Origin: Oscillospiraceae bacterium
Lineage (GTDB): Bacteria > Bacillota > Clostridia > Oscillospirales > Acutalibacteraceae
DNA length: 47,293 bases
NCBI GenBank assembly: GCA_015065845.1
Contig: SVPQ01000020.1
Coordinates: forward strand, 1 to 47,293
Direction: 5' to 3'
Made by a program: the position numbers and the translations under genes. Position 1 is the first letter of the stretch, and each line of letters begins with the position of its first letter. This document shows, one piece after another, positions 1-47,293 of this stretch. The notes under the pieces are model-generated. The model saw only the letters and a program-made list of their open reading frames with translations, was not told where the DNA came from and ran no database searches.

Positions 1-41
1 GGCCACAATCTGGCGCTCTAACCGACTGAGCTACATCCACC
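1..41 (-). tRNA. tRNA-His (GTG), partial at window edge
   Basis: Read on the minus strand, the first 41 bases give a 5' acceptor strand, a D-arm (AGCTCAGTCGGTTAGAGC) and an anticodon loop with GTG at 4-6. The base before the acceptor is G, as expected for the extra G-1 of tRNA-His. The T-arm and 3' end lie outside the window. It heads a row of tRNA genes on this strand, so it is probably the last gene of the row to be transcribed within the window. Confidence 0.88.
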
Positions 42-46
42 ACAAC

Positions 47-123
<77 letters not shown>

Positions 124-132
124 ATATTTACT

Positions 133-206
133 TGGAGCGGGTGATGGGAATCGAACCCACACGACCAGCTTGGAAGGCTGGGATTCTACCATTGAACTAC
201 ACCCGC
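133..206 (-). tRNA. tRNA-Gly (TCC)
   Basis: Complete cloverleaf on the minus strand. The acceptor is GCGGGTG paired with CACCCGC, the D-arm is AGTTCAATGGTAGAA, the anticodon loop is CTTCCAA (TCC, reading GGA/GGG), and the T-loop is GGTTCGATTCC. The 3' CCA is encoded at 133-135. It is the promoter-proximal gene of the Gly-Arg-His cluster. Confidence 0.95.
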
Positions 207-224
207 GTCTGTTCAACGTGAGAT

Positions 225-253
225 ATTTTAACACAACTCCCCCTTTGTGTCAA
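225..253 (-). promoter_or_regulatory. Promoter of the tRNA-Gly-Arg-His cluster
   Basis: On the minus strand a perfect -35 TTGACA (248-253) and a -10 TAAAAT (225-230) are separated by 17 bases. This is a strong sigma-A-type promoter placed about 20 bases before tRNA-Gly, with a G-rich spacer. Its strength suits a stable-RNA operon. Confidence 0.82.
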
Positions 254-321
254 GTGTATTTTATAAAAATTTGGTATTATTTTTAATTTTCAAAAAATAT
301 TTTATTTTATTAAATTAACAC

Positions 322-349
322 TTGATTTTTTTATAAATTATGCTATAAT
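322..349 (+). promoter_or_regulatory. Promoter of tRNA-Val
   Basis: -35 TTGATT (322-327), 16-base spacer, -10 TATAAT (344-349) with an upstream TG (extended -10). The predicted start is a few bases before the mature tRNA-Val 5' end at 361. Confidence 0.8.
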
Positions 350-360
350 ACTCTTACTTC

Positions 361-436
361 GGGAGCATAGCTCAGCTGGGAGAGCATCTGCCTTACAAGC
401 AGAGGGTCATAGGTTCGAGCCCTATTGTTCCCACCA
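361..436 (+). tRNA. tRNA-Val (TAC)
   Basis: Complete cloverleaf. The acceptor is GGGAGCA (361-367) paired with TGTTCCC (426-432), the D-arm is AGCTCAGCTGGGAGAGC, the anticodon loop is CTTACAA (TAC, reading GTA), and the T-loop is GGTTCGAGCC. Discriminator A and CCA are encoded at 433-436. It is a monocistronic unit with its own promoter and terminator, divergent from the Gly-Arg-His cluster. Confidence 0.95.
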
Positions 437-474
437 AAAAGAAAAGTCACACTTTTAGTGTGACTTTTCTTTTT
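437..474 (+). terminator. Rho-independent terminator of tRNA-Val
   Basis: A 14-bp perfect stem AGAAAAGTCACACT (440-453) with its complement at 457-470 and a TTT loop, followed by a T run. It lies directly after the tRNA CCA. Confidence 0.88.
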
Positions 475-580
475 GTATTATTATCTATTATTTATTCTTT
501 CTTATCTATCCTCTAAAAAGCATCTTTCCCGTAAAAAAGACAAGAACAAAAATAGAAATATATAGCAACTTCGCGTTATT

Positions 581-591
581 TATGCTATAAT
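581..591 (+). promoter_or_regulatory. Extended -10 promoter of the broken GNAT gene
   Basis: TATGCTATAAT is an extended -10 element about 22 bases before the start codon at 614. No convincing -35 is seen at 16-18 bases upstream. The same 11-mer serves the tRNA-Val and ruvC promoters. Confidence 0.55.
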
Positions 592-613
592 GAAACACAA
601 AGAAGGTGTTAAA

Positions 614-1051
614 ATGGTCAGAGAAATAAAAGAAAATGAATTAAACAAATTGTTAGAGTTATATTTACATTTACACGAAAACTAGATACCCGAAACAACC
701 GAGCATTTAAAAGATACTTGGAATTCAATAATATCAGATAAAAACCATCATATCATTATAAAAGAAATTGATAACAAAATTGTTTCTTCTTGTGTTTGTG
801 TAATCATTCCTAATTTAACGAGAAATATAAGACCATATGCATTTATTGAAAATGTAGTAACTCATTCCGCTTATCGTGGAAAAGGATATGCAACTGAATG
901 CTTAGATTATGCTAAGAAAATTGCACAGGAATCTAACTGCTATAAAATAATGCTTCTTACTGGTTCAAAAGACGAAGCGACACTTAAATTCTACAACAAT
1001 GCAGGATATAATTGCACAGATAAAACTGCTTTTATACAATGGATTGATTAA
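614..1051 (+). pseudogene. GNAT-family N-acetyltransferase interrupted by in-frame TAG
   Basis: The frame from ATG 614 reads 145 codons with one internal stop, TAG at 683-685 (codon 24). After it comes a complete GNAT core: the acetyl-CoA-binding motif A appears as VVTHSAYRGKGYAT (R-G-K-G), followed by a helix, then EATLKFYNNAGY, the typical motif B. The start has a good Shine-Dalgarno AGAAGGTG five bases upstream, so the gene was built to be translated. TAG ends several normal genes in this window (for example at 37312 and 38537), so read-through by codon reassignment is unlikely. A re-start downstream of the stop would lose part of the N-terminal substrate region but keep the CoA site. GNAT enzymes acetylate amines of small molecules or proteins; the substrate cannot be told. 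Confidence 0.75.
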
Positions 1052-1085
1052 AAACCGATGCTCTTCTGAGCACCGGTTTTTTATT
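1051..1085. terminator. Bidirectional terminator between GNAT remnant and propeller gene
   Basis: AAAACCGATGCTC (1051-1063) pairs with GAGCACCGGTTTT (1068-1080) with one mismatch and a TTCT loop. T-rich tails follow in both directions. It separates two convergent genes. Confidence 0.8.
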
Positions 1086-3191
1086 TTACTCTTCAATCAA
1101 ACCATAATATCTGCCGAACCAATATGGAATTAAGAAGTTACCTGTATTTGCAGCCGAAGTTCCCCTGCCATTGTTGATTTTATAAATATTAGTGTCAAAA
1201 TTAGCAACAACTCTTTCATCAATATCAAGAGCAACTTTAAGTTGTTCACTTCCGCCCCATTTTTCCTGACCCATATCAAACTCAAGGTCTTTACGGTTGT
1301 TATTTAACATTGGAATCTGAATAAAATCGAGTGGAATTTCTCTCAAATGTTTAATTGCATATTCTATGTCGCAAACATCATCAGTAAACGCATTATATGC
1401 GAGATTAAAGAATGGATTTCTTTCAGTTCTTTCATATTCCCAGTGCTGACGAAGTCCCATTAAGATATAAGCTCTGATACTTGGGTCTTTTTCAAGTCTT
1501 AAGAATGTTGTTGTACAAAGGAAGCCCAAATTATCATCTATATGGCAAACCCTTGCATCATCTTTTTTAGGTTGTGCGGCATTTAAAAGATAATGTTCAT
1601 CAATTGCAAGTCTTAAAAATTCTTTTCTGTATTTTTCATCACCTGACATATGATAAGCAACATTTAAGAATGTTAAAATTTCAAGTGAATTTATACATTT
1701 TTCCCAGAGCCACATACTTTTACCATTAAGTTCGTCAGGGTCCCAACAAGCCCAGGTTGTCGGCTTATCGTCAATATCGTGAAGACGATATTTGTGTTCA
1801 ATTATATGGTCAACTATATCACATATAATCTCTTTTATGTATGCTTTTTCTTTCTTGTCTGCACAGAAATCATAGTAGAGAGAAAAACCAAAGAAGTGAC
1901 CTGTCATTTCATCACTTGAAGTTTCACCTAACCATTCACAACTTCCGTCAGGTGCTTTATGCCATTCGCCACCATCAATCTGCATATCAAGGTTTTCACC
2001 GTAACCCTCATCGCCCTCATATCTTACAGCACGGGCAGTAAAACCTTTTTTACCTGTAATTTTAGTGAGTAAAGCACAGGCATTCATAGTTCTTCTTGCT
2101 GCTTCTAAAACCTTTTTATCTTTTGTAACAGCATAGCAATAACAAAGTCCACCTAAATAATAGTGACTCCAAAGTCCATCATTATCTGTAATATTAGGTT
2201 TACCTGTTGTAATATCGTTATTGCTGATATCACCCATACCTGTAACAAAACCAGGTTCACGCACAAAATATTTTTCTGTGTAATCAAATACCTTTTGTGC
2301 CTTTTCAGAGAGTGTCATTTCTTCTTCATAAATTCTTGTAACACCTTTATCTGTTGCAGTCCAGATGTCGTTACCGGAAAAGATAACATCGTTTACTTTT
2401 TCATCCAACACCCAACGAGTTGCAGGAAGATATTTTCTCACACCGTTTTTAACAAGTATTAAACCAGCGTTTGAAGCAAATGCAATTCTGCCATCATCTG
2501 CGAAAGCAATTTTATAAATCTCTTCTTCAGGAAGACCTGATATTTCATCAGGTCCAAACCAAGAATTGTTATTATCGTAAATATAGGCACCTTTATCAGT
2601 TGCAATCCATAAGAAACCTGTTTTCTTATCAAATGTAATTGAATTAATATGAAAATAAGGCATTGAAGAATGTTCGGGGAATATGCACATCCAATGCTTT
2701 CTTTTACCAACAAAAACTGAAATAGCGGTATCACAGTTTGCCATAAGTCTGCCTGGTGCTGAAGAAATACCTTCAGATTTTAATTCATTATCAAGGAAAA
2801 ACTCAAATTCGCCATCTTCCAATCTATAGATATTGTTTTCTGTAATAAGAAATGTTTCAGTAGCATAAGTAATACCTTTTACATCTTCTTCTAATGTCTG
2901 TAACTCACGGATTTTACCATTTTCACAAACATATACAGTTTTTTCTGATGCAAAGAAAACAATTCCGTCTTTACCCTGTGCAATTACTGTAACAGCACCA
3001 CAAGAGAACGAACCGAAAGTTCCATCTTTTTTTCTGTAATTAAGACCACTTTCGGTACCAATAAAAATTGTACCATCTTCTGATGCACCAAGACATAATG
3101 CTTTATCTGCAAGAAGACCTTTTTCTTTATTAAAAACTTCGCACATTCTCTGCGGGAATTTATTTGATTTATAAATACCTTTTCTTTCCAT
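1086..3191 (-). CDS. Beta-propeller plus helical-barrel protein, function unknown
   Basis: About 701 residues. The first ~300 residues show repeated strand-turn units of the two-component-regulator/Kelch-like propeller type (GTIFIGTESGLN, FLWIATDKGAYIYD, DIWTATDKGVTRIY), about 40-50 residues apart. The rest is rich in aromatic and helical segments (LWSHYYLGGLCYCYA, TTWACWDPDELNG, SMWLWEKCINSLEILTF) and resembles an (alpha/alpha)6-barrel, as in six-hairpin glycosidases. No signal peptide or membrane segment is seen, so it should be cytoplasmic. The usual translation could begin at GTG 3200, but that codon overlaps the Shine-Dalgarno AAAGGTG; ATG 3191, spaced correctly from it, is the better start. 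It follows the clpE-like gene after a hairpin. A sugar-sensing or oligosaccharide-handling role is possible but only inferred from the folds. Confidence 0.7.
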   Translation of the reverse strand: MERKGIYKSNKFPQRMCEVFNKEKGLLADKALCLGASEDGTIFIGTESGLNYRKKDGTFGSFSCGAVTVIAQGKDGIVFFASEKTVYVCENGKIRELQTLEEDVKGITYATETFLITENNIYRLEDGEFEFFLDNELKSEGISSAPGRLMANCDTAISVFVGKRKHWMCIFPEHSSMPYFHINSITFDKKTGFLWIATDKGAYIYDNNNSWFGPDEISGLPEEEIYKIAFADDGRIAFASNAGLILVKNGVRKYLPATRWVLDEKVNDVIFSGNDIWTATDKGVTRIYEEEMTLSEKAQKVFDYTEKYFVREPGFVTGMGDISNNDITTGKPNITDNDGLWSHYYLGGLCYCYAVTKDKKVLEAARRTMNACALLTKITGKKGFTARAVRYEGDEGYGENLDMQIDGGEWHKAPDGSCEWLGETSSDEMTGHFFGFSLYYDFCADKKEKAYIKEIICDIVDHIIEHKYRLHDIDDKPTTWACWDPDELNGKSMWLWEKCINSLEILTFLNVAYHMSGDEKYRKEFLRLAIDEHYLLNAAQPKKDDARVCHIDDNLGFLCTTTFLRLEKDPSIRAYILMGLRQHWEYERTERNPFFNLAYNAFTDDVCDIEYAIKHLREIPLDFIQIPMLNNNRKDLEFDMGQEKWGGSEQLKVALDIDERVVANFDTNIYKINNGRGTSAANTGNFLIPYWFGRYYGLIEE

Positions 3192-3214
3192 ATTCAACAC
3201 CTTTTCTTAATAGT

Positions 3215-3244
3215 AACAGTCGAACACATTCGTGTTCGGCTGTT
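3215..3244 (-). terminator. Intergenic hairpin after the clpE-like gene
   Basis: Inverted repeat AACAGTCGAACAC / GTGTTCGGCTGTT with a four-base loop and one G-U pair, between the clpE-like stop and the propeller gene. On the minus strand the tail (TTACTATT) is only weakly T-rich, so it may be a partial terminator or attenuator rather than a full stop. Confidence 0.5.
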
Positions 3245-3249
3245 TTTCT

Positions 3250-5559
3250 TTATTTTTTATATGAAACTTTAACTTCATTTTCAACTGCAGTTACATTGAT
3301 TTCGCTTGTTTCCTTTTCAGCTCTTTCAATGAGAATATCTGCTATTTTATCTTCAATATCTTTTCTTATATTTCTTCTTATATCTCTTGCACCTCTGCCA
3401 CCGTCAACAGATTTTTCAGCAATAATTTCTGAAACACCTTTACCCACAACAAAGTTAATTCCCTTGTCTTTAAGTGGCTCTTTGAGTTCATCAAGAAGAA
3501 TATCTGCAATTTTTATAAGATTTTCTTTATTAAGATTATTGAAGAATATAACTTCATCAACTCTACCGATGAATTCAGGGCGTAAGAAATCTTTTAACGC
3601 CTTCATTGATTTATCTTTAGAGTAATCATTAGCATCTCTGTTAAAACCTAAAGCAGACTCTTTCTGCTCACTTCCAGCATTAGATGTCATAATAATAACT
3701 GTATTTTCAAAACCAACTGTTCTGCCTTGGGCATCACTTGTTTTACCTTCATCAAGAATCTGAAGAAGAATATTTAAAACATCAGGGTGTGCTTTTTCAA
3801 TCTCATCGAAAAGAATAACAGAATATGGTTTTCTTCGTACTTTTTCTGTAAGTTGACCTGCTTCATCATAACCAACATAACCAGGTGGTGAACCAATGAT
3901 TCTTGAAACACTGTGTTTTTCCATAAACTCTGACATATCTAGTCTTATAAGAGTTTCGGGTGTTTCAAAAAGTTCATTTGAAAGTTGTTTTACAAGTTCA
4001 GTTTTACCCACACCTGTAGGACCAACAAATATAAATGATGCAGGTCTTCTTACTGCAGAAATCTGAACTCTGCTTCGTCTTATAGCGGCACAAAGTGCTT
4101 CAACTGCTTCATCCTGACCTATAATTCTGCTCTTCAATTTTGTTTCAAGTGAAGAAAGTTTTTTCAGGTCATTTTCAATAATTTTTGTAGTAGGAATACC
4201 AGTCCAGAGATTTATAACTTTAGCTAAATCCTGCTCTGTAACAGCGTTGTCAGATGCTTTTTCTTTAAGTTCTTCTTCAGCAGCTTCAAGTTTCATTTTC
4301 TCTGCTTTGGTATTTGCTAATTTTTCATAATCAATTTCGCCTTCAGTTACATTGACTATATCTTCTATTTCTTCATCAAGACGAACTAATTCTTTCTGAA
4401 GTTTTTCATAATCGCTTATAGCAACATTACGAAGATTTGCGCAAGTACAAGCTTCATCAAGCAAGTCAATTGCTTTGTCCGGTAAAAATCTGTCATTTAC
4501 ATATCTTTCAGAAAGAGTAACTGCTTTATAAACCAAATTATCACTTATAGAAACTCTGTGATAGTTTTCATAATACTCTTTAATTCCCAAAAGCATATTA
4601 TAACAATCTGAAATAGATGGTTCTTCAACCTTTACCGGCTGGAATCGTCTTTCTAATGCGGCATCTTTTTCAATGTGCTTTCTGTACTCGTTAAATGTTG
4701 TTGCACCAATAACCTGAATTTCGCCACGGGAAAGTGCAGGTTTTAAGATATTGGCAGCATTCATTGAGCCTTCAGCATCACCACCTGTACCAACCAAGTT
4801 GTGAACTTCGTCAATAAACAGGATTATATTCCCCTCTTGTTTTACTTCATCAATAAGACCTTTAATTCTGCTTTCAAACTGACCACGGAACTGTGTACCC
4901 GCAAGAAGTGATGTAAGGTCAAGAAGATGAATTTCTTTATCAACAAGTTTTGCAGGAACTTCGCCACTTGCAATTTTTAAAGCAAGACCTTCTGCAATAG
5001 CGGTTTTACCAACACCTGGCTCACCAATTAAGCAAGGGTTATTTTTGGTTCTTCTGCAGAGAATCTGAATTACTCTGTAAATCTCAGTTTCTCTGCCTAT
5101 AATTCTGTCAATTTTACCATCTTTTGCTTTACCTGTTAAATCAGTGCAATAAAGATTTAAAAATTTACGCTTTGTTTTCTTTTTATGTTTTTTAGATTTC
5201 TTTGTTGAAGACTCATCTTCATCTAAAATTTCATCTTCAACATCATTATCTTTATCTTCTTTTTTAGCTTTAGGACCATCAGAATTAAATAAATTCTGTA
5301 AAAACGGCATTGTACCTGCACCACCAGGTTGGAAACTATCCATATCACCGAGCATATCGCCAAACTGTTCTGAAACTGCTTCTAACTCATCATCAGTAAT
5401 GCCCATACTTTCCATCATTTGTTTGATTGGTCCTATGTTTAAATCCATAGCACACTTAATGCAAAAACCCTCCTGGGTAGTTTTTTCGCCTTCTATTTTA
5501 GAGACAAAAATAACTGCTGGACGCTTTTTGCATTTTGAACATATCATTTTGTTATCCAT
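3250..5559 (-). CDS. clpE: ClpE-like double-AAA+ Clp ATPase with N-terminal zinc finger
   Basis: 769 residues. The protein unfolds substrates for the ClpP protease. The N-terminus has a McsA/ClpE-type zinc finger (C7, C10, C33, C36) instead of the usual Clp N-domain. A linker (about 95-132) switches from strongly acidic to strongly basic. AAA domain 1 has Walker A GEPGVGKT (179-186) and Walker B ILFIDE (246-251). A short coiled middle domain spans about 383-440. AAA domain 2 has GPTGVGKT (513-520) and VILFDE (581-586). An LGF tripeptide (637-639) sits where the ClpP-docking loop is expected, supporting a ClpP partner. The start ATG has AGGAGA six bases upstream. It follows pgsA by 26 bases as the distal part of the long ruvC operon. 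No ctsR, mcsA or mcsB is nearby. ClpC is the alternative name, but the zinc finger favours ClpE. Confidence 0.9.
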
Positions 5560-5585
5560 TAATTTCTCCTGAAAATTCTGTAAAA

Positions 5586-6203
5586 TTATTTTTTGCTATT
5601 AGCTTTCTTTTCTTTTGCCTGACGAATAACATCAGGAATATAACTGAAGAATGCTACCATTGTAAGTATTGCCGAAATCACAACAAGTATCATCATAAGT
5701 GGATTTGGTATGGTGAAAAGATTTCTGAAAGCACCAACTTCTGGACCAAAACCAATAATGAAAATCATTACAACATAAAAAGCTAATGTTGCTACTTTAC
5801 CATAAATTTCTGCAGCACCCGGACGAAGTCCGATACTTAACATAATAATACTGCCCAATACCATTACAAATTCTTTACCTATGAACACCAAGAAAACCCA
5901 ACTGAATGCTTTAAGCATTGCATCTTCTGCTTTATTAAATGTTAAGAATAAAATAACAGCAAGAGTAATCTGTGTTAATTTATCTGCTAATGGGTCAAGT
6001 AATTTACCAAGCGCACTTATCTGGTTAAATCTTCTTGCAATTTTACCATCAACACAGTCAGAAAGTCCTGAAAGTGCGAGTATAATAACCGCAACTACAA
6101 ATTCACCCTGCATAAAGTAATAAGCAAAAAATGGTATAAGAATAATTCTTATTACGCTTATTAAGTTTGGTACTGTTAAACAGCCTTTGAATAAATCTTT
6201 CAT
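5586..6203 (-). CDS. pgsA: CDP-diacylglycerol--glycerol-3-phosphate 3-phosphatidyltransferase
   Basis: 205 residues, integral membrane. It makes phosphatidylglycerol phosphate from CDP-diacylglycerol and glycerol-3-phosphate, the committed step to phosphatidylglycerol and cardiolipin. The CDP-alcohol phosphotransferase signature is complete: D49, D52-G53, A56-R57, G66, D70, D74 (D-x2-DG-x2-AR-x8-G-x3-D-x3-D). Around it are several hydrophobic helices, and the C-terminus is lysine-rich. A TTG in the same frame lies upstream at 6239, but ATG 6203 has GAGG at correct spacing and gives the usual family length. It lies 32 bases after the cvpA-like gene in the same operon. Confidence 0.93.
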   Translation of the reverse strand: MKDLFKGCLTVPNLISVIRIILIPFFAYYFMQGEFVVAVIILALSGLSDCVDGKIARRFNQISALGKLLDPLADKLTQITLAVILFLTFNKAEDAMLKAFSWVFLVFIGKEFVMVLGSIIMLSIGLRPGAAEIYGKVATLAFYVVMIFIIGFGPEVGAFRNLFTIPNPLMMILVVISAILTMVAFFSYIPDVIRQAKEKKANSKK

Positions 6204-6235
6204 AATAAAACCTCGTTTTCCACAATTAAAGTCTA

Positions 6236-6949
6236 TCAATTAAATATATTTAATAACGGATTGTTATTATTGACAAATTCAAGTATTTTTGATGATGAAA
6301 CAATCTCCACAAATTGTTCATCTTGTGAAGAACCTGCAATAAATGCTAGCACTGTACAAGCAACAAAAAGTACAACCACACCTTTAAGTAAACCTAATAA
6401 ACCACCAAAAATTTTATCGGTTTCTTTGACAACTGGAATTTTTTTAATAACGCTGTCAAGTAAACGGATAATTACCGCAAGAACTAAGACAAATACAACC
6501 AATAAAACAATGAAAGTAATTGTTTCTACTAATGGCATCATAATTTTATCTGCTATATCTGTCATAATTGTATCAATAAGAACTTCTTTATCACCAGGTG
6601 TTGATTTTATAATAGAATCTGCAACAGCGTCAACATTGAATCCAAATTTTGCAGAAAAAACAATTGCACTTTCAGGAATTTTATCTATCAATATTTCAAC
6701 TTTCTCTGAAATTGACCCAAAATCATTTATTGTAGAATTAAGTGCATTTGAAAGACTGTTTCTTAACATATCTCTTACGAATGTATCGTAAGCATACTGT
6801 GAAGCAGGTTCCACAAATTTGTAAGCGAGAACACCAGCTATAAGAGTTGAAAAACCATCAAGAAGTGCTCTTATAAAGCCTTTTCTTGCACCAAACACAA
6901 CAAACATAACTAAAACTGCAAGTAAAACCAAATCTAAAAACAATGACAT
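6236..6949 (-). CDS. CvpA family membrane protein
   Basis: 237 residues. The N-terminal hydrophobic pair of helices carries GARKGFIRALLDG, the CvpA-family hallmark, and a second hydrophobic block near 155-215 ends in GGLLGLLKGVVVLF. Between them is a soluble stretch of about 90 residues. CvpA proteins were named for colicin V production, but in Firmicutes they are general membrane proteins whose biochemical role is not settled. ATG 6949 is chosen because a full AAAGGAGG lies eight bases upstream; the longer frame to 7000 would run into the preceding gene. Confidence 0.85.
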   Translation of the reverse strand: MSLFLDLVLLAVLVMFVVFGARKGFIRALLDGFSTLIAGVLAYKFVEPASQYAYDTFVRDMLRNSLSNALNSTINDFGSISEKVEILIDKIPESAIVFSAKFGFNVDAVADSIIKSTPGDKEVLIDTIMTDIADKIMMPLVETITFIVLLVVFVLVLAVIIRLLDSVIKKIPVVKETDKIFGGLLGLLKGVVVLFVACTVLAFIAGSSQDEQFVEIVSSSKILEFVNNNNPLLNIFN

Positions 6950-6962
6950 ATAAAAACCTCCT

Positions 6963-8180
6963 TTAAATTGTAAAGCCAAGTTCAAGTTCGCTATTACCAA
7001 ATGAATAACATCTTGAAACTGAACCTAACGAATGAATAAAACAATATTTATCTGTCGGGTAAATACCATAAAGCTTACCTATAACAATTATTTCACCGAC
7101 TTTTCTACCATCAAGATTATATACCATTATGCTATTTTCTGCAAGAGCAAAAATATACTTATTGCTCATAGACATTGAGGTTACTTTATAATCAAGTGAA
7201 ATGCACTCTTTTAATTTACCAGATGGAGAAAACACAGAAATCTCAAACACATTAGCACTACCATATTTCGCAAGACAAACTGCATAATTCCCTTTATTAT
7301 TTGAATCAACTGAAATAAACTCGCTACCGAAATACTTTGTTACTTCCTTATATTCATCGCCATTTTTCTTTATCTGGTAAATACCTGAATCCGAAAGAGC
7401 TGTGAGAGTAGTTGAATTAGAAAATTTCAAATCCAATACCGCTATGTCAGCAAGCTTCTGCGTATTAAGTGCCGAACTGTATTCAAATCCAAAGAAATGA
7501 ACTGTTGAATATATAGCGCCATTTTCTGCATTTAAAGTTGCAACACCTGCAAATTTACCATCATCTGAAAGTGTTATTGAAGCAATATGCTCATAAGCAC
7601 AGTTCCACTGAAAACGAACTTCCCCCTGTTTGTCAAAGACTGCTAAAACACTGGTTGATTTATCGCCTCTCAAAGAAAACGCGTAATTACCATTTTTTCC
7701 ATATTCTGCAGTTATAATCACACCCGCTGTATTACCTGATGAGATTTTCTGTTTATCTGTAATAAGTATGTAGCCTGTACCATTCCTGTCAAACACAACT
7801 GCTTTGTTGTTATTAACAGAAAAAGCGGGTCTTGAAAAGGTATGTTTTTCGCTGAATGTAAGGTTACCATTTGTATCATAAACAGAAACAGTTTTATCTG
7901 TTAATATAAGGAAACTCTCACCTATAACATCCATATTTACAACATCGTCACTCTCTATTGAAAACGGGTAGTTTTTACCACCACCAAAAAGTCCTGTAGA
8001 AATCCTTGCTGTTATTGCATCAAGCGGCAGAATTCCTACTGCCGAAAAAATAAATGTTACCAGAAACACTAAGACAAGTACTAAAGCAATAATAGAAATT
8101 GCTCTTTGTTTTGGCGAAAGTCTGCTGACACTTTTTTCTATGGAATATCCTGTATTTAATTCTTTAAGTCTTAGCTTCAT
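6963..8180 (-). CDS. DUF5711-like membrane-anchored propeller protein
   Basis: 405 residues. A basic cytoplasmic N-terminus (about 1-26) is followed by one transmembrane helix (about 27-50) and a large extracytoplasmic domain made of repeated strand units (LTDKTVSVYDTNGN, AVFDKQGEVRFQWN, ISVFSPSGKLKE, IMVYNLDGRKVGE). These repeats look like WD/PQQ-type propeller blades. The layout fits the DUF5711 family of clostridial cell-surface proteins, whose function is unknown. Its ATG lies inside the end of truA (17-base overlap), which suggests translational coupling. The name rests on overall pattern, not on a database match. Confidence 0.72.
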   Translation of the reverse strand: MKLRLKELNTGYSIEKSVSRLSPKQRAISIIALVLVLVFLVTFIFSAVGILPLDAITARISTGLFGGGKNYPFSIESDDVVNMDVIGESFLILTDKTVSVYDTNGNLTFSEKHTFSRPAFSVNNNKAVVFDRNGTGYILITDKQKISSGNTAGVIITAEYGKNGNYAFSLRGDKSTSVLAVFDKQGEVRFQWNCAYEHIASITLSDDGKFAGVATLNAENGAIYSTVHFFGFEYSSALNTQKLADIAVLDLKFSNSTTLTALSDSGIYQIKKNGDEYKEVTKYFGSEFISVDSNNKGNYAVCLAKYGSANVFEISVFSPSGKLKECISLDYKVTSMSMSNKYIFALAENSIMVYNLDGRKVGEIIVIGKLYGIYPTDKYCFIHSLGSVSRCYSFGNSELELGFTI

Positions 8181-8928
8181 TCAATTCACTTCCATAAAAA
8201 ACTTTATTAAGATATAAACCATCAGGAATTGCTGTAATACCAGCTTTGGTTCGGTCTCCGCTTTTAATTATATCTGGAATTTCTTCCGAGTTTATTTTAC
8301 CTTCTGCAATATATAAAAGCGTCCCCGCCATAATACGCACCATATTATATAAAAATCCGTTCCCACGAACTTTAAATATTACCAAATCATTTTCTCTTCT
8401 TACAGATGCTGAATAAATTGTCCTTACTTTTGACTGAACGGTAGCACCTGAAGCACAAAACGCAGAAAAATCATGTTCACCAAGAAAATGTTGACAAGCT
8501 TCATTAAGAAGTTCCACATCTAACTCTCTGAATTTATAGTGACAAACCTTTTTATACATAAATGGCGATAAATTTTTAGTATTTAAGAATATGTATTCAT
8601 ACTCTTTGCTTTTACAATCAAACTGTGCATTAAAATCAATCGGCATTTCTTGACACGAAATAACTAAAATTTCAGGTGTGAGTTTTGTCATTAAAGCAAC
8701 TGGAAAAGAGTCACACGGAATTGACGAATTTGTTTTCACATTAAAACAATATTCTTTTGCGTGTACCCCTGCGTCAGTTCGGCTACAACCATTGATTATT
8801 ATATCCTCACCTGTTAATTCGTAAAAAGCATTTTTCAAATCGCCCTGAACAGTTCTCAGTTCACTCTGTATCTGCCACCCATGAAATAACGAACCGTCAA
8901 AACTAATTTTAAATAATAAATTTCTCAT
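8164..8928 (-). CDS. truA: tRNA pseudouridine(38-40) synthase
   Basis: 254 residues, the normal TruA length. It isomerises uridines 38-40 in the anticodon arm of tRNAs. The catalytic aspartate is D52 in GCSRTDAGVHA, and other family blocks are present (FHGWQIQ near 15-21, FKVRGNGFLYNMVRIM near 184-199). It follows ecfT by three bases with a weak ribosome site (GAGG about 15 bases away), so coupling to the ecfT stop is likely. ecfA1-ecfA2-ecfT-truA is a common Firmicutes gene order. Confidence 0.95.
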   Translation of the reverse strand: MRNLLFKISFDGSLFHGWQIQSELRTVQGDLKNAFYELTGEDIIINGCSRTDAGVHAKEYCFNVKTNSSIPCDSFPVALMTKLTPEILVISCQEMPIDFNAQFDCKSKEYEYIFLNTKNLSPFMYKKVCHYKFRELDVELLNEACQHFLGEHDFSAFCASGATVQSKVRTIYSASVRRENDLVIFKVRGNGFLYNMVRIMAGTLLYIAEGKINSEEIPDIIKSGDRTKAGITAIPDGLYLNKVFYGSELNEAKT

Positions 8929-8931
8929 AAA

Positions 8932-9747
8932 TTATATTAAAGCCTCGAACTGAAAATTCATAAAAATTATACCTGTACAAACAACTAATGTTACTAAACC
9001 AGCAATTGCATCACGATATGAAAAACTCATTTGTCTCATACGCGTTCTACCTTTACCACCTACATAACATCTACAAGACATAGCGTCCGCTAATTCAAAT
9101 GCTCTTTTAAAAGATGAAATAATCAATGGAATAAAAATCGGGAAAAGTGCTTTTATTCTTTTTAAAAGATTACCGCTTTCAAAATCAGCTCCTCTTGCTT
9201 TTTGTGCAGACATAATTCTGTCGATTTCATCAATTAAAGTCGGAATAAATCTTAAAGCAATTGTCATCATCATTGCAAATGTATGAATATCAACTTTAAA
9301 TAATCTTAAAGGAGAAAGCAATTTTTCAATTGCATCTGTCAAATCTGTCGGTGCAGTTGTATAAGTAAGAATTGAACTTATTACCAGAAGTGCAATAATT
9401 CTTATCGCAATAAAAATTGCTGTGTAAATTCCACCATCGGTAATTGATATTTTTTTATAAGACCACAATACATCACCAGTATTGTTGTAATAAAGTTGTA
9501 AAACAGAAGTCAGTATTATAATCGGAATAAGAGGTTTAAGACTTTTAATCATAAGTTTTGGTGAAAGTTTTGTGAGTGCATAAACAAAGCAAACTAAAAA
9601 GCACATTAACCCCATAGATGCAAAATTCTTACATAAAAAGATAAATATAATTAAAACAAAACAAGATAAAATTTTTGCTCTTGCATCTAATTTGTGTATA
9701 AAAGAATTTCCTGGGAAAAACTGACCAATTGTAATATCTTTAACCAT
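8932..9747 (-). CDS. ecfT: ECF transporter transmembrane subunit EcfT
   Basis: 271 residues. It is the membrane-embedded coupling subunit of an energy-coupling-factor importer that exchanges vitamin-specific S components. It has several hydrophobic helices and the two coupling-helix signatures AQKARGADF and DAMSCRCY (family form A-R-G/A-x-C). It overlaps ecfA2 by eight bases, as expected for a stoichiometric complex. No S component is encoded nearby, so this is the shared group II module that serves S proteins encoded elsewhere. Confidence 0.94.
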   Translation of the reverse strand: MVKDITIGQFFPGNSFIHKLDARAKILSCFVLIIFIFLCKNFASMGLMCFLVCFVYALTKLSPKLMIKSLKPLIPIIILTSVLQLYYNNTGDVLWSYKKISITDGGIYTAIFIAIRIIALLVISSILTYTTAPTDLTDAIEKLLSPLRLFKVDIHTFAMMMTIALRFIPTLIDEIDRIMSAQKARGADFESGNLLKRIKALFPIFIPLIISSFKRAFELADAMSCRCYVGGKGRTRMRQMSFSYRDAIAGLVTLVVCTGIIFMNFQFEALI

Positions 9748-10606
9748 TTACTTTCCCCCTTTTTAGAAATTCCAATAATTTTTCTTTACCATCACTTACT
9801 GTATAAACATCAGTCGGCACATCAAAACCTTCCTCGTGAAGTTTCAAAAATACCCTTGTAATTTCAGGAACATCAAGACCTAATTTTAAAAGTTCGCTAC
9901 CTTTAGAATAAACTTCCGGAACTGTGCCGTTCATTACTATATTACCATCACTTAAAACAAGTACTCTGTGAGCAATCAAAGCAACATCATCCATATTATG
10001 AGAAACAAAAATTACTGTACTGTTAGTGGTTTCGTTATAAGATTTAATTAAGTTAAGTAAATCATTTTTACCCACAGGGTCAAGTCCTGCGGTTGGTTCG
10101 TCAAGAACAAGAACTTTCGGTTTCATTGAAATAACACCAGCAATTGCAACGCGGCGTTTTTCACCACCAGATAAATCGAACGGTGATTTAGTAAGATAAT
10201 CTTCTGTAAGACCAACAAATTTTATAGATTCAAGAACGCGTTCTTTAATTTCTTCTTCTGAAAGTCCCATATTCTTAGGACCAAAAGCAACATCATCATA
10301 AACTGTTGATTCAAATAACTGATGCTCAGGATATTGGAAACAAAGTCCTACACCAAAACGACATTTTCTTACACTCTCTTTTGATGACCAGATATTTTCA
10401 TCTTCAAATAAAATTTCACCGCTTTCAGGTTTTAAAAGACCATTTAAATGCTGTAAAAGCGTACTTTTACCTGAACCAGTATGACCAATTACGCCAACAA
10501 TTTCACCGATTTCAAAATCAACAGAAACACCCTTTAAGGCACCTATCTGAAAAGGGGTGCCTTTTGAGTACGCATATTCTAAATTTTTTACTGAAAGTAC
10601 TGACAT
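9740..10606 (-). CDS. ecfA2: ECF transporter ATP-binding subunit EcfA2
   Basis: 288 residues. ABC ATPase with Walker A GHTGSGKST (41-49), Q-loop in CFQYPEHQLF (around Q91), signature LSGGE (145-149) and Walker B VLVLDEP with catalytic E170. The C-terminal extension seen in Ecf ATPases follows. It pairs with EcfA1 (next upstream) to drive EcfT. The order A1-A2-T and the sequence of the Q-loop fit EcfA2. ATG 10606 has AAGGATAA upstream. Confidence 0.92.
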   Translation of the reverse strand: MSVLSVKNLEYAYSKGTPFQIGALKGVSVDFEIGEIVGVIGHTGSGKSTLLQHLNGLLKPESGEILFEDENIWSSKESVRKCRFGVGLCFQYPEHQLFESTVYDDVAFGPKNMGLSEEEIKERVLESIKFVGLTEDYLTKSPFDLSGGEKRRVAIAGVISMKPKVLVLDEPTAGLDPVGKNDLLNLIKSYNETTNSTVIFVSHNMDDVALIAHRVLVLSDGNIVMNGTVPEVYSKGSELLKLGLDVPEITRVFLKLHEEGFDVPTDVYTVSDGKEKLLEFLKRGKVNG

Positions 10607-10623
10607 AATTATTATCCTTTATT

Positions 10624-11454
10624 TTAAAATAAACTTTTGAATGCTTCTGAAAATGCATCTTCTGTTAAAACTTTTACACCTAAATCATAACCTTCTTTTT
10701 TTAACTCTAATGCTAACTCCAACGGCTTAGGAACAGAAAGACCTATTTTCTTAAGTTCATCTGTATGTGAAAAAACTTCACTCGGTGTGCCATCAAGTTG
10801 AACAACACCATCATTCATAACTACAACCCTGTCGGCATTTACTGCTTCATCCATAAAATGAGTTACAAGTATAATTGTCATACCCAATTCATTTTTCAGA
10901 CGCATTAAAGCAGTCATAACTTCTTTTCTCCCTTTTGGGTCAAGCATAGCAGTAGGCTCGTCCAGTACGATGCATTTTGTCTGCATAGCAATAGCACCTG
11001 CAATTGCTACCCTTTGTTTCTGACCGCCTGATAATTTATGTGGTTCGTGAAGTCTGTAATCGTACATATCTACAATTTTTAATGCTTCATCCACCCTTTT
11101 TCTTATTTCTTCGGGTGGAACACCTAAATTTTCAGGACCAAAAGCAACGTCATCTTCAACAATTGTTGCAACAATCTGATTATCGGGATTTTGAAAAACC
11201 ATTCCAACATTCTGTCTTATTTTTATTTCATTTTCTTCGTTACTCGTGTCAAAACCAAAACTTATTACTGTACCAGAGGTCGGGTAATTTATTGCATTTA
11301 TAAGTTTTGCCATAGTTGATTTACCTGAACCGTTATGACCTAAAACACAAGTAAACTGACCTTCATAAAAATCAATAGTCAAATCATTTATAACATCAAA
11401 TTCATCATCCGAATATTTAAACGAAACATTTTTAAATTCTATAATTTTTTCCAT
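10624..11454 (-). CDS. ecfA1: ECF transporter ATP-binding subunit EcfA1
   Basis: 276 residues. ABC ATPase with Walker [10 protein letters not shown] (39-47), Q-loop VFQNPDNQ (Q88), signature LSGGQ (141-145) and Walker B IVLDEP with E166. It forms the heterodimeric motor with EcfA2. It starts one base after the preceding methyltransferase stop (TGATATG), so translation is probably coupled. Confidence 0.93.
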
Positions 11455-11455
11455 A

Positions 11456-12322
11456 TCATTTCATCCAAACTGCAGTTGAACCACAAGGTAATACAAGTCC
11501 GTTTTCCGAAACTTTAAGACCTATTTCATCTGCTTCTGCTTTACCACCGAAATCTTTTACAACAGTTGAGTTCAATATGTAACTCATTACAGCAGGAGAA
11601 AGTCCTGCTGTGTAAGAATTCACGAGAATTGCGAGTGGGTCATCACTTAAAACCTGCTTACACATTTCAATAAATCCATAAACTTCGTTTTCAAGTTTCC
11701 ACACTTCACCACCTGGCCCTCTACCATAAGATGGCGGGTCCATAATTATAATGTCATACTTTTTCTCTCTGCGTATTTCACGGGCAACAAATTTCATACA
11801 ATCATCAACAATCCAGCGTACCGGTTTGTCTGCAACCCCTGAAGACTGGGCGTTTTCCCTTGCCCACTGCACCATACCTTTTGAAGCATCAACGTGTACA
11901 ACCGAAGCACCTGCTTTAAGTGCTGAAACTGTTGCAGCCCCTGTGTAAGCAAAAAGATTAAGTACTTTAACATCTTCACGACCACTATTTTTAATAATGT
12001 CGCGTACCAATTCCCAGTTACAAGCCTGTTCAGGAAAAACGCCTGTATGTTTAAATGACATTGGTTTTAAATTAAATTCTAAATCGTTAAATTTAATCTG
12101 CCATACTTCTGGTATTTTTTTATAGAATTGCCACGAGCCACCACCTGTATTTGAACGGTGGTACCTTGCATGTGCCTCATACCACAATTTATTTTTCTTC
12201 TCTGTTTTCCAGATAACTTGTGGGTCAGGGCGAATAAGAATAATATCGCCCCACCTTTCAAGTCTTTCACCGTCAGAACAATCTAACAATTCGTAATCTT
12301 TCCAGGCGTCTGTAATACGCAT
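11456..12322 (-). CDS. Class I SAM-dependent methyltransferase (RlmI/RlmK-like)
   Basis: 288 residues. The Rossmann-type motif I is [10 protein letters not shown] (121-130), the acidic ribose-binding residue follows in VVHVDASKG, and motif IV is DPPSYG (195-200). This pattern matches the catalytic domain of RlmI/RlmK-type 23S rRNA methyltransferases, but the usual N-terminal PUA domain is missing, so the target RNA is uncertain. Its ATG overlaps the glmM stop (TAATG), implying coupling. Confidence 0.8.
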
Positions 12323-13695
12323 TAAAGTAATCTCTCCTTAATAACATCTGCAAGTTCATCTGCGAGAACTTTAATTTTATCTTCATCTATACCTTCCAGC
12401 ATAACTCTTATAAGTGGTTCTGTACCAGAAACACGAACAAGAACTCTGCCGTTATTACCTAATTCTTTTTCTGCTGATTTTACAGCATTTTTGATTTCTT
12501 CATCGTGAGGGAAACGTACTTTTCCAAAATCTGAAACACGAATATTTTTAAGCACCTGTGGGTAAACTTTCATTTCACTTGCAAGTTCTGATAATTTTTT
12601 ATTTGTTGCACTCATTATAAGCAGAAGTTTTAAAGCTGAAAGTTCGCCATCACCTGTTGTTGAATGGTCAAGGAATATTATATGACCTGACTGTTCACCG
12701 CCAAGATTATAGCCGCCTTGTAACATATTCTCAAGAACATATCGGTCACCGACTTTTGCTTTTTCACAATTTAAACTGTTGTCTTCACAGAATTTGAAAA
12801 AACCCATATTACTCATAACGGTAACGACAACTGTGTTATTTTTCAAATTCTCTTTTGACTTCATATATTTTGAAAAGATAGAAAGTAATTTGTCACCATC
12901 TACTTCATTACCGTTTTCATCAATTGCAAGAAATCTGTCTGCATCACCATCAAAAGCAAGCCCGACATCACATTTATTCCTTACAACGAAATCACTCAAA
13001 GAGTCAAGGTGTGTTGAACCACAATTCTCATTGATATTTATTCCGTTAGGATGAGCATTTATAAAAAGTGCATCGGGACAAAGTTTTAAAAACAAATCAG
13101 GCACGGTAACTGAAGCAGCACCATTTGAACAATCTACTGCAATTTTCAAGTTACTTAAACTTCCGATATTGTATTTTTCAGCATCATCTTCTGCAACAGA
13201 CAATAGATATTCTATATAATCATTGACTGCAGTTTTTGACCGTGTTATTCTACCAACATCACCACCTATTTTTACTGGTGGTATTTGTGCTTTATCTAAA
13301 ATAATTGCTTCAATTTCTTCTTCTAAAGCGTCAGGTAATTTATAACCATTACCCTGAAAGATTTTAATGCCGTTATATTCACACGGGTTATGCGAAGCAG
13401 AAATCATTACTGCGGCATCATATTCGTACTTCCTTACAAGAAATGCTACTGCAGGTGTTGGTATTTCACCTAAAAGCATTACATCTGCACCCACTGAGCA
13501 AAGACCTGCTGAAATGGCTGACTCAAGCATTTCTGAAGATGCTCTTGTATCCATTCCAATAAGAACTTTTGGTTTCTTTTTATTTTCCTTTGTCAGAACC
13601 ATCGCGGCTGCTCTGCCGATTTCCATTGCTAATTCACAGGTAATTTCTGTGTTTGCAACACCTCTTGCACCATCTGTACCGAATAATCTACCCAA
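12322..13695 (-). CDS. glmM: Phosphoglucosamine mutase
   Basis: About 457 residues. It converts glucosamine-6-phosphate to glucosamine-1-phosphate for UDP-GlcNAc and cell-wall synthesis. The phosphoserine is S101 in SASHNP; the metal loop is DGDADR (249-254); the phosphate-binding end is RVSGTEPLIRVM. The start is taken as TTG 13695 (MGRLFGTDGARG), which matches the family N-terminus and has GGAG seven bases upstream. A longer frame to ATG 13755 would add 20 unconserved residues and overlap ruvB. Confidence 0.94.
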   Translation of the reverse strand: MGRLFGTDGARGVANTEITCELAMEIGRAAAMVLTKENKKKPKVLIGMDTRASSEMLESAISAGLCSVGADVMLLGEIPTPAVAFLVRKYEYDAAVMISASHNPCEYNGIKIFQGNGYKLPDALEEEIEAIILDKAQIPPVKIGGDVGRITRSKTAVNDYIEYLLSVAEDDAEKYNIGSLSNLKIAVDCSNGAASVTVPDLFLKLCPDALFINAHPNGININENCGSTHLDSLSDFVVRNKCDVGLAFDGDADRFLAIDENGNEVDGDKLLSIFSKYMKSKENLKNNTVVVTVMSNMGFFKFCEDNSLNCEKAKVGDRYVLENMLQGGYNLGGEQSGHIIFLDHSTTGDGELSALKLLLIMSATNKKLSELASEMKVYPQVLKNIRVSDFGKVRFPHDEEIKNAVKSAEKELGNNGRVLVRVSGTEPLIRVMLEGIDEDKIKVLADELADVIKERLL

Positions 13696-13708
13696 AACAA
13701 TCACTCCA

Positions 13709-14761
13709 TCAATAATTTTTGAATGTGTTTTGTTCGCCGTCCTCCAAAGGTACATTATATCCTAAATGTTTATATCCTAAAGGTGTGACCTTTCTACCAC
13801 GCGGTGTTCTGGTTAAGAAACCTAACTGCATTAAGTACGGCTCATACACATCTTCTATTGTTACCGATTCTTCACCGATTAATGCAGAAATTGTTTCAAG
13901 ACCTACCGGACCACCATTATAATTTTCAATCATAGCAGTTAAAAGGTTTCTGTCTGTCATATCAAGACCTAATTCGTCAATTTCCATACTTGAAAGAGCA
14001 TGTTGTGCGTTTTCAACTGAAATAACACCGTCACCTTTAACTTCAGCAAAATCTCTTGCGCGTTTTAAAAGCCTGTTTGCAATTCTTGGTGTGCCTCTTG
14101 AACGCGAGGCAACTTCTAACGCACCATCGTTATCAATACCGACCCCTAAAATATTTGCACTTCGTGTTACGATTTTCGCGAGTTCTTCAGGTGTATAAAG
14201 TTCGAGTTTCAAAATTATACCGAATCTGTCTCTCATTGGTGCAGAGAGTTGACCTGCACGGGTTGTAGCACCAATGAGTGTAAAGCGTTTCAAGTCAAGT
14301 CTTATTGAACGGGCTGATGGACCTTTGCCTATGATAATATCTAAAGCGAAATCTTCCATAGCGGGATAAAGAACTTCTTCAATACTTCTTGAAAGGCGAT
14401 GGATTTCGTCAATAAAGAGAACATCACCATCATTAAGACTTGTTAAAAGCGCCGCTAAATCACCGGGTTTTTCAATAGCGGGACCAGATGTTACCCTTAT
14501 CTGAACACCCATTTCATTTGCAATAATTCCTGCTAATGTTGTTTTACCAAGACCAGGCGGACCATAAAGAAGAACATGGTCTAATGGTTCTTTTCTGTTT
14601 TTAGCCGCTTCAATATAAATTTTTAAATTCTCTTTTACTTTTTCTTGACCTACATATTCATCTAACGCATGTGGTCTTAAAGATGTTTCTATATCATTAT
14701 CATTCCCTGTGAATTCGGGAGTAATAATTCTTTCTTCATCTGCAACAAAAAAATCGTTCAT
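13709..14761 (-). CDS. ruvB: Holliday junction branch-migration helicase RuvB
   Basis: 350 residues. AAA+ motor that drives branch migration with RuvA. Walker A is GPPGLGKT (67-74), Walker B LFIDE (115-119), sensor region GATTRAG (164-170), and the C-terminal winged helix carries PRGRK (321-325). SD AAAGGTGG precedes ATG 14761. It follows ruvA by 18 bases. Confidence 0.97.
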
Positions 14762-14779
14762 TTTTCCACCTTTGATTTA

Positions 14780-15394
14780 TTAGAATCTTAAAGTCATATT
14801 TTTAAGAGCACCCTTAATGAGTTCTTCTACTGAAAGTGACTGGTCTAATTTACTTATAGCAACAGATGCTTCTGTTTGTGAATAACCAAGAGCAGTTAAT
14901 GCTGCAATTGCTTCGCTTGTGTTACTCTTTACGCTTACCTGAGAAACTGCATTTGAAAGGCTACTGCTTTCTTCGCTTATGAAACTTACATTTGAGATTT
15001 TGTCTTTGAGTTCAAGAACAATTCTCTGAGCAAGTTTAGGTCCGACACCATTTGCCTGTGTAATTGCTTTTGTGTCACCTGATGCTACTGCAACTGCAAA
15101 AGAATCTGGTGTAAGTTCAGAAAGAATTGCAAGTGCCGCTTTAGGACCAACACCTGAAACCCCTAAAAGTAATTTAAAAGCATCTAATTCCTCATTTGTG
15201 TAAAACCCGAACAAATCGAGAGCATCCTCACGAACATTAAGGTAAGTAAAAAGTGTTTCTTCATTATTTCCTGATGCATTTATTTTTACAAGTGTTGAGC
15301 GTGTTGTGAAGCATTTAAAACCAACACTGCCACACAATATTGCAACTGACTGTTCATCTTTATTAATAATTTTACCTGTTAAACTATAAAACAT
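14780..15394 (-). CDS. ruvA: Holliday junction DNA-binding protein RuvA
   Basis: 204 residues. N-terminal OB-fold domain, then two helix-hairpin-helix motifs (LLGVSGVGPKAA and ITQANGVGPKLAQ), a flexible serine-rich linker near 140-160, and the C-terminal domain that contacts RuvB (SEAIAALTALGYSQTEA). It binds four-way junctions as tetramers. Three bases separate it from ruvC. Confidence 0.96.
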   Translation of the reverse strand: MFYSLTGKIINKDEQSVAILCGSVGFKCFTTRSTLVKINASGNNEETLFTYLNVREDALDLFGFYTNEELDAFKLLLGVSGVGPKAALAILSELTPDSFAVAVASGDTKAITQANGVGPKLAQRIVLELKDKISNVSFISEESSSLSNAVSQVSVKSNTSEAIAALTALGYSQTEASVAISKLDQSLSVEELIKGALKNMTLRF

Positions 15395-15397
15395 TTT

Positions 15398-15892
15398 TTA
15401 AAAACTCCCATTCATAATAAGTGAACCGCTTGAATGACCATGGCAGATTGCAAGTGCCAATGCGTCGGCGGCATCGTCAGGTTTCGGAATGTGGTCTAAA
15501 TGCAGAAACATTTTTGTCATTTCCTGAACCTGATTTTTTTCTGCCCTGCCGTAACCGACAATACTTTGCTTTACCTGCAACGGTGTGTATTCAAAAATAG
15601 GAATACCTTTATTTTGCACAGCTAAAACTATAACACCCCTCGCCTGTGCTACATCAATAGCGGTTTTCTGGTTTGTATTAAAGTAAAGTCTTTCTATGCT
15701 TACTGCATCTGGTTTAAACTTTTCAAGTAGTTCAGTAAGGTCGTCATAAATCTTTTTCAAGCGTTCATTAAATGGCATATCCTTATCAGTAGTAACAGCA
15801 CCATATCCCAAAAGTCGAAAGTCATTTTTTTCGTAACGGACAATACCGCAACCGACTATTGCATAACCTGGGTCAATACCAAAAATTACCAC
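15398..15892 (-). CDS. ruvC: Crossover junction endodeoxyribonuclease RuvC
   Basis: 164 residues. It resolves Holliday junctions. The acidic active-site residues are visible: D7 in VIFGIDPG, E in AVSIERLYF, and the C-terminal D pair in PDDAADALALAICH. GTG 15892 is chosen as start because AGAGGT lies just upstream and the protein then begins MVIFGIDPG like other RuvC proteins. The ATG at 15919 would add nine unconserved residues. First gene of the long minus-strand operon. Confidence 0.93.
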   Translation of the reverse strand: MVIFGIDPGYAIVGCGIVRYEKNDFRLLGYGAVTTDKDMPFNERLKKIYDDLTELLEKFKPDAVSIERLYFNTNQKTAIDVAQARGVIVLAVQNKGIPIFEYTPLQVKQSIVGYGRAEKNQVQEMTKMFLHLDHIPKPDDAADALALAICHGHSSGSLIMNGSF

Positions 15893-15944
15893 CAAAACAC
15901 CTCTTTTAACAAAAAGCAATACTACACTATTTTACAATCGTTTA

Positions 15945-15973
15945 ATTATAGCATATATTACATTATATTGCAA
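15945..15973 (-). promoter_or_regulatory. Promoter of the ruvC operon
   Basis: On the minus strand, -35 TTGCAA (15968-15973), a 17-base spacer and -10 TATAAT (15945-15950) with an upstream TG. It lies about 50 bases before the GTG of ruvC and is divergent from the radical SAM promoter. Confidence 0.8.
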
Positions 15974-15996
15974 GTTTTTGGGATAAATTTAACATA

Positions 15997-16024
15997 TTGC
16001 TTTTTACTATTTCTGTGATATAAT
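15997..16024 (+). promoter_or_regulatory. Promoter of the radical SAM gene
   Basis: -35 TTGCTT (15997-16002), 16-base spacer, -10 TATAAT (16019-16024) preceded by TG. The predicted transcript starts only about 10 bases before the ATG at 16040, so the leader is very short. Confidence 0.75.
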
Positions 16025-16039
16025 TTGTGTGGTGATTTT

Positions 16040-16930
16040 ATGTATATTTGTAATGATTGCCCGAGAAATTGCGGTATTGACAGAACTAAAGAAAAGGGCT
16101 TTTGTAATATGGGGTTAGAACCTAAAATTGCAAGGGCATCTGTTCATTTGTGGGAAGAGCCTCCTATAAGTTCAGGTAATGGTAGCGGAACTGTATTTTT
16201 TAGCGGTTGCAACTTAAAATGTGAGTTTTGTCAGAACAAAGAAATAAGCAAAAAGCAATTTGGTGAAACCGTTTCTGTTGAGAGATTAAAAGAAATTTAT
16301 AAAGAACTTATAGAGCAAGGCGTTAACAACATAAACCTTGTAACCCCTACCCACTTTCTTGACGCAATATTAAAATCACTTGATGAACCATTAAGTGTTC
16401 CTGTTGTTTACAACTGTGGCGGATATGAAAACATTGAGTCTCTAAAAAAATTAGAAGGCAAAATCAATATATACATTCCCGATTTAAAATATGCTGACGA
16501 CAACTTGACTTTTAACTATTCTGGTGCAAAAAATTATTTTGAAACTGCAACAAAAGCGATTAAAGAAATGTTCAGGCAAGTCGGAAGATATAAAATTAAT
16601 GACGACGGAATTATGCAAAGCGGTGTTATAATCCGTCATCTTGTTCTCCCCGGTCAACTTGAAAACTCTAAAAGAGTTATTGATTGGGTTTCTGAAAATT
16701 TTAATGATGGTGATATTCTTTTTAGTCTTATGAGCCAATTCACACCTAATGGGGAGTGCACAAAAGATGAACTTTATAGGCGACTTACACAAGAAGAATA
16801 TGACGAAATCGCAGATTATTTGTATGAGTCAGGTATTGAAGACGGATTTATGCAAGAACTTTCTTCGGCAAAGGAAGAATACACACCGGAGTTTGATTTA
16901 ACGGGAGTTAAATCGAGTGCTGAATGCTGA
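16040..16930 (+). CDS. Radical SAM protein, PflA-like
   Basis: 296 residues. The radical SAM cluster motif is C57-x3-C61-x2-C64 (CNLKCEFC) after a cysteine-rich N-terminus (C4, C7, C11, C22), as in the PflA-like family COG1313 of uncharacterised activases. It should bind a 4Fe-4S cluster and cleave S-adenosylmethionine; the target protein is unknown. ATG 16040 is preferred over TTG 16025. The last residues (SSAEC) and the TGA stop are encoded by a heptamer repeat element, so the native C-terminus may have been replaced. The gene is monocistronic and convergent with the recN operon. Confidence 0.85.
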   Translation: MYICNDCPRNCGIDRTKEKGFCNMGLEPKIARASVHLWEEPPISSGNGSGTVFFSGCNLKCEFCQNKEISKKQFGETVSVERLKEIYKELIEQGVNNINLVTPTHFLDAILKSLDEPLSVPVVYNCGGYENIESLKKLEGKINIYIPDLKYADDNLTFNYSGAKNYFETATKAIKEMFRQVGRYKINDDGIMQSGVIIRHLVLPGQLENSKRVIDWVSENFNDGDILFSLMSQFTPNGECTKDELYRRLTQEEYDEIADYLYESGIEDGFMQELSSAKEEYTPEFDLTGVKSSAEC

Positions 16931-17111
16931 GTGCAGAATGCAGAATTGAGGGTCCGCGACGCTATTATAATTAAATAACAAAAGATAAGTTCTATCATTT
17001 AAAGTTTTTTGTAAACTAAAAATGATAGAACTTGTTGTTTTTATTGATAATTAATCATAATCAAGTCCGCAGGACTTCCGAAATTCTGCACTCTGCATTA
17101 TGCATTCTGCA
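16918..17111. repeat. MITE-like element with inverted heptamer arrays
   Basis: At the left end four heptamers follow one another: TGCTGAA, TGCTGAG, TGCAGAA, TGCAGAA (16918-16945). At the right end, on the opposite strand, there are four more: TGCAGAA, TGCATAA, TGCAGAG, TGCAGAA (17111-17084). Next to each array, inside, lies a small GTCC-type palindrome, and the centre holds a long perfect hairpin. The stop TGA of the radical SAM gene is part of the second left heptamer, and the stop TAA of the convergent TIM-barrel gene is part of the second right heptamer. No coding capacity is seen. It resembles non-autonomous or short tandem heptamer repeats; its class is not established. Confidence 0.7.
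16987..17033. terminator. Bidirectional terminator hairpin inside the repeat element
   Basis: A perfect 14-bp stem AAGTTCTATCATTT (16987-17000) pairs with 17020-17033. The loop itself can form an inner AGTTT/AAACT stem. On the plus strand GTTGTTTTTATT follows. It sits between convergent genes and probably ends both transcripts. Confidence 0.72.
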
Positions 17112-17889
17112 TTTCTTTGAGCACTTCAATCGCTTCTGGCAAGTCGGCAAAGAAATCATCCGTTCTTGCTTCAATCGTCAGGGTTTCACAACCAGCTTTT
17201 TTTAATGCAACAAGGAATCGTTTGTAAATATCATTAACTGATTCATCTGCATTTTTGTTTGGGAAAACGCGTGTTTCTGGTTCTGCAATGTGAGCGTGTT
17301 TAATTTTACCTACAAAATCACCTATTCCGTCAATATCGTCTTTATTATTGCAAACATGGAAAAGGTCTGCAAGTCCGTAGATGTGGTTAAAATCAGCTTT
17401 TTCAGCAAAATCGACACCGTCTTTTACTGTATGAATCATTGAAGTTTCGCCTGTACTGAGTGGTTCAATAACAACATTAACATCGTATTTTGAAGCAATT
17501 GGCGAAACAATTCCTTTTAAAAATTTCGTCATATCTTCATTTGCTTTCTCCATAGTGTAATCATCTTTAAAACTTCTTGCCGCACCGCTACCGAAAACAA
17601 CAGACTGAATGCCTAAAACACTTGCTCTTTTGAGACCTTTTTCTAAAAATTCAGCTAATACCTTTTCGTCTACATCTTTACCAACAAGTTTTAAATGACC
17701 AGGCAAAAAGTGGTTAGCGGCAAGAACAGGAAACTGCAGTTTTTCAATATTTTCACAAAACTCATTGAAATCTTCATCACTTGCCAGAGTAATATCTGTA
17801 AAATCTGTTTCCCCGTAGTCTAAACCACATTGTTTTGCGAATTCATATTTACTGAAATCGCCCCAACCTAAACAAGCACCTAACTTCAT
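17098..17889 (-). CDS. Sugar phosphate isomerase/epimerase-type TIM-barrel protein
   Basis: About 263 residues. The pattern is that of the xylose-isomerase-like TIM barrel (AP endonuclease 2 superfamily). Likely metal ligands sit at barrel strand ends: E142 (VVIEPLS), D175 (GLADLFHVC), H198/H200 (IKHAHIAEP) and E240 (LTIEARTDD). These enzymes isomerise or epimerise sugars or cyclitols; the substrate is unknown. ATG 17889 with AAAGG upstream is preferred to TTG 17898, which overlaps the recN stop. Last gene of the nusB-recN operon. Its final codons (MQNA) and TAA stop come from the heptamer repeat. Confidence 0.78.
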   Translation of the reverse strand: MKLGACLGWGDFSKYEFAKQCGLDYGETDFTDITLASDEDFNEFCENIEKLQFPVLAANHFLPGHLKLVGKDVDEKVLAEFLEKGLKRASVLGIQSVVFGSGAARSFKDDYTMEKANEDMTKFLKGIVSPIASKYDVNVVIEPLSTGETSMIHTVKDGVDFAEKADFNHIYGLADLFHVCNNKDDIDGIGDFVGKIKHAHIAEPETRVFPNKNADESVNDIYKRFLVALKKAGCETLTIEARTDDFFADLPEAIEVLKEMQNA

Positions 17890-17894
17890 ATTTT

Positions 17895-19556
17895 TCAACC
17901 TTTCATAAGCATTTCTTCTGCATTTTTCAATTGCGTTTCGGTAATTTCACCACCACTTGTGATTCTGGCAATTTCGTACTTCCTACCCTCGAAATCAAGT
18001 GGTGTAACATTTGTATATGTTTTACCATCTCTTGCAGATTTTTCAATAAGATAATGGTTATCACTGAGTACCGCTAACTGTGCTAAATGGGTAACACAAA
18101 TAACTTGTCTGCCAGTTGACACCTGTTTTAATTTCTGAGCAACCTTTGTAGCGGCTCTGCCACTTACGCCAGTGTCAACTTCATCAAATATCATTGTACC
18201 TACCTTATCTTTATCTGAAAGCACATTTTTAAGTGCTAACATAATTCTTGAAAGTTCACCGCCACTTGCTATTTTTGCAATAGGTTTTGGTGGCTCACCA
18301 ACGTTGGCACTTATTAAAAATTCAACTGAATCTATACCGTTCTCGCAAAGTTCAACTTCTGTAAACTGCACATTAAATTCTACACTAGGCATATCTAAAA
18401 AGCGTAATTCTTCCATAACATCAGTCTGGAATTTTTTAGCAGTTTCTTTTCTGCTTTCTGAAAGTTTTTCTGCTAAAATTGTTGCTTTATTACTAATTAC
18501 TTTTCGTTGTTCTTTTAAAACCTCTAAATTTTCTTCTGATGAAGTAAGTGAATTTAATTTTTCTTCTGCTTTAGTTAAAAACTCAAGCATTTCTTCTTCA
18601 TTTGAACCATATTTTTTGCTTAATCTGTAAAGTAAATCTAATCGTTCTTCAATAACTTCAAGGTCATTTCTTGAATATTCACTTTCACCATCATTAAAAC
18701 GCAAGGTGTCTGCTATATCATTTAATTCATAATAAATGTCATTTAATTTAATTGACAATTTTTCTGCTTCTTTTAAAAAATTTGCTACCTGAGAAAGTGC
18801 TTTTTCTGCACCGAGAACGAGTTCAACCGCACCTGTAAAACCATCACTACCAGAAAGTGCGTCATTTGCATTTCTGAAGCCTTCACTAATCTTTTCAATA
18901 TTCTGTATTTCGGTGCGTTTTGCTTTAAGTTCTTCCCACTCACCTATTGTAATTTCTGCTTTTTTTAGTTCATCAATCTGGAATGATAAAATATCAATCT
19001 GACGAGCCTTTTCAGCTTCGTCTGTCATAAGTGATTTTATTTTAGAAGTGATTTCACAAAACAAAGAATAAGCCTCTTTATATTCCTCAAAAAGCTCACT
19101 ATTACTTGCTACTGCGTCTAAATAGCCAATATGAGTTTCGTTATCTAAAAGCTCACGATTGTCCTGCTGACCGTGAATACTTATAAGGGTGTTACCAATT
19201 TCTCTGAGTGCAGAAACAGAAGTTAAAGAATTATTTACTCTGCATATATTTTTATCATGAGTTATTGTTCTTGTAATCAAAAGAGAATTATCGTCATTTT
19301 CTGGTAACCCTAATTCATTTAATTTTTCAATTGTCTTTTCGCCGACAAATGAAAACAGCGCCGTAACTTCTGCTTCTGTTTCACCCGTTCTTATAAGTTC
19401 ACGGGATGTACGAAAGCCAAGTACAGCGTTAATTGAATCGAGTATAATTGATTTACCTGCACCAGTTTCACCTGTAAGTACATTAAAACCTCTATTAAAC
19501 TCGATTTCCGCGTTTTCAATTATAGCAATGTTTCTGATTTTCAAAACAGAAAGCAT
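17895..19556 (-). CDS. recN: DNA repair protein RecN
   Basis: 553 residues. SMC-like ATPase for double-strand break repair. Walker A GETGAGKS (29-36), a coiled-coil hairpin through about 155-370, ABC signature SGGELSR (431-437) and Walker B MIFDEVD (455-461). SD AAGGCGG precedes ATG 19556. It lies 14 bases after argR, the usual Firmicutes neighbour. Confidence 0.96.
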   Translation of the reverse strand: MLSVLKIRNIAIIENAEIEFNRGFNVLTGETGAGKSIILDSINAVLGFRTSRELIRTGETEAEVTALFSFVGEKTIEKLNELGLPENDDNSLLITRTITHDKNICRVNNSLTSVSALREIGNTLISIHGQQDNRELLDNETHIGYLDAVASNSELFEEYKEAYSLFCEITSKIKSLMTDEAEKARQIDILSFQIDELKKAEITIGEWEELKAKRTEIQNIEKISEGFRNANDALSGSDGFTGAVELVLGAEKALSQVANFLKEAEKLSIKLNDIYYELNDIADTLRFNDGESEYSRNDLEVIEERLDLLYRLSKKYGSNEEEMLEFLTKAEEKLNSLTSSEENLEVLKEQRKVISNKATILAEKLSESRKETAKKFQTDVMEELRFLDMPSVEFNVQFTEVELCENGIDSVEFLISANVGEPPKPIAKIASGGELSRIMLALKNVLSDKDKVGTMIFDEVDTGVSGRAATKVAQKLKQVSTGRQVICVTHLAQLAVLSDNHYLIEKSARDGKTYTNVTPLDFEGRKYEIARITSGGEITETQLKNAEEMLMKG

Positions 19557-19570
19557 AGTGTAACCGCCTT

Positions 19571-20023
19571 TTAATTCTTAATCATTCTCTTAAGTGCTGC
19601 CGCAACACCTTGTGCTTCATCAGTTGTTCTGCAAAGCATAAAAATAGTGTCATCACCCGCAATAGTACCTACAACTTCTGTAACATTCATTGAGTCAATT
19701 GCAGCACAAGCAGCCTGTGCAAGACCAGGAATACACTTAATTACACAAATATTACCTGCATAATCTACTTTAAGTAACGAACCTGAAAAAAGTGCATTGA
19801 ACATATCAGTATAATTAGTTGTGTTGTTAGTTTCAACAGAATAACGATAAACGCCATTAGGACTTAATGTTTTTACAAGTCTTAACTCTTTAACATCTCT
19901 TGAAACTGTAGCCTGAGTTACACTGTAACCTCTTTCGAGTAATAAATCAAGTAACTCATCCTGTGTTGCAACATCCTGTTGTTCAATTAAATCGAGAATT
20001 AACTTATGTCTTGTCTTTTTCAA
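19571..20023 (-). CDS. argR: Arginine repressor ArgR
   Basis: 150 residues. N-terminal winged helix-turn-helix (SVTQATVSRDVKELRL, about 34-49) and C-terminal hexamerisation/arginine-binding domain with the GTIAGDDTIF motif. It senses arginine and controls its synthesis and catabolism. The frame starts with TTG 20023; the nearby ATG is out of frame and closes at once. AAAGGATG lies upstream. It sits between nadK and recN as in Bacillus and Clostridium. Confidence 0.95.
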   Translation of the reverse strand: MKKTRHKLILDLIEQQDVATQDELLDLLLERGYSVTQATVSRDVKELRLVKTLSPNGVYRYSVETNNTTNYTDMFNALFSGSLLKVDYAGNICVIKCIPGLAQAACAAIDSMNVTEVVGTIAGDDTIFMLCRTTDEAQGVAAALKRMIKN

Positions 20024-20048
20024 AGGTTATACATCCTTTCAAAATAAT

Positions 20049-20897
20049 TTATTTTGACATTTTTTTATTTAATATATCAATAAAAGTATCATTCTTTACT
20101 TTTATAAATTCCGCTTTTTTATCTGAAATTTCAATTTTTACAATTGCTCCATCAGGGATTAAAACTGCCTCTTCACCATCGCATGAAAGCACTGCTTCGC
20201 CGGAATTATCATGAGCAATTTCTAAAACTGAATCAGGTCTTATAACAACTGAACGAGAGAAAAAACTATGACAACAGACTGGTGTAATCAGCATACTGTC
20301 AATCTGTGGTTCAATAACTGGTCCACCAGCAGAAAGTGAGTACGCAGTAGAGCCTGTCGGAGTTGAAACAATAACACCATCTGCACTATAATCCATTAAT
20401 GGTGCATCGTTGCAATTTATAGATAATTTCATAATTCTTATATTACCACTACGCGACACAACCGCGTCATTAAGGCAATTTGAATGATATAATATTTCAC
20501 CACTTTTGTCAATAATTGTAGCGGTAAGCATCATTCGTTTTTCAGTCTTAAAATCACCTTTTACAATCTCAGATAAAAGCGAAAGCTCGCTACTTTCAAG
20601 CCCTGCTAAATAAGCAAGTTTACCTGCATTTATACATAAAAGTGGTTTCCCTTTTTCAGCCGAAAGTTTTGCGGATTTTATAAATGTACCATCACCACCG
20701 ACAGTAACAACAATCTCGCAATTTTGAATATTTTCTTCGACATTGCAATATTTTATGTAATCACAATCACCAAAATAAGTTTTGAAACTTTCATCTAAAA
20801 ATACTGTAACCTTTAAGCTTTGAAATTCTTTTAAAAGTTCTTTTGTAACATCAGGTGTATTTTGCCTTGTTATATTAGGGATTAATGCAACTTTCAT
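20049..20897 (-). CDS. nadK: NAD kinase
   Basis: 282 residues. It phosphorylates NAD to NADP. The GGDGT motif is at 67-71, and the second NAD-kinase block reads STPTGSTAYSLSAGGP. ATG 20897 follows a strong GGGGGAA site; the longer frame to 20954 overlaps tlyA. The GxLGFL block is altered to GKLAYL, a tolerated variant as far as I can judge. Confidence 0.94.
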   Translation of the reverse strand: MKVALIPNITRQNTPDVTKELLKEFQSLKVTVFLDESFKTYFGDCDYIKYCNVEENIQNCEIVVTVGGDGTFIKSAKLSAEKGKPLLCINAGKLAYLAGLESSELSLLSEIVKGDFKTEKRMMLTATIIDKSGEILYHSNCLNDAVVSRSGNIRIMKLSINCNDAPLMDYSADGVIVSTPTGSTAYSLSAGGPVIEPQIDSMLITPVCCHSFFSRSVVIRPDSVLEIAHDNSGEAVLSCDGEEAVLIPDGAIVKIEISDKKAEFIKVKNDTFIDILNKKMSK

Positions 20898-20898
20898 T

Positions 20899-21726
20899 TT
20901 ATTCCCCCTTTTTGTCCAATGCTTCGTGAGAAAGTTTTGCAAGTTCTTTTGCATATTCTATATATTCAGCACAAGAAGTTATTTCATTTGATTTCTTCAG
21001 GTAAATCAAATATTCAATATTGCCTTCAGGACCTTTAACCGGTGAATAAGAAAGTCCTGAAACTTTAAATTTTTGTGATGACGCAAATGATACAATATTT
21101 TCAATTACCTCCGTATGTACATTCACATCACGCACAACGCCTTTTTTACCAACTTTTTCTCTCCCTGCTTCAAACTGTGGTTTTATAAGGCATACCGCTT
21201 CACCATTTTCTTTTAAAAGTTCGTACATAACAGGTAAAATAATTTTTAGCGAAATGAAAGAAACATCAACAGATGCAAAATCTATATCTTCAGGTATTTG
21301 CTCATGGGTTACATAACGGAAGTTCGTTCTTTCTAAGTTCACAACTCTTTCGTCACTTCTTAATTTCCACGCTAACTGACCATAACCTACATCTATTGAA
21401 TAAACTTTTTTAGCACCATTCTGTAGCATACAATCAGTAAAACCACCAGTAGAAGCACCTATATCCATACAAATACAGTCTTTTAATTCAATCGGGAATT
21501 CCTGCATTGCTTTTTCAAGTTTCAAACCACCGCGACTTACATATTTTAATGTACTGCCACGCACTTCTACTATATCATCACTTTTTATGTCTCTACCAGG
21601 TTTTAATTCTTTTTGGTCATTTACATAAACAATACCTGACATAATAAGTGCTTTTGCTTTTTCTCTGCTTTCGGTAAAGCCATTTTCAAACAAATACAAA
21701 TCAAGTCTTACTTTTTTATCACTCAT
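20899..21726 (-). CDS. tlyA: TlyA family RNA methyltransferase
   Basis: About 275 residues. The N-terminal S4 RNA-binding domain (MSDKKVRLDLYLFENGF to about 60) is followed by an FtsJ-type Rossmann methyltransferase domain with the SAM motif CMDIGASTGGFTDC and the block IKPQFEAGREKVGKKG. TlyA proteins 2'-O-methylate rRNA and were first called haemolysins. Two ATGs (21732 and 21726) are possible; the second is better spaced from AAAGG. Both lie inside the dxs end, so the genes are coupled. Confidence 0.93.
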   Translation of the reverse strand: MSDKKVRLDLYLFENGFTESREKAKALIMSGIVYVNDQKELKPGRDIKSDDIVEVRGSTLKYVSRGGLKLEKAMQEFPIELKDCICMDIGASTGGFTDCMLQNGAKKVYSIDVGYGQLAWKLRSDERVVNLERTNFRYVTHEQIPEDIDFASVDVSFISLKIILPVMYELLKENGEAVCLIKPQFEAGREKVGKKGVVRDVNVHTEVIENIVSFASSQKFKVSGLSYSPVKGPEGNIEYLIYLKKSNEITSCAEYIEYAKELAKLSHEALDKKGE

Positions 21727-23605
21727 TCTCATTGACCTTTCCGAAATCTTTTAAAATAACATTACACATACCTTCACAATCCAACTGATACTCGTGCAAA
21801 ATTTCATCCACTTTCCCCTGCTTTACAAAGCAATCAGGGAACGCAACTAACTTAAAGCGTGGTGCTAAACCATTTTCGAGTATATAACTACCAAATGTTT
21901 CGCCAATACCACCGTTTTTAACACCTTCTTCAAAGAAATAGACTTTTTTTACATTTTCCAATTCCTCATAAACAGTTGTTGAAATAGGTATAATTTCATT
22001 TAGTTTTATAATTTTAATATTTATGCCCTTTGCTTTTAATTCTTTACACGCTTTTGCTGCTTCACCAAAAATTCTGCCGTAAGTTACAAGCGCATATTCT
22101 GCCATCTTGTCACCATAAATATCATAAGCATTTCCTGTAATAGTAAAATCATCAGGACAATAAGGTTCTTTACCTCTTGGATACCTTACAACAACAGGTG
22201 TTGTAGAATGATAAAGAGCTGAAACAAAATCCTTATTGAGTTCCCCATAATATGCTGGTGAATAAACTAAAATATTAGGAACACCATTGAACATTGCGGC
22301 ATCATAAATACCATTATGAGTTTCACCATCATCACCGACAATACCCGCTCTGTCAACTGCAATAATCATTTTGCCTTGTTGCAAAGCGAAATCATGCATT
22401 ATCTGGTCATAACATCTTTGTAAAAATGTTGAATAAACAACAAAAACTGGAACCATTCCATTTTTAGAAAGCCCTAATGCATAAGGCACTGCGTGCTCTT
22501 CTGCAATACCAACATCAAAAAATCTTTCTTTATATTCTTCGGAAAACTTCTGAAGCCCTGTACCCAATGACATAGCGGCAGTTATAGCACAAATTCGTTT
22601 GTCTTTTGCCGCCTGATTATAAAGAAAATCGCCGAATTTTTCCGAGAAATTATCATTTGATGCTTTATCAAGACCTTTTTCTACAACAAAGGGTGCAACA
22701 CCGTGATAATCTGTCGGATTCTCTTCTGCCAGACTATAACCTTTACCTTTAACCGTGTTGATGTGTAACAACACAGGATGACCGAAATTTTTAGCACCTT
22801 CGAGTGCTTCGCAAAGATGTTCCATATTATGACCATCAATAGGCCCCATATAACGAACACCCAAATCTTCAAACAGATTACTGCCATACATCATATTTTT
22901 AATGTCAGTTTTTGTTTTAAGAATTTTATCGGCAAGTTTCTTTCCAAATAAAGGTATTTTAGAAATAATTCTTTCAGCCAAGGATTTAAACTTAAAATAT
23001 TCTTTTGTAGAACGCATTACTGCAAGTTTTTTTGCAAGATTCCCTACATTTTTAGAAATGGACATTCCATTATCATTAAGAATAATAATGAGTTTGGTAT
23101 CTTTTAGATTTCTTGTATTGTTAAGTGCTTCATAAACAAGACCACCAGTTAAAGCACCATCACCCAAAACTGCAATAGCACAGTCTTTTTTACCATTGAC
23201 TTTATTTGCAGCAGCAATACCCATAGCAGTAGAAATTGAAACACTGCTATGACCGCTATAAACAATATCATGTTCACTTTCATTTGGTCTTGAAAAACCT
23301 GAAAGTCCATCTTTCTGACGGAGTGTTTTAAACTCTTCATATCTACCAGTTAAAAGTTTGTGCGTATAAACCTGATGACCTACATCCCATATTATTTTAT
23401 CATCAGGTGAATTGAAAACACGATGGAGTGCAATTGTTAATTCTACCGCACCAAGATTTGACGCTAAATGACCACCATTTTGTGAAACTGTTGAGACAAT
23501 AACATCTCTGACCTCCTCAGCAAGCTGAGGAAGCTGACTAGCATCAAGATTTTTAACATCTTGCGGAGATTTAATTTTCTCTAACAATTCGTGTTTCATA
23601 AACAT
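21719..23605 (-). CDS. dxs: 1-deoxy-D-xylulose-5-phosphate synthase
   Basis: 628 residues. It makes DXP from pyruvate and glyceraldehyde-3-phosphate, the first step of the MEP isoprenoid route. The thiamine diphosphate motif GDGALTGG is at 148-155; the catalytic glutamate is in DVGIAEEHAV; H near 46 (GGHLASNLG) matches the family. The ATG at 23605 shares its A with the ispA stop (TGATG), a coupling arrangement that suits consecutive enzymes of isoprenoid synthesis. Confidence 0.96.
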   Translation of the reverse strand: MFMKHELLEKIKSPQDVKNLDASQLPQLAEEVRDVIVSTVSQNGGHLASNLGAVELTIALHRVFNSPDDKIIWDVGHQVYTHKLLTGRYEEFKTLRQKDGLSGFSRPNESEHDIVYSGHSSVSISTAMGIAAANKVNGKKDCAIAVLGDGALTGGLVYEALNNTRNLKDTKLIIILNDNGMSISKNVGNLAKKLAVMRSTKEYFKFKSLAERIISKIPLFGKKLADKILKTKTDIKNMMYGSNLFEDLGVRYMGPIDGHNMEHLCEALEGAKNFGHPVLLHINTVKGKGYSLAEENPTDYHGVAPFVVEKGLDKASNDNFSEKFGDFLYNQAAKDKRICAITAAMSLGTGLQKFSEEYKERFFDVGIAEEHAVPYALGLSKNGMVPVFVVYSTFLQRCYDQIMHDFALQQGKMIIAVDRAGIVGDDGETHNGIYDAAMFNGVPNILVYSPAYYGELNKDFVSALYHSTTPVVVRYPRGKEPYCPDDFTITGNAYDIYGDKMAEYALVTYGRIFGEAAKACKELKAKGINIKIIKLNEIIPISTTVYEELENVKKVYFFEEGVKNGGIGETFGSYILENGLAPRFKLVAFPDCFVKQGKVDEILHEYQLDCEGMCNVILKDFGKVNENE

Positions 23606-24492
23606 CAATACTCTCTATTCTGTAGATAATCCGCATATTCTTTAATCAACTCATTATTGGGGAAAGCATTTAATTCTTCCAACGCTTCATTAGTAAGTTT
23701 TTTAACAAGTTCCTCACATTTTTCTATACCTAAAAGTGTAACATAAGTCGATTTATTATTTTCCTTGTCGCTACCTGTCATTTTACCTAACTTTTCAAGC
23801 GAACTTGTAACATCAAGAATATCATCTTTAATCTGAAAAGCGAGACCTAATTTTTCACCAAAAACCTTTGCAGAATTTATTAAATCATCACTTGCACCTG
23901 CAACAACACAACCCAAAGCACAAGCAACCGAAATAAGACAACCTGTTTTTAAATTATCCATAAGTTGCAAAGTTTCATAATCGGCATCAGGATTATTTTC
24001 GTTGGCAATATCAATAACCTGACCACCTATCATACCGCGAGCACCAGCGTAAACTGAAAGTTCGTGAATGGCTTTAACCGCAATTTCAGCATCATAAAGC
24101 CCTGCTAATGACCAGACAGAAATTCTTTCAAATGCTGCAGTTAAAAGTCCATCACCAGCTAAAAGCGCTGTTGTTTCGCCATAAACCTTATGATTAGAGG
24201 GCTTTCCACGACGAAAATCATCATTATCCATACAAGGTAAATCATCGTGAATCAATGAATAAGTATGAATAAACTCAACCGCTTCTGCCATAGGAATTGC
24301 CTTTAAAACATCATCTTTACCGCAAGCATTGTAAAAAAGCAATGTTAAAAGTGGTCTGACCCTTTTGCCACCATTTTTAACGCTATATTCCATTGATTCA
24401 AAAAGAACTTTATATTCAGGAAGCGAGTTTTCAAAGAATCTGTAAAGCTTCTCTTCAATAAGTGAAGAATATTCCTGTATTTTGCTATTCAT
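23605..24492 (-). CDS. ispA: Farnesyl/geranyl diphosphate synthase
   Basis: 295 residues. Polyprenyl synthetase fold. The first Asp-rich motif is DDLPCMD from D83, of the bacterial DDx4D type, with RRGKP after it, and the second is DDILD (223-227). It condenses isopentenyl diphosphate with allylic diphosphates, most likely to farnesyl diphosphate. ATG 24492 with AAAGGGTG is preferred to GTG 24501, which overlaps xseB. Confidence 0.94.
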   Translation of the reverse strand: MNSKIQEYSSLIEEKLYRFFENSLPEYKVLFESMEYSVKNGGKRVRPLLTLLFYNACGKDDVLKAIPMAEAVEFIHTYSLIHDDLPCMDNDDFRRGKPSNHKVYGETTALLAGDGLLTAAFERISVWSLAGLYDAEIAVKAIHELSVYAGARGMIGGQVIDIANENNPDADYETLQLMDNLKTGCLISVACALGCVVAGASDDLINSAKVFGEKLGLAFQIKDDILDVTSSLEKLGKMTGSDKENNKSTYVTLLGIEKCEELVKKLTNEALEELNAFPNNELIKEYADYLQNREY

Positions 24493-24493
24493 A

Positions 24494-24679
24494 TCATTCA
24501 CCCTTAATAAGTGTACTTATTTTCTGCTCAGCAGAATCAAGATATTTTGTACATTTACTTAAAATTTCAGTTGCCTCTGAAAACAATTTTAAACTCTCGT
24601 CAATTGAAAGTTTACCATCTTCAAGCAAAGCAGTAATTTCTTCTAATCTTTTTATAGATTTTTCATAATTCTGTTCCAT
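24494..24679 (-). CDS. xseB: Exodeoxyribonuclease VII small subunit
   Basis: 61 residues, the normal length. A helical protein with the family core SIKRLEEITALLEDGKLS and LFSEATEILSKC. It binds XseA and regulates its nuclease activity. SD AAAGGT precedes ATG 24679; it starts one base after xseA ends. Confidence 0.95.
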   Translation of the reverse strand: MEQNYEKSIKRLEEITALLEDGKLSIDESLKLFSEATEILSKCTKYLDSAEQKISTLIKGE

Positions 24680-24680
24680 T

Positions 24681-25892
24681 TTATTTACCTTTCACTTCAG
24701 TAACAGATGCAAAAATTTCGCCATCGGTTACTTTAACTTTAATATTGTCACCAATCTCTACATCTTTAACACTTTTAATCGGTGACTCGTTACTATAAGA
24801 AATTGAATACCCACGAGAAAGTACATCTAAAGGACTTAGTGCATTCAACTTACCCGAAAGAACTAAAATTTTACTTTTCTCATCATTAAGTTTTATTTCA
24901 ATTAAATTTACAATCTTTTCATATAGATTTATAAGTTCCTGCCGTAAATTCAGAATTTTATTTACAGGACTTAAAATAGAAAGTCTTTTTTCTGCATTTT
25001 CTAAGTATTCACGCTCATAATTAATCCTGTTTTTGATTAAAACGGTTAAGTGTTGTTTTAATCCGAGTAAATCTGATTTCAACTCAATAATATCGGGAAC
25101 TGCCAATTCTGCCGCAGCGGACGGAGTAGGTGCTCTTAAATCTGCAACAAAATCTGCAATTGTAAAGTCAGTTTCATGACCTACTGCAGAAATTATCGGG
25201 ATTTTTGACTCAAAGATTGCACGGGCTAAAATTTCTTCATTGAATGCCCACAAATCTTCTAACGAACCACCACCGCGACCGATAATCAAAACATCACACG
25301 CATTTTTATCATTAAAAAGTTTTATTGCATTTGCAATTTCAGGTGCAGCAGAAGCACCTTGCACTGCAACAGGACAAAAAACAATTTCTGCAAGCGGGAA
25401 TCTTCTTTTTAAAACTGAAAAAACATCACGCACTGCAGCACCATCCGGTGCAGTAGCAACACCTATTTTCTGTGGGAATACTGGTATTGCTTTTTTATTT
25501 TCCTGATTAAAAAGACCTTCTTTTAAAAGTTTCTCTTTTAATTGCTCATAAGCTAAATTTAATGCACCAATACCATCGGGTTGCATATCTGTTATATAAA
25601 GTTGGTAAGAACCATCTTTGCTATAAAGCGAAACGCTACCAAAAATGATAACCTTCATCCCGTTTTCTGGAACAAATTTAAGACGCGAAGCATAAGATGA
25701 AAACATTACCGCTTTAATTGCGCCACCCTCATCTTTTATGGTCATATACATATGACCACTATAATGATTTTTAAAATTTGAAATTTCGCCTGTAACAAAA
25801 ACATTCTTCAGGTTATCGTTATTATCTAGAAGCGATTTAACATAATTATTAAGTTCAGTTACACTATAAACAGTTGGTGAAACAGAATACAT
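24681..25892 (-). CDS. xseA: Exodeoxyribonuclease VII large subunit
   Basis: 403 residues. N-terminal OB domain (to about 100), catalytic core with IGVATAPDGAAVRDV and GRGGGSLEDLWAFNEE, and a coiled C-terminal half for XseB binding. It degrades single-stranded DNA to oligonucleotides. The start has GGTGAG five bases upstream and lies four bases after the TsaD-like gene. Confidence 0.96.
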   Translation of the reverse strand: MYSVSPTVYSVTELNNYVKSLLDNNDNLKNVFVTGEISNFKNHYSGHMYMTIKDEGGAIKAVMFSSYASRLKFVPENGMKVIIFGSVSLYSKDGSYQLYITDMQPDGIGALNLAYEQLKEKLLKEGLFNQENKKAIPVFPQKIGVATAPDGAAVRDVFSVLKRRFPLAEIVFCPVAVQGASAAPEIANAIKLFNDKNACDVLIIGRGGGSLEDLWAFNEEILARAIFESKIPIISAVGHETDFTIADFVADLRAPTPSAAAELAVPDIIELKSDLLGLKQHLTVLIKNRINYEREYLENAEKRLSILSPVNKILNLRQELINLYEKIVNLIEIKLNDEKSKILVLSGKLNALSPLDVLSRGYSISYSNESPIKSVKDVEIGDNIKVKVTDGEIFASVTEVKGK

Positions 25893-25896
25893 TCAC

Positions 25897-26832
25897 TCAC
25901 CTACTCATTTTTAAATTAATCTTTGTAAGTACAGCAATACCAGCTGCGTTATCAGAAGAAAATTCAGGTTCTGCAAAAAAAGCGGAAAATCTTGATTTCA
26001 AAATATTTTTAATAATTGTGTTTGACATAACTCCACCCGCAAAAACAAGCGGTAATTCCCCAAATTTTGAGAAAATATCACTAACCATTGAAGACAGAGT
26101 TTCTGCAATATAACAAAACAGAAATTTTGCAACATCCTCGGATGATTCGCCATCCTGAAGCATTTTAAGGCATTTATTTTCAAGTCCTGAAAGAGAACAA
26201 TCACCATCATAAAGTTTGATTTTTATTTTAAAGTTTTTATCACTTTTAAGTGCCAATTTTTCCAATTCTTTACCACACGGGAATTGAAGACCTATTTTAA
26301 CACCTATTCTGTCAACTGCTTGTCCTGCTTTTAAATCATTTGAAGAACTGATAGGTGTTATTTTAAGATTACCGTTATCATTTTCACAAAGAACTGCATC
26401 TGTTGTGCCACCTGACACATGAAACGCTATAAATTTTTCATTAAGTAAATCTAATTTGTCGGCAGAATAAAGCGCCGCAACAATATGACCTTGTTGGTGT
26501 GAAAACCTAAAAACCGGAATATTTAAAACTGATGATAAAGACGAAGCAAAACTTTCCCCCACTAAAAAACACGGCATATATGAACCAATTTCTGTAGTTG
26601 GTGAAACTGAAACTCCCACCGCTTCTATTTTTTCATCAACATTCTCAAATAATTCAATTAGAAGTTCAGGGTATGCTTTTGTATGATGAAAAACTGCGTC
26701 ACTCTGCCTTAAACCTCTCTCTCCGCTTTTTACTGGTAAAAGGCGTTTTTTCTGCAAAACGCGACCAGTACCATCACACAAAGCAACCGATGTAGTGTAG
26801 TTACTTGTATCTATACCTAAAAACAAACTCAT
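25897..26832 (-). CDS. TsaD/Kae1-like paralogue (peptidase M22 family)
   Basis: 311 residues. ASKHA fold of the TsaD/Kae1 family: an N-terminal phosphate loop GIDTSNYTTS, HQQGH with H112 and H116 in place of the TsaD HMEGH metal motif, FAGGVMSN near the C-terminus and a final SSDNAAGIA. The HxxxH metal pair is kept. True TsaD, which makes the t6A base of tRNA, is usually longer (about 335-345) and has GIETSCDET; this is the shorter second copy seen in clostridia. Its role is unknown. ATG overlaps the nusB stop (TAATG). Confidence 0.78.
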   Translation of the reverse strand: MSLFLGIDTSNYTTSVALCDGTGRVLQKKRLLPVKSGERGLRQSDAVFHHTKAYPELLIELFENVDEKIEAVGVSVSPTTEIGSYMPCFLVGESFASSLSSVLNIPVFRFSHQQGHIVAALYSADKLDLLNEKFIAFHVSGGTTDAVLCENDNGNLKITPISSSNDLKAGQAVDRIGVKIGLQFPCGKELEKLALKSDKNFKIKIKLYDGDCSLSGLENKCLKMLQDGESSEDVAKFLFCYIAETLSSMVSDIFSKFGELPLVFAGGVMSNTIIKNILKSRFSAFFAEPEFSSDNAAGIAVLTKINLKMSR

Positions 26833-27230
26833 TATTTTATCTTTTTGACAATTGTTGATAAAACACCATTTATGTATGAAGCATCTTCTTCACTACCAAA
26901 TGTTTTTGCAATTTCAACTGCTTCATTAACACTTACACTTACAGGAACATCTTCATTATAAAGAATTTCTGCAACTGCAAGACGCAAAACAGCTAGCGAA
27001 ACTTTAGGAAGTCTTTGCAAACTCCAGTTGACAAGACTACCCTCAATTGTTTCGTCAATCTTTTCAAAATTCTCTTCAACTATATTTAAAAGTGAACCTG
27101 CAAAACCATTGATTTTTACCAATTCACATTCTTGTGCACCATCAATAATCTCCTGGAAACTTGCAGTTTCATTGAAACTTTTTTCAAAAATAACCGCAAA
27201 CGCCTGTTCTCTTGCCTCGTGTCTTGTCAT
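26832..27230 (-). CDS. nusB: Transcription antitermination factor NusB
   Basis: 132 residues, all helical, with the family start TRHEAREQAFAVIFE and the C-terminal block VSVNEAVEIAKTFGSEEDASYINGV. It joins NusE (S10) in rRNA antitermination complexes. ATG 27230 follows GAGGTG; the GTG six bases before is too close to the site. First gene of an eleven-gene operon. Confidence 0.95.
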   Translation of the reverse strand: MTRHEAREQAFAVIFEKSFNETASFQEIIDGAQECELVKINGFAGSLLNIVEENFEKIDETIEGSLVNWSLQRLPKVSLAVLRLAVAEILYNEDVPVSVSVNEAVEIAKTFGSEEDASYINGVLSTIVKKIK

Positions 27231-27262
27231 AACCACACCTCATTTATTTTTTCTAATGTTGT

Positions 27263-27291
27263 ATTATACCATAATAAAATAATTTTATCAA
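27263..27291 (-). promoter_or_regulatory. Promoter of the nusB-recN operon
   Basis: Minus strand: -35 TTGATA (27286-27291), 17-base spacer, -10 TATAAT (27263-27268). About 32 bases separate the -10 from the nusB ATG. Confidence 0.85.
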
Positions 27292-27321
27292 TATTTTGTG
27301 ATTTATTTTTGCATAAAAATA

Positions 27322-27353
27322 CATAAAAAAAGAGCAAGGTTTTCACCTTGCTC
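27322..27353 (-). terminator. Rho-independent terminator of the Asn/Thr-rich protein gene
   Basis: Minus strand: GAGCAAGG stem (27353-27346), six-base loop, CCTTGCTC (27339-27332), then a run of seven T. It separates this gene from the nusB promoter. Confidence 0.9.
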
Positions 27354-27362
27354 AAATTAATT

Positions 27363-28598
27363 TTAATAAACAAAATCTGTATAAACCGCTGTATCTGTTA
27401 CTGTACCAGTAGCAGTCTGACCTGGCATTATAGCGAGACCAAGAAGCGGAACTGTTAAATCGTAAGTAACAACACAATCGTACTGAACAGTCTGTGTAAC
27501 TGAAAGTACTTTACCTGTTTTTGGCATATAATTAATTTCTAAAGTACAATCGTGATATAAGAGATTAACATCAGTAATAGTTGTAAGCATACCCTGACGA
27601 GCAACAAGTTTTTCTTTGATATCCTCTTTATCAACAACTGGGAACATAGAACTTGTAAAACTTTCAGGCTTTTTCTGGTCTGCAGGTGTAACTGCAGGAT
27701 TTTCTTCGTTACGAAGAACTATTGTTATTTTTGTTGAACCATCAGATTGCGCTGTTTTTTCTACCCTTCTGATTGCTTCAGAAGCATTTTTGTCAGAAAG
27801 AAGACAAGCGTAATCACCATTTTCAATTAAGAAGAGTGACATATCTGAGAATTTCGCAGAAACAATAGGAGCAGCCTCTGCGTCACCCTGACTGATAAAA
27901 TAACCAGGATAATTCTTTTCAACACTACCTAAAACAAGTTTTGCACTATCATCTTTCTCCATTGTTCTATACTGAACTTTTGTAAAACCAGGTTTAATTG
28001 AATTTGCAGTATTAACAACCTTTTTATATGTATTAAGAACAGCCTTTTTCTCTTTAATCATTGCAGGAGAATCTGTTAAAGGTTCTGTTGTTGTAGGTTT
28101 TGTTGTTGTAGTTGTTGTGCTTGATTCTTCTGAAGAAGTAGTTGTTTCAGGTGTTGCTGTAGTAGTTGTTGTATCAGGAGTTTTTGTTGTTGTCGGTGCC
28201 TGTGTTGTCGGTGCCACAGTAGTACCCTGAACATCAATACTTATAGATGTTGTATCCGGCTGGATAATTTGTTGTATAACATTCTGAATATTATTGTTAC
28301 CATTATTGCCATTATTGTTATTGTTCTGAGCATTTATATTAGCAGAAATAGCTGCCGCTCTTGACTTTAATGCACCAGGAATAGCAGTAAGTCTTAAAAT
28401 GCTTGAAGAAAACATTGTAAACACTAAACTGCAAACAAATAAAACAACAAGAGCTTTGAAAACACCTGATGAAGTAAAACCTTTTACTGCTGCTTCAAAT
28501 GCAACTTTTTCTTCAGGTGACTGTACTTTCTTTTCCTTCACCTTTTTCTCTTTTTTTACTTTAGGTGCTTTTTCTTTTTTGATTTTATCTTTTTTCAT
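27363..28598 (-). CDS. Membrane-anchored Asn/Thr-rich surface protein, unknown function
   Basis: 411 residues. A very lysine-rich cytoplasmic N-terminus (1-26), one transmembrane helix (about 46-69), then an Asn/Gly-rich stretch (about 90-108) and a Thr/Pro/Ser-rich spacer (about 118-178) that looks like an extended, possibly glycosylated stalk. The C-terminal ~230 residues form a globular domain with alternating strands and two cysteines (YHDCTLE and VQYDCVV) that could form a disulfide outside the cell. No family was recognised. SD AAAGGGG lies about 10 bases before the ATG. Monocistronic, with its own promoter and terminator. Confidence 0.75.
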   Translation of the reverse strand: MKKDKIKKEKAPKVKKEKKVKEKKVQSPEEKVAFEAAVKGFTSSGVFKALVVLFVCSLVFTMFSSSILRLTAIPGALKSRAAAISANINAQNNNNNGNNGNNNIQNVIQQIIQPDTTSISIDVQGTTVAPTTQAPTTTKTPDTTTTTATPETTTSSEESSTTTTTTKPTTTEPLTDSPAMIKEKKAVLNTYKKVVNTANSIKPGFTKVQYRTMEKDDSAKLVLGSVEKNYPGYFISQGDAEAAPIVSAKFSDMSLFLIENGDYACLLSDKNASEAIRRVEKTAQSDGSTKITIVLRNEENPAVTPADQKKPESFTSSMFPVVDKEDIKEKLVARQGMLTTITDVNLLYHDCTLEINYMPKTGKVLSVTQTVQYDCVVTYDLTVPLLGLAIMPGQTATGTVTDTAVYTDFVY

Positions 28599-28679
28599 AA
28601 AAGTCTAACCCCTTTCACTCAGGCAAAGTGAATAAAAACACAACACACTCCCTGAAGGATACACAATATAATTCATCTT

Positions 28680-28708
28680 ATTTTACACAATTTTTACTGA
28701 AATGTCAA
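28680..28708 (-). promoter_or_regulatory. Promoter of the Asn/Thr-rich protein gene
   Basis: Minus strand: perfect -35 TTGACA (28703-28708), 17-base spacer, -10 TAAAAT (28680-28685). The leader is about 75 bases and contains a TTCACT/AGTGAA hairpin directly before the ribosome site, which could affect translation. Confidence 0.82.
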
Positions 28709-28790
28709 CAAAAAGTTTGCAATCATTCATACATTAATATTTTTGTATAAAATAGCCAAAGAATTTCCCATATTTTAGCGATAATAAACA

Positions 28791-28819
28791 TTGAAAGAAA
28801 GTGTAAAAATTTGTATAAT
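28791..28819 (+). promoter_or_regulatory. Promoter of the ceramidase-like gene
   Basis: -35 TTGAAA (28791-28796), 17-base spacer, -10 TATAAT (28814-28819). It faces away from the promoter of the Asn/Thr-rich gene; no other feature was seen in the 288-base gap beyond these two promoters and their leaders. Confidence 0.82.
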
Positions 28820-28886
28820 ACAATGGTAAGATTGTGTAACTATATATTGTTTAACAATCACATCTAAAACGAAGGAGATAGCTCTT

Positions 28887-30764
28887 ATGAAAAAAAGCAA
28901 ATTCACAAAGGTACTTGCTCTTGTACTTGCCCTTACACTTGCGTTCTCAAGTTTTGGTGCAGTTACCGCAAGTGCAGTTTCTGTCGCAGCTCCAATGACC
29001 CTTGCTGCTGGCGAAGGAAATATTTTAACAAGTTTTCTTGACACACTTTTAAGAATCGTGTTTGACTGGTTTGCAAACCTCTTCCCTAACGGACCTGGTT
29101 TCGTACAAAAAGAAGACAATAACACAGATGTTGAAGAATTTTATGCCGGTACTACAGGTAAATTCAACACAACACCTGATGCAAATGCTCAATGGCATTT
29201 AGGTTACGCAAATGCAAGTCTTATTCCTGATGATGTTACAAATGGCGAATATTACATTGGTGGTTACATAGCTCCTGAAAACGCATTCACAAATGTTGTT
29301 GAAGGTGTTATTGACGATATGATGGTAAGATGTATCGCTCTTAAAGATGGCGTTACAGGCGAAACTGTTCTTTTTGGTACTATCGACTGTATCGGTATTA
29401 CGAATGGTGATATCCGCGACATTCGTGCATTACTTAAAGATTTTGCTGCAGAAAACAACATTGTAGCAATCAATATTGCTTCTACACACTGTCATAGCTG
29501 TCTTGATACAGAAGGTCTCTGGACTAACAACCTCGTAAAACTTCTCACAAACGGTATCAACAGCGGTACACAAAACGGCAAAGACTTACAACAGGGTACA
29601 AATCCTAAATACATGGCTTTCCTTAAAGAGAAAGTTGCAGATGCTTTAAAAGCTGCTTACAACGATATGAAGCCAGGTACTCTTACATTCGCACAGAAGG
29701 ATATTGGCGAAGAATATTTCAATAACAAAAACAGACCTTCTTCTGATACAATAATGTCAGAACTCTCAAGATTTGTATTCACTCCGGACGATACAAACTT
29801 CCGTCCAACAATGATTATCAACATTGCTGCTCACCCTGATGTTGCAGGTCTTCCTACATCATCAAACTCAGGTAGAGAAATTTCTGGTGACTATGTTTAC
29901 TACTGCGGCGAATTACTCAATAAAGCTGGTTACAACTTTATGTTCTTTAACGGTGCTATTGCCGGTATTTATATGAGCCGTGGTATTACAGGTGACGGTG
30001 TTGATACACCAAAGAGATACCACGAATCAATGAGATATGGTCACGAAATTGCAAGAATGGCTCTCGCCTTAACATTAACCGAAGAAGAAATCAAAGCAGA
30101 CCCACTCCTTAACTGCGCAGATGAAATTGCTCAGTATGATATTGGTACAGTTGGTCAAAAAAGAACTGATTATACTCTCTGGTACAAAGATTACGATTAC
30201 ACAATTGTTACTGATGCAGAAACTGGTGAAGAATATGAACAAATCACCGCTATGAACAGTTGGCAACCAGTTACTGAAACAGTTGTTGAACCTTATCTCA
30301 ACTTGGCTATTAAGAGAGTTGAAGTAAGAGTTTCAAATGACCTCATTCAAGCTGTTGGTAAACTCAATATGGCTAACTACGATGTATTTGAAAGCAAAGA
30401 TGTAAACGGTAAAAAGATTTACACAACATTTACTGAAATTGGTTACATTGAATTTGGTAGCAAGTTCAAAGCAGTTATGCTTCCTGGTGAAATCTGTCAA
30501 GACCTTATCGTTGGTGGTTCATCAGTAGAAATGGGTGTTACAGGTCAACCTTTCACTCACAGTCTTGTTTGCGATATTTTCGGTCAAGGTACTATGTGCT
30601 TCGGTCTTATGAATGACGCTATTGGTTATGTTGTTCCTGATAACGACTACACAATGGGTGACCCTGCGAACCACTACCACGAACTTATTTCTCTTGGTCA
30701 GTATGTTGCTTCAGCACTTATGGATGGTCTCCAGGAACTCAAAGCTGAAATTGATGCAAGATAA
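28887..30764 (+). CDS. Secreted neutral/alkaline ceramidase-like hydrolase
   Basis: 625 residues. A clear signal peptide (about 1-30, ending TASA) is followed by an amphipathic stretch (about 45-70) and a catalytic domain like the neutral ceramidase N-terminal domain (PF04734 type). Candidate zinc ligands follow the family order: H201/H203 in STHCHS, H316 in AAHPDV, E535 in LPGEI and Y581 in NDAIGYVVP. Neutral ceramidases hydrolyse the amide bond of ceramides to sphingosine and fatty acid. A C-terminal Ig-like domain found in the Pseudomonas enzyme is not evident. SD AAGGAG, about ten bases upstream. The signal peptide carries no lipobox, so release or wall association is expected. The natural substrate (ceramide, N-acyl lipid or other amide) is not proved. 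Confidence 0.82.
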   Translation: MKKSKFTKVLALVLALTLAFSSFGAVTASAVSVAAPMTLAAGEGNILTSFLDTLLRIVFDWFANLFPNGPGFVQKEDNNTDVEEFYAGTTGKFNTTPDANAQWHLGYANASLIPDDVTNGEYYIGGYIAPENAFTNVVEGVIDDMMVRCIALKDGVTGETVLFGTIDCIGITNGDIRDIRALLKDFAAENNIVAINIASTHCHSCLDTEGLWTNNLVKLLTNGINSGTQNGKDLQQGTNPKYMAFLKEKVADALKAAYNDMKPGTLTFAQKDIGEEYFNNKNRPSSDTIMSELSRFVFTPDDTNFRPTMIINIAAHPDVAGLPTSSNSGREISGDYVYYCGELLNKAGYNFMFFNGAIAGIYMSRGITGDGVDTPKRYHESMRYGHEIARMALALTLTEEEIKADPLLNCADEIAQYDIGTVGQKRTDYTLWYKDYDYTIVTDAETGEEYEQITAMNSWQPVTETVVEPYLNLAIKRVEVRVSNDLIQAVGKLNMANYDVFESKDVNGKKIYTTFTEIGYIEFGSKFKAVMLPGEICQDLIVGGSSVEMGVTGQPFTHSLVCDIFGQGTMCFGLMNDAIGYVVPDNDYTMGDPANHYHELISLGQYVASALMDGLQELKAEIDAR

Positions 30765-30786
30765 TATTTAAAATAAAATAACAAAT

Positions 30787-30819
30787 GGGCGCAGTCGTTT
30801 GTTAAAAACGATTGTGCCC
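30787..30819 (+). other. Intergenic hairpin between ceramidase-like and oxidoreductase genes
   Basis: GGGCGCAGTCGTTT (30787-30800) pairs with AAACGATTGTGCCC (30806-30819) through 14 bp including two G-U pairs and a five-base loop. No T run follows on either strand, so it may stabilise or divide the transcript rather than end it. It lies 23 bases before the next ATG. Confidence 0.6.
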
Positions 30820-30842
30820 AAAAATTATGGAGTTGATTTAAT

Positions 30843-31787
30843 ATGTTAAAAGTTGGTGTTGTAGGTGTTGGTGGCATAAGCGGTGCTCACATTCCTGCAT
30901 GGGAAGAAATTAAAGAAGTAGAATTAGTTGCTCTTTGTGATATTCGTCAGGAGAGACTTGATCAATACCCGAAAAAGCATCACTACAATGATTTTAAAGA
31001 AATGCTTGAAAAAGAAGAACTTGATATTCTTGATATATGTCTCCCTACTTACCTTCATGCAGATTATGCAATAATGGCGATGGAAAAAGGTATAAATGTA
31101 ATTTGTGAAAAACCTATTTCATTAAAAGAAGAAGATATTGAAAGAGTTTACTCAACTGCTAAAAAGAACAATGTCAAATTTATGATTGCTCAGGTTTTAA
31201 GATTCTGGCCTGAATATGAATTATTAAAAGAGATTTTTGACACAGAAAAATATGGCAAACTTCTTTCCGGTACAATGACCAGACTCGGCTGCTACCCTAA
31301 GTGGAGTTGGGATGGTTGGATGATGGATGAAAAGAGAAGCGGTTTAACACCATTCGACTTACACATTCACGACCTTGACTTTATGGTTTATGCTTTTGGT
31401 GCACCTAAAAAGGTTGCTCACCAATACCGTTCAAAAAGACCTGATCAAGATTTTATAAGTGTTACTTACGATTTTGGAGATTTTTCAATCAGTTCAGAAG
31501 CATCATGGTACGCAACAAGCTACCCTTTCACAGCAGAATTCCGTTTCCAATTTGAAGATGCTTTAGTTTCAAACGAAAATGGTAAAATGCAGATTTTCTT
31601 AAGAGAAGGTAAAATTGACCTTTCAGCAGAAGCTGAAGGCGACACCGGTGACATCAATTTACCAAAGAGTGATGCCTATGCTAACGAAATCAAATACTTC
31701 CTTGATTGTGTAATGAACGATAAGGAAGTTGAGAAAGTTAAGAGTGACGAACTCCTTGCAGTTCTCAAGATTTTAAATAGTCTTTAA
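30843..31787 (+). CDS. Gfo/Idh/MocA family oxidoreductase
   Basis: 314 residues. The N-terminal Rossmann fold has GVGGISGAH (nucleotide-binding G-x-G-x2-G), and the family motif EKP follows (CEKPISLKEED) with the catalytic lysine; the C-terminal domain has DLHIHDLDF. Members oxidise or reduce sugars, cyclitols or amino-acid derivatives with NAD(P). The exact substrate is unknown. It stands 78 bases after the ceramidase-like gene, in the same direction, and may be co-transcribed with it. GGAG precedes the start. Confidence 0.86.
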   Translation: MLKVGVVGVGGISGAHIPAWEEIKEVELVALCDIRQERLDQYPKKHHYNDFKEMLEKEELDILDICLPTYLHADYAIMAMEKGINVICEKPISLKEEDIERVYSTAKKNNVKFMIAQVLRFWPEYELLKEIFDTEKYGKLLSGTMTRLGCYPKWSWDGWMMDEKRSGLTPFDLHIHDLDFMVYAFGAPKKVAHQYRSKRPDQDFISVTYDFGDFSISSEASWYATSYPFTAEFRFQFEDALVSNENGKMQIFLREGKIDLSAEAEGDTGDINLPKSDAYANEIKYFLDCVMNDKEVEKVKSDELLAVLKILNSL

Positions 31788-31791
31788 AATT

Positions 31792-31824
31792 AAAAACGAG
31801 TGCTGAAACCCAGCACTCGTTTTT
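31792..31824. terminator. Bidirectional terminator between the oxidoreductase and araD
   Basis: AAAAACGAGTGCTG (31792-31805) pairs with CAGCACTCGTTTTT (31811-31824), five-base loop. The A and T tracts serve both convergent genes; it touches the araD stop codon. Confidence 0.9.
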
Positions 31825-32522
31825 CACTTTTGCCCATAATAAGCATTAGCACCATGTTTTCTTAAATAATGCTTATTGAGTAAATTCTGACTTATTCTTG
31901 CAACATCAGGGTTAATAAGAAGTGTATTAAAATTCATATTTGCTACTTCTTCTAAAACAACTGCGTTGTGTACTGCATTAAAGCAATCTGTTCCCCAAGA
32001 GAATGGTCCGTGATTTTTAACGAGTACACCTGGAATATTGTCAGGGTTTAATTCTCTGTTATTGAATGTTTCAACAATAACATTGCCTGTTTCTGCTTCA
32101 TACTCACCTTTTATTTCAGCGCCTGTCATTTCTCTTGTGCAAGGGATTTCACCATAAAAATAATCAGAATGAGTTGTTCCTAAAGGCATAATGCCACTAC
32201 CCGCCTGTGCAAAAGAAGTTGCCATTCTGCTATGAGTGTGAACAATACCACCAATGTTTTTAAAACTTCTATAAAGAACCAAATGAGTTGGTGTGTCGCT
32301 TGATGGGTTTTTATCACCCTCAACAACCTTACCCGTCTTTAAATCAACAACAACCATATCTTCCGCAGTCATTGTATCGTACTCAACACCAGATGGTTTT
32401 ATAACTACAAGATTTTTTTCTCTGTCAATAGCAGAAACATTACCCCAGGTAAATGTAACTAAATTATATTTTGGCAAAAGTATATTTGCTTCATACACCT
32501 TTTGTTTTAAATCTTCTAACAT
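31824..32522 (-). CDS. araD: L-ribulose-5-phosphate 4-epimerase
   Basis: 232 residues. Class II aldolase fold. The zinc ligands match the E. coli numbering: H95, H97 (VHTHS) and H171 (NHGPFSWG), with catalytic D120 in HSDYF. It converts L-ribulose-5-phosphate to D-xylulose-5-phosphate, the last dedicated step of L-arabinose use. SD AAGGTG. It lies nine bases after araA. No ribulokinase gene is in the window. Confidence 0.93.
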
Positions 32523-32531
32523 TTTATCACC

Positions 32532-33989
32532 TTATTTCGCTAACATATCAAGAAGTTTTAAATTCTGTTCAAATGTTACCAAATCTGTATTTTCATCAAT
32601 CACAACGAGTTCAGTATCTGTAAACTTTGCAAAAAGTCTTATGTCTTCAACTGTAAGACAAGTTGAAACAACCGCGTGATGAGCACCGCCTGCATAAATC
32701 CACGCTGCTGCACCTGTTTTAAAGTCAGGTTTTAATTTCCACATAAGTCTTGCAACTGGTAATTTCGGCATTTCTTCGGGTTGCTTTACAAGTTCAATTT
32801 TTGCACAGATAAGTCTGAAACGGTTACCCATATCGACTAAAGAAACCGCTATACCCTCACCTTTTATACCATCAAACACAAGTCTTGCCGGTGCTTCTTT
32901 GCCACCGATTGAAAGCGGATGCACCTGAATTTTAGGTTTAGTTTCAGCAAATACTGGTGAAACCTCTAACATATGTGAAGCGAGTTCTAACTCTTCACCA
33001 TCTGTTAAATCGTAAGTATAATCTTCTGTAAAGCCCGTTGCACCATTTCTGCCCTCTGCCATTTTTGAAAGCACTGCACCTAAAGCAGAAGTTTTATAAT
33101 CACCCTCAGGACCGAAGCCTACACCGTTTTTCATAATATTCTGCACAGCAAGACCAGGTAACTGCTTTAAGCCGTGTAAATCTTCAAATGTATCTGTAAA
33201 TGCACTTATGTTATTTTTCTCAAGGAATTTTTCGAGTGCAACTTCATATTTCGCCTGTTCTTTAACTGAGTCAATATTATCAGTATCCATTGTATATAAT
33301 GAATTGTATTCGCCTATTTTAGTTTCAATTTCAGCATCAGTTACTTTATTTATAATATCAACTAAATCACCGATGCCGTAATAATTGACACTCCAACCAA
33401 AGTGAATTTCACTTTCTACTCTGTCACCATCAGTAACCGCAACATCACGCATATTGTTACCAAACATAGCAACACGCATACCTTTTGAAAAATCAATAGT
33501 TTTCGCCACTGAAGCAAATGCTCTGATTTTCTCAACAACGCTTTCATTTTTGTAGTAACCTACAACAACTTCACGATTTATATTAAGTCGAGTGCAGATA
33601 AACCCAAACTCTCTGTCACCGTGTGCAGACTGGTTAAGATTCATAAAATCCATATCTATACTGTCGTAAGGCAATTTCTCGTTAAATTGAGTATGTAAAT
33701 GGAGCATTGGTTTTTGTAAACTCTGTAATGCTCTTATCCACATTTTTGCAGGTGAAAATGTATGCATCCACATAATAACACCTACACATTCTTTATCACT
33801 ATTTACTTTTGCACAAGCCTGAACTGCTTCATTTGCATTTCTTATAATAGGTAAAGCCTCAACTTCTACTGTATTGCTTAATTTATCGTTAATAAATGAT
33901 GCCATTTCAAACCCATCATTCTGTGCTTGTTTTAAAGTTTCATCACCATATAAATCCTGACTGCCTATTAAAAAATAAAGCTTTTTCAT
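32532..33989 (-). CDS. araA: L-arabinose isomerase
   Basis: 485 residues. It converts L-arabinose to L-ribulose. Active-site residues are visible: E295 in GFGPEGDYKT, E322 in TGFTEDYTYDL, H339 in LASHMLE and the histidine pair in AGGAHHAV near the C-terminus; manganese is the usual metal. ATG 33989 has AAGGAG nine bases upstream; the frame also opens at 34022 but that gives 11 unconserved residues. It forms an operon with araD, without araB or a transporter. Confidence 0.94.
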   Translation of the reverse strand: MKKLYFLIGSQDLYGDETLKQAQNDGFEMASFINDKLSNTVEVEALPIIRNANEAVQACAKVNSDKECVGVIMWMHTFSPAKMWIRALQSLQKPMLHLHTQFNEKLPYDSIDMDFMNLNQSAHGDREFGFICTRLNINREVVVGYYKNESVVEKIRAFASVAKTIDFSKGMRVAMFGNNMRDVAVTDGDRVESEIHFGWSVNYYGIGDLVDIINKVTDAEIETKIGEYNSLYTMDTDNIDSVKEQAKYEVALEKFLEKNNISAFTDTFEDLHGLKQLPGLAVQNIMKNGVGFGPEGDYKTSALGAVLSKMAEGRNGATGFTEDYTYDLTDGEELELASHMLEVSPVFAETKPKIQVHPLSIGGKEAPARLVFDGIKGEGIAVSLVDMGNRFRLICAKIELVKQPEEMPKLPVARLMWKLKPDFKTGAAAWIYAGGAHHAVVSTCLTVEDIRLFAKFTDTELVVIDENTDLVTFEQNLKLLDMLAK

Positions 33990-34020
33990 AGTAAAACGCT
34001 CCTTAAAATCATATATTTTC

Positions 34021-34049
34021 ATTTTATCACAAATATATAAAAAAGTCTA
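34021..34049 (-). promoter_or_regulatory. Promoter of araA-araD
   Basis: Minus strand: -35 TAGACT (34044-34049), 17-base spacer, -10 TAAAAT (34021-34026). It overlaps the end of the upstream phosphoesterase gene. No clear operator was recognised. Confidence 0.6.
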
Positions 34050-34757
34050 TAAATAAAACTCCTGAAAATCATCTAGTCTAAACAATACAGGTGAATTCCC
34101 AAGATACCCACCAATATCAACATCAATCCAAGTTTTTGTTTTAAGAATTTTTCCATTGTATTTTTTATCAAAACCAACAGTTGGCGTATGACCGAAAACT
34201 GTTATTATATCGTCATAATATTCATCTGTAACTTCGGGCCACGCCCACAAAAAATCATCCGCACTGTATTCTGACAATTTTTTATTTTTCTTAAAATTAT
34301 CAATACCCGAATGACAAAGCAAGAAGTCTTTACCCCCTGCCGACACGGTTTCATACACCGGGCAGTCTTTTAAATAATCAAAAACACTTAAAAATGTTTC
34401 GTTATCAAAAGTTTTTAACGCTTTAAGATTTTTTAATGTTACATCGCCACCATTTGATAAATACATATTTAAAAATTCAAGTTTTTCACTATCTATATTT
34501 TTAATGCTTACTTCTGTAATTTCTTCAAAAACAAATTTATTAGCCAGAAGCATTGCTTCGTGATTACCTAAAAGAAGTTGAACATTATATTGTTCTAACA
34601 ACCAGACTAAAATTTCTACACCACCATCATTTTGTCTGTCAACTACATCACCCAGAATATAAAGCCAGTCACTGTCATTAAATTTAACTTTTTTCAGAAG
34701 TTCTTTAAGCTTATTCAGTTCAAGTCCATGTAAATCTGATGTAACATATATAGCCAT
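34047..34757 (-). CDS. PPP-type metallophosphoesterase (calcineurin-like)
   Basis: 236 residues. The five metallophosphoesterase motifs are in order: SDLHG (D8, H10), GDVVDR (D37, D40-R41), GNHE (65-67), LLCHSG (near 150) and FGHTP (near 190). The GDVVDR form points to the PPP subgroup that includes serine/threonine phosphatases, ApaH and PrpE-type dinucleoside polyphosphatases. Substrate unknown. A -10-like TATAAT lies at 34786-34791 on the minus strand with no convincing -35. It precedes araA but araA has its own promoter. Confidence 0.85.
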   Translation of the reverse strand: MAIYVTSDLHGLELNKLKELLKKVKFNDSDWLYILGDVVDRQNDGGVEILVWLLEQYNVQLLLGNHEAMLLANKFVFEEITEVSIKNIDSEKLEFLNMYLSNGGDVTLKNLKALKTFDNETFLSVFDYLKDCPVYETVSAGGKDFLLCHSGIDNFKKNKKLSEYSADDFLWAWPEVTDEYYDDIITVFGHTPTVGFDKKYNGKILKTKTWIDVDIGGYLGNSPVLFRLDDFQEFYL

Positions 34758-34824
34758 AAAAATCTCCTTTTATTTTTATCTATACATTATATAACATATT
34801 TTTGCACAAAAGTAAAATCTTTAA

Positions 34825-34853
34825 TTGTAAATCAGAGTGATATATGATATAAT
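34825..34853 (+). promoter_or_regulatory. Promoter of the AIM24-glycosyltransferase-MFS operon
   Basis: -35 TTGTAA (34825-34830), 17-base spacer, -10 TATAAT (34848-34853), about 36 bases before the ATG at 34890. Confidence 0.65.
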
Positions 34854-34889
34854 TAGTATGTATATAAATTACAGAAATGGGGTTTTATT

Positions 34890-35615
34890 ATGATACGTTA
34901 TAAAATTGAGGGTGACAGCTTACCTGTTGTTATTTGTTATCCTGAAGCAGGTCAGACTTTAATGACTGAAGCAGGTGCTATGAGTTGGATGAGTCCAAAT
35001 ATTCAGATGGATACAAATTCAGGTGGCGGAATAAAAAAAGCGTTAGGCAGAATGTTTGCTGGTGAATCACTTTTTATGAATGAATTCACACCAAGAAACG
35101 GAACTGGAACTATAGCATTTGCTTCAAGTTTTCCCGGTTCAATAATCCCTTATGAAGTTTCACCGGGCAATGGAATCATTGTGCAGAAACACAGTTTTTT
35201 GGCTATGGAAAAAGGTCTTGACCTTTCTATTTTCTTCCAGAAAAAATTAGGTAAAGGTTTCTTTGGTGGCGAAGGATTTATTATGAATAAAATAAGCGGT
35301 AGCGGTATTGTATTTATTGAAATTGATGGTTATTGCAAAGAATATACATTACAGGCTAACGAAAGTATTATTGTCGACACAGGTTACCTTGCTGCAATGA
35401 GCGAAACTTGTACAATGGATATCGAAGCAGTTCAGGGTGCTAAAAACATCTTTCTAGGCGGAATGGGACTTTTCCACACTAAAGTTACAGGTCCTGGTAA
35501 AGTTTACCTTCAGACAATGCCTATTATTAAAACTGCAAAGGCTATTGAGCCATATTTGACATTCCCTACTACTGATGGAAATGGTGGCGGAATTAACATT
35601 CGTTTAGGAGATTAA
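34890..35615 (+). CDS. AIM24 family protein
   Basis: 241 residues. The pattern matches the bacterial AIM24/TIGR00266 family: an early TEAGAMSWM block, glycine-rich strands (ISGSGIVFIEIDG) and FLGGMGLFHTKVTGPGKVYLQTMP at the end of a twisted beta-sandwich. Bacterial members have no settled function; the yeast homologue is a mitochondrial inner-membrane organiser. No signal peptide. A GGGG-type ribosome site precedes ATG 34890. First gene of a five-gene plus-strand operon. Confidence 0.85.
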   Translation: MIRYKIEGDSLPVVICYPEAGQTLMTEAGAMSWMSPNIQMDTNSGGGIKKALGRMFAGESLFMNEFTPRNGTGTIAFASSFPGSIIPYEVSPGNGIIVQKHSFLAMEKGLDLSIFFQKKLGKGFFGGEGFIMNKISGSGIVFIEIDGYCKEYTLQANESIIVDTGYLAAMSETCTMDIEAVQGAKNIFLGGMGLFHTKVTGPGKVYLQTMPIIKTAKAIEPYLTFPTTDGNGGGINIRLGD

Positions 35616-35616
35616 A

Positions 35617-36510
35617 ATGCAACCTTTAGTAAGTGTTATTGTAGCAACATATAAACGAGACGAAATACTTTTAAGAGCATTAAATTCTCTTGCTACACAA
35701 ACCTATAAAAATTTCGAAATCATTTTAGTAGATGACAATGCAAATGATGAGTGGAACTCAAAAGTTTCAGAAGTAGTAAAAAAATTCAAGTCAGACTACC
35801 CTGAAATCACTTTGAAATACATCGTGAACAAAACAAATCAGGGCTCTGCCAAAACAAGAAATATAGGCATAGATGCATCAACTGGTGAATTCATTACATT
35901 TCTAGATGATGATGACATTTATTTACCAGAAAACATCGAAAAACAAATTGAAAATATGATTTCTGCAAATGCCGATTTTGGCATTACTGACCTTGATATG
36001 TTTTACGACGATGAATCTCTCTGTGAAAAAAGAACCCGTTACTTTATTAAATCAACAGAAAAAGAAGATTTAATAAAATATCATTTAATGCATCATTTAG
36101 CCGGTACAGACACTATGATTTTCAAAAAAGATTACTTATTGAAAATAGGTGGATTTGACCCTATTGATGTTGGTGATGAATTCTATTTAATGTTCAAAGC
36201 AATTGAAAATGGTGGTAAATTTACATATTTAAAAGGTTGTTTTGTCAAAGCTTATGTTCACAAAGGTGAAGGCGGACTATCAAGTGGTGATGGTAAAATT
36301 GACGGTGAAAATCGTCTTCACGAATTTAAAAAGAAATATTTTGACCATCTTTCAAAAAATGAAATAAAGTATATTGTAGCCCGTCACTATTCTGTAATTG
36401 CATTTGCAGAGTTAAGAAGAAAGCGTTTCCCTGCTTTTTTTCAAAATGCCATAAAAGCTTTCTTTACTTCCCCTATAAACTGTTTAAAAATTCTCAAGGA
36501 GCATTCGTAA
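35617..36510 (+). CDS. Family 2 glycosyltransferase
   Basis: 297 residues. GT-A fold: VSVIVATYKR start, nucleotide-sugar aspartates in ILVDDNAND (D39-D40), NQGSAKTRN, and the metal-binding DDDD at 97-100. A later D-x-G block (GGFDPIDVGDEFYL) fits the acceptor/base region. It should transfer a sugar from a nucleotide donor in the cytoplasm; the acceptor is not known. Its ATG is one base after the AIM24 stop. The short C-terminus (ARHYSVIAFAELRRKRF) is helical and basic, without a membrane segment. Confidence 0.88.
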   Translation: MQPLVSVIVATYKRDEILLRALNSLATQTYKNFEIILVDDNANDEWNSKVSEVVKKFKSDYPEITLKYIVNKTNQGSAKTRNIGIDASTGEFITFLDDDDIYLPENIEKQIENMISANADFGITDLDMFYDDESLCEKRTRYFIKSTEKEDLIKYHLMHHLAGTDTMIFKKDYLLKIGGFDPIDVGDEFYLMFKAIENGGKFTYLKGCFVKAYVHKGEGGLSSGDGKIDGENRLHEFKKKYFDHLSKNEIKYIVARHYSVIAFAELRRKRFPAFFQNAIKAFFTSPINCLKILKEHS

Positions 36511-36513
36511 TCA

Positions 36514-37314
36514 ATGAAAATTGAAGTTTTAGTTTCTACTATGCATCAGAAAAATACAGATTTAATAAATAAAATGAATCTTAAAACTGATGCAATTATT
36601 ATAAATCAGACTGATAACTCTGATTTTAAAGAACTTTCAATAAATAACAACAAAGTGCGTATGTTTTCATTTAATGAACGCGGTGTTGGTCTCAGCAGAA
36701 ACTCTGCTTTAATGCGTTCGGACGCTGATATATGCGTACTCGCAGATGACGATATGGTATTTTGCGATGATTACGAAGAAACTGTAAAAACTGCTTTTAA
36801 AGACAATCCACAGGCAGATTTGATAATTTTCAATTTAATTGAGGATGAAAAGAGTTTAAACAGACAAAACACAACAATTACTAAAATAAACATTCTGAAT
36901 TATATGAATTATGGTGCCGCAAGAATTGCTTTTAAGCGCAAAGCGGTGTCTTACAACGGAATTACATTCAATCTGAATTTTGGTGGCGGTACACCTCACC
37001 AATGTGGTGAAGATACTTTATTTATAAGAGATTGCTTAAAAAAAGGGCTTAATATAATAGCAGTACCACAAGCAATTGCCGAGTTAAAAGACGAACGGGA
37101 CTCAACCTGGTTTAAGGGTTACAACGAAAAATACTTTTTTGATAAAGGTGTTGTTCTCTCACTCGCCCACCCTATTTTAGCAAACCTGTTTTCATTTTAT
37201 TTAGTATTGCGACACGATGAATACACCGAAAACGGAATGAGCAAAAAAGAGGTTTACAAAGAAATTTGTAAAGGGATTAAATTTGTAAAGAAAAAGGAAT
37301 ATAAAAAGGTTTAG
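36514..37314 (+). CDS. GT2-like glycosyltransferase
   Basis: 266 residues. A diverged GT-A fold: the nucleotide-binding start is replaced by EVLVSTMHQKN, but the arrangement GVGLSRNSALM then ICVLADDDMVF (DDD 78-80) and GEDTLFIRDCLKKG is that of GT2 enzymes. The pair with the previous gene suggests one glycan pathway. AAGGAG is 12 bases from the ATG, slightly far. Ends with TAG, showing UAG is a normal stop here. Confidence 0.75.
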   Translation: MKIEVLVSTMHQKNTDLINKMNLKTDAIIINQTDNSDFKELSINNNKVRMFSFNERGVGLSRNSALMRSDADICVLADDDMVFCDDYEETVKTAFKDNPQADLIIFNLIEDEKSLNRQNTTITKINILNYMNYGAARIAFKRKAVSYNGITFNLNFGGGTPHQCGEDTLFIRDCLKKGLNIIAVPQAIAELKDERDSTWFKGYNEKYFFDKGVVLSLAHPILANLFSFYLVLRHDEYTENGMSKKEVYKEICKGIKFVKKKEYKKV

Positions 37315-37318
37315 TTTT

Positions 37319-38539
37319 ATGAAAAATTCTCTCTCAAAGCGTTGGTTATTTTTAGGTGTCGGCATTTTTACAATGCTTTTTTCAGGTGTACTTTACGCTT
37401 GGTCTATTTTAAAAATACCATTTAAAGAAGCATTTAATTTCAGTGATTCAACACTTGCGTTTAACTTTACATTAACAATGTGTTTTTTCTGCCTCGGTGC
37501 ATTCTTTGGCAGTTTAATCTGCAAAAAAATCGGCACTAAAATCACTCTGATAATTTCCGGTGTTTTAGTTGCACTCGGTTTTGTTTCAACAGGATTTTTA
37601 AATGAATCAACTCCACATACATTATTATACCTTACCTACGCTGTTTTAGCGGGTACAGGCATTGGTATTGCTTATAATGTTGTTGTTTCAACTGTTTGTG
37701 CGTGGTTCCCTGACAAAAAAGGACTTTGCTCAGGCTCACTTATGATGGGTTTTGGCGTAAGTACATTACTTTTAGGTAACGTTATCAGTATTCTTTTTGA
37801 AAATGGAGCTTTTGGTTTCAGTAAAACTTACATAACATTAGGTTTAGTAATTGGTGTTGTAATTACACTCTCTGGTATTATTCTGAAAAGACCTGACAGT
37901 AACACCGTATTCCCTGTACCGAAAGTAAAAAAACCTGCTTCAAAAGAGAACTTTGAAACACGGGACTTTACAACAAAAGAGATGCTTAAAAGCTTCACTT
38001 TCTGGAGAGCATTCCTGTGTATGGCATTTATTACCGCAGTCGGTAACACAGTTATAAGTTTTGCGAGAGATTTGATGCTTTCAGTTGATGCAATACCAAC
38101 ACTTGCAACTACATTAGTTGGTGTTCTTTCTGTATTCAACGGTATAGGCAGAATAATTACAGGTGCGTTTTACGATGCTTTAGGCAGAAGAACAACAATG
38201 ATTTCTGCAAATGTTTTAACCATTGTAGCGGCTGGTGTTACACTTTTAGGTGTTGTGATTCATTCGCTACCACTTTGCATTGTTGGTCTTTGCCTCACAG
38301 GTATTTCTTACGGTTCGTGCCCTACTGTAACCTCTGCATTTTCAGCATCGTTTTACGGACAAAAGCATTTCTCGACAAATTACAGTATTACAAACTTCAA
38401 TTTAATAGTTGCATCATTTATAGCAACATTCAGTAACTCATTACTGATTTCTACCGGTAGTTATGTAGCACCATTTATATTGCTACTTATATTAGCGGTT
38501 AGCGCTATGGGACTTAATTTAAGTATAAAAAGACCTTAG
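37319..38539 (+). CDS. MFS transporter, oxalate/formate antiporter (OFA) type
   Basis: 406 residues with about 12 hydrophobic helices and a polar loop near 195-220. The first helix VLYAWSIL and the block VVSTVCAWFPDKKGLCSG are characteristic of the OFA subfamily of major facilitator proteins, which move small monocarboxylates and dicarboxylates. The substrate cannot be told. SD AAAGG, four bases after the previous gene. Confidence 0.85.
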   Translation: MKNSLSKRWLFLGVGIFTMLFSGVLYAWSILKIPFKEAFNFSDSTLAFNFTLTMCFFCLGAFFGSLICKKIGTKITLIISGVLVALGFVSTGFLNESTPHTLLYLTYAVLAGTGIGIAYNVVVSTVCAWFPDKKGLCSGSLMMGFGVSTLLLGNVISILFENGAFGFSKTYITLGLVIGVVITLSGIILKRPDSNTVFPVPKVKKPASKENFETRDFTTKEMLKSFTFWRAFLCMAFITAVGNTVISFARDLMLSVDAIPTLATTLVGVLSVFNGIGRIITGAFYDALGRRTTMISANVLTIVAAGVTLLGVVIHSLPLCIVGLCLTGISYGSCPTVTSAFSASFYGQKHFSTNYSITNFNLIVASFIATFSNSLLISTGSYVAPFILLLILAVSAMGLNLSIKRP

Positions 38540-38550
38540 GAGTTAAAATT

Positions 38551-38880
38551 ATGGAAAACAATATAATAAAAATACCACCATATAACTGGTTTATAAATAA
38601 AAGCGATAACAAACCTGTTACTAATATTTATTCCGGTTCTTGCGACACAGAATACAATAAAGGTGCCGCACACTTAAAAACATTCAATTATAAAGTTTAT
38701 GTTGTTGATGTTGGTACAGAAACTGCACGATTTGTTGCAGAATGTTACTCTGTAGACCCTTGGAATGACGGATATAAAAAAGAAGACATTGGTAACAAAG
38801 AAGCCTCTTGCTCTGACGAGGGTTTAATAGAGCTTAACGAGTGGTTGAATGAAGAGCATAAGAAGTTTATTGAGAATTAA
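38551..38880 (+). CDS. Small unknown protein
   Basis: 109 residues, no signal peptide, no membrane segment. Many Asp, Asn and Lys residues; cysteines at CDTE, AECYS and ASCSDE. Alternating short strands (YKVYVVDVG, ARFVAECYSV) and a C-terminal helix suggest a small alpha/beta fold. SD AGGAG gives a confident start. Eleven bases after the MFS gene, so last gene of that operon. No family recognised. No clear terminator follows. Confidence 0.65.
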   Translation: MENNIIKIPPYNWFINKSDNKPVTNIYSGSCDTEYNKGAAHLKTFNYKVYVVDVGTETARFVAECYSVDPWNDGYKKEDIGNKEASCSDEGLIELNEWLNEEHKKFIEN

Positions 38881-38975
38881 ATCTTTTGAGTTCCAATAAA
38901 CTGTTTGCGCCGTTGGTTTTTATTAAAATAAACAAGCTGGCTAGATTTTTGTTATAAGACAATTTTTGTTAATTA

Positions 38976-39004
38976 TTGAAAAAACTTTAGATTTAATATA
39001 TAAT
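38976..39004 (+). promoter_or_regulatory. Promoter of the nuclease/dynamin-like operon
   Basis: -35 TTGAAA (38976-38981), 17-base spacer, -10 TATAAT (38999-39004). The predicted start near 39011 leaves a leader of about 30 bases. It separates this unit from the MFS operon. Confidence 0.8.
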
Positions 39005-39040
39005 TATGTTTAATTTAATACTTTGAAAGGAATGAGATTT

Positions 39041-39712
39041 GTGGCAAGTAGTCGAACATATATTTGTTTAGTTTGTGGAGAACGACATCAAGTATCTCCA
39101 GAAGAATACAAATCAATCAAAGGTAACCCTATTTGTGACAAATGCAAAGAAAGTACTTTTTCTGAAAACGAAAATATACCACAAACCACCAAACCCAATG
39201 TTCTTAATACTTTTTCTAATGTTGTAAGTGGTATTAGTCTAATTTTAGACAAAACTATCAATAAATCAGATAACACACCTGATACCTCGTTAAAAACAGC
39301 TGTTCATAAAATATCTTCTACACTTAATACGCCAAGTAGCATTGACGAGTATAATTGGAAACATATTGGTTGTCTTGGCGAGTTGTATGATAATAAAAAA
39401 CTTGGAGAATGGAGTTCGTATGTAGGTCTTTATATGCACAAAATGAACGGAGAAATAATGTATATAGGTCGTGCTATTGAGTACAACAATGGTGGTTTTA
39501 GAAAAAGACTCAGTGATTATTGCCGACCAAACGGAAGTGCACGAGTACATCCCTCAGGTCAAAAAATTTTTGCTAATCGCTACAATCTTCAGACATATCT
39601 GCTTATTGTAGGCACCGATGCTACTGCAGCTACAAAAACAAAATTACTTGAAGAAGTTTATGTTGCAAAATATAATCCACCTTGGAATGACAAATTGAAA
39701 ACGGATAAATAA
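39041..39712 (+). CDS. Zinc-ribbon GIY-YIG nuclease-like protein
   Basis: 223 residues. The N-terminus holds a zinc ribbon with two CxxC knuckles (C9-C12 and C32-C35). After a low-complexity linker (about 40-100) comes a GIY-YIG nuclease core: GLY at 129-131, YIG at 141-143, an arginine in GGFRKRL (154/156), glutamate in LLEEVYVAKYNPPWN (204/205) and the final Asn. All expected catalytic positions are present, so endonuclease activity is plausible. The start is taken as GTG 39041 because GAAAGGA sits nine bases upstream; ATG 39032 is too close to that site. It lies 15 bases before the first GTPase, so the two are one transcript. Target DNA or RNA is unknown. Confidence 0.8.
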   Translation: MASSRTYICLVCGERHQVSPEEYKSIKGNPICDKCKESTFSENENIPQTTKPNVLNTFSNVVSGISLILDKTINKSDNTPDTSLKTAVHKISSTLNTPSSIDEYNWKHIGCLGELYDNKKLGEWSSYVGLYMHKMNGEIMYIGRAIEYNNGGFRKRLSDYCRPNGSARVHPSGQKIFANRYNLQTYLLIVGTDATAATKTKLLEEVYVAKYNPPWNDKLKTDK

Positions 39713-39727
39713 AATAAGGAGTAAAAA

Positions 39728-41809
39728 ATGAATAAATTGGTAAAAAACGAGATTTTCGACTTTAAAAAGCTTTACAAATGCGTTTCTTCGCTCATACGAT
39801 GTGCGTCTTACTTTGACGAAAAAGAAAGAAATTTAACCATAAAATTAGAAAAACTTGCCCGAAAAATCGAGGTTTCAAATTATATTCATCAAAGAAACAT
39901 TATAGCAATTGCAGGTATGCAGGGTTCTGGTAAAAGTACGCTTATAAAAACTCTCTATAATTTACCAGACAATCTGTTAGCTATAGGTAGCGGACGTTCG
40001 GAAAGAACACCTGTTTTCATTACAGAAAGCAGCGAATTGAATGAAGGCGAATATAAAGCAAATGAAGTTATTCTTCAAGACGGGAAAAAAGAGGTAAATG
40101 AAATAAAAATCAATGAAATTCGCACCAAAAGCAAGAGTCCCAGGGGCATTGCTTATATAGAGTTATTTGTTCCTAAACGTTACTTTTCTTGTGAAAATGC
40201 AGGATTTGTTCTTCTACCAGGATTTGAGAAGAATGCTGACGGATTTTTTGACGAGGATTACAACAGTATTATACAATACGCACTATATTTCTCTAATGCT
40301 GTTATTCTTGCAACAGATGATGCAGGAATTGCAAACAGAGACATCTCAACTCTTACAGAAATACTCTTAAATAATAACTTCAATCTTTCTAATCTTGTTT
40401 TTGCTATAACGAAATGTGACACAACTTCAATTGGAAATAAAGAAGAAATGGTTACCTCGTTAATCGAAGCTTGTGAAGATTCAGGATTACCAATTTCAAA
40501 AAATAATATAGTTACTACCGGTTTATATAAAGATGATGCAGAAAATGAAAAATGGATTCAGGAATTTGCAGATGTAATAAATACTGAAGGTGTTCTTGAT
40601 TTTGATTCTGCAAGACGTAATTATTTATATTACAGACCTATGGTTGATGAAATGCTTTACTGTGCTGAAGTTCTTGAAAAGGAACTTGAAATAAAATCTA
40701 TAAGCACTGAAACTGAAAGCCCTATTTACCAAGAATTAAAAAATGCTCTTGAAAAAAAAGAAGAAGAATTAGATGACTTGCTGAGTGATGCTGTAAAAAC
40801 TGCTCAAAAACGTGCTGAAGATAAATTTGCAAGCGAAAGTGAAAAAATTGATAAAAAACATTTGAAATCAAAAAAGTTCCTTTTATTTAACAAAAATTAC
40901 AAGGATAATTATGAAGATAGACAAGCTATTTCAAAAGTATGCTCTGAATGTCTTATTGATTCTAATGGAAAAAGTTTCTTTATTGAAGAAGTAAGAAAAA
41001 AGGTTATGGAGCCAAATATAAAAGATTCTCTCGTTCAGAATTTCAACACCCCACTCCTTCCGGCTAATGAAGAACAAGAACAAATTAGCAATAATGAATA
41101 TAACATCGTTATGAATCAATATGTAAGTTACTACCTTGTATCAACAGATTTTAATAAACCTGTTGAGTCAAAAATTTACACACCTGATATCGCAGAAATT
41201 TCAGAAACAACCGCTATTGGACTTTATGGTACTTTTTTCAGTGCACTGTTTGCTCCACAAGTTTTAGATGAAAAACTCAAAGAAATCAACATTAAAGCTT
41301 CTAGCATACCTATCGCAATAAAATCGGCTCAAGGTTTTTTAGCAACACCAAATCCATTATTAACTACCTTTGGTCTTGTTGATATGCTTGATGGTAAATC
41401 TGATATCATAACCGCTATTGTAACAGCCTTTTCAAAAAAAGGTACCGAAGCTGCAGCAATTGCTTCAACAACATCTACAATTCTAGGCGTTGCATCAGTT
41501 GCGATAGTTGTTGCTATGTTAACCAAAACCGGAATCAATATTTACAATGCCACTGTCGATGAACAAAAGAAAATCTTGGAAGCCTGGGAAAAAGCCCTAA
41601 AGAATTCTATTGAAGAACAAAAAAATGAATGTCTCGAACTTTTCCATGATGCTAGTCAGAAATTACTTGATCACGTGCAAAATATACATAGTAAACGAAT
41701 GCATATTGGTGATACACAAGAAAGACTTATAAATGCAAAGTATGCAATTCAGGACATTAAATATCTCGCAAATAAATTCAATGACAACTATGCAGTTACA
41801 TTAGAGTAA
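39728..41809 (+). CDS. Dynamin-like large GTPase A with degenerate G3
   Basis: 693 residues. G1 is GMQGSGKST (63-71), G2 candidate T94 in SERTPVF, G3 position reads LLPG (162-165) where DxPG is expected, and G4 is TKCD (228-231). A helical region with coiled-coil character (about 305-390) follows, and hydrophobic segments (494-512 and about 573-598) could insert in membrane. This fold order - GTPase, helical bundle, hydrophobic paddle, C-terminal helices - is that of bacterial dynamin-like proteins. The missing G3 aspartate predicts weak hydrolysis by itself. SD AAGGAG. Distinct in sequence from the next GTPase, so not a recent duplicate. Confidence 0.78.
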   Translation: MNKLVKNEIFDFKKLYKCVSSLIRCASYFDEKERNLTIKLEKLARKIEVSNYIHQRNIIAIAGMQGSGKSTLIKTLYNLPDNLLAIGSGRSERTPVFITESSELNEGEYKANEVILQDGKKEVNEIKINEIRTKSKSPRGIAYIELFVPKRYFSCENAGFVLLPGFEKNADGFFDEDYNSIIQYALYFSNAVILATDDAGIANRDISTLTEILLNNNFNLSNLVFAITKCDTTSIGNKEEMVTSLIEACEDSGLPISKNNIVTTGLYKDDAENEKWIQEFADVINTEGVLDFDSARRNYLYYRPMVDEMLYCAEVLEKELEIKSISTETESPIYQELKNALEKKEEELDDLLSDAVKTAQKRAEDKFASESEKIDKKHLKSKKFLLFNKNYKDNYEDRQAISKVCSECLIDSNGKSFFIEEVRKKVMEPNIKDSLVQNFNTPLLPANEEQEQISNNEYNIVMNQYVSYYLVSTDFNKPVESKIYTPDIAEISETTAIGLYGTFFSALFAPQVLDEKLKEINIKASSIPIAIKSAQGFLATPNPLLTTFGLVDMLDGKSDIITAIVTAFSKKGTEAAAIASTTSTILGVASVAIVVAMLTKTGINIYNATVDEQKKILEAWEKALKNSIEEQKNECLELFHDASQKLLDHVQNIHSKRMHIGDTQERLINAKYAIQDIKYLANKFNDNYAVTLE

Positions 41810-41819
41810 AATACTACAG

Positions 41820-43694
41820 ATGAGAAATTTGACTAATACACTTGAAGATGTGTTAAATGAAACGATAACTTGGGAGAAATCACCCATAAATGAAATTTTC
41901 AACACTTCTTATACTTCAACTTCAAATTATTCTAAACAAATAATACTATATGGACCTACACAAGTTGGTAAAACAACTCTGATTATGGACCTTATAGGCA
42001 TTAAAAATTCGCGTCGTCTGGAATTAGACGAACTTTTAAAAGGCGGTTCCCGTTCAGGTTCCGCCTCTACGAGTAGTGCAATAATTTATAGTCGTTGGAA
42101 TGAAGATATGTTTGGCATTTCTCAAAAAAATATACATAGTTCCAACGATTCTATTCCCGAAAAACTCACAGCTGATGAGTTCAAACAAAGAATTCAAAGT
42201 ATAAACTCAAGAAACCGTTCTCAGGATGTATCACTTTCAGAACTTGCTGATATTTATTGTTTTTACATACCAAAGGATTATTTTGAACAAACCACAGAGT
42301 TACAAAACATTCAGATGATAGATTTACCTGGTTTTGGTGAGCGAAATGAAAAAATGCAAAAACGAGCAGACGAAATAATTTCTTATATTTCTGGTTTCGT
42401 TGCCGGTGCAGTAGTTGTTGTAAAAAGCGATAATATTCAAAGTCTTCAAAGTGATTACAAAAGATTTATCAGTAATCATCATATCAATCACCTTGCTGTT
42501 GCAATAAGTTATTCAGCTTCAAGAAACTTGGATGTCAGGAAAATGCTAGATGGTACCACAACCGATAAAGAAGTTGCTCTTAATATAGCTAATTATTATT
42601 ATAATCTCATTGAAGAAGATAATTATATGCATTTTAATAATCTTCCACCGGAGACCATTCTCTTCCCTCTTGAAAAAAGAGAGTATCTTGAAGAAAATCT
42701 TCCTGAATTTATCGGAGCATTTGATCAACTCAGGCAAATGTTAAAAGTGAGAATCACTTCTATGACTGAACGTACAGCTATAAAATCCTGCATTGAACAG
42801 CTTGATCTTGAAATAAAAAACTGTAAAGAAAGCATTGAATGTATTAAAACAGATATAGAGAAACTCGCTAACAGAAAAGAAGAATGCGATGAATTGATAA
42901 AAAAAGCAAAAAAAATTGAAAACAAGCTTATTAACGAATTGAAAATACTGGATAAAAAAATTACTTTTATAATAACTGCAAAAAACGAAATTTCTAAAAA
43001 AATCGATACATTTGAAGAAAATAAACACTATACCGAATTTGGTGCAAATTGCTTCTGGTCCGATGTAAAATCTTGCACCGAAAGCAAAAAAAAAGACGAG
43101 TTATTCAAGAGACTTTCAAGAGAAATTGATGATTGCATTGGTGAAAAAGCACCATTGCACGACAAAAAACTATATCTTTATATAAAAAATGAAATGGAAA
43201 AAGTACTTGATGATTTTAGCTTTAATTACTTTTTCAAAGGCGTTTGGGGGCACGGTAAAAAATGGGAAGAAAAAGCTGCGCGTCTTATAAATTCCTATTA
43301 TAAAAATATATGTACAGCCGGCAGAGATGCTTTAAAAAAAGAGAGCGAAAAGCTTATAAAAAAAGCCAAAAACGAAAAAACACCACTTGAAAATCAAAAA
43401 AATCAAAACTTTATTGTTCTAAATAATTTACAAAAGGAATTAGATGAGATAACTAATAAGCAGAGCGAATACACCGCGAAAATCAAGCAGTTGGATGAAG
43501 AAGCTGACAAAAAAATCGACAGACAAAAACACGTGATAGATATTTTCATAAAACATTTTTACAAGAAAGTAAATGAATTGGAATACCGTATTGAAAAAGA
43601 ACCAGTTCCAGAAATTAAAACAGCACTTTTCATCGTTCTTAGTTCTATTTATTTAAGTATGAAACCTTACTTGGAGGATATTGAAAATGAGTAA
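41820..43694 (+). CDS. Dynamin-like large GTPase B lacking canonical G4
   Basis: 624 residues. G1 is GPTQVGKTT (45-53), G2 probably in the STSS block near 83-86, G3 is complete as DLPG (168-171). Where N/TKxD should be, the sequence reads VAISYSASRN, so guanine recognition is altered. Long charged coiled-coil stretches (about 318-400 and 500-590) follow, then a hydrophobic C-terminal patch (FIVLSSIYLSM). There are three cysteines in the middle (NCFWSD, SCTESK) of unclear meaning. The ribosome site is weak and the gene begins ten bases after GTPase A, so translation may depend on it. Confidence 0.75.
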   Translation: MRNLTNTLEDVLNETITWEKSPINEIFNTSYTSTSNYSKQIILYGPTQVGKTTLIMDLIGIKNSRRLELDELLKGGSRSGSASTSSAIIYSRWNEDMFGISQKNIHSSNDSIPEKLTADEFKQRIQSINSRNRSQDVSLSELADIYCFYIPKDYFEQTTELQNIQMIDLPGFGERNEKMQKRADEIISYISGFVAGAVVVVKSDNIQSLQSDYKRFISNHHINHLAVAISYSASRNLDVRKMLDGTTTDKEVALNIANYYYNLIEEDNYMHFNNLPPETILFPLEKREYLEENLPEFIGAFDQLRQMLKVRITSMTERTAIKSCIEQLDLEIKNCKESIECIKTDIEKLANRKEECDELIKKAKKIENKLINELKILDKKITFIITAKNEISKKIDTFEENKHYTEFGANCFWSDVKSCTESKKKDELFKRLSREIDDCIGEKAPLHDKKLYLYIKNEMEKVLDDFSFNYFFKGVWGHGKKWEEKAARLINSYYKNICTAGRDALKKESEKLIKKAKNEKTPLENQKNQNFIVLNNLQKELDEITNKQSEYTAKIKQLDEEADKKIDRQKHVIDIFIKHFYKKVNELEYRIEKEPVPEIKTALFIVLSSIYLSMKPYLEDIENE

Positions 43695-44397
43695 TACAAA
43701 ATCCGGTAAAAAAGAATTCTCGAATGAAGTAAACGAAAAACTCTCTTCTGTTTTTCAAGCATTTGCTGTAAACCCTGTAAACCAAAGTACTGACGACCGC
43801 ATTACAACACTCGAGAAAAGAATTTTTGAAAGCACAGATGATGAACCTTCGTTAGAAGATAATATTTTAAATAGTACCGAAGAAATTAATCGCAGAGTAA
43901 AAAGAATTAATGACGCACTATCAAAGATGGACGAACAAAGCGAAAACCTTTCTGTAGAAATTACTTCTGCAAAAAATGCGATTATCGCTAACCAAAATAA
44001 TATTACAGAGAACGAAAAAGAGTTTTTCAGTAAATTGAGTGAACAAAACGAAGTTCTACGCGAAAATATAAAATCTCGATTTAGAAATATTGATGACTTG
44101 CTTTCCCACAACACTAATACTACAAATGATATTTTTAGTATTGTAAAAACTTCATACGAAGACATAATTCAAGCATTAGATTATCATACCAACTCTGTAA
44201 ATTCATATATAGAAAGCACTTTACATCCTCTAAAAACAGACATAGAAGCAACAAAAGATGTTGTAAATAAAATTGATAATAATATTGTAGAATTCATAGA
44301 AAAAAACAAGAATCTGAAAAAGATATTAGGAATACTTCTAGCTACAACCGGAACTACAACACTACTTTTAATTATCGTTTTAATACTAATCATATAG
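43687..44397 (+). CDS. Tail-anchored coiled-coil membrane protein
   Basis: 236 residues. Nearly the whole soluble part is charged heptad-rich helix (for example ISKM/SEITSAKNAI-like segments, LSEQNEVLRENIKSRFRNIDDLL). A single transmembrane helix ends the protein (about 213-236, ILLATTGTTTLLLIIVLILII), so the coiled coil faces the cytoplasm and the C-terminus is in the membrane. ATG 43687 has GGAGG nine bases upstream and overlaps the end of GTPase B by eight bases (ATGAGTAA), a strong coupling signal. No enzyme motif. It may anchor or scaffold the GTPases. Confidence 0.75.
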   Translation: MSNTKSGKKEFSNEVNEKLSSVFQAFAVNPVNQSTDDRITTLEKRIFESTDDEPSLEDNILNSTEEINRRVKRINDALSKMDEQSENLSVEITSAKNAIIANQNNITENEKEFFSKLSEQNEVLRENIKSRFRNIDDLLSHNTNTTNDIFSIVKTSYEDIIQALDYHTNSVNSYIESTLHPLKTDIEATKDVVNKIDNNIVEFIEKNKNLKKILGILLATTGTTTLLLIIVLILII

Positions 44398-44410
44398 TTT
44401 TATAAAAATT

Positions 44411-44449
44411 AAAAGAACTGAGCGAATTCACATACTGCTCAGTTCTTTT
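44411..44449. terminator. Bidirectional terminator after the dynamin-like operon
   Basis: AAAAGAACTGAGC (44411-44423) pairs with GCTCAGTTCTTTT (44437-44449) with no mismatch and a 13-base loop; T-rich sequence on both sides. It closes the plus-strand operon and the convergent ribokinase gene. Confidence 0.85.
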
Positions 44450-44453
44450 GTGT

Positions 44454-45349
44454 TTATTCAATTTCACACATATATGGAATCGATTTCGACGCACCCGGGC
44501 GACTGACTGTTATTGCAGATGCTTTGGTAGCATAAACAATAGCATTATTGAGTGTTTCGTTTTTTGAAAGTTTTGAAACTAATGCACCTATAAATGTATC
44601 ACCAGCAGAAGTGGTATCTACTACATTGGTTTTCAACGCAGGTTCAAACAAAATACTGTCACCCACATTGTAAGCACAACCACGCTCGCCGAGAGTTATA
44701 ATTACATTTTTAACACCCATTTGCTTTAGTTTTAAAACTGCTTTTCGGGCGTTTTCTTCGTTATCAGGGTAAATACCCGTTAAATTGTGTGCTTCGTGTT
44801 CATTAGGAATTATATAATCTATCTGTAAAAAAATCTCATTTGGTAACTCTTTAAAAGGTGCAGGATTAAGAATAATTTTTGTGTCAGATTTTTTTGCAAT
44901 TTCACATGCTTTTAAAACAGTTTCCACTGGTATTTCTAACTGCAAAACACAATATTCACATTCAGCTATTAAATCTCTGTAATTTTCAATTACTTCGGGT
45001 GTAAGTTTTGCGTTTGCGCCAGAATCAAGAATAATAAAATTATTACCATCCACAACTGTAATCATAGCAATACCCGTAGGTGCTTCACTGGTTACAAATC
45101 CTTTAAAATCAACATTATTATTCTTTAATTCATTCAGTAGCAACTCACCATTTGCGTCGTTGCCGACACAACCACAAAATGAAACATTACCACCTAATTT
45201 TGCAATTGCAACTGCCTGGTTAAGTCCCTTTCCCCCGCATTAACTTGAAAATTACTACCTGTAAGCGTTTCGCCAATCTGTGGCATTTTTGGTGAATGAA
45301 TAACTAAATCGGCATTGGCACTACCAATAACAATGATTTTAGAAGACAC
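44454..45349 (-). pseudogene. rbsK: Ribokinase (PfkB family) with single-base frameshift
   Basis: A GTG at 45349 with GGTGG upstream opens a typical ribokinase start (SSKIIVIGSANADLV). The frame holds to VNAG and then breaks; dropping one base phase restores GGKGLNQAVAIAKLGG and the rest of the protein to 44454, including NPAP, IIPNEHEA and the ATP/catalytic block DTTSAGDTF. The break is in a run of five G (plus strand C at 45232-45236) where six are needed. So the gene is a full PfkB kinase apart from a one-base deletion, either a real pseudogene, an assembly error in a homopolymer, or a slippage site. Ribokinase phosphorylates D-ribose. A shorter product starting at 45143 would lack the sugar-binding N-terminus. 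Confidence 0.82.
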
Positions 45350-45362
45350 ATTAACACCACCT

Positions 45363-45779
45363 TTAATCCAAATGATTTACTCCACCTTTTTCCTTCGCAT
45401 CTTTCTCAGCAAGTTCTCTTGCTTCATCCGTTGTTAACGAATCATGCAAAGAACTTGCAAATTTGCACACACCAACAATAACGAGACTTGCAGCAGACAT
45501 AGTTGCAAAAGCAAGTAACAAACTAATCAAATCGCCTACCAGTCCGCCAACACGGTCAGCAAAATTCTCTATGTAAACGCTTGTATATGCGAGTACAAAC
45601 ATTGACAATACCCCTGATAGACACAACATACCCGCTCTGCGTATTTTCATATTAAAAATATATTTTCTCGTCAGCAACTCCAATTTTCTCTCATCTGTTA
45701 TTTCGGGATTATTTGTTGCAACTTTTTGGTAAGCCTCAAGAATTTCATTTTGCTTTTTAATTTGCTTTTTGTTTTTCAT
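45363..45779 (-). CDS. Small two-helix membrane protein
   Basis: 138 residues. Lysine-rich N-terminus, two transmembrane helices (about 47-70 and 80-106) and a short charged C-terminal tail (LTTDEARELAEKDAKEKGG). ATG 45779 with AGGTG upstream is the likely start; the frame to 45833 would add a hydrophobic stretch with no ribosome site. It is co-oriented with rbsK (13 bases between them). Function unknown. A TATAAT with upstream TG at 45801-45806 (minus strand) may be its promoter. Confidence 0.7.
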   Translation of the reverse strand: MKNKKQIKKQNEILEAYQKVATNNPEITDERKLELLTRKYIFNMKIRRAGMLCLSGVLSMFVLAYTSVYIENFADRVGGLVGDLISLLLAFATMSAASLVIVGVCKFASSLHDSLTTDEARELAEKDAKEKGGVNHLD

Positions 45780-45890
45780 ATTTACACCTACTTTGCTGTA
45801 ATTATAACACAGTAACCAAAAAAAATAAAGCATATTATGTATTATACACAGTTATTTTCACACAACAAATCTTCCCACTTAATTTTATAA

Positions 45891-45919
45891 TTTACAAAAA
45901 AGATTATTTATGTTATACT
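45891..45919 (+). promoter_or_regulatory. Promoter of the unknown gene at 45944
   Basis: -35 TTTACA (45891-45896), 17-base spacer, -10 TATACT (45914-45919), about 25 bases before the likely start. Confidence 0.6.
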
Positions 45920-45943
45920 TTTTATGCATTGGAGTTGATAATC

Positions 45944-46486
45944 TTGTTTATTAACAAATTCAGAGAAAAATTAAAATCAGTTATAAAAAACAAAAAAGTT
46001 GAAGAAACGATATACAGTTCAGAAAAAGAAAATAAAAAAGAAGATACCATTCAATTGAGCTATATTGGAAAAATTAGTGCTTCAACACCTAAATACAAAT
46101 CAATTTTAGACACAATACATATTTTAGAAAAAAATGAATTTAAATTACTGCGTATAAGAACAGATGGAGAGTGTTCAGGACATGATTGCACTGATAGTTT
46201 CAGCAAGGAATATTCTTCTTATGAAGATTTCATATCAAAAGTTTATGATGACTTCAATTCAAAAAAAGAAAGCGTAGCGGGTTTTGCTCAATTAGATTGG
46301 TCAACAACAATATTCGAATTATTAAACGAAGAGCATAATATCAGGATAGTATTAGGTATTGACGAAAACAATGGAAATACCAATTCGCGTGAAGCGTGTT
46401 TATCTATTCATGAACAGTCTGTCACTCCAGAAACTTATGAATTCATTAAGAACTTAGTAACTAAATTAAATGTACACGAATTATAA
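45944..46486 (+). CDS. Unknown soluble protein
   Basis: About 180 residues. Basic N-terminus, then an alpha/beta region with conserved-looking blocks (LLRIRTDGECSGHDC, AQLDWSTTIFELL, IRIVLGIDE, and a final helix). The CSGHDC pair of cysteines with a histidine could bind a metal. No signal peptide. TTG 45944 is chosen because GGAG lies nine bases upstream; another TTG opens the frame at 45929, before the ribosome site. No family recognised. Confidence 0.55.
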   Translation: MFINKFREKLKSVIKNKKVEETIYSSEKENKKEDTIQLSYIGKISASTPKYKSILDTIHILEKNEFKLLRIRTDGECSGHDCTDSFSKEYSSYEDFISKVYDDFNSKKESVAGFAQLDWSTTIFELLNEEHNIRIVLGIDENNGNTNSREACLSIHEQSVTPETYEFIKNLVTKLNVHEL

Positions 46487-46565
46487 ATATAAATCTCATT
46501 GCTTTACAGATGATAGAAGTGTTAAACTGTAACCTAGGAGATTTTCATATAATTTTGCAAAAAAT

Positions 46566-46593
46566 AAAGCGAGGCAGAAAACCTCGCTTTTAT
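46566..46593. terminator. Bidirectional terminator before the TauE-like gene
   Basis: AAAGCGAGG pairs with CCTCGCTTT across a seven-base loop, with T-rich flanks on both strands. It lies between the convergent unknown gene and the TauE-like gene. Confidence 0.8.
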
Positions 46594-46595
46594 CA

Positions 46596-47293
46596 TTATT
46601 TTACCAAATATTCAAATCCTAATATAACAACACCTAACACAACCAACACTACGCCAACTGCTCTGTTAAGGGTTTCAGGTTTTGCTTTATTTGCAAACTT
46701 AGCGGCAATTCTTGCCCATATAAATGTAAATACAATACAAAGTATCATTACAAGAATATCTGGTGAATCACCAAGAGAAAAGTGAGAAACAGCACCTGTT
46801 AATGCGGTAAATGTCATAATAAACACACTTGTACCAACTGCAGTTTTTAATTCATAACCGAGTACACTGGTAAGAATAAGAAGCATCATCATTCCACCGC
46901 CTGCACCAACAAAACCGCAAATAAAACCAATAAATACACCACTTATTATTGAACCGACAATTTTTCTTTTTTTGCTGACTGCTTCCATCTCTGCTTTAGT
47001 GGTCATTACAGGTTTAAAAATAAATTTAACACCAAGCATAAGTGTAACAAATGTACTGAAACCACCCATAGTCTGTGACGGAACTATGCTCGATATATAA
47101 CTTCCAACAACAGTAAAAATCAATATCATTGACATCATCAGAAGTCCGTTTTTAACATCAAGATTCTTATTTTTTCTGTAAGTAAAAGCAGAAACACCGC
47201 TCGCTAACACATCAGAAGCAAGAGCTATACCAACAGCTGTATACGGGTCAACTCCAAGAAATGTAATAAGCATTGGAGTTATTACAGCGGCGG
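46596..47293 (-). CDS. TSUP (TauE/SafE) family exporter, partial
   Basis: At least 225 residues and open to the window edge: codons upstream of the ATG at 47273 read on without a stop (AAVITP then MLI), so the gene begins outside. Several hydrophobic helices and the repeated glycine motif GFVGAGGGMMM mark the TSUP family, which moves sulfite, sulfonates or sulfur-containing anions. The two halves of the fold are related, and the second half is complete here. Cell location: inner membrane. Confidence 0.88.
   Translation of the reverse strand, partial: AAVITPMLITFLGVDPYTAVGIALASDVLASGVSAFTYRKNKNLDVKNGLLMMSMILIFTVVGSYISSIVPSQTMGGFSTFVTLMLGVKFIFKPVMTTKAEMEAVSKKRKIVGSIISGVFIGFICGFVGAGGGMMMLLILTSVLGYELKTAVGTSVFIMTFTALTGAVSHFSLGDSPDILVMILCIVFTFIWARIAAKFANKAKPETLNRAVGVVLVVLGVVILGFEYLVK

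Follow-up and report, generated by a model that had tools for sequence, protein, structure and literature searches.

The conserved unit in the operon described here is a trio of genes, encoding two unlike GTPases (A and B) followed by a tail-anchored coiled-coil protein (C), and not the four-gene nuclease, double-dynamin and anchor operon proposed in a first-pass annotation of the same DNA. We consider it fairly probable that this mobile A-B-C trio is a membrane-acting, presumably antiphage dynamin pair provided with its own tail-anchored adaptor, lying outside Eleos/LeoABC as tested. The sequence analysed (the window) is a stretch of 47,293 nucleotides from an Oscillospiraceae bacterium, in which the following features were delimited.

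38882..44411, + strand: inserted cassette with the promoter and the four genes inside; edges accurate to about 30 bp, from the comparison with genome G011 (L081)
38976..39004, + strand: promoter-like site TTGAAA-17-TATAAT, 11 of 12 matches, within the cassette
39041..39712, + strand: accessory gene, 223 aa, GTG start; zinc ribbon and putative GIY-YIG-like nuclease domain, from weak family matches
39728..41809, + strand: GTPase A, 693 aa; P-loop, G3 position and hydrophobic segment, relatives in 45 genome loci
41820..43694, + strand: GTPase B, 624 aa, dynamin superfamily, from its motifs and from Dynamin_N in relatives
43687..44397, + strand: protein C, 236 aa, predicted coiled coil and one C-terminal transmembrane segment; hydrophobic tail to the last residue
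44410..44450 (about), no strand assigned: terminator hairpin, from folding energy against shuffles; present at the empty site

The four ORFs are indeed co-directional; the first three are separated by 15 and 10 bp and the last two overlap by 8 bp, and Shine-Dalgarno-like stretches precede ORFs 1, 2 and 4. A genome of the same genus (G011) provides the empty site, with window positions 34873-38881 joined to 44438-45377 and 23 bp between. Consequently, the window copy arrived by insertion, as a cassette of about 5.5 kb. Its neighbours at this site are housekeeping genes. The promoter-like site, first annotated as a consensus promoter, is the best of the region, although promoter-like sites overall are not above chance there (26 found versus 27.9 +/- 5.0 expected). 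The hairpin annotated as the strong terminator of the operon is real (-19.1 kcal/mol, z -5.7, none of 200 shuffles as stable; a separate terminator scan restricted to short loops missed it), but since it is also found at the empty site, it is older than the cassette and belonged to the locus before the operon arrived.

Scanning 84,980 species genomes with A alone as the query yielded 45 loci. Three were set aside, A being cut off (L018, L026) or broken (L054), and B lies directly downstream of A in all 42 others. The locus with the broken A had been a candidate for an A without B; its ORF, judged by eye, appears to match A for only about 92 residues and then to overrun another gene, and it was treated as a fragment. 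In L053, A itself is divided between two ORFs. Wherever the contig continues past B (40 loci), a third ORF comes next, nearly always with a hydrophobic tail. Twelve plasmid records contain B, and 11 of them have A directly beside it by position; the twelfth is without A, and its B is without P-loop. The order A-B-C is kept across loci, and the two unlike GTPases and the tail-anchored protein stand as one recurring unit. Over 32 loci, the distances of A and B correlate at r 0.97 (0 of 2000 permutations as high), those of A and C at 0.81 and those of B and C at 0.84, a co-variation partly due to shared species history.

The trio is spread over Bacillota, Bacteroidota, Ignavibacteria, Acidobacteriota and Pseudomonadota, and is rare: among 5,426 genomes of E. 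coli, 5 have it, as does 1 of 398 phylum genomes. Such patchy presence, together with the empty site, led us to reject a housekeeping function. Viral contigs gave no match with the window A (P0002) or B, and one locus with the alignment of A as the query. The third match of a first search for relatives (G045, E 5e-4) proved to be no relative with later profiles. PDB sequence searches returned only P-loop, coiled-coil and chance matches among the matches listed, and no description of an A-B-C trio was recognised in a literature search covering mainly open-access papers.

The first gene of the operon behaves differently. Protein 1 has an N-terminal zinc ribbon (C9-C12/C32-C35, about 39065-39145) and a C-terminal GIY-YIG-like domain (residues about 106-216, about 39356-39688), the latter 36% identical over these residues to a RefSeq 'GIY-YIG nuclease family protein'. 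Residues G129, Y131, Y141-I142-G143, R154/R156, E204 and N216 are invariant in 4 aligned sequences, two of them near-identical; we take these to be the GIY and YIG motifs with the active-site Arg, Glu and Asn. The ribbon cysteines, these residues and weak matches to UvrC (3.5e-4, residues 119-223) and to a PHROG phage endonuclease family (1.9e-4) agree with the initial description as a zinc-ribbon GIY-YIG nuclease-like protein, but the GIY-YIG domain is unrecognised by Pfam at E 1. Domains of the same type, 35-36% identical over the domain, stand alone or fused in a Shewanella plasmid protein and in a multi-transmembrane protein of genome G388; unlike in the window, neither A nor B is found within the surrounding 10.3-kb and 3.3-kb stretches, respectively.

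These data bear on an alternative in which the four-gene operon is the true unit, the GIY-YIG nuclease being the effector that kills or cuts DNA, and the role of the GTPases being limited to sensing or to positioning it. All four genes share one inserted cassette, and a second genome of the same genus (L010) has the nuclease gene, A and the start of B in the same order. In some other loci, different nucleic-acid genes lie a short distance upstream in the same orientation: helicase-like ORFs, assigned by eye, 40-83 bp from the trio in L039, L045 and L020, and a restriction-nuclease-like ORF, likewise by eye, 97 bp away in L032. However, among trio loci a homologue of protein 1 was found only in the window genome and L010 (ORFs of at least 60 aa, up to 8 kb on each side), while away from the trio a weak match occurs in 1 of 20 trio genomes. 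Upstream neighbours vary between loci, and defence islands are places where unrelated defence genes are brought together. We therefore regard the four-gene unit as improbable and rejected a four-gene core. The zinc-ribbon/GIY-YIG gene, initially counted as a defining component, is a local extra travelling in the cassette. Only one neighbour cluster recurs in more than three loci; it is helicase-like and is found in 8, its distance from the trio varying. As a candidate fourth component, four loci (L018, L020, L045, L053) have a small zinc ribbon of CGWS type close to the trio, and its profile does not find the zinc ribbon of the window; near versus far, this ribbon gave 10 versus 9 matches (0.088 versus 0.029 per kb), counts in which spurious ORFs are included.

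Turning to the trio itself, the window B has the P-loop GPTQVGKTT and, as G3, DLPG at residues 168-171 (about 42321-42332), and DxPG is found at G3 in 33 of 33 members of its family. The G4 motif (N/T)KxD is missing from the aligned stretch in all 33; a looser look at residues 181-320 found NKxD once, in L016. Dynamin_N matches 21 of the 33 at 1e-3 (best 3.1e-9), the B of the window reaching only E 0.079, and the C-terminal part appears long helical or coiled-coil, by eye and from weak coiled-coil matches. Based on its GTPase domain, B belongs to the dynamin superfamily, with no recognisable G4 motif. The window A has an intact P-loop (GMQGSGKS), and its G3 position reads LLPGFE, without Asp; in all 35 members of the A family G3 is LLPG, with Leu instead of the Asp of DxxG. 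A G4-like motif, [TSA]K[CT][DE], is found in only 21 of the 35, with Asp in 1, and is degenerate in 14. A hydrophobic segment spans residues 585-603 of the window A (about 41480-41536), and in 33 of the 35 family members the hydrophobic maximum lies 0.80-0.87 of the way along the protein.

Dynamin_N matches only 2 of 35 A proteins, and the dynamin assignment of A by itself is weak. Comparing the two family profiles nevertheless ties A to B (probability 95, E 2.4e-8, 188 columns). The earlier call of two dynamin-type GTPases thus holds better for B than for A, and the two are related GTPases with different motif losses. These losses do not complement each other neatly, since A has a G4-like motif that is itself degenerate, and a missing GTPase motif does not prove that hydrolysis is lost.

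In protein C the transmembrane segment covers residues about 214-236 (about 44326-44394) and runs to the final residue, as expected of the tail-anchored coiled-coil protein first described. A strict test, requiring one hydrophobic segment that ends in the last 20 residues, classified the third ORF as tail-anchored in 42 of 45 loci (the 40 with a visible third ORF and five from other collections); of 250 neighbouring ORFs 4 passed it, and of the 186 with 470 aa or less 3 did. C proteins are poorly alignable, with 12% mean column identity. The anchor had been seen as something added to a GTPase pair; it is instead a core part of the recurring trio, in which it may serve as an adaptor.

Among the closest known designs is that of LeoABC from E. 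coli H10407 and of Eleos, with which the trio shares unlike dynamin-related GTPases in tandem, a membrane anchor in the operon and a mobile region. It could be argued that the trio is a very divergent Eleos/LeoABC branch, C being the counterpart of the extra anchor of LeoC, and that it works as Eleos does, in vesicle release or against phages. LeoABC likewise combines two unlike dynamins with a membrane anchor (PMC4159319), and the window A matches the PADLOC LeoA model at 5.5e-9. At 1e-3, 5 of the 35 A proteins match the LeoA model and 9 the LeoBC model; of the 33 B proteins 7 and 14 do, respectively, the best value of the B family against the Leo models being 2.3e-12. Most family members are nevertheless unmatched, and no full-length match to the LeoA and LeoBC models was found: coverage was seen for the window proteins only, where the best stretches are the P-loop region alone (5-93 of 559 for A with LeoA, 77-113 of 601 for A with LeoBC), and the window B (P0003) reaches E 0.32 with LeoBC. 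No chain named LeoA is among the best 60 of the 69 PDB matches of the A profile at E 10. A search for LeoA in 99 relatives was blank, as it was in 14 control genomes, and is hence uninformative.

The anatomy also differs. In the portion of the LeoABC report used here, LeoC and LeoB together make up one dynamin that is split inside the GTPase domain, the split fragment carries the anchor and the gene order is leoC-leoB-leoA; that portion describes no separate tail-anchored coiled-coil gene (PMC4159319). The trio has two whole GTPases and then a separate, C-terminally anchored coiled-coil gene, its A lacks the G3 Asp and its B a recognisable G4 motif. The Eleos layout, a split or fused LeoC-LeoB dynamin upstream of LeoA without further core gene (the fused LeoBC form being known here from the model name only), is not that of the trio. 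We consequently find membership in an Eleos/LeoABC branch unlikely. LeoABC/Eleos, put forward earlier as an analogue, remains one in its tandem-pair design and weak matches, but the models tested indicate no more than a distant relationship.

The trio often has known defence genes as neighbours. At E 1e-20, 97 and 140 PADLOC models were matched in two sets of 120 trio-neighbour ORFs, versus 11 in 100 control ORFs; these are counts of models and not of proteins, one helicase possibly matching several, and the controls came from arbitrary places in ten trio genomes, all from the second locus set, the first, which includes the Clostridia, being without control. Compared with these arbitrary places, the surroundings of the trio are thus far richer in known defence genes. 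Two of four E. coli contexts have defence genes near the trio, AbiTii and HamA in one and restriction, HNH and integrase genes in the other; the other two, and a Klebsiella plasmid, hold mostly metabolic, stress or insertion-sequence genes.

Such metabolic or stress regions are what would be expected of a membrane-maintenance or stress system on mobile DNA, not mainly devoted to defence, resembling DynA surveillance. DynA of B. subtilis protects membranes and delays phage lysis, as stated in the accessible part of PMC8844932; like other tandem or fused bacterial dynamins, it brings two dynamin-type GTPase units together and is linked to phages through the membrane. Unlike the trio, it is one fused protein, and no adaptor gene is described in that part of the source (PMC8844932). 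The very patchy distribution of the trio and the strong enrichment of defence models around it make a maintenance role distinctly unlikely.

Returning to the membrane-acting, probably antiphage pair that we favour, the mechanism we infer is as follows. C would lie in the cytoplasmic membrane as a tail-anchored coiled-coil adaptor that recruits and organises both GTPases, A and B forming an obligate unlike pair of dynamin-related proteins. B, because of its complete G1 and G3 motifs, is likely the hydrolysing partner. A, because it has lost the G3 Asp, is likely the non- or weakly hydrolysing one, and would insert into the membrane through its hydrophobic segment, which resembles the paddle of bacterial dynamins. 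When a phage infects, A, B and C would come together as a complex at the membrane, which they would then remodel, seal or disrupt. In the window version, the accompanying zinc-ribbon GIY-YIG nuclease might add nucleic-acid cutting.

For the role of C there is a eukaryotic parallel, MFF/FIS1 with DRP1, in which a tail-anchored adaptor brings a dynamin to the membrane (excerpt of PMC9377713). This is a functional analogy only, one dynamin being involved there and two unlike ones here. A bolder and more tentative reading, which we hold to be possible but rather doubtful, is that of an undescribed bacterial immune machine, a prokaryotic functional counterpart of MFF-DRP1. In it the tail-anchored adaptor would mount an obligate GTPase pair with partly complementary losses on the inner membrane, and lineages would attach different nucleic-acid or signalling modules, such as the zinc-ribbon GIY-YIG nuclease here and helicases or a TIR-TM protein elsewhere. 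It is rated lower because of the degenerate G4 motif in A.

Bacterial dynamins known by 2014 were mostly products of tandem genes, and unlike pairs were what the authors of the LeoABC study argued for, although they were unable to produce the second partner (PMC4159319). The trio would offer a compact natural system in which the partners differ invariantly and testably and which includes its own membrane adaptor, and the E. coli copies make for easy laboratory testing. Nucleases and NAD-depleting enzymes are prominent in antiphage defence; if the trio is antiphage, it adds a membrane-remodelling mechanism to this field. Because it is scattered through very different bacteria, often among virus-defence genes, the trio suggests an undescribed membrane-acting defence machine.

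Four close-packed ORFs occupy 39041-44397 of the window, all on the + strand, as the first-pass annotation had proposed:

39041-39712, + strand, protein 1, with a zinc ribbon and a GIY-YIG-like nuclease domain
39728-41809, + strand, GTPase A
41820-43694, + strand, GTPase B
43687-44397, + strand, protein C, coiled-coil and tail-anchored

The conserved core of this unit is the trio A-B-C. A single scan of 84,980 species genomes, using an alignment of A only (A1) as the query, recovered 45 loci. A is incomplete in three of them (L018 and L026 end inside A, L054 holds only its first part); in the other 42, B lies directly downstream by profile, including one locus (L053) where A is split into two ORFs. 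Contigs end within B in L010 and L013, which leaves 40 loci for counting a third ORF, and all 40 (partly non-independent, several enterobacterial, Pseudomonas and Janthinobacterium copies being closely related) carry one of 109-462 aa after B. With five loci from other collections added, 45 third ORFs were measured. The strongest hydrophobic stretch lies near the C-terminus in 44, the exception (L049) containing Ns, and a strict tail test was passed by 42 (failing L019, L022 and L049) versus 4 of 250 neighbouring ORFs. A and B distances correlate at 0.97 across 32 loci.

The trio is also found on plasmids. Using tblastn, A matched 11 plasmids and one gut contig; among the regions read, those of three plasmids (Enterobacter, Klebsiella and P. 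luteola, one each) and of the gut contig contain A and B plus a third gene whose product has a hydrophobic C-terminal tail. In the Gluconobacter record read, B is divided between two ORFs, and an insertion sequence precedes a third gene. B was detected in 12 plasmid records, 11 of which hold A, adjacent by position. In the twelfth, from Sphingomonas (L085:2967-6719), a natural ORF opens with a helicase-like part, resembling that of locus L036, and runs on into B, with C next; lacking A and the B P-loop, this ORF is a natural deletion derivative.

Thus the proposed four-gene unit stands for the two unlike GTPases and tail-anchored C, which recur together, but not for the nuclease, once taken as a defining member. 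Among ORFs of 60 or more aa at trio loci, protein 1 homologues were found, at E values up to 10, only in the window's own genome and in L010, and 20 trio-carrying genomes gave one weak match. Phages gave none, plasmids one short Shewanella gene, and 394 genomes of the order one further match, where the domain sits inside a membrane protein with several spans; A and B are absent from the stretches around both genes. This multi-spanning protein (L057:1288-2382, - strand, 364 aa, from an order-level relative) is an unusual host for a GIY-YIG-like nuclease domain. Because homologues were not found beside other trios and few were found elsewhere, the nuclease is a local companion, a lineage accessory that travelled with A-B-C in this case. 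Another genome of the genus (G021) has nearly identical copies of the nuclease gene, of A and of the first part of B, up to the point where its contig ends; this contig appears to be L010, a goat-rectum Clostridia MAG contig.

In the window, the four-gene operon is an inserted cassette. It is flanked on the left by a gene for a 109-aa protein and by an MFS transporter and on the right, on the opposite strand, by a PfkB-type kinase (product names by eye), and its G+C content of 31.8% is lower than in any other 5.4-kb stretch sampled there (mean 34.1, sd 1.3). Searching 22 same-genus genomes for the kinase gene gave six matches including the window's own. Neither A nor B was detected by profile in the four regions read, one of which (G015) ends too early to show the cassette site. 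In same-genus genome G011, window positions 34873-38881 are joined to 44438-45377 with 23 bp between, and the operon is absent. The terminator-like hairpin, previously attributed to the operon itself, is already present at this empty site; the cassette therefore landed between an existing gene and the terminator that this gene already had. Genome G001 has a haloacid-dehalogenase-like gene (name by eye) at the corresponding spot. In G018 the stretch is rearranged: a collagen-like repeat protein of 879 aa (L082:6003-8642, name by eye) adjoins a sulfite-exporter-like gene that sits elsewhere in the window, an arrangement marking the site as prone to rearrangement. Elsewhere in the window, the intergenic element at 16955-17090 is strongly palindromic (z -5.4). 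Its own genome has 58 matches to it when both orientations are included, and same-genus contigs carry more copies; the only Rfam families in the window are three tRNAs.

Profile comparison links A and B through a common GTPase domain (probability 95, E 2.4e-8), and their motif difference is invariant across the 35 A and 33 B sequences. The Asp of G3 coordinates magnesium in a normal GTPase. In A, the P-loop is intact and accompanied by a G[RQ]xE-x-x-P signature, and the G3 position reads LLPG[YF]E in 35/35, Leu replacing Asp; a G4-like [TSA]K[CT][DE] occurs in 21/35, its Asp variant solely in the window's A. B has a P-loop and a DxPG G3 in 33/33, and (N/T)KxD is absent from the aligned stretch in all 33. 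Based on these patterns, the two proteins have suffered different losses, A's G4 itself being partly lost. A hydrophobic segment lies at 0.80-0.87 of the length of A in 33/35; none has a constant place in B. Pfam Dynamin_N matched 21/33 B versus 2/35 A, and an NCBIfam scan of the 35 A returned one weak P-loop match and nothing else. Some E. coli copies of C are named 'coiled-coil domain-containing protein' in RefSeq.

The neighbourhoods of 35 loci comprise 250 ORFs, 240 of which were scanned against PADLOC (E 1e-20) in two sets of 120. The first matched 97 models, among the matches listed IetA, DrmD, Druantia DruE/DruH, BrxL, ZacABC, type I restriction, viperin and reverse transcriptase; the second matched 140, among those listed DrmA/DrmD, BrxH, ZorD, HmaA, WYL, PD-T4-6 and DpdE. 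As a control, 100 ORFs were drawn from arbitrary places in ten of these genomes; they matched 11 models, one protein each. The resulting ratio is a loose guide, because models outnumber proteins, one helicase may match several models and the control genomes, all ten, belong to the second set of loci. At L011, a TIR-TM protein (E 7e-92) is encoded 560 bp upstream of the trio. The E. coli observations cover four of the five contexts. In USMARC-51408 the trio sits beside ydeT and is followed downstream by AbiTii, HamA and a broken helicase gene, and in MSB1_9I it occupies the same position with integrase, HNH, restriction and helicase genes. The suspected company of known defence genes is seen in the model counts and these two contexts; in strain S43 and plasmid pR2-1, sugar-metabolism and insertion-sequence genes surround the trio.

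Other small genes were noticed nearby. A small zinc-ribbon protein (CGWS...P.SDV), on the same strand near the trio at four loci (L018:5908-6108, L020:12760-12963, L045:13808-14026, L053:7593-7838), may be a candidate fourth component. Directly before A, Faecalibacterium-type loci encode a protein of 108-125 aa that includes a mildly hydrophobic stretch (L005:92-469, L012:7523-7849, L013:1205-1531); further upstream, L012 and L013 carry a helix-turn-helix gene resembling a WYL regulator.

By record titles, trio hosts include Clostridia, Faecalibacterium, Prevotella, Ignavibacteriales, Edaphobacter and many Proteobacteria. The trio is nevertheless rare: A was found in 1/394 genomes of the order and 1/398 of the phylum, both times solely the window's own (the search scores few candidates per genome), and 5 of 5,426 E. 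coli genomes hold a complete trio, 13 more giving partial matches. Ten of these 13 (H20-H29) match only the final 359 bp of the gene for C, at 99.4% identity, within an annotated hypothetical gene; they are either trio relics or the tail of another gene.

The nearest named system is LeoABC/Eleos, to which the trio bears weak similarity by the Leo models, partial where coverage was seen. According to the LeoABC study (PMC4159319), both systems pair unlike dynamins and include a membrane anchor, but LeoC-LeoB is a single dynamin cut in two, unlike A and B. In other studies, B. subtilis DynA, a fused double dynamin, delays phage lysis (PMC8844932), and 'dynamins' called by DefenseFinder on a Pseudomonas island were inactive against the phages tested there (PMC12595487).

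Judging from anatomy and genomic company, the mechanism would probably be as follows. C would anchor an A-B-C complex, a role paralleled in eukaryotes by a tail-anchored adaptor calling a dynamin (PMC9377713). A and B would act as an unlike pair, the G3-less A inserting into or sensing the membrane and B being the putative hydrolysing partner; infection would trigger assembly, then local membrane remodelling or disruption. The literature searched yielded no description of the trio. A-B-C is a real and mobile system of three genes, a dynamin pair plus its tail-anchored adaptor, and its role is likely one of defence.
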